DNA of 64,000 bases from Prunus persica (taxonomy: Eukaryota; Streptophyta; Magnoliopsida; Rosales; Rosaceae). The notes beneath the pieces are model-generated. The model was not told where the DNA came from, did not search any database, and saw only the letters and a program-made list of their open reading frames with translations. Both the position numbers and the translations under genes were made by a program. The stretch spans positions 4,460,735 through 4,524,734 of the forward strand of contig NC_034013.1 in assembly GCF_000346465.2 (NCBI RefSeq), read 5' to 3'. Below are positions 1 through 64,000 of the stretch, piece by piece. How positions within the stretch are numbered: the stretch's first letter is position 1; every line of letters starts with the position of its first letter.

Positions 1-1530
1 TTGAGTTCATGACATTGGTGAGGAAATATTACAGTATAGATGTTACTAGGGACCAATGCTGCAAGGCAAAGAATTTGGCAAAGGAGAGGATTCAAGGAAG
101 CATTGAAGAACAATATTCAAAGCTGTGGGATTATTGTGAGAAGCTTAAGAGGCAAAACCCAGGAAGCACAGTTTTAGTGAAGACATCATTTAGAGGAGAT
201 GATCTAGTTTTTGAGAGGCTTTATATATATGTTTTGCTTAACTGAGGAAGGGGTTTATTGAAGGATGCAGAACCATGGTTGGTTTTGATGGGGCTTTCAT
301 CAAAGGACAACATCCAGGATAAATTTTAAGTGCTGTTGGGATTGATGCCAACAGTGGCATGTTCCCAATAGCTTTTGCTGTTATGGAGACAGAAAGTAGA
401 GACACTTGGACATAGTTTCTAGAAATTTTCTTCAATGATTTTGGGGTAAGAGGCACTGGAAATGGGTGGGTTTTATCACTAACAAACAAAAGGGACTGGG
501 GCAAGCAATTGAGGCTTTAAAGCCAGATGCTGAACATGGGCATTAAAGCCAGATGTTGAACTTAGGCATTGTATAAGGCATCTGCATAATAATTTCAAAC
601 TTGCTGAGCATGGAAGTTTGGCACTTAAACAGAGGCTATGGGCTGCTGCTAGAAGTACAACACTTCCTTGTGGGAAGTTGAGATGGACAATATTATGGAA
701 ATATCGGCCCTAGCTCATGTATGGCTTCAGGATAGGCCAGCAATTCATTGGAGCAGGTCACATTTTACTAATGGGCCCAAGTGTGATATACTGCTGAACA
801 ATTTATGTGAATGCTTTAATTCAGCAATTTTGGAAGCAAGAGATAAACCAATAACCACGATGGTGGAAAGGATCAGAACCTATTTGATGTTGAGAGTTGC
901 AAGACAAAAAGAGGTGAAATAGACTCAAACCCAAGGATATTTCAGATTATTGAGAAGAATTTGAAAGCGAGTGGCTCATGCATTGCACAGAATGCAGGTG
1001 GAAACAGGTTTCAAGTCACCCATATACTTGGTGGGCAATATGCAGTTGATCTAAATACTCACTCATGCTCTTGTATAAAATGGGATCTATGTGGCATCCC
1101 ATGTTGTCATGCCATGGCTGCTATATCAAGGCAATAGAGGAGCCCAATGACTTATGTGAATGAGGTGTATAAGAGAGAAGCTTATGATAGGGCTTATAGC
1201 AATTACATTTCACCAATGCCAAACCAACAATTATGGAGGAAATCAGGGCATAGGCCAATTAAACCTCCATTGTATCATAAACAGAGTGGTATGCCAAAGA
1301 AGGCAAGGACTAGACCTGTTGATGAGATCCCAAAGGGTGCCACTAAGCTTAGGATATATGAAATTGTAATCCATTGCTCAATCTGTGGAGGAGAAGGCCA
1401 TAATGCTACTAATTGTGGAAGGGCATATGGCAATATGGGAAGAGGCAGAGGGAGAGGCAGATGGAGAGGAAGAGAAACCAGCTCAGTCCATCAATCTGAA
1501 GAGGAACAGGTAAATGATGTGAAATTTTGA
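1..1530 (+). pseudogene. MULE transposase pseudogene (MuDR type)
   Basis: Successive reading-frame pieces match a plant MuDR-type transposase in order. At 9-245 lies the region before the catalytic domain. At about 255-330 is a GFDGAFIKG block, the first catalytic Asp context of the MULE DDE domain. At about 560-920 is the rest of the catalytic region, with a histidine-rich IRHLHNNFK block. At about 1050-1130 is a SWIM zinc finger (pattern CSC then CCH). At 1375-1420 is a CX2CX4HX4C zinc knuckle (CSICGGEGHNATNC) followed by a Gly/Arg-rich tail. In-frame stops (for example just after GQHPG near 320) and several frame changes break it. The order of domains fits the family; the protein cannot be made from this copy. 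Confidence 0.75.
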
Positions 1531-2439
1531 TTAATTGTGATTCATTTCAATTGTTTTAATTGTGATTAATTTATTTGTAGGCAATTAGAGGAGGGTTAAC
1601 AAGGACTGCAGCCACTGCAAGCCAAAGAGCTCCAACCAATGTTGCTACCCAATCAAGTGGAACCAATGTTGCTTCACAAGCAGGTCCAAGCAATGTCACT
1701 CAAAACACTTCCAGGCCACAAGGGAAAAGGTTCAAATCCATTGCAAAAAGGGCAAGGCCATGGAGGTAAAATACATTATGGATTAAGATGGATTTTGGAA
1801 TGTATATTTTTAATACATGGGCTGGTAGATATGTGTATTTTGAACAGATGGCTCTTTTGGATGGATTTTGCATGATTAAGCAAGGTTGGAATGTATATTT
1901 TATAGTAGAAGTTACCCCACTGTATTTTGAACTGATGGCTATTTTGGATGGAATTTAGATGTATTTAGGTTGGGTTGGAATGTATATTTTGAACAGATGG
2001 CTCTTTTGAATGAATTATGTTCTGTTGTAATTTTGGATTGGTGTCTTTCCCTTACTTTTGTTGTACTATGTTTGCAGTTTATGAGTAGTTTGCCTTGGCT
2101 TGTGCCAAAGGGTAATTATCCAATTTAAACAAGCTTGAAAGACAATTCTATGAAGTTGGCTAGGTTAAATTGGTTTTGAATATGACATTGATGAATGACA
2201 GCCAAACCCATCATTGTGTTTACAAAAACTAAATTCATATTTGGTCCAAACTTCAAACTCATCCAAAAATTGTGCAATCTACATTCAACCTCAAAATGTA
2301 CATTGAACTAAATCCAAATGCCACTGCATTGGTTAAGCCAAAACAAGGCACAAAAAGGCCACTACATTCAACCAAATCAACTAACCTACATTCAACCAAA
2401 TCAAAACCTAACCTACTTTAACCAAATGAAAATCTAAGT

Positions 2440-2819
2440 AATAAAACAAACAACAACATAATCACAACCAAACAACTCAGCAGCAGCCTTCGAAATTTTT
2501 TCTCTCTATCTCTTAGCTCTTGCACAATCTTCTTGTCTTTAGCTCTTTTCTCTTCAAATGAGTTGATTCGTCTAAACAATCAACATATGACCTGTTTGGC
2601 CTGCTTAGACATTTTTGGGTCCTTCCAAGCCCTCCAACCACAGCCACCATCATACTTCTCTCTACAACACACATATAACCTCCTCCCTGCATTTTCATCA
2701 GACCAATAAACAATTGTTTCAGCCTCAAATCCACACCGGCAGATACACACCATATCATCCGCCGTAATAAAAGTGATCGAACTTGATTCGGTAGAAGCTG
2801 CACATCTGTTCCTATGCAT
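2440..2819 (-). pseudogene. GRF-type zinc-finger protein, antisense inside the MULE, one premature stop
   Basis: Read on the minus strand from an ATG at 2819, the product has a GRF-type zinc finger. A CRCGFEAETIVYWSDENAGRR block is followed by YVCC and a C/W pair ending GCGWRAWKD. An in-frame TGA near 2585 interrupts the frame. The same frame continues as a charged stretch (about 2470-2580) that would form a coiled coil and then a short Leu/Val-rich hydrophobic segment. Finger, coiled coil and hydrophobic tail together are common in small plant GRF proteins. Its position inside a MULE and opposite to the transposase suggests it is a second element ORF or a captured host gene. The family call rests on the finger; the function is unknown. 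Confidence 0.55.
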
Positions 2820-3296
2820 CCTATCTTTAACTGCAATTTCTTCTCTTCTTCATGATTCATGAATATCAACGACCTGAGAAGGTTGGAATGCTTACAAATA
2901 GGGTTGGGTTCTGTCATTAAGGGTGGGTTATGTGAAGAAAGGGTGGTTTCTGTCGAATCTCCATGTCTGAAACGAAGGCTTCGTTTGAATAAAAGGGGGA
3001 TGAGGGCTGAAGGTATAGAATGGTGATATTACCCTTATCAGACGGCTCACGTGCTGCTCACGTGGTGTTTTTAACGAGCATTTGAAAGGAATTAGGGAAA
3101 AACTAATGGCATGGGTGAAATTGGCGATTTCTTTTAATTCGAAGGCTAAATTGGTTGAAAAAATAATCCAAGGGGGACATTTCGATAGTCGATATAGTCC
3201 AGGGGGGTTTTCGGCAGTTTACCCTAAACAAAATGAGGTTATTCGCCCATTGCCCTTACAACCTTACACTTTGTAGAAGATGTATCCCTGTAGCAA

Positions 3297-3728
3297 GTCA
3301 AGAGCTTCACAAACATTGTCATTTACAACCGAGCTGCTATAATTTGGTATAAATGAGGTCTTGTAAAATACTCAGATGAAGATTTCTTGGGTACAATGGA
3401 CACAGATAATTGGGTCTCTTTAGTGCATACTGGACTCGTTAAGGCTCCATTGTTTTTTGATCAGAATGTTAATAAGTTATTAAAACAAGTATGCTCTAAA
3501 GCTTATGTTAACCTACCATTATATGCTCATGGGAATCTAAGTCTTTCGATATATAATAAGTATTCAATTTATGATGCGGCTAAATGTACTAGAGATCTTT
3601 CTAGCCAAAATTGTATGAAGTGTCTTGATGTTGCAATTGAGAAACGTCTTAGTCAAAGTCATGGAAGGAGAGGTGGGCAAGTTTATTATGGGAGTTGTTA
3701 TATTATATTCGAACTTTACTCCTTTTAA
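3297..3728 (+). pseudogene. DUF26/Gnk2-homologous (cysteine-rich repeat secretory) gene fragment
   Basis: The translation shows one Gnk2-homologous domain of the kind found in cysteine-rich repeat secretory proteins, plasmodesmata-located proteins and cysteine-rich receptor kinases. An IYNRAAIIWY block is followed by KYSDEDFLGT, then the C-X8-C-X2-C motif (CTRDLSSQNCMKC, about 3586-3624), then GRRGGQVYYGSCYI with the last conserved Cys. A TGA at 3354-3356 interrupts the frame, there is no signal peptide, no second DUF26 copy and no kinase domain, and the frame ends at 3728. It starts about 70 bases beyond the MULE border, so it may be a stranded exon rather than MULE cargo. It is read as a gene relic. 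Confidence 0.6.
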
Positions 3729-5158
3729 GTAGCATTTCTGTAGCTAAAAACAATTAATTTCATAATGTCATTCATATTTCAATTCCGGGGGGTAAGAATC
3801 CATACATTTTCATCCCAATTATTGTTTGGAAATCTTGGTTATGTCATAAAAGAACTCAAAATATGTTCAGTTTCCTAATAATAGATTTGGATCTTCTGCT
3901 TGTTTTTTCTCTGCTAAGATCTACCCACTACAAGAAAAAAAGGCTAATGTGACCAAATAAAAAGTGAGGCTTATAAATTCGTCACATATAATGGGTATTT
4001 GTGACGAATTTATCAAGTCGTCACTCATAAGACAATGAAGACATCTGGAATTTTGGAGGAAGGCCAAATCCCTCACAAATAGTCTAGCGGTTTTGGGCGG
4101 CAGAGACCAACAATTATTTGTGAGGCTTGTGGGGTCACATATAATATTTTAAGGCGTCACAAATTTTTAGTGTGGGAATATCTATCCAAAAAAATGAAAA
4201 ATAAAAAGGAATAAGCGGAAAAGTTTCCCGCCCCCAAAATAAAATTATTATCGTTAGGGTTTAGTTATCATCACATATTCGCAAATGTGAGGACCTGGCT
4301 CACTTATTCACATAAAATATTTATCAAAATTTCAACTATTCATTCATCTCCCTTTGTTTATTCACTCTTTACTCGCTCTGCAACCAAAACTCATAGCCAT
4401 CTGCGTTTCTCAAATCATCGGCCGACGCGATTGATACTGTATCATCGTCGGCTACTTCTCCAACGACCATTATTGCTCTAGCGACAACTACCACTTCAAC
4501 GAAAGCTCTTTCATTCCTAATTCCTCAATGCACCACAATATCTCTGTAGTCTTAATCCTAATATAGGTATCATATTTGTAATTTTTTTATTTCTTTGCTT
4601 TTTTGGTCGAATCTCTTTGCTTCAGTTTTGGGTAAGTTGAGTGGTTTGGTGAATTTCTGCATGTTTAAGATTTAGGATTTATAGAATCATCCTGTGATTG
4701 TTGATTGGTTTATTTGTGAAATTTAATGTTAAAGACATCTTTTCAGGCATAATTTGATTTATTGGGTTTTTATGCACTGTTGTTAATTTGCTTTATTATC
4801 TTTGTTTTTCAAAAATAGGAATATGAATCGGTGTTTACTTTTCAAAAATCTTGTTCTTAGAGTTCTAATTGGAGTTGTGCTTTAGGAGGAGATTGGGATG
4901 TAATAGGAAGTTTTATTGTTACTTTTCCTTTTATTAATTTATTTTATTAACCTTACTACTTTTTGTTTGCTTGTTGAGGCAATTATATAAGAATATAAGA
5001 CATCTAATCAATATGCTTTCTATCGTTGGCTACCTAAAAGATCAATTATGAGCCAAGCCTTTTTGGATATCATAAAAAACATGAAAACTCATCATGCTGT
5101 TTGAAAGATTTGTTTCTACATAATAAATTTGGAACATGTTTATAAATACAAGTTTTAA

Positions 5159-5404
5159 ATGGATAGGCAGTGGATTGCCAAATGTTGTGATCGAGGAAAC
5201 GATCCAAATGATAAGAAAGGGATTGAATCCTTCATTGATGTTGCAAGACACCATGTGAATACCAGTGGTGAGATATTATGTTCATGTAGGCATTGCCATA
5301 ATTCATTTTGGCACCCTATTGATATGGTTCACTTCCATTTGTTGCGATATGGGATGGATGTTACTTATGACATATGTTACTTTAATCAGTTTTTTTATTT
5401 CTGA
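5159..5404 (+). pseudogene. En/Spm transposase-associated domain (Transpos_assoc) fragment
   Basis: The fragment begins MDRQWI and continues with GIESFIDVARHHV, then CSCRHCHNSFW and a HFHLLRYGMD block. This is the N-terminal zinc-binding Transpos_assoc domain that precedes the catalytic core in plant CACTA transposases (Cys/Cys...Cys/His pattern). The reading frame opens at 5159 and stops at 5404 after running into what looks like intron sequence. The remaining transposase is missing. It lies in the middle of the CACTA element at 3926-6737, which supports the assignment. Confidence 0.7.
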
Positions 5405-5694
5405 TTTATAGGAAGGGAAGCCTTTATTATTCATTGACAATTGGGAAAGGCTACATAAAGATAGAGAGCATAATTGGATTAGTGAGGATGCCCAAGAAAA
5501 GCATGTAAATTAATAATGATTTATATTAGTAGTGCACCCAAATTGATAGAAATCGTGGATCCTCTTACATATTTAGAAAACACTATGTAATATTGATTTT
5601 TAGATGGGTGCTGGTTGATTAGTTCTTCTTACACACAGTTACTAATGGCATCTCATATGTCATATGCAAGTTTAATTTGTTGATTTGTCTATAG

Positions 5695-6100
5695 GAAAAA
5701 ATGAAACAAATGTGAGATGAACTGAGGGCCAAGCTAATTGAGGAGCTGATGAGGATATTGAGGCTGATTCAATAGGAGTTCCAATTGAGGCCGAGTTCAA
5801 GATCATGGGTGATGTACTTGGAGTGAAAGGTAGGATAATTTGTGGTCTTGGTGCTTTTCCTCAAATGGAAGCCAATATCTCAACTACTGTTTTTTCTAGA
5901 GCTTCTAATTCTTAGCTTAGCAAGTTACAAGATATAGTATAGATGCTTGCCACAAATATGCAAAGTGTGCAGGAAGATTATTCAAATTTGAGGGCTTAAT
6001 TGGTGGCCGCTCTAGAGGCATCCAACAATGATGGGCTGGATAATGCACGGTTGATGTCAATGTTGCGTGCAGCTTTGATGCCGTCGGCAATAACCTAGGA
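5695..6100 (+). pseudogene. Decayed CACTA accessory ORF, possibly Transposase_24-like
   Basis: With several stops, the frame reads KIMGDVLGVKGRIICGLG and then a Gln/Asn-rich helical stretch (MLATNMQSVQEDYSNLRA, ALEASNNDGLDNARLM). This resembles the C-terminal part of the Transposase_24 type accessory proteins of plant CACTA elements, which have a VLG...GRVRG-like block followed by a helical tail. The match is short and made by eye, so only the general assignment to a CACTA accessory protein is offered. Confidence 0.35.
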
Positions 6101-6740
6101 TGAGATTTACATGTTTACATTATATTATTTTGGATATTAAGCGTGTTTAGAACCTTGGATATACTATTAAGCAAATACTTAACTTGGATATGCTATTTTG
6201 GATATTATTCATCTATGATATGAAGCTTTTTTTTTTTTTTTTATACAGAGTATTATATTTATTAGGATCATTCTCATGAAATCATTCACACATATTATCA
6301 ATTGTGATGAGTTTTTTTGGCATAACAAATTATACAATATGACGATTTGTTATATGTCATATTTTAAATAAAGTGACGATTTACAAAGCTTCACAAATTG
6401 AACGTTGTGACAACTTGTCTATCGTCATATTAGATATGATGTGACCACTTGTCAGTCATCAAAAAATGAATTATGTGGCCTATTGTTACACGTCACAAAA
6501 GAAACAATGTGACAAAACACGAGAAGTCACATATTGTAAACAGTGACAAATTCATACCTCATCACATTGTCCTATATGTAACACGGAGTTATAGTCGTCA
6601 CATTTGACATCGGGTGAGGGGCTTAATGTGACGACCCTTGTGACGCCAGAATATAGTCACTTTAACGTAATCGCGAGGAAATTTTGCCTAATGTGAGGAA
6701 ACGTTTTCGTCACATTAGCCTTTTTTTTCTTGTAGTGACT

Positions 6741-9211
6741 AGTCTTTTAATTTAAGCATGCCATATCGTTTAAAAAATATCCAACATCTAGAAAACTTAC
6801 AAATTACTTTTGTTTTAACATGAAAAACCTATGTTCTTTTGGCTGAGGAGTTCCAACTCAAATCAGGATTTTTCTTCCCCATACAGCCTCTAGAGTTCAA
6901 AAACTTAAACAATTATGGTGACAAGATATGGAACTAGGCTTAATCTTATATTATGTCTATGAGTATGAAATATATAAAAACTGTATGTGTAACTGCAATC
7001 CAATTTGATATTGGGCTCCATGGCTATGAATATTACATACGCTGAAGGAAAAATTGTTTCTTAGATTTGTATAATTAAATAAAAAAGTTACTCTATCTAA
7101 GAGAGACATACCGATAGGATTAATTGGATCAATGTTGATAGGATTTTTAGTAATTGTGCAAACAGAGTTAAAATCACATAAAATACTTGCAAGAATACAA
7201 GGCTATTGTAGTATAGATGCTCATGCAAGGTCGTTTTCCTCAAGGACTAATTAGCAATTTATGTAAAAACAAATTCCAAATAACTACTTAAAATAAAAGG
7301 TCAAGAAAGATGATTATGAATTTGGTTGATTCTAAAAACAAATACAATTGAAGGAAAGAGTTTTGAATATCAATTTATAAAAGTACTAGGGTTTCACCAT
7401 CACCTAGCAATCCTATGAACTTTTACCAATTACTTATGATTTGCAAACATGCCACTTTGAAGGTTAGGTTTTCCTAATGTATATTCTCCTTGGAACCTCC
7501 AACACAGAACGTATATCTAACATGCAACCCGTCCGGACGTTCGGATCAAATCTGAACATGAAAGATTCATTAAGTTTTGTGAAAACCCTTTGAAAAACCA
7601 TGCAACCCTTAAGACGTGGTATTCATCTGAAGTGAAATTACAATTATTAATCACAAGAAGCTAGCATCAATTTCAGGGAACCTTCCGACCAAAATTGCAT
7701 CCAATTACTTTTCTAAAGATCCTAATGGTGATCAGGCATTAAGACAATTAGATAGTTTAAAACAGTGATTAACAATTCAAGTAGGCATGCATTCATCATA
7801 AGCAATTAAATAAAAATCACATATTCATGCTAAGGTTCAAGGCTTCACCCTAGCAAAAGAAATTTAGTTACGCATACTCATAATTGAAATCCAAGAAAAT
7901 ATCATTAAGAAGAAAAGAACGAAAACACCTGAAAGTTGTGAAAACCCAAAACCCTAGCAATTGCTCTCCACAATACAAAGTTCAAAAGTGAAAAAGGGAG
8001 TCCTCAATTCCTTGTGAGAAAGAGCTTAAATACCCCTTAAAACCTAGCTGCCAATGTACAGCTTTTCTATCCCCACAAGGAAACTAATTAAATAAAATAA
8101 TACTAGGAAATAAAGTCCAAATTGGAATAGGAGAATCTGCCCAGCCACGTTTTGGCCCCAAATCTCCTCCAAATCTGGCCCAAGATAGCTTGTTTTAAAG
8201 ATAAAAATGTTCTGAACACTTCTCTAGAAGGCCACGAACTCATCTGAGGTCATCTTGGGCTCCAAAAACGCAATAAAAGCCCAACACGTCACTATTCCAG
8301 CACCGCGCACTGCTCCTTTATTTTGTTGCCAGAAAATAACCACTTGGAAGAAAAATCTGAAATTTTGGTACGATCAAGCTAAGTGACTCAAGAACGTCCT
8401 CTAACTGGAATTACTCCAAAATTCCTCAATTTGATTATGTTTTGCTCTAGAGAGAGTTGAAAGTCCTATATTGGAAATATAATTCAAAGTATCAAAATTC
8501 TTCCAAAATATTAACCAAAATATACTAAGAATGAGGTTAAATATATAATATAAAATATGTCCATCAAATGTCAATCATCGCTATCGTATATTGTTTAATG
8601 ACACTTTCACTGCCTATGATGCAGAAATACACAGATATAGACCCAAATGCAGCCTATTCTGGAGCATTAATCTATGTACAAAACAAAAGTTCAAATTCAA
8701 ATATAGAAGGTTGGGTTCATGACTCTGTACCCGACTACAGACTCACTTTTTCAAAGGCTCTTCTTTGATGGATTTTGTCGCTCTAATATCTTATGTTTGA
8801 TTAGGGTTGAATATGGTGAGTAAGGTGTATTTATTAAAATTACATTTGTTTCACAATTCAATATCTGTTTTAGTCATTTTATATTAGGGTACATTAGTAA
8901 TTCAATAAATAGTTTAGTAATAGGATGTGCTCAGTTAATTTTAGGGTTCGTTAAACAACACCCTTTACTTTTTCTCTACAATTGATTGTCATTAAGTAAA
9001 ATATATGACTGGCTTAGGTCTCATATATGACGTGATTTTCAAGCGGGAGTTATGATGGAATCGAGATATTGAGAGTCCGGTATCATATACCTCTAGATAA
9101 GTGCTACCAATTAATTATCTATCTTATACATTTGTGAGCATTACTACAAACGAATGTGATTCCAATAAATTAATTTAGTTTGAATTTTGTGAAATAAGAC
9201 AATGCAGAAAC
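6741..9211. other. Intergenic, no gene recognised; probable old retroelement-derived DNA
   Basis: No reading frame here looks like a protein. The part from about 7100 to 8550 has the character of the non-coding internal region of a plant LTR retroelement (a block reading GTAGTATAGATGCTCATGC near 7208, then long low-coding sequence), but no LTR pair or coding domain supports it. The open frame at 8568-8768 has no recognisable motif. I see no RNA gene. Confidence 0.4.
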
Positions 9212-9484
9212 TTAGGGTTCGTCTAATAACATTTTTGGAGAATATATTCATAAAATGAAAATGAGAAAACGAATTTGCATTTTCAAGATTCGAGAATGTG
9301 TCAGGTATGCTAACTAGAAAACATTTTCCGATAACGAAAACTGTGAAAATGTGTCTGGTACGAACATATGAAAAAGACAAAAATATTGAATATGCTTTTG
9401 GCAACAGTATTGTAGCACATATCTTATCAGACTTATTAATAAGCCAAAAAAATTGTTAAAAATTGCGCAACGGTCTAATTAATT

Positions 9485-9783
9485 ATCATTATATGACGAG
9501 CTTCTTTTCTTATAAAATTATGTAACACACAACAGGCAATAGGAATTCATTGTTGTCTTCTCGGAGGATAATTAGACATCAATTTCAAAATTGGAAAACG
9601 AGCTTTAAAAACACCAAAACATCACTCAATTATGTAATGAGGAATGCCTATAGTTGAACAACTCCATAGGACCTCTTGGTGCTCTTCGAGGTCCTTTATA
9701 ATCACGCAAATGATATCTCTTACCTTGGTAGGGTGCCAAGAATCCAGGCATGTTTGAATATCTAGCATCCACAACATAGTAAT
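9485..9783 (-). pseudogene. Harbinger transposase (DDE_Tnp_4) C-terminal pseudogene
   Basis: Read on the minus strand, the translation gives YYVVDARYSNMPGFLAPYQG, then KRYHLRDYKGPRRAPRG and ELFNYRHSSLHN. This is the third catalytic-region block of plant PIF/Harbinger transposases (VDAGY...PGFL.PY.G.RYH...E.FN.RH). After a stop and a frame change the bases still encode the family's next blocks (a CFGVF-like segment and a C.LHNFI-like segment, about 9485-9600). The region coding for the earlier catalytic residues is absent, so the gene is both deleted and broken. Its partner Myb/SANT gene lies just upstream on the same strand. Confidence 0.75.
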
Positions 9784-9802
9784 ACCCTATAATTTTAATT
9801 TA

Positions 9803-10570
9803 TTACTTGCAAGACACAGATAATGCACATAATAATATTAATTGTAATCTTATGTTTATACCTTCACCTGGAGCAGCAGTTGTACACTTTCTTTTCCCTT
9901 TACCAGTCACAAGTTGAGGGTTGTCACCATCATTATCCAAGTAAACATCAAAGTGAACTCCGGTGTTAAGGAAGTTGTTTTCTAACTCACGTTCATCATC
10001 TGAGTTAGGAGGAAGTTGACTAGAAGCACAATGCAAACTGCCCGGTTGCAGTAGTAGTGTTGAATATCTCCCCTAAAAGTTGATAGTGCTCTAAGACTTG
10101 CGTTCGAAATTGCTTCACTTTTGGCTTACTCTACAAAGCATGAAAATTATATTATATCAAATGTCACAAACAATTCTTATGTGAGGAGTCGGTTAAATAA
10201 AAATAATAATACAAAGACTTACTATATGACATTATTATAATACCTTCAAGTAACTTGCCCAAACATCCTTTGAGACAGTCACTGTGTTTGCAATAGGATC
10301 CACCCAAATCCTGTATGCTCAATCAAATCTGAGAAGTCGCAATGTACTTTTCGCAGTCTATTAAATTTAGATTCCAAGTTGTGGAGTAGTACCTTTTAGT
10401 CCATATTGTGCATACAACTCATCACTTATTTTTGTCCAAACTTTCATTTTAAAAGTAAATGTCTGCAAGTTACCCTTCTTCACATATTCATGCAATATAT
10501 GTATGACTATTGTCTCCTATTTTGGAGGCCATGACATTTTTTCTTGACTATCAACATTCTTGGAGGCCAT
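9803..10570 (-). pseudogene. Harbinger Myb/SANT-like DNA-binding ORF, broken
   Basis: The frame opens at an ATG at 10570 (MASKNVDSQEKMSWPP), has a TAG soon after, and continues with the Myb/SANT-like fold: VKKGNLQTFTFKMKVWTKIS, then a TPQLESKFNRLRK block and HTGFGWDPIANTVT, DVWASYLK. These are the conserved segments of the Myb_DNA-bind_3 domain found in ORF1 of PIF/Harbinger elements, where the protein recruits the transposase to the ends. An intron-like gap follows. The acidic stretch at 9803-10036 (DDERELENNF, YLDNDGDNPQ, then GKGKRK) is the usual tail of that protein. Stops and a frame change make it non-functional. Confidence 0.65.
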
Positions 10571-11203
10571 ATCCTTTTAAAGAAAGAAAATTATAGCAAA
10601 CTTCAATCACGTAATGCATCATGTGACCACATAAAAAGGTCATAATTCGTGCCACCACCTTTTACATAATCTGCACGTCATTCACAACTAGAAACTACCA
10701 AATAGCATTCCTAAACTATTCCATCTTTTTTTCTCGAAGGCACTAAGCATTGTTTCGTCTAAAACCAAAAAACAGATAAAGTCAAAAAAATAAATATAAA
10801 ATCTAGGAGAAAACAGATAAAGCAAAAACAAAAATATTGCAAACTAAAACTAGAAAACATATGAAACAAAAAGAATGGGACCTTGTAGACAATATGGTTT
10901 CTTGCTAGGTTTACCTTTTGCTTTGGTTGCATTGGTCTTATCTATTGTTGGTGATGTCATCTCGGTTCTTGGGTGAGTTAATTCATACACATTTTTCTTG
11001 ACCAGAAAATAGATAAAGCAAAAAAAAATATTGCAATTGACAACATTCAGTCCTAATCCAGATCAATTGCATGGAAAAATAAAAGCAAATTGAGCAAACT
11101 CATAAAAATACAATCTGACAACAACAAACAAGGTAAAAAAATTCAACCATCGACGTAAACAAAACTAAAATTAAAGTTAGCATAAAGAAAACCCTAAATC
11201 TAA

Positions 11204-11466
11204 TGTAACATCTCATATTGACCAACGGAAAGGGGATGATGTGCCTTAAATGTACATGTCTACCTCCATCTAGCACGAGGCTTTTTGGGAGCTCACTGGC
11301 TTCGGAGTCATAGGAACTTCGAAGTTAAGCAAGTCAGGGCTAGAGTAATCCTAGGATGGGCAATCCACTGGGAAGTTGCTCATGAGTTTCCAGAAACAAA
11401 ATTATAAGGGCAGGGCCCAAAACGGATAATATCGTGCTACGGCGGAGCTGATCCCGGGATGTGACC
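11204..11466 (+). repeat. Cassandra TRIM solo LTR carrying a 5S-rRNA-like core
   Basis: The 263-base unit starts TGTAACATCTCA and ends GGGATGTGACC, the termini of Cassandra LTRs (the last base is C instead of A). It is flanked on both sides by TCTAA (11199-11203 and 11467-11471), a perfect 5-bp target duplication. Between about 11290 and 11385 it has the 5S-derived Pol III promoter part: a box A-like AAGTTAAGCAAGTC and a box C-like region GGGCAATCCACTGGGAAGT. No internal domain or second LTR is present, so it is a solo LTR. It sits inside the PIF/Harbinger element and is therefore younger than it. Confidence 0.85.
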
Positions 11467-14400
11467 TCTAAACATAAATAACACCATAGTCTTCATACCC
11501 AAATCTAAACACATAAATATTTTTAAAATAAGATAATTTCGTACCAAATCTTCCAAAAGGCTGAGCAACAAGACCTTCGAAGAGACTAAGAAGCAAAAGC
11601 GTAGGTAGTCTCAAAATCAGAGAAGAAAAAAAATTTAGATTCACCATATAGAAAAACCCAAGTCTGAAACGAAATATTTTATAGAAATTTTTCTTATCAA
11701 GATCTTCCAAGAAAGTGTGTGGGAAGATTGCAAGAGTGAGAAGCAAGGAATTTCTAGTCTTCCTAAGAGAAGATGGAGGAAAGCTCGAGCGACGTAGACA
11801 AGGAGGAGGTGTTTATGTTTTCCGTGTTTTCCCCGTTTTCCCAAATAGGATCCCGTATTCTCTAATCTGGAGTTGAGAATGGAGAAAACGTCATTTTGGC
11901 GTTTTCACGTTTTACGCTTAACGTGTGAATTCATTCTCCCAAAATATTTTCCGTGTTTTTGTCAATAACCCACCGAACGCATTTTTTATTTGTCTTTGGG
12001 CTCAAAAAACAAAAACAGGCCTTTAAAAATGTTACTAAACAACCCCTTATCATTTTCCACTTGTCTAGTTTGTCAAATTATAAAATAAAATGAATTTTAA
12101 AAATAAAAAAAAAAAACTTGAAATGGAACTTGAAATCTATTTCCTGGTCTTATTTACATGGTCCTTTTGTATTTTACAAATTAGAGTTTATATTGGGTTT
12201 GTTAATTGTTTTAATCAACCTAAAAACACCAATTCATGAGAAAATGCCTTCTTGATTACATACACTTATGATTCGGCTAAATTGTAACAATGGTCCCTAG
12301 ACTATACCCCAACTTTACTTTTCGTCCCTCCCATTGTTTTGTTGTTACCGTGGTACTTTAATTATGCCTCCAATTACAGAAACCATCATTGCAGTCATCT
12401 CTGTCAAATTTTCCATTAAAAATGATGACATGGCATTGACAAGTCCTACTTGGCATGGGCAAAAATGTATTTTCGCACAAAATTTTTTTTAAAAAAAAAT
12501 CATATCATATCTCTCTCTCTCTCCCTCTCCAGCCCGATTCCTCCCCTCCTCCCAATTAGGTCGGAGGTTCACTCTCAACTATGAAAAATTTCTAAAGCTT
12601 CCTCCCAATATCCATTTGAACTACAAAACACCATATACGCAAAAAGAATCCGGTAACAACCCATCCATTCGTAACCTATAGAGGCCAAGGAAGGGATTTT
12701 GGAGGAGGTTGGTGGTGGGCTGTGTAGCTAAAGCCATGTTTAAATGATTGGTGGGGGCTGGGAAGAAATTGGTGGGCGGGAGAAGAAATATGGGTGAGAA
12801 GGGGCCTTGAAAAATGGTGTATTTTGATCAAAAACCAATGCGAGAAGAATATGAAAATGGGACAGACAATGCAAGCGGCCCACCTAGATACCCATCAACC
12901 CTCTGCTTCTTTGTTTTGATCAGATCTGGGGTGGAGGATGAGGGCTAGGGTTTTAGGTTTGTGGGTGCTGGGGTTGCGGCTATGATAGAGGGTGGCACTA
13001 CTACAAAAAGTGAAAAAGACGACCAGAAAACAATGACGGTCTAAGTGAAAACCGTCGTGGTTTTTAAAAAGACGACGGTTCTAAAAACACCGTCGTGTAA
13101 TACAACCTTAGACAACAAAAAAATGGAGATTCAAATGGCTGTTCAAAAACAACGACGTACCTAATTAAACAACCGACGTCTATTTGAAACAGATTTCCGC
13201 AGTGTAAAATCAATGCCAACAAAGAACGGCAGAAGTTATGAATCGACCGACGTAGAAAGTAAAGATGACGATTTCAATAAAAACCGCCGTTTTTACTCAT
13301 AAAATAACACGACGAGGTTTTCGTATAAGACGCCGTATAATTACAAACAAATTCACGGCTTTAAAATACAAAATATCGCCGTATTAAATTAATGTACAAC
13401 GACGGAAAATATAAATATATCGACGTCATTCTCGTATAGTTCTACGACGTTATCTTTAAATCGTACAATAAAATTTAACGTCGTATGTATTCATTTTATA
13501 CGTCGTACCTTTAATTTTAACCGTCGTCTTAATAAGAATTTTTGTTAACAATTTTTTTCTTTGATTTTCTTATCCTACGTCGGTAGATCTACTTGATGAC
13601 AAGAATTGAAATAACCACGACGGTTTATATAGAAAATCGCCGACATAATCAGATTTGTCTGAGATCCCAAGGGTTACGAAATCTTACCAGATGGAACTCT
13701 GTTCCACATCATAATCTTAACAGATGACACAGATTTGCAATCAGAGAGACAATTTTTTGGAAGTTGATGATGTGTGTGCGTTTGTGTATCTACAAATATT
13801 ATACCTAACGTCGTTGCAAATTTGCAATCAGAGAGACAATTTTCAACGACGGTTATATTATACCTAACGACGTTTAAAAAACAAATCAACGTCGCTAAAC
13901 AAATATATTACGTCGTCTCAGTCTTACTTAAGAAGACGAAAAATGACGACAGTAATAAAAAAAACAGTCGTTGTTTTTATATTCTTATTTTATTTAAATA
14001 TGTCCTCCAAAAAAGAAACTTTACATATTCCAGAACATTAATTTCCTTCATTTTAAATTTCCTCCGGAAAAAAAAACTCTATTTATAACGCACTGTAATT
14101 GAAAAATAAACTGAAAGGCCACGGGAAAAAAAATTCTATTCATAATTTAAAAATTCAAATCCACGTCGGTTATATTAAACATAACGACGTTAAATGAAAA
14201 GATTCCACGTCGCAAAACAAATATTGCGTCGTGTTAGTTAAAAACGACGGCATAACAAAAAACCGTCGTTGTTTCAAACTGAATTAATTTAAAATTTATT
14301 CGGGAAAGCAAAATCTATTTATAATTTCCTTGGGTTAGTAATATTGCGTCGTGTTAGTTTACAAATTCTAGAACATTAATTTCCCTCATTTTAAATTTTC

Positions 14401-14645
14401 TCGGGAAAGAAAAATCTATTTATCACGCTTTGTAATTGAAAACTAAAACTGAAAGAATTCGGGAAAAAAAACTCTATTTATAATTTAAAAATAAAATCCA
14501 CGTCGGTTGTATTACACTTAACGACGTTTAACAAAATAATCTACGTCGGTAATTATAAATCTACCGCCATCTTACCTTAATATAGACGACGAGAAAAGAC
14601 GACGGTAGAACAGAAAACCGCCGTTGTTTTAGTTTCTTTAACAGT

Positions 14646-15090
14646 TTGGTCCTTTATCTTTCTGCAGGACTTGTATAGTTCAAAGCATTGACAATGTCTT
14701 CATCATATCTCCCAGCAAATACTGATTCGATTGCTCATGCTTTAGAGGCCATCTGAAGCCATTTCTATTCTTTATCGCATTCTTGAAACCCATCTTCTTT
14801 TTCTGAAGCTCTACGGATAAAGGAAGAGGCTATCAAAAATCTGACGGATCTTCTTAGCCAAGAAAATCAAGCAGATTTCCCTGAGAAGCGAACTTTCCTT
14901 CGACAGCGAGTGGAGGCCAGGCTTGCATCTCTTTTGATGGAAAGCAAGGAGTATTCAGAAGCACTAAGTGTCCTATCAGGCTTGATCAAGGAAGTGAGAA
15001 GGCTAGTTGACAAGCTTCTTCTTGTGGACATATATTTTATGCGAGTAAGCTCAATTTATCTTTGAGAAAGACATCCAAATTATTGTCTTT
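14646..15090 (+). pseudogene. RPN6: Captured fragment of host 26S proteasome subunit RPN6 (PSMD11)
   Basis: After an intron-end-like TTTCTGCAG and a short leader, an ATG at 14694 opens SSYLPANTDSIAHALEA, the N terminus of plant RPN6, the PCI-domain lid subunit of the 26S proteasome. Small deletions then break the frame. It resumes as SEALRIKEEAIKNLTDLL, jumps over an internal part of the protein, and continues KRTFLRQRVEARLASLLMES, then KEYSEALSVLSGLIKEVRRL and KLLLVD, where a further indel and TGA end it. CGTCG motif arrays flank it on both sides, so it lies wholly inside the CACTA element. It is a transduplicated gene piece and cannot yield a working subunit. It might give rise to small RNAs against the host gene (inference). 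Confidence 0.8.
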
Positions 15091-15589
15091 GAGATGTGAG
15101 AGACTGAGAGAGGAAGAACTTGGAACCCTAAATGTAAACCGAAAATGAATGAAAGCGACAAATTTATAGAATAAATTTTTAAAACCAACGGCGGTCCTTA
15201 CAAAAAAACCGCCATTTAAATTGTAAAATCAACGTCGGTATGATCGACGTATATTACAGAAATCCACGTCGGTACATTAATAAAAACGACGTGTTAAATA
15301 ATCTACCATGACGCGAGTTATTACTTATGTACTTTAATTTTTGAGTTTACTACGACGGTACCTACAACACTACTGTCGTATTTATTTACCACGTCCGAAG
15401 TTAAATTTACCGTCGTATTTTGTAATTTATACGTCGTAGTTATATGTAACCGCCGTATTATTTTTTGAAATGGTTTTATATGTAAGCAACTTTTCGTCTA
15501 CCTGACATACACATGCATTGTTTCCAAACCCGATTAAAATTTCAATCTCCCAGAGAAAACTTTTAGACTTTTTTCCTTGTCAGAGTACT

Positions 15590-16552
15590 GTCAGAGTATC
15601 TCATCGTCTTCCTCTCGTCTTCTTCGTCGTCTCTGAACTTAAACATAATCTTCCTCTTGCTTTCATTGCACGCAAAAGGTAAGCTTTCATTTTCACTATT
15701 TTGGTTGCTGTTTTGCATGCTCATACGTTTTTTGTTTGAAAAATCTTTTTACCTTTTTTCTGGCCAAAATCATTTTACTTCTTTCCAAGTTCGATAAAAT
15801 ATACAGACAAAGAGGGAAAGTTTCCAACTTTGAAGACAACTACCTCAACTAAATAAGACAACGGTAGCTTCTTATTTACGTGGTTAAATATGTAGACCAC
15901 GACGGTTCGTCAGTCGTTCTAGCGTCGTCTGAAAATTGACAAAGTTGTTTTTAAAATTATAGTCTTTTTTTTGGCTTGCTTGTTTAATTGCAGGTTTGAT
16001 TTCTCTGAACAATGGTTTTTGTTTTTCCCTAATTTGATAAAATATAAAGAAAAAGAAAGTAGGGTTGGTATCTAATATAGACGACAGTATCTTATTGTTT
16101 TACGTCGTGTGAATGTTAATACCACGACGTCATATTAAAATACCGTCGTCTATATAAGATTCCAAAACTTTCTTTCTTGGCCTTGTATTTTATCAAATTA
16201 GAAAACAAAAACCATGGTTCAGAAAAATCAAATCTGCAATCAAACATTCACAGAGAAAGAAAGAAGGGTTTTGGATCCTTATATAGACGACGGTATATTA
16301 CTACTGACGTCGTGTGAACATCAATACCACGACGTTATATAAATATTTCGTCGTTTATAGTTAATTATCACGTCGTTTATAGTTAATTATTTCGTCGTTG
16401 TTTAATTACCTTGGTTTTAAACATTTATTACGTCTGAGATTATTTCATTGCGTTGTTTAAAATAATATCATACGTCGTATTTTATTAATAACCGTCGTTT
16501 GTGTTCTTAATCTTTTCCTGAAATATTTTCACTTGCAGTTTTTTCTGTAAAA
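15590..16552 (+). promoter_or_regulatory. Leader exon and leader intron of the CACTA accessory gene
   Basis: A pyrimidine-rich stretch (about 15590-15678) ending AAAAG before GTAAGC at 15679 reads as an untranslated first exon. An acceptor TTGCAG ends at 16538, 14 bases before the ATG at 16553. The 860-base intron between them contains the same CGTCG/CGACG motif arrays as the rest of the element, including a block shared with introns 1 and 4. The transcription start itself cannot be placed. Confidence 0.45.
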
Positions 16553-19500
16553 ATGGTTTCTCACCAAGACCAAAGTAAGGATTCTGGCTCCAAGAAAAAT
16601 GGAGGTAAGGAGCTTGGAATGGTACCTCCTCAAGTGAAGCCTTCGAAGAAGATGAAGTTTGCTTCATCATCTGCTGAGACAGAACCAACCAGCACGACAA
16701 CAATCTCTGATGATTCAAAGTCTGGTCGAGGTATGAGCACAATGCCTCGTGTTGTGAAGAGAAAACTTCAGAAACTGAGGCCAATTGTTGAGTACAATAA
16801 AAGGGGGAAAGGAATTGGCCAAGCATATAGTGAGATGCAGTCCTACATTGGTGTGTTGGCATACTCCAGAGTTCCACTTGTGGACATGAAATGGGCTCAA
16901 ATCCCCAAGGATATAAAGGAGCAGATTTGGGAAGCAGTTGACATTGCTTTTGTGGTAGGTCAAGGGGGCAAGAACTCTGTGTTAGCTTCTGCTGCCAAGA
17001 AATGGAAGGATTTCAAGTCTACACTAACGAGGCATTATATCCTTCCATACACCAATGACAGGGAGAGATTAAGCCAACCCCCTGAAACATATAAATTCAT
17101 AGAGAAAGCACAATGGGATGCCTTTGTAGCTTCAAGGTTATCCAAAGATTTTGAGTCTGTGCATTCTCAACATGCACAGATTAGGGAGAAACTTGAGTAC
17201 AATCATCGATTGTCTCGAAAAGGATATACTGGTTTGGAGGATCAATTGGAGGAAACCATGCCTGGGGTAGAAATTGATCGATCTACCTTATGGAAGAGAG
17301 CTAGACAGGACAAACATGGTAACATCCCGGATCCAAAGGTGGCAGAGAAAGCAAAATTAATTGTAAGCCTACTCACTCTGTTTTAAATTTTTATTAAACT
17401 GTGAATAATTCTTATTACGTCTTATGTTATATTTTGCGTCGTGTGAATGATATTACCACGTCGAAATTTTTTTAAAAACGTCGTTAAAGGTCTAAATCAG
17501 GAATCACTACTCTGTTTTCTGTAATTATAGCATAAGATGTCGGTGGTTCATTTTCGCGTCGTTTGTATTGAATTACTACGTCGAAATATTTTAAACAAGG
17601 TCGTTAAAGGTGTGAATATTGAATCATCCCTCTGTTATCTGTAAATAAAGCATAAGACGTCGGTGGTTTATTCATTTCGTCGTTTTAAAAACTAACCACG
17701 TCGGTATAACTACCGTCGTGATAAATTATAATAACGTCGATTTATATGTTATTGCGTCGTGTGAAATTATATAATACGTCGTTTGTATATAAATAACCGT
17801 CGTGTGTTTTTTTCTTACTTTTTTATATATCTTTGTTTTAGGATGAATTGCAAAAACAAGTCTCGGAAGGCAAAGTCACTGTATCTGGCAGCAATGATGT
17901 GTTGACCATGGCTTTGGGTCCCGAGCATCCAGGCAGAGTGAGAGGAGTAGGTGCTGGGATCTCACCAAGGCAATATTTCAATTTACCCAAACCACAGAGA
18001 GTGAGCTTTGACGACCGTTTGAATGACAGTTTAAGAGTTCTCCTTCAAGAAGAGACTAAAAAGATGGAAGCTAAGGCAAGGGAAGAGGCTTTAAGGATGG
18101 AGGCTAGGACGAAACAATTGGTAGAGGCTGAGAGGGAGCATATCCTGAGTCAGCTTTCTCAATTAATTCCCAATTTTGATCCAAGCATGCTTAAACCCAG
18201 AATTAGCCAAAGTCCCAAAAATCCAATGTCTGACAAAGCAAGCTGCTCTGGAGGTGATGTGAGATCCCTACATTTTGAGGATGATACTGCCAAAAATGGG
18301 AAACATCAGGAAGAAAAGGTAACATATCTGAACTTTGAATTCTCTGTTTTTTTTAAAACCATTAGACGTCGTTATTATTAATAAAACCGTCGTTTGAAAT
18401 ACATACCACGACGATTAAAAATAAACCGTCGTTTGTATTTCAATACCACGTCGTATTTAGTTTACTTGTTTTACACGTCATTAAACGTTGTTATTTTTAA
18501 AACTTTGTGGTTTTTAGACGACGGAGTTAGTCATTCCCGACGTAATAGATGAAGAGAAGAAAGAAGAAAAACAAGATGAAAAGGAGAAAGAAGATGACGA
18601 CCAGGTATGTTCACATAACTTTGCCTTTTTTATTTGTTTTTCAAAATTCCAGACGTCGATATTTTTCTTTAAACCTTCGTTTGTTTACAACTTAGACGGC
18701 GGAATTTTTTTCTAAGACGTAATAAATTATTCACCACGACGGTTTCTTCACCGTCGTTTAAATTCTTTTCAGACGACGTTTTATTCCTTAAACCGTCATT
18801 TTTATTGAATTACCACGTCATTTTTTTTATTTCTTTAAACAGGTTATTCAAGTTGTTGATTATTCAAATATGGAGGCGCCATCTTCTTTAAAATCCCTTT
18901 GTCGTTATGTGGAAACGACACTCGTGCCTCAGGATAAGACCTTGCACTTTACAATTGATAAGGAGGTGTTTGGTCTAGAGCGTGATACCTTCCTCCTGCC
19001 TGAAGATATTACACAATTTGCAGGCATGGAAGAAATAGGAGCCACTGTCATTGCTGTATATATGAGATTTGTCATTCTAAAATAATACGTCGTTGGTTTA
19101 TTTATTGCGTCGTCTTAACTAACTAACCACGTCGTTAGTATGTACCGTCGTGATAAATATATTATAACGTCATTGTCTATTTCAGTACGTCGTGTGAAAT
19201 TTTATAATACGTCGTTTTGTTATACATAACCGTCGTGTGTTTTTTTGTATATATGAGGTTTGTCATTCTAAAATAATACGTCGTTGGTTTATTTATTGCG
19301 TCGTCTTAACTAATTAACCACGTCGTTTGTATGTACCGTCGTGATAAATATATTATAACGTCGTTGTCTATTTCAGTACGTCGTGTGAAATTTTATAATA
19401 CGTCGTTTTGTTATACATAACCGTCGTGTGTTTTTTTGTGCTGACTTGTTTATATTATTTTATATATATAGGTACTTACACGATGTTTTGAAACGAGCAA

Positions 19501-20422
19501 ATATGTGCAGCATGGTTGGCTTTATCGACCCTGCTACAGTTAGTGCCAGCTCTGGCACAATAGCTGACAGATCACGCCTACTAGCAGCTCGACTTCAGAG
19601 GACTGACGGTGAACAGATTTTCCTGATGCCTTACAATCCAGGGTTAGTCTCCTTAACAGGATTTTGTTTTTATGATTTTCAATAAATGACAGCGTATAAA
19701 CTAACCACGTCGGTGTTTTATTTTATTGAGTCGTTCGAAACTACTAATCACGTCGGTAGTTATTTATCGTCGTAATAAATGTATAATGTCGTCGATTGCT
19801 ACTTTATTTCGTCGTGTGAAATATTATAATACGTCGTTTTTGTAAATAACCGTCGTTTTTATATTAATTTTGTGCAGCCGTCATTGGATCTTGCTGATTG
19901 TAAGAGCAAAGAGAGAAACCGTCTATTTTCTGGATTCTCTGCCAGGAAATCGTGTGGTCGATGAAGAGGCCAAAAACATTGTGAATAGTGCTATAAAAAT
20001 TTATAATTCTCACATAGCTAGACCAGGCCGTAAGGCAGTCATTTGGAAAACTCTGTCAGGCACACCAAAGCAACTCAGCAGTGTCGAATGCGGGTATTAT
20101 GTGATGCGCTTCATGAGGGACATCATCATGGATCCTTCCTTGGAGTTTGAGAAGAAGGTAAGAAGAAATTACCTTCATACATTTTACGTCGTTTTTTGTA
20201 TTATCAACGACGGTCATGTAAAATTACCGTCGTTGAATAGATATAGTACGTCGGTTATGAAAAATATCGTCGTCTGTGATTGAATTTCTTTTTATTTATA
20301 AACCCTAATAGTCATTGTTTATGCAGTATGCCAAGGGAAAACAGGAAGCGCCATACCCCCAAGAAGCAATTGATGAAGTCCAAAATGAATGGGCAGAGTT
20401 TGTTTGCCTTCACCTGGAATAG
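16553..20422 (+). CDS. CACTA accessory protein: Transposase_24-like N-terminal part fused to a Ulp1/C48-like cysteine protease domain
   Basis: Seven exons join in frame to 714 residues: 16553-17362, 17842-18318, 18518-18604, 18843-19066, 19472-19642, 19878-20157 and 20327-20422. All borders are GT/AG except the exon 4 donor, where AT stands at 19067-19068. Residues 60-290 resemble the plant Transposase_24 family (PRVVKRKLQKLRP, MKWAQIPKDIKEQIW, DRSTLWKRARQDKHGNIPDP). About 340-390 is a charged helical, probably coiled-coil region, and 430-458 is acidic. The C-terminal part matches C48 SUMO-protease folds, with His592 (RHWILLI), Asp609 (YFLDSL), Gln655 and Cys661 in QLSSVECGYYVM, a complete His-Asp-Gln-Cys set. 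Members of this family remove SUMO from proteins in the nucleus, but whether this one is active is unknown. All introns are filled with element motifs. The donor change may block correct splicing. Its neighbour is the DUF4216 transposase remnant. Confidence 0.75.
19056..19437 (+). repeat. 191-bp tandem duplication covering the exon 4 end and intron 4
   Basis: Two copies (19056-19246 and 19247-19437) begin GTATATATGAG and differ at about four or five positions by eye. The first includes the true end of exon 4, but its donor reads AG/AT. The second copy keeps AG/GT at 19258, inside the intron. Each copy carries about eight CGTCG motifs. Confidence 0.8.
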
Positions 20423-20689
20423 GAGAATTATTGAACACTTGATATTTATGTATAATGTACAAATTTTGTCTATAATATATAATGTAAAAATTTGTTGAGG
20501 TTTTCTTAAATTAAAAAAAAAAAACAAACATACAAATTGCGTAACCGACGTGTAATACTTTTCCAACGACCTAATAAAGTCAAAAACCGTCGTTTTTTGT
20601 TGTTTCGTTTTAAACAAATCCGACGTAAAATGATATTTAGACGACGTTCTTTGAACAATTGAGTCGTTTATGGTTTACAACGTCTTCAA

Positions 20690-21560
20690 TTTCTTAAGGG
20701 TTCAGGGTAGTACTTTGTAACGACAGCGGTTAAGTCGTGGAATATATATTTTACGTCGGATAGTTAAATATCCGCCATGGTTTCTCATTTAAACGACGTC
20801 ATTTTAACAACTTAGTCGTCTATTACAATTTACAACGTCTACAATTTATTAACACCGACGTGGTTTGTTGTTGTGATAAGAATATTTTATTATTTTTATA
20901 TCAAAATATTCAAAATAAATTTAAAATAAATCAGAAAAATGCAAAGTCAACTCCTATGAAGTCATTGATATATTTTCTTCCCCCTAAACCTTGAAAAAAT
21001 TCATTTTGAATAACAAAAATTTAAAATGACCATCCAAAACAAAATTGTTTTGATGAGTCATAAAATCACTTCTAGTTTTATGGTTTAGGGTTTAGAGTCT
21101 AGGGTTTAGAGATTATGGTTGTTATTTATTGGGGTTTATTTTTAAAGTATAATTTTTGGGTAGTATAGGGTATATATTAGGCTGTAAAACCATAAACCCT
21201 TTTATAAACTTAAATTTTTAAATTATATAATTTAGTTTTAAGGGTTTAGGGTATTAATTTTTAACGACGGTGGTTGAGTCGTGGAATACATATGTTACGT
21301 CGTGCAGTAAAATATCCGACATGGTTTATACTTTAAACGACGTCATTTTAATATGTAAGTCGTCTATTATAATTTACAACGTCTTCAATTTGTTAACCCC
21401 GACGTGGTTTTTCAGTCGTCTTTATATCAAAATATTCAAAATAAATTTAAAATTAATCCGAAAAATGAAGCGTCAAAATAAACGGCGTTACGTTCAGTGT
21501 TTCCGTCGTGGAATATTACATTTACATCGGTTCTTGTAGAACTTTCGCCATGGTTTTTCT
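20690..21560 (+). repeat. Direct repeat in the CACTA spacer, about 555 bp apart
   Basis: A block at about 20697-20940 (TTAAGTCGTGGAATA, TTAAACGACGTCATTTTAA, TATCAAAATATTCAAAATAA) recurs at about 21240-21460 with small changes. Between them lies AT-rich sequence with telomere-like GGTTTAGGGTTTAGAG words (21090-21110). No gene is seen in this spacer. Confidence 0.65.
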
Positions 21561-21878
21561 TTCGACGTTTTAAAGAGCGCGCTCTCTAAAAATTTTCGCA
21601 CGCCCTAAATTTTTTTATATTTGGCTCTTATTCTTATACTTCTAACCCTGAACCCTAAAATTTTCAGATTTCGCGCAACATAACATTCGCTCTCTCACTT
21701 CTGCTCTAATTAAAAGTTGCACTCTCCAGGCTCCGTCGAATCTGTGAGCTCATCCAACCTGTAAGTACAAACCCTATCTTCCCCTTGTAAATTCATTGAA
21801 TGATATTAGGTTGTTTTGTTAAAGGATTTTAGGTATATGCTTTGCGATCTGTTAATAATGTGCTTATAGGTATGGGTT

Positions 21879-21940
21879 CATGGATTTTCTGTTTAATGGG
21901 TTCATGGATTTTCTGTTTAATGGGTTCATGGATTACATTA
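21879..21940 (+). repeat. 24-bp tandem repeat, about 2.5 units
   Basis: The unit GGTTCATGGATTTTCTGTTT plus AATG recurs from about 21868 to 21935. It lies in the leader of the lost TNPD gene, downstream of a probable leader exon ending before GTAAGT near 21762. The open frame over it is repetitive and not credible as a protein. Confidence 0.55.
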
Positions 21941-22348
21941 TCTGTTATGTTGAATTGGGAATGGATTTAATATTGTCGGATCTTTTAATCACCCTATGTT
22001 ATGTTGAATTGGGAATGGATTTATTGTTTTCATGCTTGGTTTCATGTATATGTTGGTTTCTTGCTTGGTTTCATATATATGTTGTGTTCTTAATGGGTTT
22101 TGGGTTCTTGAAAATAAACTGAGACACGACACCTTTTTAGGCATACGACGACGATTACACGACGGTTTATGAAAAAACCGTCGTTGTATTACTTATACAC
22201 GACGCTTTTTTCATAAACCGTCGTTTGTATTACTTATATTAGACGACGTATGTTGAAAATTCGTCGTCTATATATGCCAAATACGTCTGTTTTTGTTTAA
22301 AACCCGTCGTCTCTGTTGTGTATTACTTGCTATTAGATCTTTGTTTAG

Positions 22349-23143
22349 AAAGAGAACAAAGTGGCTGCAGGATAAGCACAATAGCACTTTCATTCAATGG
22401 CTACGCTTCAAGGTATATGTTGTTGAATAACATATTTCTCTTTTAATTTTCTTCTTATTTCTATGTTAGATTGAATTAAGATATATGATTAATTTGCAGG
22501 TTCAAAGTAACTTGAGGAAGACAATCATGGCGTATCAGAAAATTTAAGGTGGCTAGCAGCTGGTCCAAACATGACAGTGCCATTATATAGGAGCTATCTT
22601 ATTAAAGGTATTAAATTCAATATCAAGGCACAAGATGATGTGCGGACAACTCAAAATAGTGGAGTTTATTTACTTGCACATACCATGCAAGTTGCTAGTG
22701 CCAAGGATAAAAACCTAATTCTCTCAAATATGGGTTTCTATGGTGTCATTCAAGAAATTTGGGACCTTGACTACCAAAAGTTTACAATCTCAGTCTTTAG
22801 GTGTGATTGGATAGATAGTTCTGGTCTTGTAGTCGACGAACTTGAATTTACCCTTGTAGATTTGAGTAAAATTGGACATAGGAATGACCAATTTGTTTTG
22901 GCTTCTCAAGTCAAACAAATATTTTTTGTTGACGACCCGATGCATCGTGGTTGGTCGGTAGTGTTATCAATGCCTAATAGAGAATATAATGATGTTATTG
23001 GTGATGAAGTCTTAGGTGATGTGATAATTGAGTGTGAGCCATTTACTAGAGGGATGCCAAATGTTGACACATTTGATGAACTGGTGGGTGAGTTAGGCGG
23101 TCAAAATATTCGAGATGGGTGTGAAGATATATGGATTGAATGA
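22349..23143 (+). pseudogene. TNPD transposase remnant: DUF4216 C-terminal domain
   Basis: An exon start after TTGTTTAG at 22348 gives KWLQDKHNSTFIQWLRFK. An intron follows (about 22412-22499). The next exon reads VQSNL, needs a one-base frame change, then gives NLRWLAAGPNM. From 22571 an unbroken frame covers YRSYLIKGIKFNIKAQ, TQNSGVYLLA, then YGVIQEIWDLDYQKFTISVF, ELEFTLVDLSKIGH and VKQIFFVDDPMHRGWSVVLS. This is the DUF4216 domain, the C-terminal part of plant En/Spm TNPD transposases. The upstream Transpos_assoc, Tnp_2 catalytic and DUF4218 parts are missing, so the element cannot cut its own ends. A leader region at about 21600-21762 may be the original promoter side, joined to this 3' end by internal deletion. 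Confidence 0.75.
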
Positions 23144-23597
23144 TGCTTATGTAATTGGCAGTGTATGACATTAATTTTATAATATATTGTAATGTGATTT
23201 CTTCACTTTCTACGTTCAAATAAAACACGACGTTATTGTGAACCAGTTATTCAGCATATGTACCGACGTCTTAAAGCAACGTAACAATGAAGAACCACGA
23301 CGCTATTGTGAAGCAATTATTCAGGATATCACGTCGGGGAAGGATTAAGAACCGCCATGTAATTCAAAATAACACGACTCCAATCCCATAATACCGACGT
23401 CTAAAAAACGAGATATATAATCTGAACGTTAAAAAATACGACGTCATCATACATTTTCCACGTCGCAAGTTCTTTTATAAACGAAGAGGAACGAAATGAA
23501 TTCCGACGGTAATTCATTATAACCGCCGTCTAATATCAATTAAACGACGTTATTTGTAATACGGCTCTCATCATAATCAACGTCGTCTATATGTTCT

Positions 23598-24580
23598 GTA
23601 ATACGGCTCTCATTTATTTAGAACCGACGTTGTTTAGAAGTTCAACGTCGTCTATATTAATAAGTGCGTCGTGAGTAATGAATACATATAAATACAACGT
23701 CGACAATATAAATGCCACCGACGTTGTTTCGCATTCAACGTCAACTATATAAATACATACGTCGTAAATAATGACACTGACAACTATTTCCACGTCATCT
23801 TTTTTAGAAAAATCGAAGTGGAAAATTTATTTCACGACGGTTGTTTGTAAATAAGAGACGTAGTAGATTTCAATAACGTCGTCTTCTCATGTATTTAAAG
23901 ACGTCATATTTTTTCTTGTCGTGAAAATTATATTTAACGGCGTAGTGTTTTAGTTGTCGTCGTTGTATGTCTATCTTGCGGCCTTGTTCTTTTAATATGT
24001 GTCATATTTTTCCTTTTTAACGACAGTGATTTGTTTGAGTTGGTCGTCTATTATCATCCTCGACTATTTTTTAGAACTTTAGCAGACTAAACACGTCTGT
24101 TTTTATTTGTTTTCGACGTTGTTGTATTTAACAACGTCTAATATTTATCGTCGTTGTTTGTTTCTGAAAATAGGACGTATAAATTTTGTAATACGACTCT
24201 CATATATTTGTAACCGATGTTGTTTCATTGTTCAACGTCTACTCTATAAATACATACGTCGTAAATAATGACACTGACAACTATTTCCACGTCATCTTTT
24301 ATAGAAAAATCGAAGTGGAAAATTTATTTTACGACGGCTTTTTTTATATAGGCGACGTAGTAGGTATCAATAACGTCGTCTTCTAATGTATTTAAAGACG
24401 TCATATTTTTTATTGTCATGAAAATGATATTTAACGACGTCTTATTTTAATTTTCGTCGTTGTATGTCTATATTGCGGCCTTGTTCTGTTAATATGTGTT
24501 ATATTTTTCCTTTTTAACGACGGTTTTTTTAGAGAGTTGGTCGTCTATTCTCATCCTCGACTGCTTTTTTAGATCTTTTT
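23598..24580 (+). repeat. Direct duplication in the right subterminal array (offset 497 bp)
   Basis: The block beginning TACATACGTCGTAAATAATG at 23754 recurs at 24251 and can be followed for over 300 bases (CACTGACAACTATTTCCACG, TATTTAAAGACGTCATATT, TTGCGGCCTTGTTCT). A second shared word (AATACGGCTCTCAT, near 23560, 23600 and 24190) shows further nested duplication. The array has grown by segmental duplication rather than by point gain of motifs alone. Confidence 0.75.
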
Positions 24581-25059
24581 GCAGTACAAAGACGTCGTTT
24601 TGTATTTGTTGATGACGTTGTATATTGTAACAACGACGGTAATTTAGCGTCGTGGTTTATGAGGGAAAAGATGACGGTGGATTCCACGACCATTGAAAAA
24701 CCGAATACACGACGGTGATTTACCGTCGTCTTTTTGCTTTTTTGTAGTAGTGTGGCTGTGGGATAGTTTGAGGGTTGGAGCTTGCAGGTGGTAGTCAAGG
24801 GGAATGGGGGAAGAAGAAATCGTCGGGGGAAGAGGGAGAGTGCACAGGAGGGGAGGAGAGAGAGAGAGAGAGAGAGAGAGAAAAAAAAAATGAATTTCCC
24901 AATTTGCCCTTAATTTTGACAGAAAATTTAACTAAGTTGACGGAAAAACTAATGATGCAACATGAGAGCTAATTGAAGTACCACAGTAACAACAAAACAA
25001 TGAAAAGGACGAAAAGTAAAGTTTGGTCTTAATTCAGGGACTATTGCTACAATTTGTCC

Positions 25060-25471
25060 TACTTTTTTGTTTTTCCCTATGAAATTTCTTTATCAATGTG
25101 AATGCCCAATCTTGTCAAACTTTAATTTGATGATAGCACGTATTAGTTTTATGTGATTACTTGTGTTTGAAACCAAACTGAGTCTATTGAGAATTACCTC
25201 TTTTTATATTTATGGAGAAATGGTTCTTTCTGGGAATCATTTGTTTATGACAAAAAGTTGCCTCACTTTGTGCCAAAAAAAAAAACAAAACAATAGTCCC
25301 CTCAATCACAATATTAGATGCAAATCACTTCCAAAAAAATAACCCAAATCCTAGTTTAACGGAAAACATGTTTACTTCTCATATACCAATCTCGTTTAGT
25401 TGGTTTCGACCCAGGTCAATCTAGTCAACAAGCTTAGAAGAGCCCAAATAAGTGCACAGAAAACCACCAGC
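25060..25471. other. Intergenic, no gene seen
   Basis: AT-rich sequence without a credible reading frame separates the MULE border from the U6atac promoter. The open frame at 24775-24972 is a GA-microsatellite-containing MULE end and not a gene. Confidence 0.6.
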
Positions 25472-25514
25472 ATCCCACATCGACAAAGCGTATAAATATG
25501 CATTGCTTTATATA
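25472..25514 (+). promoter_or_regulatory. Plant Pol III snRNA promoter: USE plus TATA box
   Basis: ATCCCACATCG at 25472-25482 matches the plant upstream sequence element (RTCCCACATCG). TTTATATA at 25507-25514 follows after 24 bases, the spacing that sets Pol III rather than Pol II specificity in plant snRNA genes. The RNA start at 25537 is 30 bases after the TATA start. A second TATAAATA at 25491 is too close to the USE and probably not used. Confidence 0.85.
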
Positions 25515-25536
25515 CAACAATTTTAAGCCGAAGATC

Positions 25537-25660
25537 GTGTTCGTAGAAAGGAGAGATGGTTGGCATCTCCCCTGACAGGGACGGGAACAGCCTTCGGGCT
25601 TACCTGTTACCACACATCCGGTTAAGGCTACCCACCCTTGTGGTGGATCTTATAACCAAT
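25537..25660 (+). ncRNA. U6atac: U6atac small nuclear RNA
   Basis: The transcript is about 124 nt, as in other eukaryotes. It starts GTGTTCGTAGAAAGGAGAGA, where the AAGGAGAG segment pairs with U12-type 5' splice sites. It continues with the CTCCCCTGACAGGGA region that pairs with U4atac, a CAGCCTTCGGGCTTACCTG hairpin, and the conserved CCGGTTAAGG followed by a stem closing at GTGGTGGATC. U6atac replaces U6 in the catalytic core of the minor (U12-dependent) spliceosome. A USE/TATA promoter lies at the right distance and a run of eight T ends it, so the gene looks intact. It is 205 bases upstream of the PPR gene on the same strand, and they are independent units (Pol III and Pol II). Confidence 0.92.
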
Positions 25661-25667
25661 TTTTTTT
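25660..25667 (+). terminator. Pol III terminator of U6atac
   Basis: Eight consecutive T residues directly follow the conserved 3' end ATAACCAA of the snRNA. This is a standard RNA polymerase III stop signal. Confidence 0.85.
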
Positions 25668-25868
25668 CCATTTTTTTCTTTGCTTTTTTAAATTTCCCAA
25701 TTTTTACTTTTGCAATTCCCAAATAATTTTATTTTAGGGTTCGTTCAAATTTTGCTTGCATTTAGATAAGGTGACAAAATATCCAGAAGGTGGTCTTCCT
25801 TAGCAGTAGCTTCATTATAATAAGTTTAGGTTTCCCGTTCTTCCAAAAAATAACTCTCAATCAATCTT

Positions 25869-28043
25869 ATGGCTGCTACTTCTGCTGTCCATTTTACTGT
25901 GAATTCCTCAGAAACAAAGAGACCCATCTTCTTCACTTCGCCGTTTAGACAAATTCCAACCAAAAGATTCAACCTTTCTTGCAGGTCCACCAAGTCTCCT
26001 CCAAAATCTCCACCAGATTTAGCAGAACCCAACAGCAAGAACAACAACAAGAAGAACGACGACAACAACAACAAAAAAAACCCATCTTTATCTTTGTCTG
26101 AGCAACTCCAGCCTCTAACCTCAACCACTCTCTCCAACCCTCCCAAAGACCAATCCCAATTGCTTTCCAAGCCGAAGTCCATTTGGGTGAACCCCGCCAA
26201 GCCCAAACGCTCTGTGCTCTCTCTGCAGAGGCAGAAACGGTCACTTTACTCTTACAATCCTCAGGTGAGAGATCTCAGGCAGTTTGCTCATAAGCTCAAT
26301 GATTGTGATGCCTCTCAAAATGCTTTCTTGGCTGCTCTTGAAGAAATCCCACACCCACCCACTAGGGAAAATGCGCTTTTGATACTCAATAGCTTGAAGC
26401 CATGGCAGAAAACCCATATGTTCTTCAATTGGGTGAAGGCCCAGAATTCATTTCCCATGGATACCATATTCTACAATGTCACAATGAAGTCTTTGAGGTT
26501 TGGGAGGCAGTTTCAACTCATTGAAGAGCTTGCTGAGGAGATGGTAAGCAATGAGATTGAGCTTGATAACATTACTTACTCCACTATAATTACTTGTGCC
26601 AAGAGGTCCAAGCTTTTTGACAAGGCAGTGGAGTGGTTTGAGAGGATGTACAAGACTGGTTTAATGCCTGATGAGGTGACTTACTCTGCTATTTTAGATG
26701 TTTATGCCAAATTGGGAAAGGTTGAGGAGGTTCTTAGTTTATATGAGAGAGGGAGAGCTAGTGGGTGGAAACCAGACCCCATTGCATTTTCTGTCTTGGG
26801 TAAGATGTTTGGTGAGGCTGGGGACTATGATGGCATTAGGTATGTCTTGCAGGAAATGGCTGCTCTTGGTGTGCAGCCTAATTTGGTTGTGTACAATACT
26901 TTGTTAGAGGCAATGGGCAAGGCTGGAAAGCCTGGTTTAGCAAGAAGCTTATTCGAAGAAATGGTGGGATCTGGGCTGAAACCAAATGAGAAAACATTGA
27001 CAGCGCTTGTTAAGATCTATGGCAAGGCTAGGTGGGCTCGAGATGCTTTGGAATTATGGGAACGAATGAGGTCGAACGAGTGGCCTATGGACTTCATTTT
27101 GTATAACACATTGTTGAATATGTGTGCTGACCTTGGTTTGGAGGAGGAAGCTAAGAAGCTTTTCGAGGATATGAAGCAGTCGGAGCATTGTAGGCCGGAC
27201 AGTTGGAGTTACACGGCAATGTTGAACATTTTTGGGAGTGGAGGGAATGTTGATGGGGCAATGGGGTTGTTTGAAGAAATGTCTGAGTTGGGGATTGAGC
27301 TGAATGTCATGGGGTGCACTTGTTTGATTCAGTGCTTGGGGAAAGCTAGAAGATTCAGCGATATGGTTCGAGTCTTTGGTGTTGCAGTTGAAAGAGGGGT
27401 TAAACCAGATGATAGGCTTTGTGGGTGCTTACTGTCCGTTGTGTCATTGTGTGAAAAAACGGAGGATGAGGATAAGGTCCTCTCTTGTTTGCAGCAGGCT
27501 AATCCCAAGTTGGTTACCCTTGTCAAAGTGCTGCAAGATAAGAAACTTGGGTTTGAGACAATTAAAGATGAGTTCAGGGATGTTATTAGTGGCACGTCGG
27601 TTGAATCCCGGAGACCCTTCTGTAATTGCTTGATAGATATATGCAGAAACAAAAACAACCATGAGAGAGCTCATGAGTTGCTCTATCTGGGAACCCTATA
27701 CGGGTTGTATCCAGGTTTACACAACAAGACTTCGAGGGAGTGGTGTTTGGATGTTAGGTCACTGTCCATTGGTGCAGCTCACACTGCACTTGAAGAGTGG
27801 ATGGGAACACTCTACAAAATTGTTCAGCGTGAGGAGGCGTTGCCGGAGTTGTTTTCAGCCCAAACGGGTACGGGAACACACAAGTTCTCTCAAGGGCTGG
27901 CTCATTCCTTTGCTTCTCATGTGGAGAAATTGGCTGCACCATTTAGAAAAAGTGAAGAGAAAGCTGGTCGTTTTGTGGCGACCAGGGAGGATTTAGTATC
28001 TTGGGTGCAGTCACAGGCTCCATCTACAGCCATCACAGCTTAG
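25869..28043 (+). CDS. SOT1: Chloroplast PPR-SMR protein, SOT1 (Arabidopsis At5g46580) type
   Basis: An intronless frame encodes 724 residues, close to the length of known SOT1 proteins. Residues 1-45 are Ser/Thr-rich with few acidic residues, fitting a chloroplast transit peptide. A low-complexity Asn/Lys/Asp tract lies at about 55-72. A conserved IWVNPAKPKRSVLSLQRQKR block is at about 104. P-type pentatricopeptide repeats follow from about 195 to 530 (for example DEVTYSAILDVYAKLGKVEE, NLVVYNTLLEAMGKAGKPGL). The C terminus is an SMR domain starting at LDVRSLS (residue 627) with TGTGTHKFSQG at about 666-676. In Arabidopsis and maize (PPR53) this protein binds the 5' end of the chloroplast 23S-4.5S precursor and aids its maturation, and the SMR domain has endonuclease activity. 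The frame is complete. The sister SVR7 is less similar in the motifs I recall. Confidence 0.9.
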   Translation: MAATSAVHFTVNSSETKRPIFFTSPFRQIPTKRFNLSCRSTKSPPKSPPDLAEPNSKNNNKKNDDNNNKKNPSLSLSEQLQPLTSTTLSNPPKDQSQLLSKPKSIWVNPAKPKRSVLSLQRQKRSLYSYNPQVRDLRQFAHKLNDCDASQNAFLAALEEIPHPPTRENALLILNSLKPWQKTHMFFNWVKAQNSFPMDTIFYNVTMKSLRFGRQFQLIEELAEEMVSNEIELDNITYSTIITCAKRSKLFDKAVEWFERMYKTGLMPDEVTYSAILDVYAKLGKVEEVLSLYERGRASGWKPDPIAFSVLGKMFGEAGDYDGIRYVLQEMAALGVQPNLVVYNTLLEAMGKAGKPGLARSLFEEMVGSGLKPNEKTLTALVKIYGKARWARDALELWERMRSNEWPMDFILYNTLLNMCADLGLEEEAKKLFEDMKQSEHCRPDSWSYTAMLNIFGSGGNVDGAMGLFEEMSELGIELNVMGCTCLIQCLGKARRFSDMVRVFGVAVERGVKPDDRLCGCLLSVVSLCEKTEDEDKVLSCLQQANPKLVTLVKVLQDKKLGFETIKDEFRDVISGTSVESRRPFCNCLIDICRNKNNHERAHELLYLGTLYGLYPGLHNKTSREWCLDVRSLSIGAAHTALEEWMGTLYKIVQREEALPELFSAQTGTGTHKFSQGLAHSFASHVEKLAAPFRKSEEKAGRFVATREDLVSWVQSQAPSTAITA

Positions 28044-28294
28044 CTGTTGGACCAACTAACAGTCATCCTTCATCAATGCTTATATGTATGTTTATACTTG
28101 TGTAATTTCTAGTTTTTTACACCCTCGTTCAAATGTGAAATGTATTATCTTATTTGGATCGATGTATATTTCACAACTTTTTGTAGCCCTAATTTTTAAG
28201 CATGAGATCCATATATAACTTTAAAAAGCTTTCACAACTGACCTGATAAGGTTTCATCTTCATATGGTAATAAAACAAGTCTTACAATAATCTT

Positions 28295-28443
28295 TTTTTT
28301 TTTAAAAAAAAAAAAAAAATAGAAACGGAACTCTATTTTAATCTAATCTAAACTACGGCAGGGGGTAGGGTGAGAAATTCGAACTCAAGTGCAAAGTGCA
28401 AAGTACATCCGTTCTACCCAACTTAGCTAAGCCCATGTATGCA
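28295..28443 (-). mobile_element. tRNA-derived SINE, complete, 15-bp target duplication
   Basis: TCTTACAATAATCTT flanks both sides (28280-28294 and 28444-28458). Read on the minus strand, the body has a box A-like TTAGCTAAGTTGGGTAGAAC, a box B-like GAGTTCGAATTTC, a short 3' part and an A/T-rich tail. These are the features of a tRNA-derived SINE. It lies 250 bases downstream of the SOT1 stop codon. Confidence 0.85.
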
Positions 28444-28689
28444 TCTTACAATAATCTTGTAGTCTGATTTATTAGTCTCAACACAAATTTTCTTTTGTCT
28501 TAAATCAATCCAACAGTAGAAACCAGATTTCCAAATTTGTTTTCATGGCAGTTTCTTGCCCCTTCTTCTTTTTGGTCAAGATTTCCTGCTCACCTTTTTT
28601 TGGGTCAAGAATTCTCTCACTTTTAGGTTGTGCTTGCCACCAATTACCAAGCAACCTTTCTAATTTCCTTTACTAATTTTCCACCAGAT

Positions 28690-28867
28690 GTTTTGACTTC
28701 TTCATGGTGAAACAAAACTTTAAAAGGCAACATAAATTCTACACAAGAAAGTTATAAAATTTTGAACTCCTGTTATCTGTTTTGACTTCTTCATGGTGAA
28801 ACAAAACTTGAAAAAGCAACATAAATTCTACACCAGAAAGTTGGTAAAATTTTGAACTCTTGTTATC
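28690..28867. repeat. 89-bp tandem duplication
   Basis: GTTTTGACTTCTTCATGGTG begins two copies at 28690 and 28779, which differ at a handful of positions. The repeat lies between SOT1 and the PP2C gene, about 530 bases beyond the PP2C stop codon, possibly in or near its 3' UTR. Apart from this, 28459-29400 shows no gene. Confidence 0.8.
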
Positions 28868-29400
28868 CGCAATGGTGGAAAACCCACCTTCAAAATTACA
28901 GATGCTCAGTATTGACAAGGGAATGCTCAAAGTTTTCAGTAAGTAAATCTGTACCCCAACCAATTTACAAACACATTTTCCGCTCTGGAAAAGAAGAAAA
29001 GAGAGGCACAGATGAAATCGAAGAGCCTCCACCTATGCAAATTTTCTATTTTTTTTTCTTTAAACAAAAAATGAAGAAGTCTAAAAGAAAAGGGACAAAA
29101 AGAAAAGATTTCTTTCCCCTAAAGAGCATTTCCCCCAACAACCTCACATCTGCAAAATCTCATTTTGTCCTGAACCCAATATTTTTGCATCTATTAAGTA
29201 TTGGATGATATCTAACATCAGCATTTTGCCATTACCATCCGTATTAGTTGTATGCTTATGCTGTGAGAGAACAAAAACCTAATGGACCCATGGAACTGTC
29301 AGCAGCAAAGCTTTCCATACTGCTTGAAGAATATCTCTAGCTGAAAATTGAAATTGCAATGTCCCCTTTTTATAGAGAATACTGCCTGTGTATAAAGTTG

Positions 29401-32400
29401 TCAAAGGTACTTTCCTGATGACTTCCAAATTCTTCCTTCAAGCGATATAACCATAACGGTGACATCGTCATGGTACTTCCTGCGGTCTCCTTGTGGGATG
29501 TCCAGTAATTCATGGAAATCCATTCCTGCAAGCCAAAACAGTTCCAGTTTAAAGCTAGATACCCTGCAGAATTATATACAGCGACCATGGCCAAACTCAA
29601 AAGCAGAGACAAAATCAGGAAAAACAAAAAAGAACTAAATGTAGTGGATCAGTAGTCGCTACTGCCAATTTCTATTCCACAATCCAACTTTATCTCTTCG
29701 TTTTACATGAATCTAATGAAAACAAAGATCTTCTCACCTAAAGAGTACCAAACCTGGTGCAAGAAGTAACTTCATCTTCCTTCTATTTAGCCCTCTACTT
29801 AGAGATATAAAAATGAAAGTTTCTTCAGTTACACAAGTTCAAAGTTTTAAAAACAAATTAAATATTCTCCCCAGTTTCAATTTAGGATGAGACCAGTGAA
29901 AAGTTAAGATCTACTATCATTTCCCATTACAAGTATTTGGCAGTCTATGTTTTAGGGAGGCCAAAAACCTAAACCCTTAGGTGCATAAACCTAAAAGGCA
30001 AACCCTTCGTAGAACTCCATTTATCCACCAATAACTAATGCTTCAGCAGTCTGGGTAATCACTCAAGGGAAAAGCACAGGGAAAATTCTAACTATTACTG
30101 AAATCTAATATAAATTATCAGTATACGCTCATAGGCACCTTCACCGCACTCATGCACCGAAGGACACATGTATGCACATATACATGTATATCTCAGCAAA
30201 AGAGATTTTATTTGTTAAAGAATAGAAAATTTTAAATAAGCGACCACTTCCAAGTACTTAAACCTTCCCCTCTTCGTTTTCCCTCTAAAAATAAAATATG
30301 ATAATTTTATTGATGAAAACTGAACAGGAGACAGCAACAGTGAGCAAGCAGTGCACTGGAGATACAATCAAAACCCATTTTTTGGATTTCTTTTTTTAAA
30401 GAAAAAAAACTAAAAACCTATCAATTAAACCCAGACAACTAACAGCATTACATCTGACAACCAAATACCATTAAGGTTTCCCAGTTGACAAAAGAAACAG
30501 CATTCCCTAAGAAAAAGAAAGGAATATGTCTAAATTCATCAGACACTGAAGCCCAAAGATCCACCTCCACCCCAAATTGAATCAAATAGAACTCTACATA
30601 ACACTATAACTTATCCTTGACAAGTTTTACAAATTAGAACTTAATTTTGAAGAAAATGCAAATAATTTCTATTAAAAAGAGGGAAAAAAAAAGACCATAT
30701 GCCTTCATCCTGTTAGCCCAATAAAACCAAATTGTTTCGGCAAGAAGAGGGAGGAATGCTCCCTTTCTGTATCCTGCACTTCCATACAGAAGTGCTTATA
30801 ATACTGCCATTGTGGCCTTTTGGGGAGCACAAATAGTGTTGTCCTTCTGTAATCATGAAATATGACATACTAACTACAATTGAATCCAAGTACAGATATA
30901 GGTGCAAATATGAAAAACATCACAATAATAGGGTAAGGTCAAAACTATGGTCAATGCAGTTATCTCTTCCTGAGGGTAAGAATTTCCGACACTAAAGACT
31001 AGTGCCTGCATCCTAACACCTTCTAAGTCTTGCACTATTCTTGCACGACCGCTCAAATCACAAAACAAAACAAAAAACAACAAAAAGTATGCATAAACAA
31101 TTTACACAATATAATAGGCAGGATAACTGGTGAAACATACCAGCTTTCTTTGCAGCACGGAAAAGAAGCTCCTCTATCAGGTGTTGTGCAGGGTCTCCAT
31201 CTGGGAACTTCTCCATAAAATTTTCAACATGAGAAACTACTTCCTGATTGCTAAAATACTGATACAAACCATCAGACGAGAGGATTAAGAACTGATCACT
31301 AGGACAGAGTCTATGGTGACGGAGAGAAGGCAAACATGATATGTATGGTGTGGTACCAATGTACTCATTTCGAAACATTTCCAACAATGTGTCATTCCAT
31401 TTGGGCTGCACCAAAAATGCAGATCACATTATTACCTACTGTAAAATATTTTTCACACTGGACTCTGCATCCACAAGTAGTTGTACATCGAAAGTTTCAT
31501 GCAGCAGTCAAAAATCATAAACCATTTAGTAGCATTTTCCTTCAGATGCTGTTTTTGTTTAATTATACCAAAGAAAAGCAATTTATCTTCATATTGATTG
31601 AGCCATAGAGCAAAGTATTTTGCACATGGTATGGCCAACATATGTACACAATTGAAGCTGACTGTGCACAACCTGGGACAGTTGAAACTATATATCAATA
31701 AGAGTTATCATGTAAAGTCGCTCAATTAATGAACAGGGTAACTCATGCCACAACTTTCCAAGATATGCATACAGGATCATGCACGGATATGGAAAGTTAT
31801 GAAGAAAAAATCAGCATTCCACTCCCTCCCCTCATTTGCAGACAAGGAAAATATGCACATTCGTCACTTGCAAGATTTAAGCTAATGTTCAGGTTCTCAA
31901 GTCTATGAAGTAAGCACCTTCAATCAGTGTACCTCCTTTATAACAGAATGATGTACCACTATCTTATACTCAAATTGACTCAATTAGTTTTTCTTTTCTC
32001 CATACGATATATAATTTAAATATCTTAAGCAAAATGAAGAATAAGCCAATCTTGGTGAATTAGGAAGCTGGAAAAACTGAATGGAAACAGATAATCATGA
32101 CAATTTTTTGGCCTCTACCAGACACTTAATATTCTTAAGTGTATGTACCAGCCAAAAAGAAATGACACCAAACCATGCAAAAAAGTGAAATTTATTGGGC
32201 ATTTAACAAGTGTATCTGTAGGACCTGTTCAGAAATCCTGCCCAAATGCTCTGGTAACTTTAAGACGACCTTTCACTCTATCATTGACAATACAATGTTT
32301 GTCATCTGGGTGTTCATTCTTGATTCTTATTACTTCCTGCATAAGGTAAACAAAAATGGTTTAAAATAAAATAAAAATAAAAATAAAAAATAGTGATATG

Positions 32401-35400
32401 AGCTAAGTTGCATCAACATGGACAGGAAGCTAACCAAGGAAATAATAATAGTCACCAGAGGACACTATGGGCAGGAAAGAGGAAAGTAAAGATTAAACCA
32501 ACAAGACAAGGACAAAGCAGAACACCCAAACAACGCCACCAATGAAATGACAAAAATGAGTGCCCAGGAGCATTGTTATTGAGAACTAAAAGTAACATTC
32601 TGGAATGCTGAGGTAACCAGGAAAGTCGCAGAAAACCCTCAATAATTATCAACAAACGTACATCAACTATAGATCCATGAGGGGACATTACACATTCAAG
32701 AAAGCACACAGGAAACGAAACCTGCAAGGAAGCTTCCACATCGTCCCTATCCATTGGGAGAATACGTGACGATATGGAGAAATGACAAGACATCTAGATG
32801 GGAAGGGAAAAGGAAGCTTCTTCAGTTCTTTCAGCCTGCTGTCCCCACCCCCAGGAGAAACAGATTGCTGAGGTTGATTAAACAGGATTAGGTTCAAGGA
32901 ATGGAAAATACGATGAGGAACAACAGTCTGGATATAGATTGCCAATGAATTGGGATTCCTTAAATTTTCCACATGTTTCCTAACACTTTAAGAAACATCA
33001 GAAGATAAAGGAACAAACAGAGACATGATTAATAAAAACAAAGTTCACCATTCACTTCTGCATGTGTTGGATTCATATGGAGCATAAGACCAATGTGGCA
33101 TTTTCTAAGAATAAAAAAGGAGACCTCTGAAGCATAAACTGCTGTGACCACAGTCAGTGCATTCAGGAATGTGCACTGTATAAGCCATGAAAAGCAAATA
33201 AATCTGATGTCAATACTTTCTTCACCTCCAGCAAGTCAACAAAACCTAAAACACATAATTGGAAAGGCATAATGCAATCAAAGAAGTCGCAAAGTATGAA
33301 GTAAATAAATATTTATCTAGCTCTAACAGTCAGAAGACTATCTGGCATTAAGCACATCGGCAAGAAGTGTGCTTCGACCAGTGTACTTTCTCTCAACAAC
33401 TTGACATACAGAAGAAGTTAGAATCTGAGACCAAGATGCATGAGCAGGAGATAAAATTGCAAAGCATGTGCTTCAAAATTGTTAAGGAACAGAAGAAACT
33501 AAAGGAACCAAGAGACCATGGAAAATAACCAACTGGACTTATGCCTTTCAAAACATTGTTTATACAAGTGAGTATTCTTCGTTTAAAAGAACATTAAAAC
33601 ACACCAACTCATCAGGCAAAACAATCTCACCAAATAGGAATGCGGTACCACGAGAGCTAAGGCAGCATAAATAATGACAAGAGAACTTACTTCTTCAATG
33701 CTCGTGCTGTGGTCGGTGGACAGCTGCAGTGCGGTTAATTTCATTGCCTGAGTAGGAGCCTCATTGGCCACAGCCGAGGACGACTCAGTTATATCCTCAG
33801 CGCTCAACCCATTATCCTTGTGCCCTCTTGATTCCATGCTTGAACCACCTTCTTCAGGCTCATAATGAGCAACAATTGCCCGACTATCCCCTAAATTCAT
33901 CACATACACATCCTCATCCCTCATTAGCACAACCAACAAACACGACCCCATCAAAGCAAGTTCCGGATTCGTATCAAGAACCTTATCAGTCATCTCCAAA
34001 TAAGCATTCTCAGTCACTTGTAAAGCCCTTGACAATGCACTCAATACCAATTCGTGATCCACCGGACCCTCCTTCCTCCTCCTACCAGTTGGAGCAGACC
34101 TCTCCTCCACTGTATTCTCAACCTCAACCTCCTCTTTATCCTCCAAACCAAACCTCCATGGAAACAACTTCCTACCATGACCCTGACCCTCTTTGTGCTT
34201 GGACAATCCCTGTTTCAATTTTGACAGCAAAAGCCAGCGTCTACTAACTGCAGAACCAGAACCCTCATTGCTCACTGTAAGTGCGTCATCGACAGAAAAC
34301 GCAAACCTCTCAGAACCCGAAAGGTCAAGCCCGTCTTCAGCCTCAGCCTCAGCTAGCAATTCCCAAAGCCGCCGCCTCCTACCCTCCGATTGAAAGGTCA
34401 CTCTCTTTGTCCGATCAGCTTCAGCCAAGGGGTTCGAATTCGAATCATTTCCATCAATTTTAACATCTACAACAACTTCACTCTCTGTAGCTACATTTGG
34501 TGGGTTCGTGTTATTGGCTTCTTCGGTTCCTGGGGCTTGATCATCTTCATCAACCTCCCAAAACAATCCCTGAAGCTCATTGTAAAATGCACGGTAGAGA
34601 TTGCCCATCAAAAATTCCGGCGCATCAGGTCCGTTAAACCCATCGTAAATCCCAACAAACAACCAACCTTGTTCTTCCGATACAACCACATGTACGCGAT
34701 CCTCCCCCGCTTTTCCAAGAGCCCACTGGACATTTGTCTCGCTCTTGGGCTCCGCCTCGTCGCCAGGCGGCGGTGGGCCCTCCTTCCGTCCAACGAAATT
34801 GAGCACCGGAACCACCCAGGGCCGCTGCTTCTTCTCCGAGAAGTTCCGGTACAACGCCTTCCGAATCCCCGAAATGCCCTTCTTCCGCCTCCTTTTCACG
34901 TATAGGCCGCCGAGCGGCGCCGAGAAGTGAACCTGGCCGTCCGGTCCATGCGCGTTCGGGTTCGGGTCGAGCGGACCGGAGAGGGCGCCGCGCTCTATTG
35001 GGCCGGAGAGGAAGAACCCAGCCCGCTCCATTGGGCCCGAGGGGTCGCGCTCGCCGCCACGTGGCACGGGCTGAAGAGGCAAGGCGCTAAACGACGACGT
35101 ACTCTCGAAACCATTGACTATGCTCCCCCGGACTCCACCTCCGAAACCACCGAGAACACTGTCAGTGGCATCGTCGTAAATATTGTCAAGCTGGAGGACA
35201 GTTCTGGGAGTGGAGCTATTAGCACTCACGGAAGCCCCAGATATGGCTTTGAACCCGGTCTCGTGCAGGCCGGGTCGGGTCCTCGCGCCTGGCTCGTGAG
35301 AGGGAGAGAACCGGAGCGAGTTGGAAGGGGAAATGAAGCGATCCGACTGAGTAGGTGAGAGGAAGCGAGCTGAGGAGCGGACGTAGCAGAAAGAGTGGCC

Positions 35401-35520
35401 TAGGGTTTCGTCCAACGGCTCAGAGGCCGCGAAGACGACGTCGTTGTGGTCTGGGTGGTGGTGGTTGGTCCGGTGAACCGGCCGGAAGCAAGAGGAGAGG
35501 CTCGAGACTCCACTTCCCAT
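29401..35520 (-). CDS. PLL1: Protein phosphatase 2C of the POLTERGEIST/PLL family (PLL1/PP2C29-like), exon 2 frameshifted in this sequence
   Basis: Four exons on the minus strand: 33691-35520, 32225-32336, 31141-31405 and 29401-29525. The ATG at 35520 is chosen because it gives MGSGVSS, a myristoylation signal, followed by a Cys at 11 that may be palmitoylated; POL and PLL1 need such anchoring at the plasma membrane. Residues 35-190 carry family blocks ([49 protein letters not shown]). The PP2C domain starts near 265 with [14 protein letters not shown] and the metal-binding [13 protein letters not shown] (Asp293). Exon 3 has [16 protein letters not shown] and exon 4 [13 protein letters not shown]. 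Family members dephosphorylate targets downstream of CLAVATA and related receptors in meristems. Exon 2 is 112 bases where 114 are needed. GAGCATTTGGGCAGGATTTC lacks one G, and an A is missing just before the donor. The result is TGA after residue 645 of an expected 777. Both losses are in homopolymers, so an assembly error is as likely as a real mutation. Confidence 0.85.
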
Positions 35521-35648
35521 CACATTTGACTCGCTTCCGCTGTTTGGCTACCGAGAAAATTGTCTGCTACACGATTTTCCGGCAAAGCTCAACAACCCAA
35601 ATAGCACCATTTAAAAAACGAAAAATAAACAAAAAGAAGAGAGAAGCA

Positions 35649-35695
<47 letters not shown>

Positions 35696-36602
35696 AACAG
35701 AGAGAGAGAGAGTGGCAGTGATTTTATATATTTAGTTGAGTAGACTGACTGACCTCGTTTTTATAGAGAGAGAAACACTTTGTCTCTCTAAAAAAAATAA
35801 AAATTTCTAAATGTTTTTTATTTTTTGTTGTTGGGTGCAGTTGTTGGCTCCTCTGGGTTGACGGTTACACCTGGCGTCTAGCATCGCAAAATGGCAAGTG
35901 CTGGTTCGGGGTACTTATAAGGACCGCCACATCGGATTCCACGTGGCAGAAATGTGGGGCTCGGGTTGAAATGCAAGAATTTGTGGTGTGACCATTGTGT
36001 CCCTGACCGGTCCCTCCCTTCCCTTTAGGGAAAGACAAAAAGCGGTGGTGGTAGGACTGTTCAGTGACTGTAGGGTCAATGTGGAAAACCGAGGTTGGAT
36101 TGGATGAAAGAGGGTTGTCTTATAGGGGTGCTTTTGTCCTTTTTGTTGTTTGGATTAACGAGACACTGTGTCCGGACCCCGAGCCCAAGGCCCAATCTGG
36201 GTTGGTCACCTCCTTCTCTTTTCATGCAAATTTACCATTATACCCTCATGAGTCTCAACATGGTAGCTAGTTGCCTTCTCATTATTCAAAACACAAATGA
36301 GCAAATATTTGTTGTTATGAAGCATTAATTATATGGCAAAATTTTCAGTTACAGAAATGGAAGCAGCGCAAAGCCAAGTTAGAACTAATAACATTAATTA
36401 GGCATGATTAAGCATTTTTACTTGTTCATTGAATTGAACAGTCATATCTATCTCGTGATTAATACTAGTAGATGTGCATGCATACCCTCCTTTCTTTGTC
36501 TGAAGAGCATGTTAACCCCAACTCCGTTGTGTATTAATACTTTACTCACCATCACATGGGCAGTTTGGATGTCGATTACAAGTGTGTCATCATGGTGTGA
36601 AT
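35521..36602 (-). promoter_or_regulatory. Upstream region of the PP2C gene with GA microsatellite
   Basis: A (GA)n tract runs from about 35653 to 35713 and probably lies in the 5' UTR or core promoter. A CACGTG G-box is at about 35940 in CCACGTGGCAG. The open frames at 36064-36328 and 36404-36646 have no recognisable motif. No other gene is seen. Confidence 0.45.
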
Positions 36603-37486
36603 TAGGGGTGGGCATCTTAAACCGAAATACCGAAACCATACCTTAACCATATCGTATCATATCGATTTCATACCGTTTTATTTGGTATGGGGAGATATTC
36701 GGTACAGTACCAATAGAGTATGGTATGGTAATGGTATCAAGAATTTTGGTACAGGTCAATACCGTACCTTACCGAATAGTACTTAAATATAATTTTAATT
36801 GCCTTTGTGTGTATGTTTATAGAGCATTTTTCTTTGATTCATTTGATAATTAAAAGCTTTTTCTTTGATTTATTTGGCAAAAGTCATCTTTCTTTAAGCA
36901 ACTCAATTAGTCATTTTTTATTTATAGGTGAAAAGATTTTCATGATGAGAATATAATAAATAAAATAGTTGTCAAATATTCAATCAAGACCCTTTGAGTG
37001 AAAGAAAAGAAAGAAACAGTATGTACTTTTATCTCTTAATAAAATTAGTGTCTATCACCGTTTGATTTTAGGATTATCCATGAACTCTTTACTTTTTGTT
37101 TGTAGAAAAGTCACTTAGAATCTTGATTAAGATGGAGGCTTTTTTTCTTTTGGTTAAATGGCAGGCCTAAGCCGACAACAAACTAAACTAACAAGGAATG
37201 ACCCTGTGCTGAGCCCTGCCTAAAATATCAGTAGCTAAAATATCTTTGAATTTGTAACTTAGGCATCACTTATTTTGGTGAATGAATATGTTGAATATTG
37301 AATTGGTTCATTTTTTAGTTGTGTCATTTTGATACCGAAATGGTACCGATACCGATTTGGCAAGGTACGATACAGTACGAATTTTGGCAAACTATAATCT
37401 CATACCGTACCATACTGATTTAAATTTCCGCTATCGATAGAGGTATGGGCTCAATACCGTACCATACCGTACCATGCCCACCCCTA
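36603..37486. mobile_element. hAT-type MITE, 884 bp, TSD GTGTGAAT
   Basis: The ends are TAGGGGTGGGCA and its exact complement TGCCCACCCCTA, and GTGTGAAT stands on both sides (36595-36602 and 37487-37494). An 8-bp duplication is typical of hAT elements. Subterminal regions are full of GGTATGGTA/TACCGTACC words, and the middle is AT-rich without coding sequence. Confidence 0.9.
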
Positions 37487-37606
37487 GTGTGAATGGCCTA
37501 AGTCTAGGTTCCGAAAACAATAATAATAAAAAATTATGTTCTGCGTTCCACCGTTTTAAATCTACATAACCTTCCTCGCTTTCTTACATCTTATCTTCCT
37601 TTCTTT

Positions 37607-37696
37607 CTTTGTTTCTTCTCGAGGTTCTCATTCTTTGTAGATGCATTTTATCTTTGTTTCTTCTCGAGGTTCTCATTCTTTGTAGATGCATTTTAT
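37607..37696. repeat. 45-bp tandem duplication
   Basis: Two copies of a unit containing TTCTTCTCGAGGTTCTCATT and TGTAGATGCATTTTA are adjacent and almost identical. No gene is associated; 37487-38340 otherwise shows nothing I can name. Confidence 0.75.
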
Positions 37697-38365
37697 TAGG
37701 AAGAGGGACTTCTTGGGGTTTTAGTATTGCTTTGCTACCTAATTGGCTTTTTGGTTAATGGAGTGATCTCCTTTGGCGATCGATCCTTCTAATCCTTCTT
37801 TTTTTTATCCCAAACTCCTAGCAATAACCTTGTTAGATACTCGATATGTGATTGCGTACAGCCTTGAAATACCGAGTCAGATGTGCAACGGACTTATCAT
37901 AGCCACTATATTCGTCCAAGCACCTAGTTACTTAATGGGATACATGACAAGAGCAGATTTGATGTCCCCTAATATTCCTTGCATAACATTTTGACACATG
38001 TCCTTGCAAATACCAGACCTTGAATCCCGTTTACTCAACTTCAAACATCATAAAAATAATAAATGAAAACTCATCTACACCTTTACATCCAAATCCGTTT
38101 TACCAATTACTTGCTCCTCCATATTTGAGTGGTTCACCATTGTCTGCCTCTTCCAAATTCCACTACAACCATCATCTCATTGTTGGATAATTCAAATTGC
38201 AACATAGACATTCCCTCTTGCTTTTTCATGTGCCAGGAAACCATTTCTCATGCTTTGACTTATCAAATATGGGAAAGTAATTGATTTCCCATCCCCAAGC
38301 CTCATTTCCCATGAACCAAATGGGGCCCAAGAGAAATCATCAAGAATGCATCGATAGTGTTTCCC

Positions 38366-38850
38366 TTAGCACAATTGATTCAAAGACAAAAGATTAGCAT
38401 ATATCTGAGGAACATGTAATACAAAATTCAATTTAAAAGAGTGAGAAGGAGTATTAAGAGAAGATGTTCCAATATGTGCTACATGTAAGCCTACACCATT
38501 TTCAGTAGCAATATGCTCAGTATGAGTGAAAGGAGTAGCCACAAAAAGATAGGAAAGATCAGCACTCATGTAATTAGTGAAGCCAGAGTCAGCAATCCAA
38601 TATTCTTGATGTGGGGCAGATGGATGAGCTTGTGCAGTCATGCCTTGAGAATAGCTTTGAGTAGGAGCATTATATCAATAGAACACATGTAGCAACAATA
38701 TGATTGTTTTTCCAGCATATCTAACAGGGATCAACTTCAACATAAGAAAACTGTGATGTAGTAGAGCGATGAATACAAGTTACAGCAATGTGACCCTTCT
38801 TATTACAAATTTGACAAGGCTTTCCTTGCTTATGATACACTCGATACATG
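38366..38850 (-). pseudogene. Ty1/copia gag-protease fragment, minus strand
   Basis: On the minus strand the frame reads a gag zinc knuckle CQICNKKGHIAVTC (CX2CX4HX4C, about 38790-38830). After a stop and a frame change comes the aspartic protease start YWIADSGFTNYMSADLS and a pre-integrase stretch (VLHVPQIYANLLSLNQLC) ending at 38366. LTRs, integrase and reverse transcriptase are missing. It abuts, in opposite orientation, a second copia fragment at about 38850. Confidence 0.75.
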
Positions 38851-38857
38851 TTGAATT

Positions 38858-40137
38858 ATTGACTCTGGGGCTACTGACCATATGACGTATAATTCTAATT
38901 TATTCTCTATTAATATCATGCCTCATCGTGATCATGTTAAGATAGCTAATAATGATATTGATCCTGTCATAGGGGCTGGTTCTGTACTCTTGACACCTAC
39001 TTTACCTTTAGACAAAGTGTTACTGGTTCCATCTTCGTCTAGCAATCTATTATATGTGCCACAAGTAACTAAGCAGTTAAATTGTGTTTTGCTGATGTAT
39101 CCATCTGTTGTTTTACTACAGAATATCTAGACTTTGGAGATCTTTGGTCTTGGTACTAAAAAGGAATGGCTTTATTATGTGGGTGCTCTGGAAACTAATT
39201 GGGTTCTTCATGCTGGTAGCGCCAAAACTTCTCAACATCACTGGATTTGGTTGTTACATCGTCATTTTGGTCATGCCTTATGTGGTTATTTATGGCATTT
39301 GTTTCCTGCATTAATTAATGGAGTCTCTGAGTTTGCCTTCCAATGTCAGACTTGTATTTTAGCTAAGAGTCATTGGGTATCCTACCCTCTGAGACCATTT
39401 GATTTAGTTCATTCTGATGTTTGGGGTCCTTCCCCTATTTCTACTGCCTTAGATGTTCGCTGATTTATGTTATCTATGGATGATTGCACTCGTATGATAT
39501 GGTTTTATGGGATGAAACATAAAAGTGACATGGTCACTATCTTTCTACATTTTTATCAGATGATTTAGACTCAATTTATGCTCCCTATCAAAGTTTTTCG
39601 ATTTGGTAATGGTGGAGAATTTGTAAATTCAGCTTTATCTCAATTTTTCCATACTCAAGGTGTTCTCTATAAGACTACTCGTCCTCATACACTACAACAG
39701 AATGAGATTGTTGAATGTAAAAATGGGCAGATCCTTGCTGTTGCCCGTGCTCTGCTGCTTAATGAATCAGTTCCCAAGCGGTTCTGGATGGATGTTACTT
39801 ATACAGTTTATCTTTTAAATCGTCTACCTTCACGAGTTCTGGATTTTCGAACTCCTATGCAGGTACTGACCTATCAATCTTCGGTCTCTTCTATGCTGCC
39901 TCTGTCTCCAAAAGTGTTTGGGTGTGTCGCATATGTTTACCTCCATACGAATCAAAGGTGCAAGTTGGACCCTTGTGCTCCCCGCTGTGTCTTTCTGGGT
40001 TCCTCTCCTCATCAAAAAGGCTATTGGTGCAATCATCGTGCTACTTAACGTCTGTATGTCTCTATGGATGTTACATTCATTGAGGATAAGATGTTCTTCT
40101 CTATTACACCCGAGGCATGTCCTTTAGGGGGAGACTA
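38858..40137 (+). pseudogene. Ty1/copia pol fragment: protease end, pre-integrase and integrase
   Basis: One continuous frame, broken only by in-frame stops (for example near 39127, 39461, 39566 and 40046), gives the protease start IIDSGATDHMT, the GAG-pre-integrase zinc region (HRHFGHA then CQTCILAKSHW), the integrase opening FDLVHSDVWGPSP and the catalytic region GNGGEFVNSALSQFFHTQGV and PHTLQQNEIVE. The conserved Asp before GGEF is Asn here. It ends with a SPHQKGYW block before the reverse transcriptase would begin. No LTR is seen. Nonsense changes without frame shifts suggest moderate age. Confidence 0.8.
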
Positions 40138-42000
40138 GTAGCGCAGGACATAACTGGCTAGATTTATAAGGAGAAATTGTGGTGGATGGTTTGATACAAG
40201 AGGGAGCAACAATGGAACCAGTTGAGCCTACTGTTTTGGCCAAACTTACTGATTGGATCGAAACTCATGCTTTGGCCAACACCACTGCTTTGGCCAAATT
40301 TGAACCTGCTAATTTTACTGGTGATGCTGAACCGATTTTGCCCCTACTTCTCAAATAGTACCTGATCAACCATGGGGTTTCACCTGACCGTTACTTACCA
40401 GAAGTTATCTTAGTTATTAGACACTATTATCTTAGTTATAGAAGTTATCTTGATTATCTTAATCTTAATTGTAAGAGCTATCAAAGCAATTACAAAGAGT
40501 TTATCCTTTCTTATTTTATATCTTATTTCTCTAAATAAAAATATAAAAATATTAATATAACTATTATTGTCAATAATAATAATAATAACTTAGTCTTTGA
40601 TTTATTGAAGGAAGTTTTCAGTTTGACTGACATGAATGATGAGATAAAATATAAATTAATCTTTAATTTATTGTGGCTTCATTATTACGTTACAAAAGTA
40701 TTTTGTAAAAATATCGTAACGTTGGTCAAACAACATTTTTAAAATTATTGTTATTGTCCATATTCAAACTCCAAAAAATGGCACAGAAATATGAACTTGC
40801 ATGTATCAAACTATTCCATAGAAATAAATACTTGGATATATATATATATATATTGTTTTTAGTTTTATGAACAAGTCAATAAAAATGGGGGAGAAAAAGA
40901 TTGAGAATGACCCATGTCTTTATATAATAGAACACAAACTCAACACAAACTCAAGTTACTCAGAATAAAATATGCATCCATGAAGGTGATGTGCAAATCA
41001 TATAGATAATTATTAATTAATAAGAACTAGTTCAATCAATATGGCATTTAAATACCCAAAAAAAGAAAGATTAGAAGACTTTTAATCAATATTTTAAATT
41101 TGTTTAGAAGAATCTGCAAGACAATGTCAATACTGCCAACTAACCCAGTTGTGGTTTCTCTTTCTAACTCTTATTTTTATTTTTATTTATTTATTATTTA
41201 TTATTATTTTAATTAGAAAGTAAAAGATTCAAACTCAGCTACCAGCCTTTACTAAATTCGCTGGCCACCAAAAAATATTCATCCCCGCCAAAATTAATAT
41301 AAATTTTAAAACAAGGGAGAAAAGGACACGTGGGGTCCACTGTGGATCAGTTGGTCAACGACCCATGACAGAGTCCTGATAATAGGGCCCACCCCTTGTG
41401 ACTTGGACCTGCATCATTGTATTTGTTATTTTAATTAGTTTTATACTTGTTCCTCTGTTGATTTTTTACTATTTCTTAAGAAAATTATTTATTACTTTTT
41501 TTTTAATGAGGAAAATTATTTATTATGGTTGATTACAAACTAAATCCACAGAAATATTTTCTTTTAACATGTGGTATAATTTACAAATAGTGTTCTGCAG
41601 TACAATTTCTTTGCAGGACATACATCTCCACTATCAGATGCGTTGATCGGGATCACATGATTGGTGCATCACATATGTCAGTAGGTATTTGACATCTTCT
41701 ACAAGCTTTTTTTTATTTAAAAAAAATTGAGAATCTTTTACAAGCTTTTGACTTTGTAACATTTAGTCCAAATAACAGCAGACCTAAATGCATTAATATG
41801 CCACATCAATTTGCAAATTGGAATCCAATACCTTTTTTTCAAAGAAAAGAAATTTGACGCCCACGACTATTTCGGTTTAACGACATTTGAACAAGATTCT
41901 GAGTTCAAATCTAATGAATGACAAAGTGAAGATTTTCTTTGAGATAAACAATAGAATATTTTGAAGATATTATATAATGGGTTAATACACACCAACAATA
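40138..42000. other. Repeat-derived intergenic DNA, no gene recognised
   Basis: The first 350 bases have weak coding character (WIETHALANTTALAKFEPAN) and probably continue the copia relic. The remainder is AT-rich with a short (TA)n at about 40833-40854 and no credible frame. Confidence 0.45.
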
Positions 42001-42008
42001 CCAAAGCT

Positions 42009-42496
42009 CAGAGGCGGCTTTGGGGTGTGCAAGGTGGCCCCTTGTATAGGGCCTCAAAATTCTTTTTTATCTTGTTTCACAATATATATCATTTTAATAT
42101 ATTATGTATCTTATATTTACTCTAACTTAATATGTGATATATCCAACTTTTAAAAAAAATTATATCCACTGTTTCTTTTAAGTTGTTCTCACATGATATA
42201 TTACATTAAAATTACATATAATAGGAGCTCTTGATCAATATTAAATCTGTCCAGCATAGGTTTTTTTTTGTTAATTATAATTAGTAATTTGATGAACCAT
42301 GAGTTTTTGATTTTATGTTCCTTGTTGAATTAGTTGTTTGATAATCCTTTATAATATTTAAAAAATAAATATTGATGAGTAGTTTTAAATTTGATAATCC
42401 TTTATAATCTTTTTATATATTTTTGTTCAAGACTTTGTTTTAGGAGGCTCTATTACAAATTTTGTACAGGGCCTTAAAATCTCAAAGTCGCTTCTG
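42009..42496. mobile_element. hAT-type MITE, 488 bp, TSD CCAAAGCT
   Basis: The ends are CAGAGGCGGCTTTG and the complement CAGAAGCGACTTTG. CCAAAGCT flanks both (42001-42008 and 42497-42504). The subterminal AGGGCCTCAAAATTC and its counterpart CAGGGCCTTAAAATC extend the resemblance. The CAG(A/G)GGCGG start and 8-bp duplication are of hAT type. There is no coding sequence. Confidence 0.88.
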
Positions 42497-42929
42497 CCAA
42501 AGCTACACCACTACAATGAAGCTAGCAACCACTAACTAGATATCAAAACTCATGAAAAATATATATCGTTCTTGACATTCATGTAAGTCGAACATGAGAC
42601 TTTCTTCAACTAAGTAGAGACAACAACTAGTCCAATGACAGTTGGTAAAGAAACATGAAAACAAACAAAACTGATCACATTTAGCTGGCCGCATTATGTG
42701 AAAATCAATGTGTAAATGCTATGTTATTTTTAAAATAGCCAAAACAGGTATTGCTTTTATGGCTTTCTTGTTTGTCAGCTGTAGAAAGAGAAAATGTATT
42801 TCCAACTTTAACCTGTGTATAATACAAATCAAATCAAGAAAAAATCAAAACAAGTATTGTAATTGTCATGTGTGTATAATTAAGTGGAAGCCAAACCTTT
42901 TACATCTCAAAAAAACATTACAAACTTTG

Positions 42930-43043
42930 TTTTTCTAATGCAAACGATAGTTTATATTACTCTAATCTACGAGGAGGGGACTCAAACTTGAATGCAAGAG
43001 AACAGACTCACTATCTTGACCAACTGGCATAACCCATATTTGT
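42930..43043 (-). mobile_element. tRNA-derived SINE, 12-bp target duplication
   Basis: TTACAAACTTTG flanks the element (42918-42929 and 43044-43055). On the minus strand it starts ATGGGTTATGCCAGTTGGTC (box A-like), has AAGTTTGAGTCCC (box B-like) and ends in a short A-rich tail. About 114 bases. Confidence 0.75.
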
Positions 43044-43055
43044 TTACAAACTTTG

Positions 43056-46000
43056 ATTATCACAATATTATTATTGATAAATTCACCCTCATTGATGTTT
43101 GAATAGATTATACTACTTTGAAAACAGCATGGGAAAGACAACTTACTTAATAAGTAAATTATATTTTAGACAAATAAAAGCACAATATTTTAATTAAGGT
43201 GCACATTAGTTATTAGTTACCAAAAATAAAAAATAAAAAATAAAGTTTAAAAAAAGCACATTGTTATTTTCACATGGTTGACTTGGATGCATGTTACGTG
43301 CCGGCAAGGATGGGCAGTGCAAATACCTCTACATGTAATGGTAAATGCATGCTCATACTTCTACGTCCCTAGAAACTCATTTAAAGAAAAACAAATAAAT
43401 AAATATAAAAAGGCACTTTTGGGGTCAGCTTCTTATCCTTGTTTCATGGTAGTGTTTTCTTTGAATTGGAATTTTCCTTCATAAAAAATTACATAGTTTG
43501 GTATCAATTTTTTGTTTTATATAGGAGAGGGAGAGTTCAAATTTGAAACCACTCTCAATAATACTACTAAACCAATAGTCGTTGATAGACAATATAATAT
43601 TATGCAAAAATACATCTTAATTTCGACTTGGCACTTTACTAACTTTATCTGTAATACTACCTAAGTTAATAAATTGCTAACAACTTCTTTGGGCTCACTC
43701 AACAATGTAATTATATAATTTGAATATTTCAATTTTTAAGTTCTTATTTAAGGATCATCTTTATAAAAAGTACACTTCATTCTTATCATGAATATTTTCA
43801 TTATTTATTCGTTAATCTATGTATTACAAGAATTTAAAGTAAAGAAAACAGTATGTACGCGTTTATGGGAATTTTTCATCATAACATAACATGCATGCGT
43901 TCGTATTCCTAGCTAGTATAGGGGGGAGGTGGCCTCTGCCTCTCCTCCCCTAACCCCCCATCTTTCCCCTATCTTTCTCCTCTCTCTTTCCTCTTCTCAA
44001 CACCCCTCGCTCTTTCTGTATCCCTCTTTTTTTCTTCTCCTCTTTTCTTCCCTTTCATTTTCCGTGGATCTTAGTTTTGTTTTTTCTTTTTGTTGTTTAT
44101 GGCTGCAGGTTTTTTTGGTTTGGGTGTTTTTTACTTGATTGTAATAAGAGTACCAATGGTGTTATCTATCCCGGCGGAGGTGACGACGTCGATGTCGATA
44201 GAGGTAGTAACGATTGTTGTGCTAATTCGTATGTGATATGGAAGCACACACTGCGAAACACCATTGTCGTTATGATTTAGTTGCCGCTTTTGCCACACAT
44301 ATACAGGGTTTTTGCTCCACTTCAATGTTTGGAGTTACAATAATGAAAGTTAGTTTAGCCGGTGCGGCACTAAGAGTTTAGCTGGTATGGCGTTATGGAT
44401 TTCTTCAGTTGCCGAAGAAGATGTGGCGCGGTGTTCTTGTTTCTTGTTTAAAGTGTATTACTCATTAGAAGTTTGTTGTACTTTTTATTTTAATTCTCAG
44501 TAACTCTTTAGGAGTTTGCTGTGTTTTGTATTCTAGTTTTCGGTTGCAATACAGATATGTCTTTTCTGCCATTGCGCAGTGGAGATGTATTGTTAGTTTG
44601 AGTACGAGTCCTTAGAAATGCTGAATCAGGGGGTTGACTATTTGTTGGTTTAGGCGTAATTCTCTCAAGATCAAATCAACATGTTATTTTGTTTGGTCAT
44701 TGGAGATGTTGTACCCATTTTGGCTCTTTTGTGGCTTTGTACTATGATATATTTCATCAATAATTACTATCGATTTTTCTCAACAAATTTTTATTTATTT
44801 ATAGATTTTCAGATTATGTGAATTTTGTAGAGATGGTCTTTGAATAAAATCTTAAACAATGAATAATTTAGATTATAGTTAAAATGGTACAAATGATATG
44901 GGATTAAAGACTTGAGTAATAAACGATTCGTATCACAATATAAATTGTCGAATGAGCCTAAATAAATAATTAGTGTTGTATTAAATTATTAACTAATTAA
45001 CGTTTAAACGATATATATAATATAAATTCAACCCCAAAGATGCCTCCCAACTTTAGTCCAACTTGCAATTAATTCTTTATGTTTTTTTTGATTACCAATT
45101 CTTTGTGTATTAAATTTGAAGAGAGCGAGAGCCGAGAAGATTTTGGGGTTGACGAAATTTTTCTTTTGTCTTTGTTGGAGTGGGGACCTCCTAAGTGTCC
45201 GAGTATAAAGGCAAGATTCGTCCAAGCACAGTTGTGACAAAATGAAAAATAAATAAAACACATGAAAAATTAAAATGTTAAACATTAAAAAGTCAATATA
45301 GCATGAGGAAAATAATCTACCCAAAACCCAAATGACATCCGATCTGAGCATGGCAATGCAAAAATTAGCCACCATCTTCTACATATATAGGTCAAACTGA
45401 GTATAAGGTGAGATGTAACCTTAATTTTATGCAGATATGGTCCAACAATTTTCTTTCAATCAAGTCACATTAATGTGACTTGAATTGGCAATTTCCATTT
45501 CCCTCTGCTATAGGTTTGAAATTGAATTATATAGGCTTGGACCAACCAAATCTTGGTCCCATTCAAAAGTGACACTTCCCTACTTATTTGAAGGAAAGTT
45601 CTACAAGCAATTTGAATTCAATGCACACATTTTTGTAACTATTGTCGATCTTATTCTTGATGTACTGTTTGTTTGAGAATTGTAACAAGTTGTTGATCTT
45701 ATTCTTGATGCTTTATCAAGAACAAGATTCTTTTCTGTTTTGCGGTTGAATGGATAAGACCTTTTAATTTCAGTCCTTTTGTTGCTCTTTGCTTTGTCTT
45801 ACATTCAAAGTTCAACTAGCATCACATTAATAATAGATTTATGGTAGATAAAGTACTCTAAAATACCCTTTTAAATCTGTTTTACATGAGACAAGTAGAC
45901 CAAGTAACTAGTTTTACTTTTCTTTTCTTTTTTTAGTTTTTGACCAATAATAAGTCTTGCTCTTCAAATTTGTGATTAGATAATTTGCAAATATGATTGC

Positions 46001-46780
46001 ACGTAGAGATGCTTTAAAAGAATTATGATTCATTAATAATCCATTTTAATCAATATAATAGGTTCAGATACTAAATTTGTGCATAGAATTATTTGTAAAT
46101 ATGCATGAACATAGGGATGTTACAACAGAAGCATGAAATAATAAATAACTTTAAAAATTTGCTCTATGTTGATGCTCTTTTTGGGAGGGTCAATTTAGGT
46201 AGAGAAGCGTTGGATCTTCAACAGGGAAGAAGGTGAGGACCTTTGGAGTTTAAAGAACCTGCAGAAGATAAGGAGGAAGAAGCAGTCGTCAAGCTTCGAA
46301 CACTAGTGTAGTACCTGCCAAAGGCTCTTCGATGCTTAAGTCAGCTATATATGGTAATTTTGACAAAGTAACAGTACATATGATAAAATAGTTACCCTTT
46401 TTTATTTAGGCATTGTTCCTTATTTATAGAGAAGTGAAAATGGGAGTCTTGTACAAACTTTCGATGTGGGACTTTGTGCAAGTTACTGCAAAGGTGACAC
46501 GTGTCTCCAGAATTTATGTTCGGCAGTCGAGAGCTTTGGCAGGTGGCTGCCGCTTAGGAAGTGTATCTTCCTTCGGCATGTTAGAATGTGATGACGTCAC
46601 TCAGTTTCTACGGATTTGTCAATGTGTCTCTTTGGGGTACTTTAGCAGAGGAAAAGGCGTGTCTGACTTGGTACTAGTCATTTTGATGCTGGATATGCTC
46701 GATTGATTATGGTGTAAACACCATATTCCTTTTTTAAATATATTAGGTACTAGATTAAATAAACATCTTATGGAAGATTT
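43056..46780. other. Intergenic, no gene recognised; possible LINE 3' end
   Basis: No frame here carries a recognisable domain. The stretch 43920-44770 (CT-rich start, GT-rich body, ending GTACTATGATATATTTCATC) looks like the 3' end of a non-LTR retroelement, but no coding part or target duplication was found. Frames at 43929-44138 (low-complexity Ser/Leu), 45028-45375 and 46413-46706 are judged accidental. I see no RNA gene. Confidence 0.4.
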
Positions 46781-46784
46781 CTCA

Positions 46785-46925
46785 TTTTGACTGAGGGGTT
46801 TACCTCAGTGGTGAGGTCCTCAACCTTCCCTCAGGGTCACCCTTTCGAATCTCAGGAAAAGTGCTCTCCTCCCCAATGCAATTTGTCGCTAATTCTAAAT
46901 GGTTCCTTACTACAAATGTGATTTT
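46785..46925 (+). mobile_element. tRNA-derived SINE
   Basis: GGGGTTTACCTCAGTGGTGA contains a box A-like segment and CCTTTCGAATCTCAGG a box B-like one, 40 bases apart. The tail after the box B ends near AAATGTGATTTTGATAC. No clear target duplication was found, so the ends are approximate. Confidence 0.55.
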
Positions 46926-47266
46926 GATACTTATCAAAAATTTTAAATATTTATTTTTTATTATTTTGTTGAAACTTTGTTAATGTTGCTTGAATTTAAC
47001 AAGTGTCAAAACTCCATTAGTTTTAAGGAGCAGCAAAAAAGAGAGCGTATTGTTGATACCCAATTCCATTAGGGTCGACTGAATAAGCCCAAACAACACT
47101 CTTAAGGCAAAAGAGAAGCCTAATTATAAGTTCAACAAAAAATAAAAGACTAATTAAAAGGAGGAAGAAATTTGAGCAAGCCCATCGAACGACTCAAGGC
47201 CAAGGCTGAGAATTAGCGGCAGACCCAAATACTCATAAAACAAATGAATAAATTTCTTCAACTCTC

Positions 47267-47355
47267 ACACTTGTTATTAGTTTATTTTTATTTTTATACA
47301 AGTGATATTGAAAAAGGGGGATTCAAACTAGGACCTAGGGTTCGGGGATAAATAC
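47267..47355 (-). mobile_element. Short, probably 5'-truncated SINE
   Basis: TCTTCAACTCTC flanks an 89-base unit (47255-47266 and 47356-47367). On the minus strand it contains a box B-like TAGTTTGAATCCC and an A-rich end, but no box A. The repeated flank supports an insertion; the class is inferred. Confidence 0.45.
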
Positions 47356-47973
47356 TCTTCAACTCTCTTTTAAAGAGACTACAATTTGTTTAACTTTTGG
47401 TTTAACTACGTAGGGCTTTCACCTTAATATTACACAAATTGGGGGGGTAATTGGGTCGACATCAACACAGAAGGCAAAAGAAAAATGTCACCTTTTTTAT
47501 TCCTATTAATTTAGCTAGAGTTCAAGTTAATGAATCATCTTCTCTTTTTTTTTCTTTTTTTTTTTGAATTGGGCTTTTTTATTTATTTTTGCAATGATGA
47601 ACCAAACATAGAGTATGTGCTGGAAATTCAACAATATTGACGTACTAGTTAGTAGAATGTAGATACCAAAAAATATTTGGGTTTATAAGTCAAGTCAGAA
47701 AATGACATGGATGGATAATATGAGATCGTTGATATGAAATTGACACGATAACAGCTATTGTTATGTACCCTGCCAGGAATGCTATTCTTTTTTCGTTTCT
47801 TTTTGTGTTCAACATAAATGTATTTTTTTTGTTTGGGAATTTTGTTTAACATGAACTGATTTCATAAATATGTGTGTACATATGCGAAATGAGAGGATCT
47901 GGGTTGAAAGCGAAAAACTCGAAACAACTAGGAAAACCCAATTCAAAAATATTAAATAGTTAGAGAATAGGCA

Positions 47974-50900
47974 CTACAACAAACTCTCAATGTTAAGTTC
48001 TACAAAGGAGCACGGATCAGGAATGTCGAAGTTGTTTAACACCTGAAAAGACATGAAAAATAATGGAAAATTAAGCTAATTATGATAGAAACAAAGTACG
48101 AACATGATCCCAGTCTTTGATTAAAGTTATAATACGTACCTCTGGGTGTACAATGCCGAAAGTTCCAATATTCTTCCCTTTATAAATGATGCTTGCTTGT
48201 CTGCGCGGAAGAAACTCGGGTTCCTTTCAGTAGATGTAAATAGTAAGTGAATGATTCATTCATACAAAACCAACAAAGGTATAGCAAAAGAAAAATGCAA
48301 AAGAAAGAATATACAACTCACATCTGAAGGTTTTATGAAGTACCCACTGTTGTCACCAATAGGAACAAAAGCAGCACCAATTGATTCCATAACTCTGTCC
48401 ACCAAGCCATGAATCAACTGCATATTGGAAACCCAAGTTAAGTAATATGCAATTATACCTCATTTATCTTGTTGCAGAAAACAAAAGAATTTAACGTGTT
48501 AGGAATATAACATGACTTTTTTTTATAAATAAAAAGTAATTTAAGAGATCATATGTTTGTTTAACATAGAGCTATCCAACATCCCAGTTAAGTGTGTATG
48601 TGTATATAATCCAACATCCCAGTTAAGTGTGTATGTGTATATAATCCAACATTACATATCCTTACACCACTTGAGCAAAACTTTCATTAAAAGTGACTAG
48701 TTTTTGAAATAGGTGAGACCAAACTGTGTATACCAAGGGTTTAGTATCGTACCTCAAATCCAGAGGTAGCACCACAGAAAAGAGCTGCTAGTTGGCGTCG
48801 ATTTGTCGCACCAACATCTTTCTTCTCATCCAATAGTGCTATATCACCCACTTCGAAAATCTTCAACAAAGTGAAAGTAAGAAGAAGTTCAGAAATAAGC
48901 TAACAATTTATCAAAGGAAAAAAGGGACAAACCCACATGAGAAGAAATCTTGCAAAAGCAACATAACACTATAACATATACCTTTATGGGCTTTGGATGA
49001 TCTTTGTTGTGACCAACAGTTTTCAATACACCAGGCATCAGACTGGTTCGAACAAGTTCAAAATCAGACGATCGAGGATTTCCAACAACCACTGCCTTAG
49101 ATTTATCATCTTTACGATTTAACATGGCAAAATTTTCTCTCCATGAGCCCAATATAAATGTCAAGACCTCTGTGAACCCATCCATTGCAATCTGAACACA
49201 ATTTTGAGGAAACATAATACAAGAATGAATCACACTTCCATTAAGTAAACTATGGAAAGGTACGCATAAAAATGTTATTTATCAATTGAAAAGTTTTTGT
49301 TTCACACCTCCAATTTTATGCGGTCAGTGAGCTCATTCAAGGCTAGTGGCTTCAAAGATGCAGGCTTTCTCTTTGGGATATTATTATATCCATAAGCAAT
49401 TGCAACATCCTAAACAAGAAAGAAAAATGCCTCATTAAAGAAGCATGGCAAAAGGTTTGGTTTATAATCCAATAAGATAGTTATGAATGATTATAGTTGA
49501 ACCTCCATAACATACCTCCATAACATCACAAGGATGAAGAATATCACTTCTAGTGGGAGGTACAAATACAGTGATATCGCCTGATACAGACTGCTTGGCA
49601 TGCAATTGCATTCGATTCAACAAGTCAGTAACCTACATGGTAATAAAAGTCAGTAACATACATAATAGTTCCTATTTTAGATCAGAAGTCTTAGTAAAAC
49701 TCGTATAAAAACTGAGTGGAACAAATACCATATAGAAAATGTCAATCACATGACTAGCACTAAGCAAATAATAACCTTATTGCAGACATCAGTAAGCAAC
49801 ATTAAAAAATAAAGCAGGAAGAGATAAAATGCAGTTATTGACATACCTCTTCCGCTTCCAAAGAGACTCCAATTGTACCATTAACATATGATAGAGAAAC
49901 ATCCATGTTGTAGATTGATAAATCAGGATAGATATATGACTTTCCATCAGAATATATCACTTCAACAGGTTCAATCTCAAACTTTCTTTCACAATATGCT
50001 GAAAACGCTGTCACCTAAAAGAAAATAAATGGATGCCATCATTCACTAATAAGTGAGAACCAAAAACTAGCAAATGAATGCATCATAAACTTTCAGCTTC
50101 TTACTATTGTGTTCAGAACAATCTTGGCCTTTGTCAGATCAGTAGCTGTACATTCTACGAAAACATTCTTCGTCTTCAAAGTGATTGCTGAATGTGCACC
50201 ATTAATAATGGGGGGTAAAGACAAAACAGTTCTGCCAAAATGAACTTAACATCACTCATCAAGATTTAAAAAGAATGCTAAGCCATATATCTATATAAAG
50301 TCAACAGGACTATACTACACATTCGAAACAGTATTATGAACTCAACCTCTTAACAATACAAGGAAAAGCGGAGGTTGATAAAAGGTGATTAGAAATGACT
50401 ATAATAATGAATGAATGAGAAAGAAATTATCATACCTGTTGTTATCATATAAAACAGGAAACACCGGTGAGTTCTCTATTATGTGCAAAAATTTCTTCAG
50501 TTTCAAATCCGACTGCAAGAATACAGTGGTAAAATATGGATCAAGATACTTTACTTTCCCAATGTCATTCATGAGTCACGATTACCGCATATAAAACAGG
50601 AGATTCTGGACAAGGATGTGCATGAAATAGCTATTATTGTAATGGTTTCTAAAATGCCTATTCTAGTTTGGTCTAGGCTAACTATAACACTTCCAGAAAG
50701 GGGAAAAAGAAAGAAAAAGATGGAAACAAAGACAGATTAAAAAGCATACAGTTAAGAACTCACTCTGTAAAATTCCATGAGCTCATCAGCTCTGAAGTTC
50801 TTCACCTAATATAGAAATCAAAACAACATGATATTAGTGCTAACAATGACCATTACCAAGTATCTTCAAACTATTAGAGAGAGAGAGAGAGAGAGAGATT

Positions 50901-52815
50901 AGAAAATCATAGTAATATAAACTACTAAATTGAGAAAAGTAAAAAACTTATAAAAGTACCTGTTTCAGAGGCACAAAATTGATACTTGAAGGTGGCAAAG
51001 CCTGAATGTGGAAAGAAAAATGTAAGTCAACAGTACGTAGTATTGTCGTCTTAGATACATGAAGTAGAATTTAGCAATCAAAGAAAACATGAAAAGTTCT
51101 TTCATTGAAACTCGTGTTAATATCAGGGGATCTTTGGCTAAGACAGAAGTTTCTACTTTTCATTCCTAGAATTGAAAATTCCGGCATGGAATCTAAACTA
51201 TTACCATAAATTAATACAAAATTCAATACCATGTGAGCCCTCAAACAAAAAAAAAAGAAAAAGATTGCAGAATATGAAACCATAGCAAAGAGAACAAATT
51301 TCAAAAGCCCACCTCATATGTGAAAGGAGCTTGCAATGCATCCAAGTCATGAGTCCCAATGGCAACTAGTGTTCTTCGCCTGTAAAATGATTAGAATATG
51401 TAAGCACTTCAACTGATAAACCACAGGAAATCTTTGGGCAGAAAGACAAGCAGTAGCTCTTATCATAACTTCATGCATTCATTCTGATTGGTCTTGCTAT
51501 TCTTACCCTTGTAGCACTTAAACAAACTATTCTGATTTCTTTTGTATTCTTATGTTTTTATCTAGTGTAAATGATCATGTAGATTCCAAATTTTTCACAA
51601 AGAAGTATGACTAAGCCACTCCAACACAACATAAAAAGGCGATAAAAATAAATTATCAAAGAAAGATTTTAGAGCAACAGAATACAGAGGAGACGGAAGC
51701 AACTGATCGAGAGCATGCCAAGCTAAATTCAGAATCAGACCTATGAGTCAGAAAACATTACCGGCAGATATTTTGATGAAGCTTGTCTTGGAGATCAATG
51801 AAGCTGTTATAACTTGCCTCAGTGAAGGTAAGGCCTCTTAAAACAGCACAGACAACATGAGGGCGAATGGAAGATGTCTGCAAGTTGAAAAAAGGGCCTC
51901 TTTGAACTAAACAGTATCACCTACCAGAAAATAAAAAACACCAACCCTTTTCATAGATCATATAACTACCTCTGGTTTTACATGCATTTTAATCATGGAC
52001 CCCTTACTAAGGTTGGCCAACTTGTATGTAGGAACCTCCTCTTCCCTACTGAAAACACGGAGCGCTTGAGCCAGCCCTTCAAGACAAAGTAAATCGTATC
52101 TGCGTATAAATCAAATAACAAACTTGTTCAACCCTTTATATATTATGTTATGTGAACATCATACAACAAGTCATTACTGTCATTAATTCCTACAGTTACT
52201 CCTTGATAGTCTGAAATAGAGCCTACCCACTTAAGCAAATAAGAGCAGCATGTTATCGAAAATATTTGGCCTAAACTCAAGGATTATATATGTTGATATC
52301 AAAATCTCAAACCAACCCATGAAATGGATTAGGATAAAACATCAAGTTTCAATCAAAACAGGCAAATAAGAAAACGAATAACAAAAGGTACCTACCTATT
52401 TGCGGGAACTTCGATTTTGTAAATAACTTCTTCATCTTCGTCAACTGCATCATCGTCCAAATGCTTTTCTTTTCTAATAATTGCTTTCTCAGTTGTCTAC
52501 AAACACAGCATTATTAATTAATCATTACAAGTTTTGAGAAACATCTCAAAGAAAGATATATATCAGAGAAATACAAAAACAAAGTAAGATGAAGCAGAAA
52601 AATTGCTTACAACGTCGTCCAGCTCGATGCCGAAACTGAAGCATACTTCTTCAAACTCTTCCTGAGCTGTCAAATTATTCAATTCAATTCAAACACACAC
52701 ACAAACGAACGTGAATAATTCCTTAAATATGCGATGAGGAGAAGACTGAGAGCTCACTGTAAGTTCTTCCTAATGCTGCAAACAGACGATCCCGTCCCAC
52801 GCTGACGGTAGGCAT
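47974..52815 (-). CDS. Phenylalanine--tRNA ligase beta subunit, cytosolic
   Basis: Eighteen exons on the minus strand join in frame to 589 residues with GT/AG borders throughout: 52758-52815, 52611-52666, 52396-52496, 51970-52099, 51762-51877, 51313-51379, 50960-51001, 50764-50805, 50436-50512, 50105-50231, 49847-50014, 49516-49632, 49308-49409, 48982-49191, 48753-48860, 48322-48417, 48140-48223 and 47974-48042. The start [16 protein letters not shown] is that of eukaryotic cytosolic PheRS beta. The editing-type B3/B4 region covers about 110-275 ([33 protein letters not shown]). The B5 region is at about 300-372 ([20 protein letters not shown]), and the C-terminal pseudo-catalytic domain follows ([37 protein letters not shown]). 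With the alpha subunit it forms an alpha2-beta2 enzyme that charges tRNA-Phe; beta helps bind tRNA and edits Tyr-tRNA. The length matches other plant copies. Nothing in the gene looks broken. Confidence 0.94.
48575..48644. repeat. 35-bp tandem duplication in an intron of the PheRS gene
   Basis: CCAACATCCCAGTTAAGTGT plus GTATGTGTATATAAT is present twice in direct succession, in the intron between the exons at 48753-48860 and 48322-48417. It is too short to affect the flanking exons. Confidence 0.8.
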
Positions 52816-52981
52816 GGCGGAAGTTGATTACTCTCTCCGATAGCGCGCACAGAGAGACTGACGGGCGGAGCCAGGGTTTTTAGAAGACACAAAAAAATTT
52901 CTTTATTCAATTAGGCATCAAAAAAATTCTTTCATATAAGCATATAAAATTATATTGAATAAATAATAAACTAATAAAGGC

Positions 52982-53018
<37 letters not shown>

Positions 53019-53020
53019 TA
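52816..53020. other. PheRS 5' flank and AT microsatellite
   Basis: The 5' UTR probably covers the first 60 bases upstream of the ATG at 52815. Beyond it the sequence is A-rich and ends in an (AT)n tract at about 52995-53020 that adjoins the first Helitron-like copy. No other gene is seen. Confidence 0.4.
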
Positions 53021-53287
53021 CTAGTCTCTTTACACGTGCTTCGGCACATGCGAGATACTTTTAAAAAAAAAATTTAATTTATTTTAGAATTAAAAAAGAT
53101 AATGGGTAGTTGTGTTCTATAAAAATAGGATTAATTATCTGATTTTTCTTTTAATTTTAAAATTTTTAAATATAAAAAAGTGTGAATTTATCATATTATC
53201 CTCATTTAATTAATAATTTTAATTCTTAATATTTGGATTAACAAAATGCATTTTTTGATATTTTGAATGTTTCACCATATATATATA
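53021..53287 (-). mobile_element. Helitron-like non-autonomous element, copy 1 (diverged)
   Basis: This copy resembles copies 2 and 3 along its length (AATTAAAAAAGATAATGGGT, ATTATCCTCATTTAATTAAT) but with more differences. Read on the minus strand it ends in a hairpin region followed by CTAG at 53021. Its 5' end has been lost where copy 2 joins it. Confidence 0.5.
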
Positions 53288-53575
53288 CTAGCCTCTCTGC
53301 ACGCGCTTCTGCGCTTGCGAGAGGTTTTTTAAAAAAAATAAGTAAATTTATTTTAGAATTAAAAAAGATAATGGGTAGTTGTGTTCCATAAAAATAGGAT
53401 ACATTATCTGCTTTTTCTTTTTCTTTTAATTTTTTTAAATATGAAAAAGTGTGAATTTACCATATTATCCTCATTTAATTAATAATTTGAATTCTTAATG
53501 TTTGCATTAACCAAGGGCATTTTCTGGTATTTTGAATGTTTCACCATTCTCTGCCTTTTGCATTATATATATAGA
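53288..53575 (-). mobile_element. Helitron-like non-autonomous element, copy 2, 288 bp
   Basis: On the minus strand the element begins TCTATATATATAATGC after an A and ends CTAG before a T, the insertion pattern of Helitrons (A|TC...CTRR|T). Just before the CTAG is a hairpin with arms CCTCTCGCAAGCGC and GCGCAGAAGCGCGTGCAGAG in overlapping form, GC-rich in otherwise AT-rich DNA. There are no inverted repeats and no target duplication. In most Helitrons the hairpin is about 10 bases from the end; here it is adjacent, so the class is probable rather than certain. Confidence 0.6.
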
Positions 53576-53865
53576 TATATAAATTTATCTAACCTATGGA
53601 GAATTAAAAATCATCAACCAAGTTGTACGAAAATATTCGACCAAAAAAATAAAATAAAATTGTACGATAATCTTCAACCAACTTTGTTTTGAACTTTTAG
53701 CAAATGATTGGTATATATGGTAAAAAAAAAAAAACACCTAATATTATTACATATTCCTGTTGAAAGGAGGAAAACATGATTTTAATTTCAAATACTTATA
53801 TACAAAATTAGTGAAATACCCATTCTTATACATGAAACTATAAATATACCATACACTATTTAATA

Positions 53866-54153
53866 CTAGCCTCTCTGCACGCGCTTCCGCGCTTGCGAGA
53901 GGTTTTTTTAAAAAAATAAGTAAATTTATTTTAGAATTAAAAAAGATAATGGGTAGTTGTGTTCCATAAAAATATGATCCATTATCTGCTTTTTCTTTTT
54001 CTTTTAATTTTTTTAAATATGAAAAAGTGTGAATTTACCATATTATCCTCATTTAATTAATAATTTGAATTCTTAATGTTTGCATTAACCAAGGACATTT
54101 TCTGGTATTTTAAATGTTTCACCATTCTCTGCCTTTTGCTTTATATATATAGA
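53866..54153 (-). mobile_element. Helitron-like non-autonomous element, copy 3, 288 bp
   Basis: The copy has the same length as copy 2 and differs at only a few positions by eye. It again begins TCTATATATATA on the minus strand and ends with the hairpin (arms CCTCTCGCAAGCGC and GCGCGTGCAGAGAGG around GGAA) and CTAG. It is separated from copy 2 by 290 bases of unrelated AT-rich sequence. Confidence 0.6.
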
Positions 54154-54820
54154 TATAGAAACACACCCAAAATAAACCCAAAAATCAATAATTGTATATT
54201 TTTTAATTTGATTAATAAGATGAAATACCTTTATTACCCTTTTTAATATTAAATTAGTTTTGGATCTCGCTTGAATTAGAATGCAGAGAACATAAAAATT
54301 CCCTCTCATCCTTCAAACCCTCATCTCTCCTATGTTCTCTCCCTTCTTCCCTCTCTCTGCCTTCAGAGTAAACCAAACAATCTCAAAAACTATTCTATAG
54401 CTATGGTAGAAAAATCCTCCCTCGTCACACCGACGATAATCTCCGTTAAATCGGTGACCTCACACTTGTTCTCGCTGCCGATGCCTCAATTTCCTTTGCA
54501 TGTTTGTTCTATCTACTTCAATTTGTTATATTCATTTTGATTTTTGCTTAATTTAGGTGAATTTCGACTCGATTTCATGTTCATGTGGCCACTCTGCAGA
54601 TTTGAGGTGTCAATGGCCAGATATGTCAGGTGTTCTCGATTTTCAACTGGGATTTCCTATTTGCTGATGCCGACGACGACGATTGTTCTAGAGCCGGAGG
54701 GGCTACCGCTTCGTCTTCCTCTCTACGGCCGCCATTGAAGAAGCTCTTCTTTGAAGAGTGGGATACGCCGACCTCGGGAACATCGTTTTACAACTTAGGA
54801 GGTGGACTTGGGTCCTGATC
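54154..54820. other. No complete gene; chimeric, GC-richer stretch
   Basis: From 54600 the base composition rises, and a frame at 54630-54818 reads LRPPLKKLFFEEWDTPTSGT, which has protein-like composition but which I do not recognise. It stops just before the HSP90 fragment. It may be a further captured or stranded exon. Confidence 0.3.
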
Positions 54821-54912
54821 CATGAGATCAACCAGCTTCTGTTTAATCATCAACACCCTCCACAGTAACAGAGAGATCTTTCTCCATGAGCTCATCAGTA
54901 ACGCCTCTGATG
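54821..54912 (+). pseudogene. HSP90 N-terminal fragment
   Basis: The bases encode EINQLL, then after a two-base frame change LIINTLHSNREIFLHELISN and ASD, the opening of the HSP90 ATP-binding domain (family consensus EINQLLSLIINT..SN.EIFLRELISNASD). It stops at GTACG, where some plant HSP90 genes have their first intron. Nothing of the remaining 650 residues follows. It is a one-exon relic with a frame change. Confidence 0.7.
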
Positions 54913-56421
54913 TACGTATTTTCACTATTTATTCTTATGATGATTTCTCATTTCAGTATGGAAGGGAACTAATTTATTTGTTCTTTAGCCGTTATAGGCA
55001 TTTTTGCTTTGGTTGATGAGAAAACAAAAAGAAAGAGAAAAATCTGTGGTCTAGCAGCTCAACTTGATACCGTTCATGCATACACTTCCCTAATTAACAA
55101 ACAAAATAGCACAAATAATAATACTGTCCATTTTCCATGTACATAGTTCTTAACTGGAAAAAAAGAAGCAAAATTAATATAATTGGTGCTAAAGGGTCAA
55201 GTTAGCACTGCCATGGCCTTTCATTCTTTAGGGCCACCAAAAATACAAATTAGCCAATACATTACAGATAGGATGTATGCCTTTCCTCCATTCCTAGGAT
55301 TGTTCCCTGTAATATTAACCAAATTCAGTTTCCCTATTATTGGCTCTATGATTGACCAAAGCCTATCTATTAGGTACAGCATATGTTTTAATTCATTTAG
55401 TTTTGGTGTTGTCGAATGATCCAAAGAACATAGATAGATACATAATTTTTTTAATTTCATAATAGTCCAATGATCTAAGTCTTTGGATACTCATAACCTC
55501 GCACTTACAACAAGAATTAGACTTTCATCTTTGTATTTACAAATTTTACCTTGATTTCAGGTTACTCAAACTTGTTGGCCAAGATTAGGTTTTACACAGA
55601 GAGGTAACACAACGAAGCAAGCAGCATTTACAATGTAATAAATGATTAATCATGTTTTGTATTCATTGCCTTGAAGCATGTCTTCCTTAGGACACATTGG
55701 TTAAGTCATGCACAAATAGACCACTATCTGATCCCTAACTCCAGCAATACTTAGCCAACAAACCACTGCCCAACCAAGAGACCAAACTTTATACATCATT
55801 TCAGGCTGCTTGCGACCAAACTTTATACATCATTTCAAGATGCTAGCTAAGAGTCTTATAAAAGTTTAACCAAAAAATTAGGTGAGTTACATATATTTTG
55901 CTAAAACATATGTTTTGGAAAATTGGGTTGCGGATAAAATGTGTCAATATTCACAAATTCCTCATTTTTAGAGTTATAAAATGCGAAAGTTGGTTTATTT
56001 ATTGACTAGTTTTGTGCAATTGTTTTTGCTTCTGAGTGGTAGCTGAAAGAGAGCTTGCTCTTTTTGCCTTACAAGTTTGTAATGGAATTGCAGCTGAATT
56101 TAATGGCCAGGCTTTGATTTCATTTTGGTCTTCTGTTATTTTGGTGAAGAGAGAAATTATCATTTTGAACTCATTCTAAGTGTGTCGTGTGATTGAATTT
56201 ATTCATTTCTCTGTGCTTTAATGTGGCATTTGCAACAAGTCAATTTTGGCTTTTTGGGTGGTTGTGGGTCTAATATATGACTTCTGTAAATTGCAACAAG
56301 CTGGTAAGTTGATTTGTAGTATACAATTTGTTATATGTAAGTGGTATGAACAATTGTTAACTTCCAGTAAGTGGTATGAACAGTTGTTATACTGTTCATA
56401 CATTGCAACTGAGTTGATTTA
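54913..56421. other. Intergenic, no gene recognised
   Basis: The sequence is AT-rich. The open frames at 55183-55460 and 56218-56431 have no recognisable domains. No repeats with clear ends were found. Confidence 0.45.
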
Positions 56422-56990
56422 TATGACATAATATTAACAGTGTACTTCTATGACATAGTATAACAAATTTTCAGTAACAAAGCATGCTCTATATTTTGCT
56501 CTATTATAAGTGTGCACTTAAAGTTTATGATATGCAAAATGTGATTTTTACTAGGAAGATAGTTCTATGACATAGTATTAACAGTGTACTTTTGTGACAT
56601 AGTATTAACTGTGTACTTTTTTCTTCTTCTTGTAGAGTTATTTCCTTTTGCCTTTGCGATTGTATCTGGTGAAATTGTGGACAATTGGAGGTGGCTGCAA
56701 AGTATATCGGACGTCTTGCTAGGCTTTTTTGGGTTTTTTTTATAGTTTTTTTTTGTATGAAATGGTATTAACAATGTTTTTCTATTGTATTAATAATATT
56801 TTTTTATTTTATTTTATGAAATTGTATTAACAATGTACTTCTATGGCATGGTATTAACAATGTACTTCTATAACATGGTATTAACAATGTATTTCTATGA
56901 TATGATATTAACAATGTACTTTTATGGCACATAATATTAACAATGTATCTTTATGATATGGTATTAACAATGTACTTCTATGACATGGTT
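56422..56990. repeat. 27-28 bp minisatellite
   Basis: About seven degenerate units of TATGACATGGTATTAACAAT plus GTACTTC stand in tandem at 56755-56990, and further single units lie at 56422, 56564 and 56592. Units differ at a few bases each, mostly in the ATGGCATGG part. The array is not coding. Confidence 0.8.
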
Positions 56991-58030
56991 TGCGGAGTTT
57001 TGATCGAGAATGAAGGGTCATGGGGATATGCCCTTGATTTTGGTTAATTTTTTTTTTTTTTTGAAGTCTGTGTTTTTTCAATAAAATCTGGGATGGGCTT
57101 GTTGGGCTTGTTTTGGGTTTTTTTGGGAATTTTGTGTTGGGCTTGTTTTAAGTTAATCAATGGCAGAGATGTAATTTATATGAACTTCAATACTAATTTC
57201 ATATGCAATAAATGGTTTTTGAGTATGTTTCTAAAGTGCATTCCATGTAGGGTTTTTTTTTTAATAATTAAAGCCTCTATTTTGGGTATATTACTAAAGC
57301 TCCCATAATTACATTGGTAGAGCCCACAAATAACTTACTCCTTTTGTCTCTCTTCTATTCATTTTCTACTTTCTCTTATTGTTTCTCAAAAATTTGGCCG
57401 CCCTGTTAAGGCATTTTATCACTAGTCCCTTAGTGGTTTTTTTTTTTTTTTGGGCCAAAGAATAACCCATTGATAACAATTAAGAGGATACAACAATGTC
57501 ATCTTTTACAATTGATTCCAGCCAGAGGGGAACCTCTTCAATCCAAAAACCTCTTTTAGTTGATTTTCATCCAAAGATTGATTATTTTATGTACAAAAAT
57601 TTCTCCAAATGACAAAATTAGCCGTTGAGATTAGATTGCACAAACATTCATTAAGGTTAATTTTGGGCTTGGCCCTACGTTGGACTATATTTGAGTTCTC
57701 AAATATTCGAATATTGGAAACTCGGCAGACATACCTCCCGCCGAACTTCAAATCCCTTGGCCTGACTTTGCTTGCCCAAGTGTTGAGAGGAGGGCGCCAG
57801 GGTGAGCAAGGAGAAAATTCGCCCCGGCCCAGCTTTTTGTAAGAGGAGTGGCCGACCAAGGTATTTAAGGAGTGCCCAACCCAACTATTTGAGAAGGAAG
57901 CATTCGGCTACTTTTGTAAGGATATGCCCGGCTACTTTTTGCAAGGATATGCCCGGGCACTTTTGCAAAGGGAAGTTCTCGACCATATTTTTGAGAAGGC
58001 ACCATGGCCTTGAAGAAAAGACCTCGGCCA
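56991..58030. other. Intergenic, repeat-like, no gene recognised
   Basis: Several T-rich runs and a GC-richer segment (57700-57990, with repeated TATGCCCGG words) suggest fragments of older retroelements. Frames at 57093-57308 and 57587-57884 have no recognisable domain and lie in repeat-like sequence. Confidence 0.35.
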
Positions 58031-58031
58031 C

Positions 58032-58755
58032 CTTTTTTTTTTTTTTTTTTGAGGACCTTTCCTATTGAGAGGGACGATAGTAGGGGTGGGCGCGGTCCGG
58101 TTCGGTCCGGTTCTCACCTCAAATCGGAACTGAAACCGGTATTATTTAACCGGTCCGGTTCGGTCCGGTTTAAGCAAAAAAATTTTCAAAAACCGGCCGG
58201 TTCGGTTCTGACCGGTTCCGGTTTTGAACCGGATTATTAATTTTTTATTTTTTATTTTTTTAAAAAAATTTTTTTTAAATTTTTTTAATAAAAAAATTAT
58301 AATAAATAACTTATTTTTTTAGCTTAAAAATGAACAAATAATCCAATTCATACATTTAGAAATTTTTTGAAGTTGAACTTGGAAAATTAGTGATTATAAA
58401 AGTTAAAAAATGGCATTAGATTTTAAAATTTTGTAAAAATATAAATATAAAATATATGACCGGTCCGGTTCGGTCCGGTGCGGTGCGGAGAGATGTAAAA
58501 CCAGAACCAGAACCGGTTGGAACCGGTTCGGTCCGGTTGGAACCGGTTCGGTCCGGTTTGTTGACTTTTTTGGTCAACTAGTTTTTTTTCCGGTTTTTTT
58601 TCACCGGTTCGGTTCGGTGTTCCGGTTTTCCGGTCCCGATGCCCACCCCTAGACGATAGTATACTAAACTCACACACACTACACGGATGCTAGGACTCAA
58701 ACCCAGGACCTTGCCTGAGGGAGTAAATACTTCATACCACTACACTAGTGGGTCC
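58032..58755 (-). mobile_element. tRNA-derived SINE interrupted by a hAT MITE
   Basis: On the minus strand the SINE starts near 58755 with a box A-like TAGTGTAGTGGTATGAAG and a box B-like GGGTTTGAGTCCTAG, then is cut by the hAT element at 58081-58651. It resumes as CCTCTCAATAGGAAAGGTCC and ends in a poly(A) tail (T run at 58033-58050 on the plus strand). The split is proven by the hAT target duplication GACGATAG on both sides. Confidence 0.65.
58081..58651. mobile_element. hAT-type MITE, 571 bp, TSD GACGATAG
   Basis: TAGGGGTGGGC and its complement GCCCACCCCTA form the ends. GACGATAG flanks both (58073-58080 and 58652-58659). The ends share the outer 11 bases with the MITE at 36603-37486, but the subterminal words differ (CCGGTTCGGTCCGGTT here). 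The centre is extremely AT-rich. The proline/arginine-rich open frames across it are repeats, not genes. Confidence 0.92.
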
Positions 58756-58839
58756 TTTGTTCCATTTTTCTATTTAAAACTACAACATGGATCAATATTA
58801 GTTCAAACCCCTAATTAATGCATTGAACGATTTGTAAAG

Positions 58840-59644
58840 GAGTGCTGCTATTTCCACCCTACTGTCCTATTTTTCCACCTATCTTATCTTCACACCCACT
58901 ATTTAAATTTTTTTTAAAAATACAATCTTATCTTTCCACCCATTATTATTCCTAAAATACCCTTGACACCTGGACATTCACTTAACACTTTTAACCCTAA
59001 CTTAACACTGTTGAGTCCAAATAATTAAAAAATAAATGAAAACAGAAAATTAGAAAATGAAAAGTTTTAGCAGCCACCCGCCACACAGTCCACCAAACCT
59101 AACAAGAACCACGTACCTTTCACCGTCAGCCAAGCCGCCACCGCCTCCTCCTCAGTTGTATTAAACAAAAGCTTCGAAACTGCTTCAAACCCTCTGTCAA
59201 ACCTTTGTTATGACCCACTAAGTCCACCTAAATCCCAATCTAACGTTTTTCTCCTTTCTTTATTTCAATCAACCCACAAATAAATAAACAAGGATTAAAA
59301 GGTTTGTATCTGGGGTTCTCTCTGAGTTTCTGTTTTAGTAGTTCAACATTTTGCCTAAGCCTCAATGACAAATCAACCTCCTAGTGTGATGGCTGCCTAT
59401 GTACTGACTAGACACACAAGGCTAGAAGAACACAACTTGTGTGCATCAAATGGTAAAAGAATGGCCTGACTTATTTGTTAGAAATATAATCATCTAATAC
59501 ACAATTGGTCGCGTGGGTAGTCTGCTCGCCATTTCCTTCTCAAGTTGCCAAGTTGGGAGAGAGACACGTGGGTAAATTTGTCTTTAAAATTTGAAAATAA
59601 GGTGGGTGGGAAAATAAGACAGGTGTGTGAAAATAGCAACATTC
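58840..59644. mobile_element. Small MULE (805 bp) with 9-bp target duplication
   Basis: The left end GAGTGCTGCTATTTCCACCC and the complement of the right end GAATGTTGCTATTTTCACAC match well, and the similarity continues through CTGTCYTATTTTYCCACC. TTTGTAAAG stands on both sides (58831-58839 and 59645-59653), an exact 9-bp duplication typical of Mutator-like elements. There is no coding sequence inside. Confidence 0.88.
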
Positions 59645-59653
59645 TTTGTAAAG

Positions 59654-60570
59654 TAACAATTACCCGATTAAGTTTTTTCTTTCAATCAATATCGTAGGTA
59701 CTTGATTAAATAAACATCTTATGGAGTTTCATTAATACTTCCATTGCTTTCTATGAATTCTCTCAAATTTTATATTCCAGTATCGACATTTTCTTTATGT
59801 TTTGGTGTTTCCAGACGCTCAATATTTCCACTAATACCACTAGAATCCATTCAAGTATAATAACGTAAGACATTTTATCACTAGTCTCTTGCTAGTTTGT
59901 TGGCTGTGTGTTACATCCAAAGCTCAACACATCAGGTTCGACTGGCATCGAATTCGTGATAGATTACCATAAATCGAGTACCTCTCTCAAGACGTCAGGT
60001 GCATGGATAACTGCTTTTAACCACTTGAGCTACAAAATCCTTGCAAAATAATGATCTTTTTGAATTTTCTAAGTTTGTTTTAATCAATGTAAGTACATTC
60101 AAACACCAAATTTGTGCACATAATAATTTACAAATATGCTTGCAAAATAGAGGAGAAATAATGATCCTTTTGTGAAGCGAATGGTGCGTCCTTTCTCAGT
60201 TAGCCTTTCCCTGAGTGGGGTGTGCTCGTCTGTTTTTTCAGTTTCTATGGGGTCTTGGACTTTTGCCTTTTCTTTTTAAGTATTATTCAGACCAAAAATA
60301 AAAAATTTGGGTTCAATTACACCAGTCATTCATAAAACATCTGTCACTTTGTAAGTGTTTCTGGACAATACTATACACATAAGAATATGCTATCGCTGGT
60401 TTATCAGAAGAAACTTGTAATCTTACAATATACTCATCAACCGAACAAAAGACCAGAAAGAAAAAACTGTGCACATTTGTTGGATTAAAATGAAATCTTA
60501 AACGCTATTCTGTGGATACACAAAACATGACCATCATATAATGGATGATCATAACTGGTCAGTACCAGGC
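59654..60570. other. Intergenic with a probable SINE relic
   Basis: At about 59915-60045 the minus strand reads TTTGTAGCTCAAGTGGTTAA (box A-like) and further on CACGAATTCGATGCC (box B-like), the pattern of a tRNA-derived SINE, without a clear target duplication. The remainder shows no gene; the last part may be the 3' UTR of the neighbouring SAYSvFN gene. Confidence 0.4.
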
Positions 60571-62529
60571 TCACAACTGACCTGTTCGTATGTCCCCGTC
60601 AAGACGTTCGGCATTAAGAGTCCCAGGAAGCTCTCTAAAGTCTTCATTGAAAATAGAATATGCACTGCAATTTTCAAACCACAAAATAAGATCCTCAAAG
60701 ATTAATTGAGATATTGACATTGTTCACTGAGAAATTTATTAAGAGGTAATAAAATGCAAAAAGACCTATTGTGCGTATGGAAGGACATACAAGCTACCAT
60801 GACACAGATGCGCGAGGGCACAGTAGGGAAGGAAGGGAAGGAGTGATAATTAGGAACTACCAGAAATATTTGAGACATTTTTGGCTGACCAATAAATTAC
60901 AAGAGGATGATAAGGGAGTCTTCAACAAATATCTGAGCAATGTTCAACAAATACCATTAAGCACTGCAAGAATTTCCCATGTCTCAGCATGCCACAAGTT
61001 CGGAAGTACTCAGGTAGTTCCTCATGGAAGGAAAGATAACCTATGTTCATTTAATTGTTGTAAATCTTTTTTTTTTAATTTTTTAATTTTTAATACCCCT
61101 TCCAAACAGATCTGTGTGTAACTTCCTTCTTTTGATAGTGATGATGCAGTTTTTTCAAATAATTTAGCTTTCACTACAACCATAATTTACATGATCAAGA
61201 GCAAAGGATTATATCCACCATAGACTGCATACCTGACATCGCCAGGCTGCCGTTTTCCAAGATTCAGGAGGATGATACCAAACCCTGTGCCCAGTATCTG
61301 AATATAAAGCAATAACAAACATAAATGACATAAAAATTCAGTTTAGTGATCTGTGCTTCGAATAGAACTTAAAGAATGGCAGAACAAAGAGGTACTTTAT
61401 AGAAGATACAGAGTGTGCGTTCATAAACAACAGAAACTAAGAGAAACGAGGAAACTTACATACAAAGGGCCAACGTCCCATCTATGGGCAATGGGTGCCA
61501 AAATAAACCACATAATGATAATAATCCACATCTTCACACTTAGAGAGAAAATTGCCATCAAAAGGATATCTATCAATGAAACACAAAAGAGCTTTCTGTC
61601 AGTACATTGTGTCTTTTTGGTAGATAACAAGAACTCAGCTTGATGCCTACCAGGAAGCTTCAACTTATCATGAAGAAAGCTGTACAATGTCCTCTTCCAC
61701 TGGCTTGATGATTGTGGAAGCTGAAACTTCTGGAAATACAAAAATTAAGGGAATACCATCAGTTGAATCACAGTAACATAAAATTGCATTAACTCTTTTC
61801 AATAGGAGAACTGATCCAATCATACCAGATCTTCATCATCATCGTCATCATCAAATCCATCCTTAATATGCTTAACTGGTGCCTTTGGTTTGACAGCAAC
61901 AATAAGGGAATCTTGACAATAAACAAAGATATGATAAGAAATCCATAGCTTGTCACCAAATGAGCCAAAAAACAAGGAATCTTAACTAAGAAATTGCTTT
62001 TCTCTATCATTCCAAGGTAACAAACCTCGCTCAAAAGACCAAAAAAAAAAAAGAAAAAAAAAGGGGAAGGTCCATGAAAAATTTAAATGATGTATTGCTT
62101 GTTAAATCAAGAACTATTTAACCTTGATCCATCAAAATCTGTAATTCAGGTAGCTGATTAAGTCAAAGTAGTCAGCAGTTTTGTAAAAGTAAATTCTACC
62201 AATAATATGGAATTAAACCACTCCTGACAACCAAATCACAATTCCTAAAAGTTTGGACAAAAATACTGTGAAAACTCCAAACAATTTCTAGGTGAATGCA
62301 AGCAAGAAACTCATGTGAAGCTTACATTTACTTAACTATATATATAAGGAGATAAAAATATAAATCAAGTGATAAATATTAAGACAAGACCAATACCACC
62401 GTCGCTGAGTTGTAGGTACGCATCGTGCCCACTTTTGCTATCATGCAATACATTGCCTCCCAATATAATCCTCAACTTCTCAATTGGTAAATGGCCATTC
62501 TCAGCTATCAATTTTCTCAAATCATGTAC
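60571..62529 (-). CDS. Ubiquitin-like and SAYSvFN-domain membrane protein, first exon not seen
   Basis: Six exons on the minus strand join in frame: 62397-62529, 61826-61911, 61651-61729, 61460-61569, 61233-61297 and 60571-60664 (stop TGA). The first gives VHDLRKLIAENGHLPIEKLR and ILGGNVLHDS, the second half of a ubiquitin-like fold. An acidic linker follows (KDGFDDDDDDEDL), then WKRTLYSFLHDKLKLPDILL and two hydrophobic helices (LLMAIFSLSVKMWIIIIMWF; ILGTGFGIILLNLG). The SAYSvFN motif region is SAYSIFNEDFRELPGTLNAE, ending in RTGQL. The animal relative SAYSD1 is an endoplasmic-reticulum protein acting at stalled translocons; the plant role is not established. The start codon exon must lie upstream, probably beyond base 64000 or in a part I could not recognise, so the gene is 5' incomplete. 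Confidence 0.8.
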
Positions 62530-62832
62530 CTGTTTATGACAGAAAGTGTAAGCACATTAATATGTGATAACGTTCAACTTTAAATCTCACACATCAGTGA
62601 TATTACAGTCATATTTTTCCGTATAACAACATACAATAAAATTCTATGAAACAATAAATCTTTTAAAACATTAAGAATCATCTGATATATATTTGGTTCT
62701 GGTAGATATTTTACAGAAAGCATGGGTTTAGTTATGTCAGAAATCTCAGATTAGGTAGTGTTTGACAAAATAACAACGTAAAGGTAAAGCAATGAATTCA
62801 TGAGAAGTATCTTCACGCTCAAAAGTAATCTG

Positions 62833-62886
<54 letters not shown>

Positions 62887-63245
62887 TAGTACACAATCAC
62901 CCTTGAGATTTAGCATGTTGACTTCAAACCCTGCACTTCCAGACTTTACAATACAACAACTTGCCAGTTTTTAGTAATCATAAAACATTTCCACATCACT
63001 CCAAAAGCAACACTCAGTCTGCTGTAACTCCTCATCAAAGTATCAGTGCAAAGATCAAGAAATTAACCCTGCATATGTGTGTATGAAATCATGCTGGTGC
63101 AGATGTCCACACTCCTTGTGTACCAAAACGCATTCCCAAAAATTAATAGCAAACACTAGTATTAGATTTTCTGTGAGATTGCTTTAATTAATTGAAGCGG
63201 AAGCATGTAAAGCTTAGAGGATTGGTTATCCCAACAAATACAGAC

Positions 63246-63302
<57 letters not shown>

Positions 63303-64000
63303 AGTTATCATGCTATCATATGCTCCTGGTTGTTTAACCAAAATTTATTGTTTTACAAGAACTAAAATACAAGTGAATTACAAAAAATACTCAAGTAACT
63401 ATCATTAGACGTAGGATTTCGTTTTCTTATTTTAAGGCTTCACCCTCTCAGTAACTAAGAGTTAAACAAATATTGGCACCTAATGCAGGGTTTTAATTAA
63501 CGAAAGAGAATGACATACCAATACTATCCCAATTGACACTTCCATGTTGTGAAATATTGGAATCACTCATCTACATGGCAAATGAAAATGCTTTATGGGG
63601 CAGGCTCTATAGTTGAACTCCACAGGTAAGAGGCTCCCTTAAATGGTAAAATAAGAACATTTGTCCAAAGCAAGGGAATTTAGCCTCACCGTACGGAACA
63701 ACGCACATCCTTAGAGGCAATGCGATTGTAATAAAGCGGAAAAGGTTGTGGATTGTAATAAAATAGAGGCAATGCGATCTCACCAAATCTATCGCATGCA
63801 TTCTTAATTTATTTGCCAACATGCTTCTGGTCCACGTAGAGGTCTCCGGCAAAGAGAAACATATACACACCCTTAATGCTAGCAGAAGAAAAAGACCCCT
63901 AATTCTAGGTTCAATTAGCTCCCTGACACATTGGTCTAGAAAACCCAATATGAGTCCATAAGACTAGGAGACCAACAACAGTGAAAAGAAGATTCCACAA
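62530..64000 (-). other. Probable first intron of the SAYSvFN gene, with microsatellites
   Basis: No exon is recognised. An (AT)n tract lies at about 62843-62881 and a (GA)n tract at 63251-63301. The frame at 63607-63948 has no recognisable motif and is likely accidental. Confidence 0.45.

Follow-up and report, generated by a model that had tools for sequence, protein, structure and literature searches.

A CGTCG motif array with a spacing near 21 bp across most non-coding DNA of a peach CACTA element, a probable landing pad for an element protein

Introduction

Sequence-specific anti-silencing by a transposable element is well documented for the VANDAL/VANC system. Among CACTA elements, TnpA-linked demethylation of Spm has long been known and is tied to subterminal sites. 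In a 64,000-nucleotide stretch of the Prunus persica genome (hereafter the window), a CACTA element carries a short motif, CGTCG or its complement CGACG, in its introns and spacers as well as near its ends. What built this array, and what keeps it? A preliminary description had pictured the motif as filling all non-coding DNA of the element and had likened it to VANDAL/VANC. Here, we examine number, spacing, conservation and constraint of the motif sites, and weigh the possible explanations.

Results

The insertion is a deletion derivative of a CACTA family

Inspection of terminal inverted repeats (TIR) and target-site duplications (TSD) showed that 12996-24752 is a complete CACTA insertion of 11,757 bp. 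Its ends are of the CACTA...TAGTG type, with the TIR CACTACTACAAAAA at 12996-13009 (plus strand) and 24739-24752 (minus strand), and the 3-bp TSD TGG flanks it on both sides. The TIR has 752 forward and 760 reverse exact matches across the peach genome. Nine of ten other copies have identical TSDs, the exception being c12237 (TCT/TAC). The features of the window copy are listed in Table 1.

Table 1. Features of the CACTA element (window coordinates)
Feature	Position	Strand	Remarks
Left terminal inverted repeat region	12996..13032	+	37-nt arm, 81% complementary to 24716-24752
Left motif array	13053..14604	.	32 CGTCG/CGACG sites, both orientations
Captured host fragment, 26S proteasome subunit RPN6 (non-ATPase subunit 11)	14693..15064	+	0 motifs
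Motif array, captured fragment to TNPA-like gene	15233..16497	.	21 sites
TNPA-like gene	16553..20422	+	7 exons modelled by eye; Pfam and exon model
Six introns of the TNPA-like gene	17363..20326	+	49 motif sites
191-bp tandem duplication, end of exon 4 and intron 4	19055..19436	+	repeats 7-8 motif sites
Inter-gene region	20423..22509	.	23 sites, some stretches motif-poor
Last TNPD exon still present (DUF4216)	22510..23143	+	Pfam DUF4216, E 2.1e-16
Right motif array	23228..24728	.	33 sites, both orientations
Right terminal inverted repeat region	24716..24752	-	partner of 12996..13032

The window copy is a deletion derivative without the Transposase_21 core. Compared with copy c0605, about 2.6 kb are absent, with the junction at positions aligned to 22347 and 22344, and the missing stretch encodes an 812-aa TNPD ORF in c0605, c1213 and c2006. 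A genome search with PF02992 pointed to places inside these same copies (C1:614829, C1:1224405 and C1:2009929). Transposase_21 (TNPD) is thus present in three family members and absent from the window copy. Confinement of motifs to subterminal regions does not hold here, as introns and spacers also carry them. Since this is a usual and not a defining CACTA trait, the element is a member of the CACTA (En/Spm) superfamily, as a variant.

On the main ORFs, Pfam reported Transposase_24 (PF03004, E 3.8e-8, passing the cut-off) in exons 1-2 of the TNPA-like gene, a C48/Ulp1 protease part (Peptidase_C48) in its exons 5-7, and DUF4216, with no VANC-related family among them. Exons 1-2 are constrained (fixed dN/dS 0.20; dN 0.22 and dS 0.73 against a diverged relative). 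It is uncertain that the window copy can provide a full TNPA-like protein, because the 191-bp tandem duplication, absent from five other copies, spans the end of exon 4; intron 4 measures 403 bp here vs 213-221 bp in these five. An AlphaFold model of exon 1, built on a 20-sequence alignment, had a mean pLDDT of 51.4 and a pTM of 0.31, too poor to reveal a DNA-binding fold, and a profile search of the PDB matched no known structure with E of 0.1 or below. The assignment of the captured fragment to RPN6 comes from ORF 14787-15065, which matches a PDB sequence (E 1.5e-26).

The motif is enriched in non-coding element DNA

The motif core CGTCG is usually preceded by A or C and followed by T. CGTCG and CGACG together occur 161 times in the element, against a mean of 17.4 and a maximum of 30 in 300 dinucleotide shuffles, which confirmed the reported enrichment. 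Rarity in exons was equally borne out, with 1.84 motifs per 100 bp in non-coding element DNA and 0.10 in coding DNA. Unrelated DNA does not reach such densities: the window outside the element has 0.04 per 100 bp (23 sites in 52,243 bp), and two 10-kb samples of other peach DNA gave 0.1 and 0.4 per kb. Per 100 bp, the introns of the TNPA-like gene are the densest (2.83; 49 sites in 1731 bp), followed by the right arm (2.05), the left part (1.66) and the region 20423-22529 (1.09), whereas the TNPA-like exons have 0.09, the DUF4216 exon 0.16 and the captured fragment 0.

Nevertheless, the claim that the entire non-coding sequence is array was an overstatement. Motif-poor stretches lie inside it (e.g. 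20857-21264 and 21735-22145). The motif was said to fill every intron, and each of the six introns modelled for the TNPA-like gene does carry it (13, 5, 4, 15, 7 and 5 sites, in order), but the TNPD-gene intervals examined, the 267-bp interval between two large exons of c0605 and window 22331-22509, have none. Likewise, the estimate of one site per 20-30 bases applies inside runs (about 21 bp) but not as a mean, which is about 54 bp of non-coding DNA per site.

Intron sites in the window lie mostly on the sense strand (45 CGTCG vs 4 CGACG, binomial p 8e-10), as they do in four other window-type copies (37:2, 39:4, 38:4 and 35:6). This bias is no general rule, since intron 1 of the diverged relative has mixed orientation at its loci (1:5, 2:4 and 2:2).

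Motif sites recur with a phase of about 21 bp

The periodicity near 20-22 bp suggested by eye was confirmed: 75 of 160 successive gaps measure 17-24 bp, compared to 16.9 +/- 3.8 (maximum 28) in 400 null placements, and distances between motif pairs show further peaks near 42, 62, 82 and 101. Genome-wide, same-strand CGTCG pairs number 21,892 at 20-22 bp vs 865 at 28-30 bp. In the stretch 19700-19860, described as holding eight sites, seven are exact and the eighth is a one-mismatch AGTCG at 19729, filling a 43-bp gap. Similarly, of 18 double gaps (36-46 bp), 10 are centred on a one-mismatch motif (background 13.5%). Missing rungs of the ladder are thus often decayed sites.

A plain 21-bp tandem repeat was ruled out as the source of this pattern, as neighbouring spacers resemble each other no more than shuffled ones do (0.53 vs 0.50) and the duplicated blocks that Tandem Repeats Finder lists are short or large only. 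Spacers are nonetheless related, with a best match of at least 0.8 for 52% of them vs 21% of shuffled, and motifs lie within tandem duplications of 120, 191, 22 and 40 bp. Related spacers and duplicated blocks together indicate that duplication built part of the array.

The array is shared by family copies and a diverged relative

Ten further copies from the genome, compared as had been proposed, have the same enrichment, so that the array is common to 11/11 copies (1.32-1.99 per 100 bp outside coding DNA vs 0-0.10 within it). A diverged peach relative, 61-67% identical to the window family in TNPA-like exon 1, has 22, 26 and 10 non-coding motifs at its three loci (3/3), and 0 in coding DNA. 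Its intron 1 carries 6, 6 and 4 motifs, and aligns to that of the window only in pieces of at most 70 bp.

Two other peach CACTA families resemble the window element in having CACTA-type ends and a related CG-containing motif, but differ in that their motifs lie mostly near an end. In the family at window 3926-6737, CGTCAC sites are within about 400 bp of an end (10/10). In that at C2:6403500-6416499 (L059/L060), GCGAC is clustered no farther than about 0.5 kb from the TIR-like end L059:8858, with just 2 sites across the 8.4 kb of the gene side.

Motif sites mutate faster but are fixed less often

Pairwise comparisons gave motif/other divergence ratios of 1.6, 2.7 and 2.9 between the window and its three nearest copies, vs 0.51-0.81 for six distant ones (c7749 was left out of the first comparison, and a later one dropped pairs with 100 motif bases or fewer). 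That close pairs always show faster and distant pairs slower motif divergence is only a tendency, as the ratio varies between 0 and 3.8 among the remaining close pairs and between 0.6 and 1.4 where a distant pair includes c10448 or c12237. We therefore used counts of private and fixed changes per site class in place of these ratios.

In three pooled regions, 418 motif sites had 52 private and 7 fixed changes, whereas 4044 other non-coding sites had 229 and 170, respectively (CMH p 9.3e-5, OR 0.21). The difference also holds against 197 non-motif CG sites (34 private, 23 fixed; p 0.008). Taken singly, the middle region gave p 0.005, the TNPA-gene region p 0.010 and the right arm alone p 0.15. 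The left arm stands outside the count because its copies do not form two clean groups, and the TNPA-region counts leave out c7749 (mostly N), c10448 and c12237 (both without this region). For the first test, columns in badly aligned stretches were dropped; without this filter it gave p 0.075, with 6 of its 9 fixed motif changes in a badly aligned inverted-repeat stretch. Post-insertion motif sites therefore mutate faster than other non-coding sites, yet fix less often between lineages, and on this ground the arrays look like sites kept by selection.

Discussion

Since the motif is maintained by selection, the array probably serves as a docking site for a protein that the element itself encodes, and perhaps helps it to escape silencing. 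The candidate binder is most likely the TNPA-like (Transposase_24) protein. PMC2613891 describes TNPA as binding subterminal repeats of CACTA elements. Activation of Spm by TnpA with demethylation is cited in PMC10398659, and in soybean TgmR* the hypomethylated parts are close to the subterminal repeats as well as to the ORF2 3' end (PMC4219821). In the peach family, the binding site of an element-encoded protein would have spread from a subterminal position over most non-coding DNA and into the introns of the regulatory gene. With sites phased at about 21 bp, the bound protein would sit on one face of the helix. The likeliest use of such binding would be a coat on the element's own copies, through which they could be recognised, remain or become hypomethylated, and be expressed. 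The data show a phased array that avoids coding DNA, is present in all 11 copies and in the diverged relative, and is under evolutionary constraint. From this we infer the binder, its binding and the anti-silencing output, and put the explanation as a whole, a VANC-like self-recognition and anti-silencing platform made of TNPA sites, at about one chance in two.

The family shares with En/Spm-type elements (Spm, Tam1, soybean Tgmt* and TgmR*) the CACTA ends, the 3-bp TSD, TNPD (Transposase_21 and DUF4216) and TNPA-like genes, as well as short motifs in both orientations near the ends with a GC-rich and an AT-rich part. It differs from them in that sites also fill the TNPA-like introns and the spacers at a 21-bp phase, and in that the TNPA-like gene additionally bears the Ulp1/C48 protease part. 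A literature search of partial coverage found no CACTA element described with motif arrays throughout introns.

The likeness to VANDAL/VANC drawn in the preliminary description holds for the layout: the array is real, family-wide, selected, spaced at about two helical turns and arranged like VANC targets. It does not extend to the superfamily, as the ends and 3-bp TSD are those of CACTA and VANDALs are Mutator-like; the two may work alike, but this is not a VANDAL/VANC system. According to PMC5735166, VANC-target arrays of VANDAL21 occur also in non-coding DNA and introns, and VANDAL21/VANC21 and VANDAL6/VANC6 of Arabidopsis have dense arrays of short motifs in non-coding DNA, introns included, with none in coding DNA, family specificity, and growth partly by tandem duplication. 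The VANC motif is YAGTATTAY as against CGTCG here, where sites outside introns have mixed orientation, and the candidate counterpart of VANC would be a Transposase_24 protein. VANC-like anti-silencing by the CGTCG array is a plausible hypothesis. That the VANC principle arose a second time, independently, with sites of a TNPA-like regulator turned into a phased, element-wide self-recognition array, is a tentative proposal that we rate slightly below even odds. In such a system, an element protein would coat and de-silence every copy, including those with no coding capacity of their own, and host DNA would be spared. With two CpGs in each site, methylation might also gate the reading of the array, a potential built-in switch.

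Other explanations fare less well. TNPA-like protein bound in its own introns and near promoters could block or slow transcription and so meter its own supply, methylation not being the target. The loading of all six modelled TNPA-like introns, next to empty TNPD-gene intervals, and the sense bias of intron sites in window-type copies would suit such autoregulation. It also has a precedent in PMC2613891, where TNPA on subterminal sites is described as obstructing RNA polymerase sterically (compare the Suppressor function of Spm). However, the terminal arms are equally dense, and the diverged relative has no sense bias; we consider this unlikely. Somewhat less likely again is that the array is only a transposition platform, that is, an enlarged set of subterminal TNPA sites joining the two ends, with intron sites as by-products. 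Dense arms, with 32 sites over 1.7 kb on the left and 33 over 1.6 kb on the right, and the related motifs near the ends of other CACTA families in this genome are in its favour, but sites of the middle and TNPA-gene regions are constrained although end-only synapsis would not need them. Neutral spread, in which a CG-rich unit grew in number through local duplication and gene conversion and exons stayed free of it only by purging of duplications, is improbable and already disfavoured: it could account for the motif-holding tandem blocks and the relatedness of spacers, but the phase is kept although adjacent spacers compare like shuffled ones, the motif is retained in a relative whose intron 1 barely aligns, and motif sites are fixed below the rate predicted from their mutation. 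That the element exploits a host DNA-binding protein is very improbable, since the arrays go with the CACTA family, the window has few CGTCG sites beyond the element's ends, and the related yet different motifs of other peach CACTA families (CGTCAC, GCGAC) suit co-evolving element proteins.

An abundant family with constrained, phased and element-wide arrays is a natural test system. It would serve the question whether motif arrays are a general means by which plant DNA transposons mark themselves against silencing, and that of how sites enter introns without spoiling genes. With the diverged relative and the peach families that carry related motifs, co-evolution of protein and site could be tested within one genome.

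Structure of the element and its surroundings

Features of the window element and its neighbourhood are listed in the table below. About 2.6 kb around the TNPD (transposase) core, as found in copy c0605, is absent from the window element, which is therefore a deletion derivative. Intron 4 was measured in five other copies, none of which showed the 191-bp duplication; since the exon-4 donor sequence differs between the two units of the duplication, full-length expression of the window copy is uncertain. In public records, numerous almond proteins related to the TNPA-like protein (the candidate DNA-binding regulator) go by 'Non-ATPase subunit 9', a name that probably stems from a captured RPN6 piece of this kind; by eye, no RPN6 part was found in the one almond sequence checked, P0012. 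The element may lie within the upstream region of the pentatricopeptide-repeat gene.

Coordinates of features in the window
Feature	Position	Details
Full CACTA insertion	12996-24752	bounded by TIRs CACTACTACAAAAA...TTTTTGTAGTAGTG; TSD TGG
TNPA-like gene	16553-20422	Transposase_24 + Peptidase_C48
Last exon of TNPD gene	in window element	DUF4216
Captured host fragment, 26S proteasome subunit RPN6	14693-15064	inside element
191-bp tandem duplication	19055-19436	spans exon 4 end and intron 4 of TNPA-like gene
Pentatricopeptide-repeat gene	25854-28043	intact; ~1.1 kb from element's right end
Smaller second CACTA element, 2.8 kb	3926-6737	TIR CACTACAAGAAAA

Density and phasing of the CGTCG motif

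The window element carries 161 CGTCG/CGACG motifs, whereas 300 dinucleotide shuffles averaged 17.4 and never exceeded 30. Density per 100 bp is 1.84 in non-coding sequence (introns 2.83, right arm 2.05, left part 1.66, middle 1.09) against 0.10 in coding sequence, with 0.09 in the TNPA-like exons and 0.04 in the window outside the element. The core is preceded by A (86) or C (45) at 131 of the 161 sites and followed by T at 120. CpG observed/expected reaches 2.1 in the non-coding part and drops to 1.04 when exact motifs are masked, compared to 0.41 in coding parts and 0.49 outside the element. In the six TNPA-like introns (17363-20326), 45 of 49 motifs read CGTCG on the sense strand, while orientation is balanced in the remaining element (55:57); this intron bias also occurs in other window-type copies.

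Successive motifs are regularly spaced. Gaps of 17-24 bp account for 75 of 160 (null 16.9 +/- 3.8, max 28), 45 of them being 21 or 22 bp, and further pair-distance peaks occur near 42, 62, 82 and 101. A one-mismatch motif was present at the centre of 10/18 double gaps, against a background of 13.5%. Genome-wide, CGTCG-N15-17-CGTCG occurs 10,715 + 11,177 times (backward-read control 2,082) and CGTCG-N23-25-CGTCG 434 + 431 times (control 1,536).

The family in the peach genome

In the 227.5 Mb searched (192 contigs), the exact 14-base TIR was found at 752 forward and 760 reverse positions (2 and 8 for its backward control), and the word ACCGTCGT 27,092 times (control 10,049). Among 100 listed places of this word, all on contig C1, 75 lay between paired TIRs and another 13 immediately downstream of an unpaired one. 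Ten additional copies were selected among TIR pairs with a spacing of 5.8-15.5 kb. Both TIRs were present in every one of them and identical TSDs in 9/10; their motif densities per 100 bp were 1.32-1.99 in non-coding and 0-0.09 in coding sequence (one copy, c7749, being largely N). Unlike the other nine, copy c12237 (C1:12237407-12243237, in fetched piece L024) has matching TIRs with differing flanking triplets (TCT/TAC).

A genome search with the TNPA-like protein gave 883 candidates, of which the 150 scored were all 96-100% identical over the query. Among 120 of 327 protein relatives listed, every organism-named row is Prunus, including P. persica PRUPE_4G254700.

Maintenance of motif sites between lineages

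Private changes (in one copy, mostly post-insertion) were set against fixed differences between two sequence groups, which arose while the lineages moved. In the TNPA region (31 versus 6 copies), 129 motif sites showed 32 private changes (25 being C>T or G>A) and 3 fixed ones; 1047 other non-coding sites showed 117 and 49 (Fisher p 0.010), and 29 non-motif CG sites 9 and 5. Without the alignment filter, p was 0.075, with 6/9 fixed motif changes within a badly aligned inverted-repeat stretch. Corresponding counts (sites/private/fixed) were 161/11/3 for motif versus 1291/60/49 for other sites in the right arm (p 0.15), and 128/9/1 versus 1706/52/72 in the middle region (p 0.005). Pooling the three regions gave CMH p 9.3e-5 and an odds ratio of 0.21, p values being guides only, given the relatedness of the copies and possible recombination between groups. 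Pooled motif sites also differed from non-motif CG sites (p 0.008); testing the latter against other sites gave p 0.43.

Thus, in settled copies motif CpGs change rapidly, as methylated CpGs would, yet between lineages they are conserved. This pattern would be explained by selection or, alternatively, by protection against methylation in an active lineage, and both point to occupied sites. In TNPA-like exons 1-2, fixed differences (23 nonsynonymous, 31 synonymous) gave dN/dS 0.20 and private changes 0.38; between a diverged relative and the window group, dN was 0.22 and dS 0.73. Structure prediction of the protein (first exon) was too poor for use.

This relative was reached through the Prunus brigantina protein P0092, 64% identical to the window's TNPA-like protein. 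When P0092 was searched against the peach genome, 25 of 138 scored places were 70-91% identical to it, the remainder being window-type (64-66%). Three diverged loci were fetched, of which two contain internal stops; compared with the window's protein, identity over exon 1 is 61-67%. Each has about 2.6 kb of non-coding sequence, with motif counts of 22, 26 and 10 (6, 6 and 4 of these in intron 1); no motif lies in coding sequence, and the intron sense bias is lacking. Matches to window 14501-19500 at E up to 1e-5 were mostly exonic, and in intron 1 only short stretches could be aligned, none exceeding 70 bp (71% identity). Motifs are kept in this barely alignable intron; the site therefore outlives the surrounding sequence.

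Comparison with other CACTA families and possible role

In the smaller 3926-6737 element, whose flanking triplets are not identical (ACC/ACT), the 10 CGTCAC/GTGACG motifs all lie within ~400 bp of an end. CACTA insertions of ~2.6 kb have been described at peach PpYUC11 and PpeDAM6 (PMC13359793). In another peach family (fetched pieces L059/L060), GCGAC/GTCGC is concentrated near a TIR-like end (L059:8858), at distances up to ~0.5 kb, with 2 sites in the 8.4 kb of the gene side. Beyond that end, CGTCG and GCGAC rise again at L060 joined coordinates 11800-13000, perhaps in a neighbouring element. End-clustered motifs are the usual CACTA layout, from which the window family departs.

CACTA subterminal repeats are described as bound by TNPA proteins, which can block transcription (PMC2613891), and Spm demethylation has been linked to TnpA (as cited in PMC10398659). 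In the simplest joint reading, HCGTCGT sites at two-turn spacing would be recognised by the TNPA-like protein of the family, which would thereby coat the element. The favoured candidate for the output is hypomethylation, ahead of autoregulation and synapsis. VANC21, a sequence-specific anti-silencing protein, is reported to target arrayed motifs located in introns and other non-coding DNA (PMC5735166), and the window family resembles the VANDAL/VANC principle, yet is not a member. Taken together, the CGTCG array is real, selected and unusual, and the family is a new variant of CACTA organisation.
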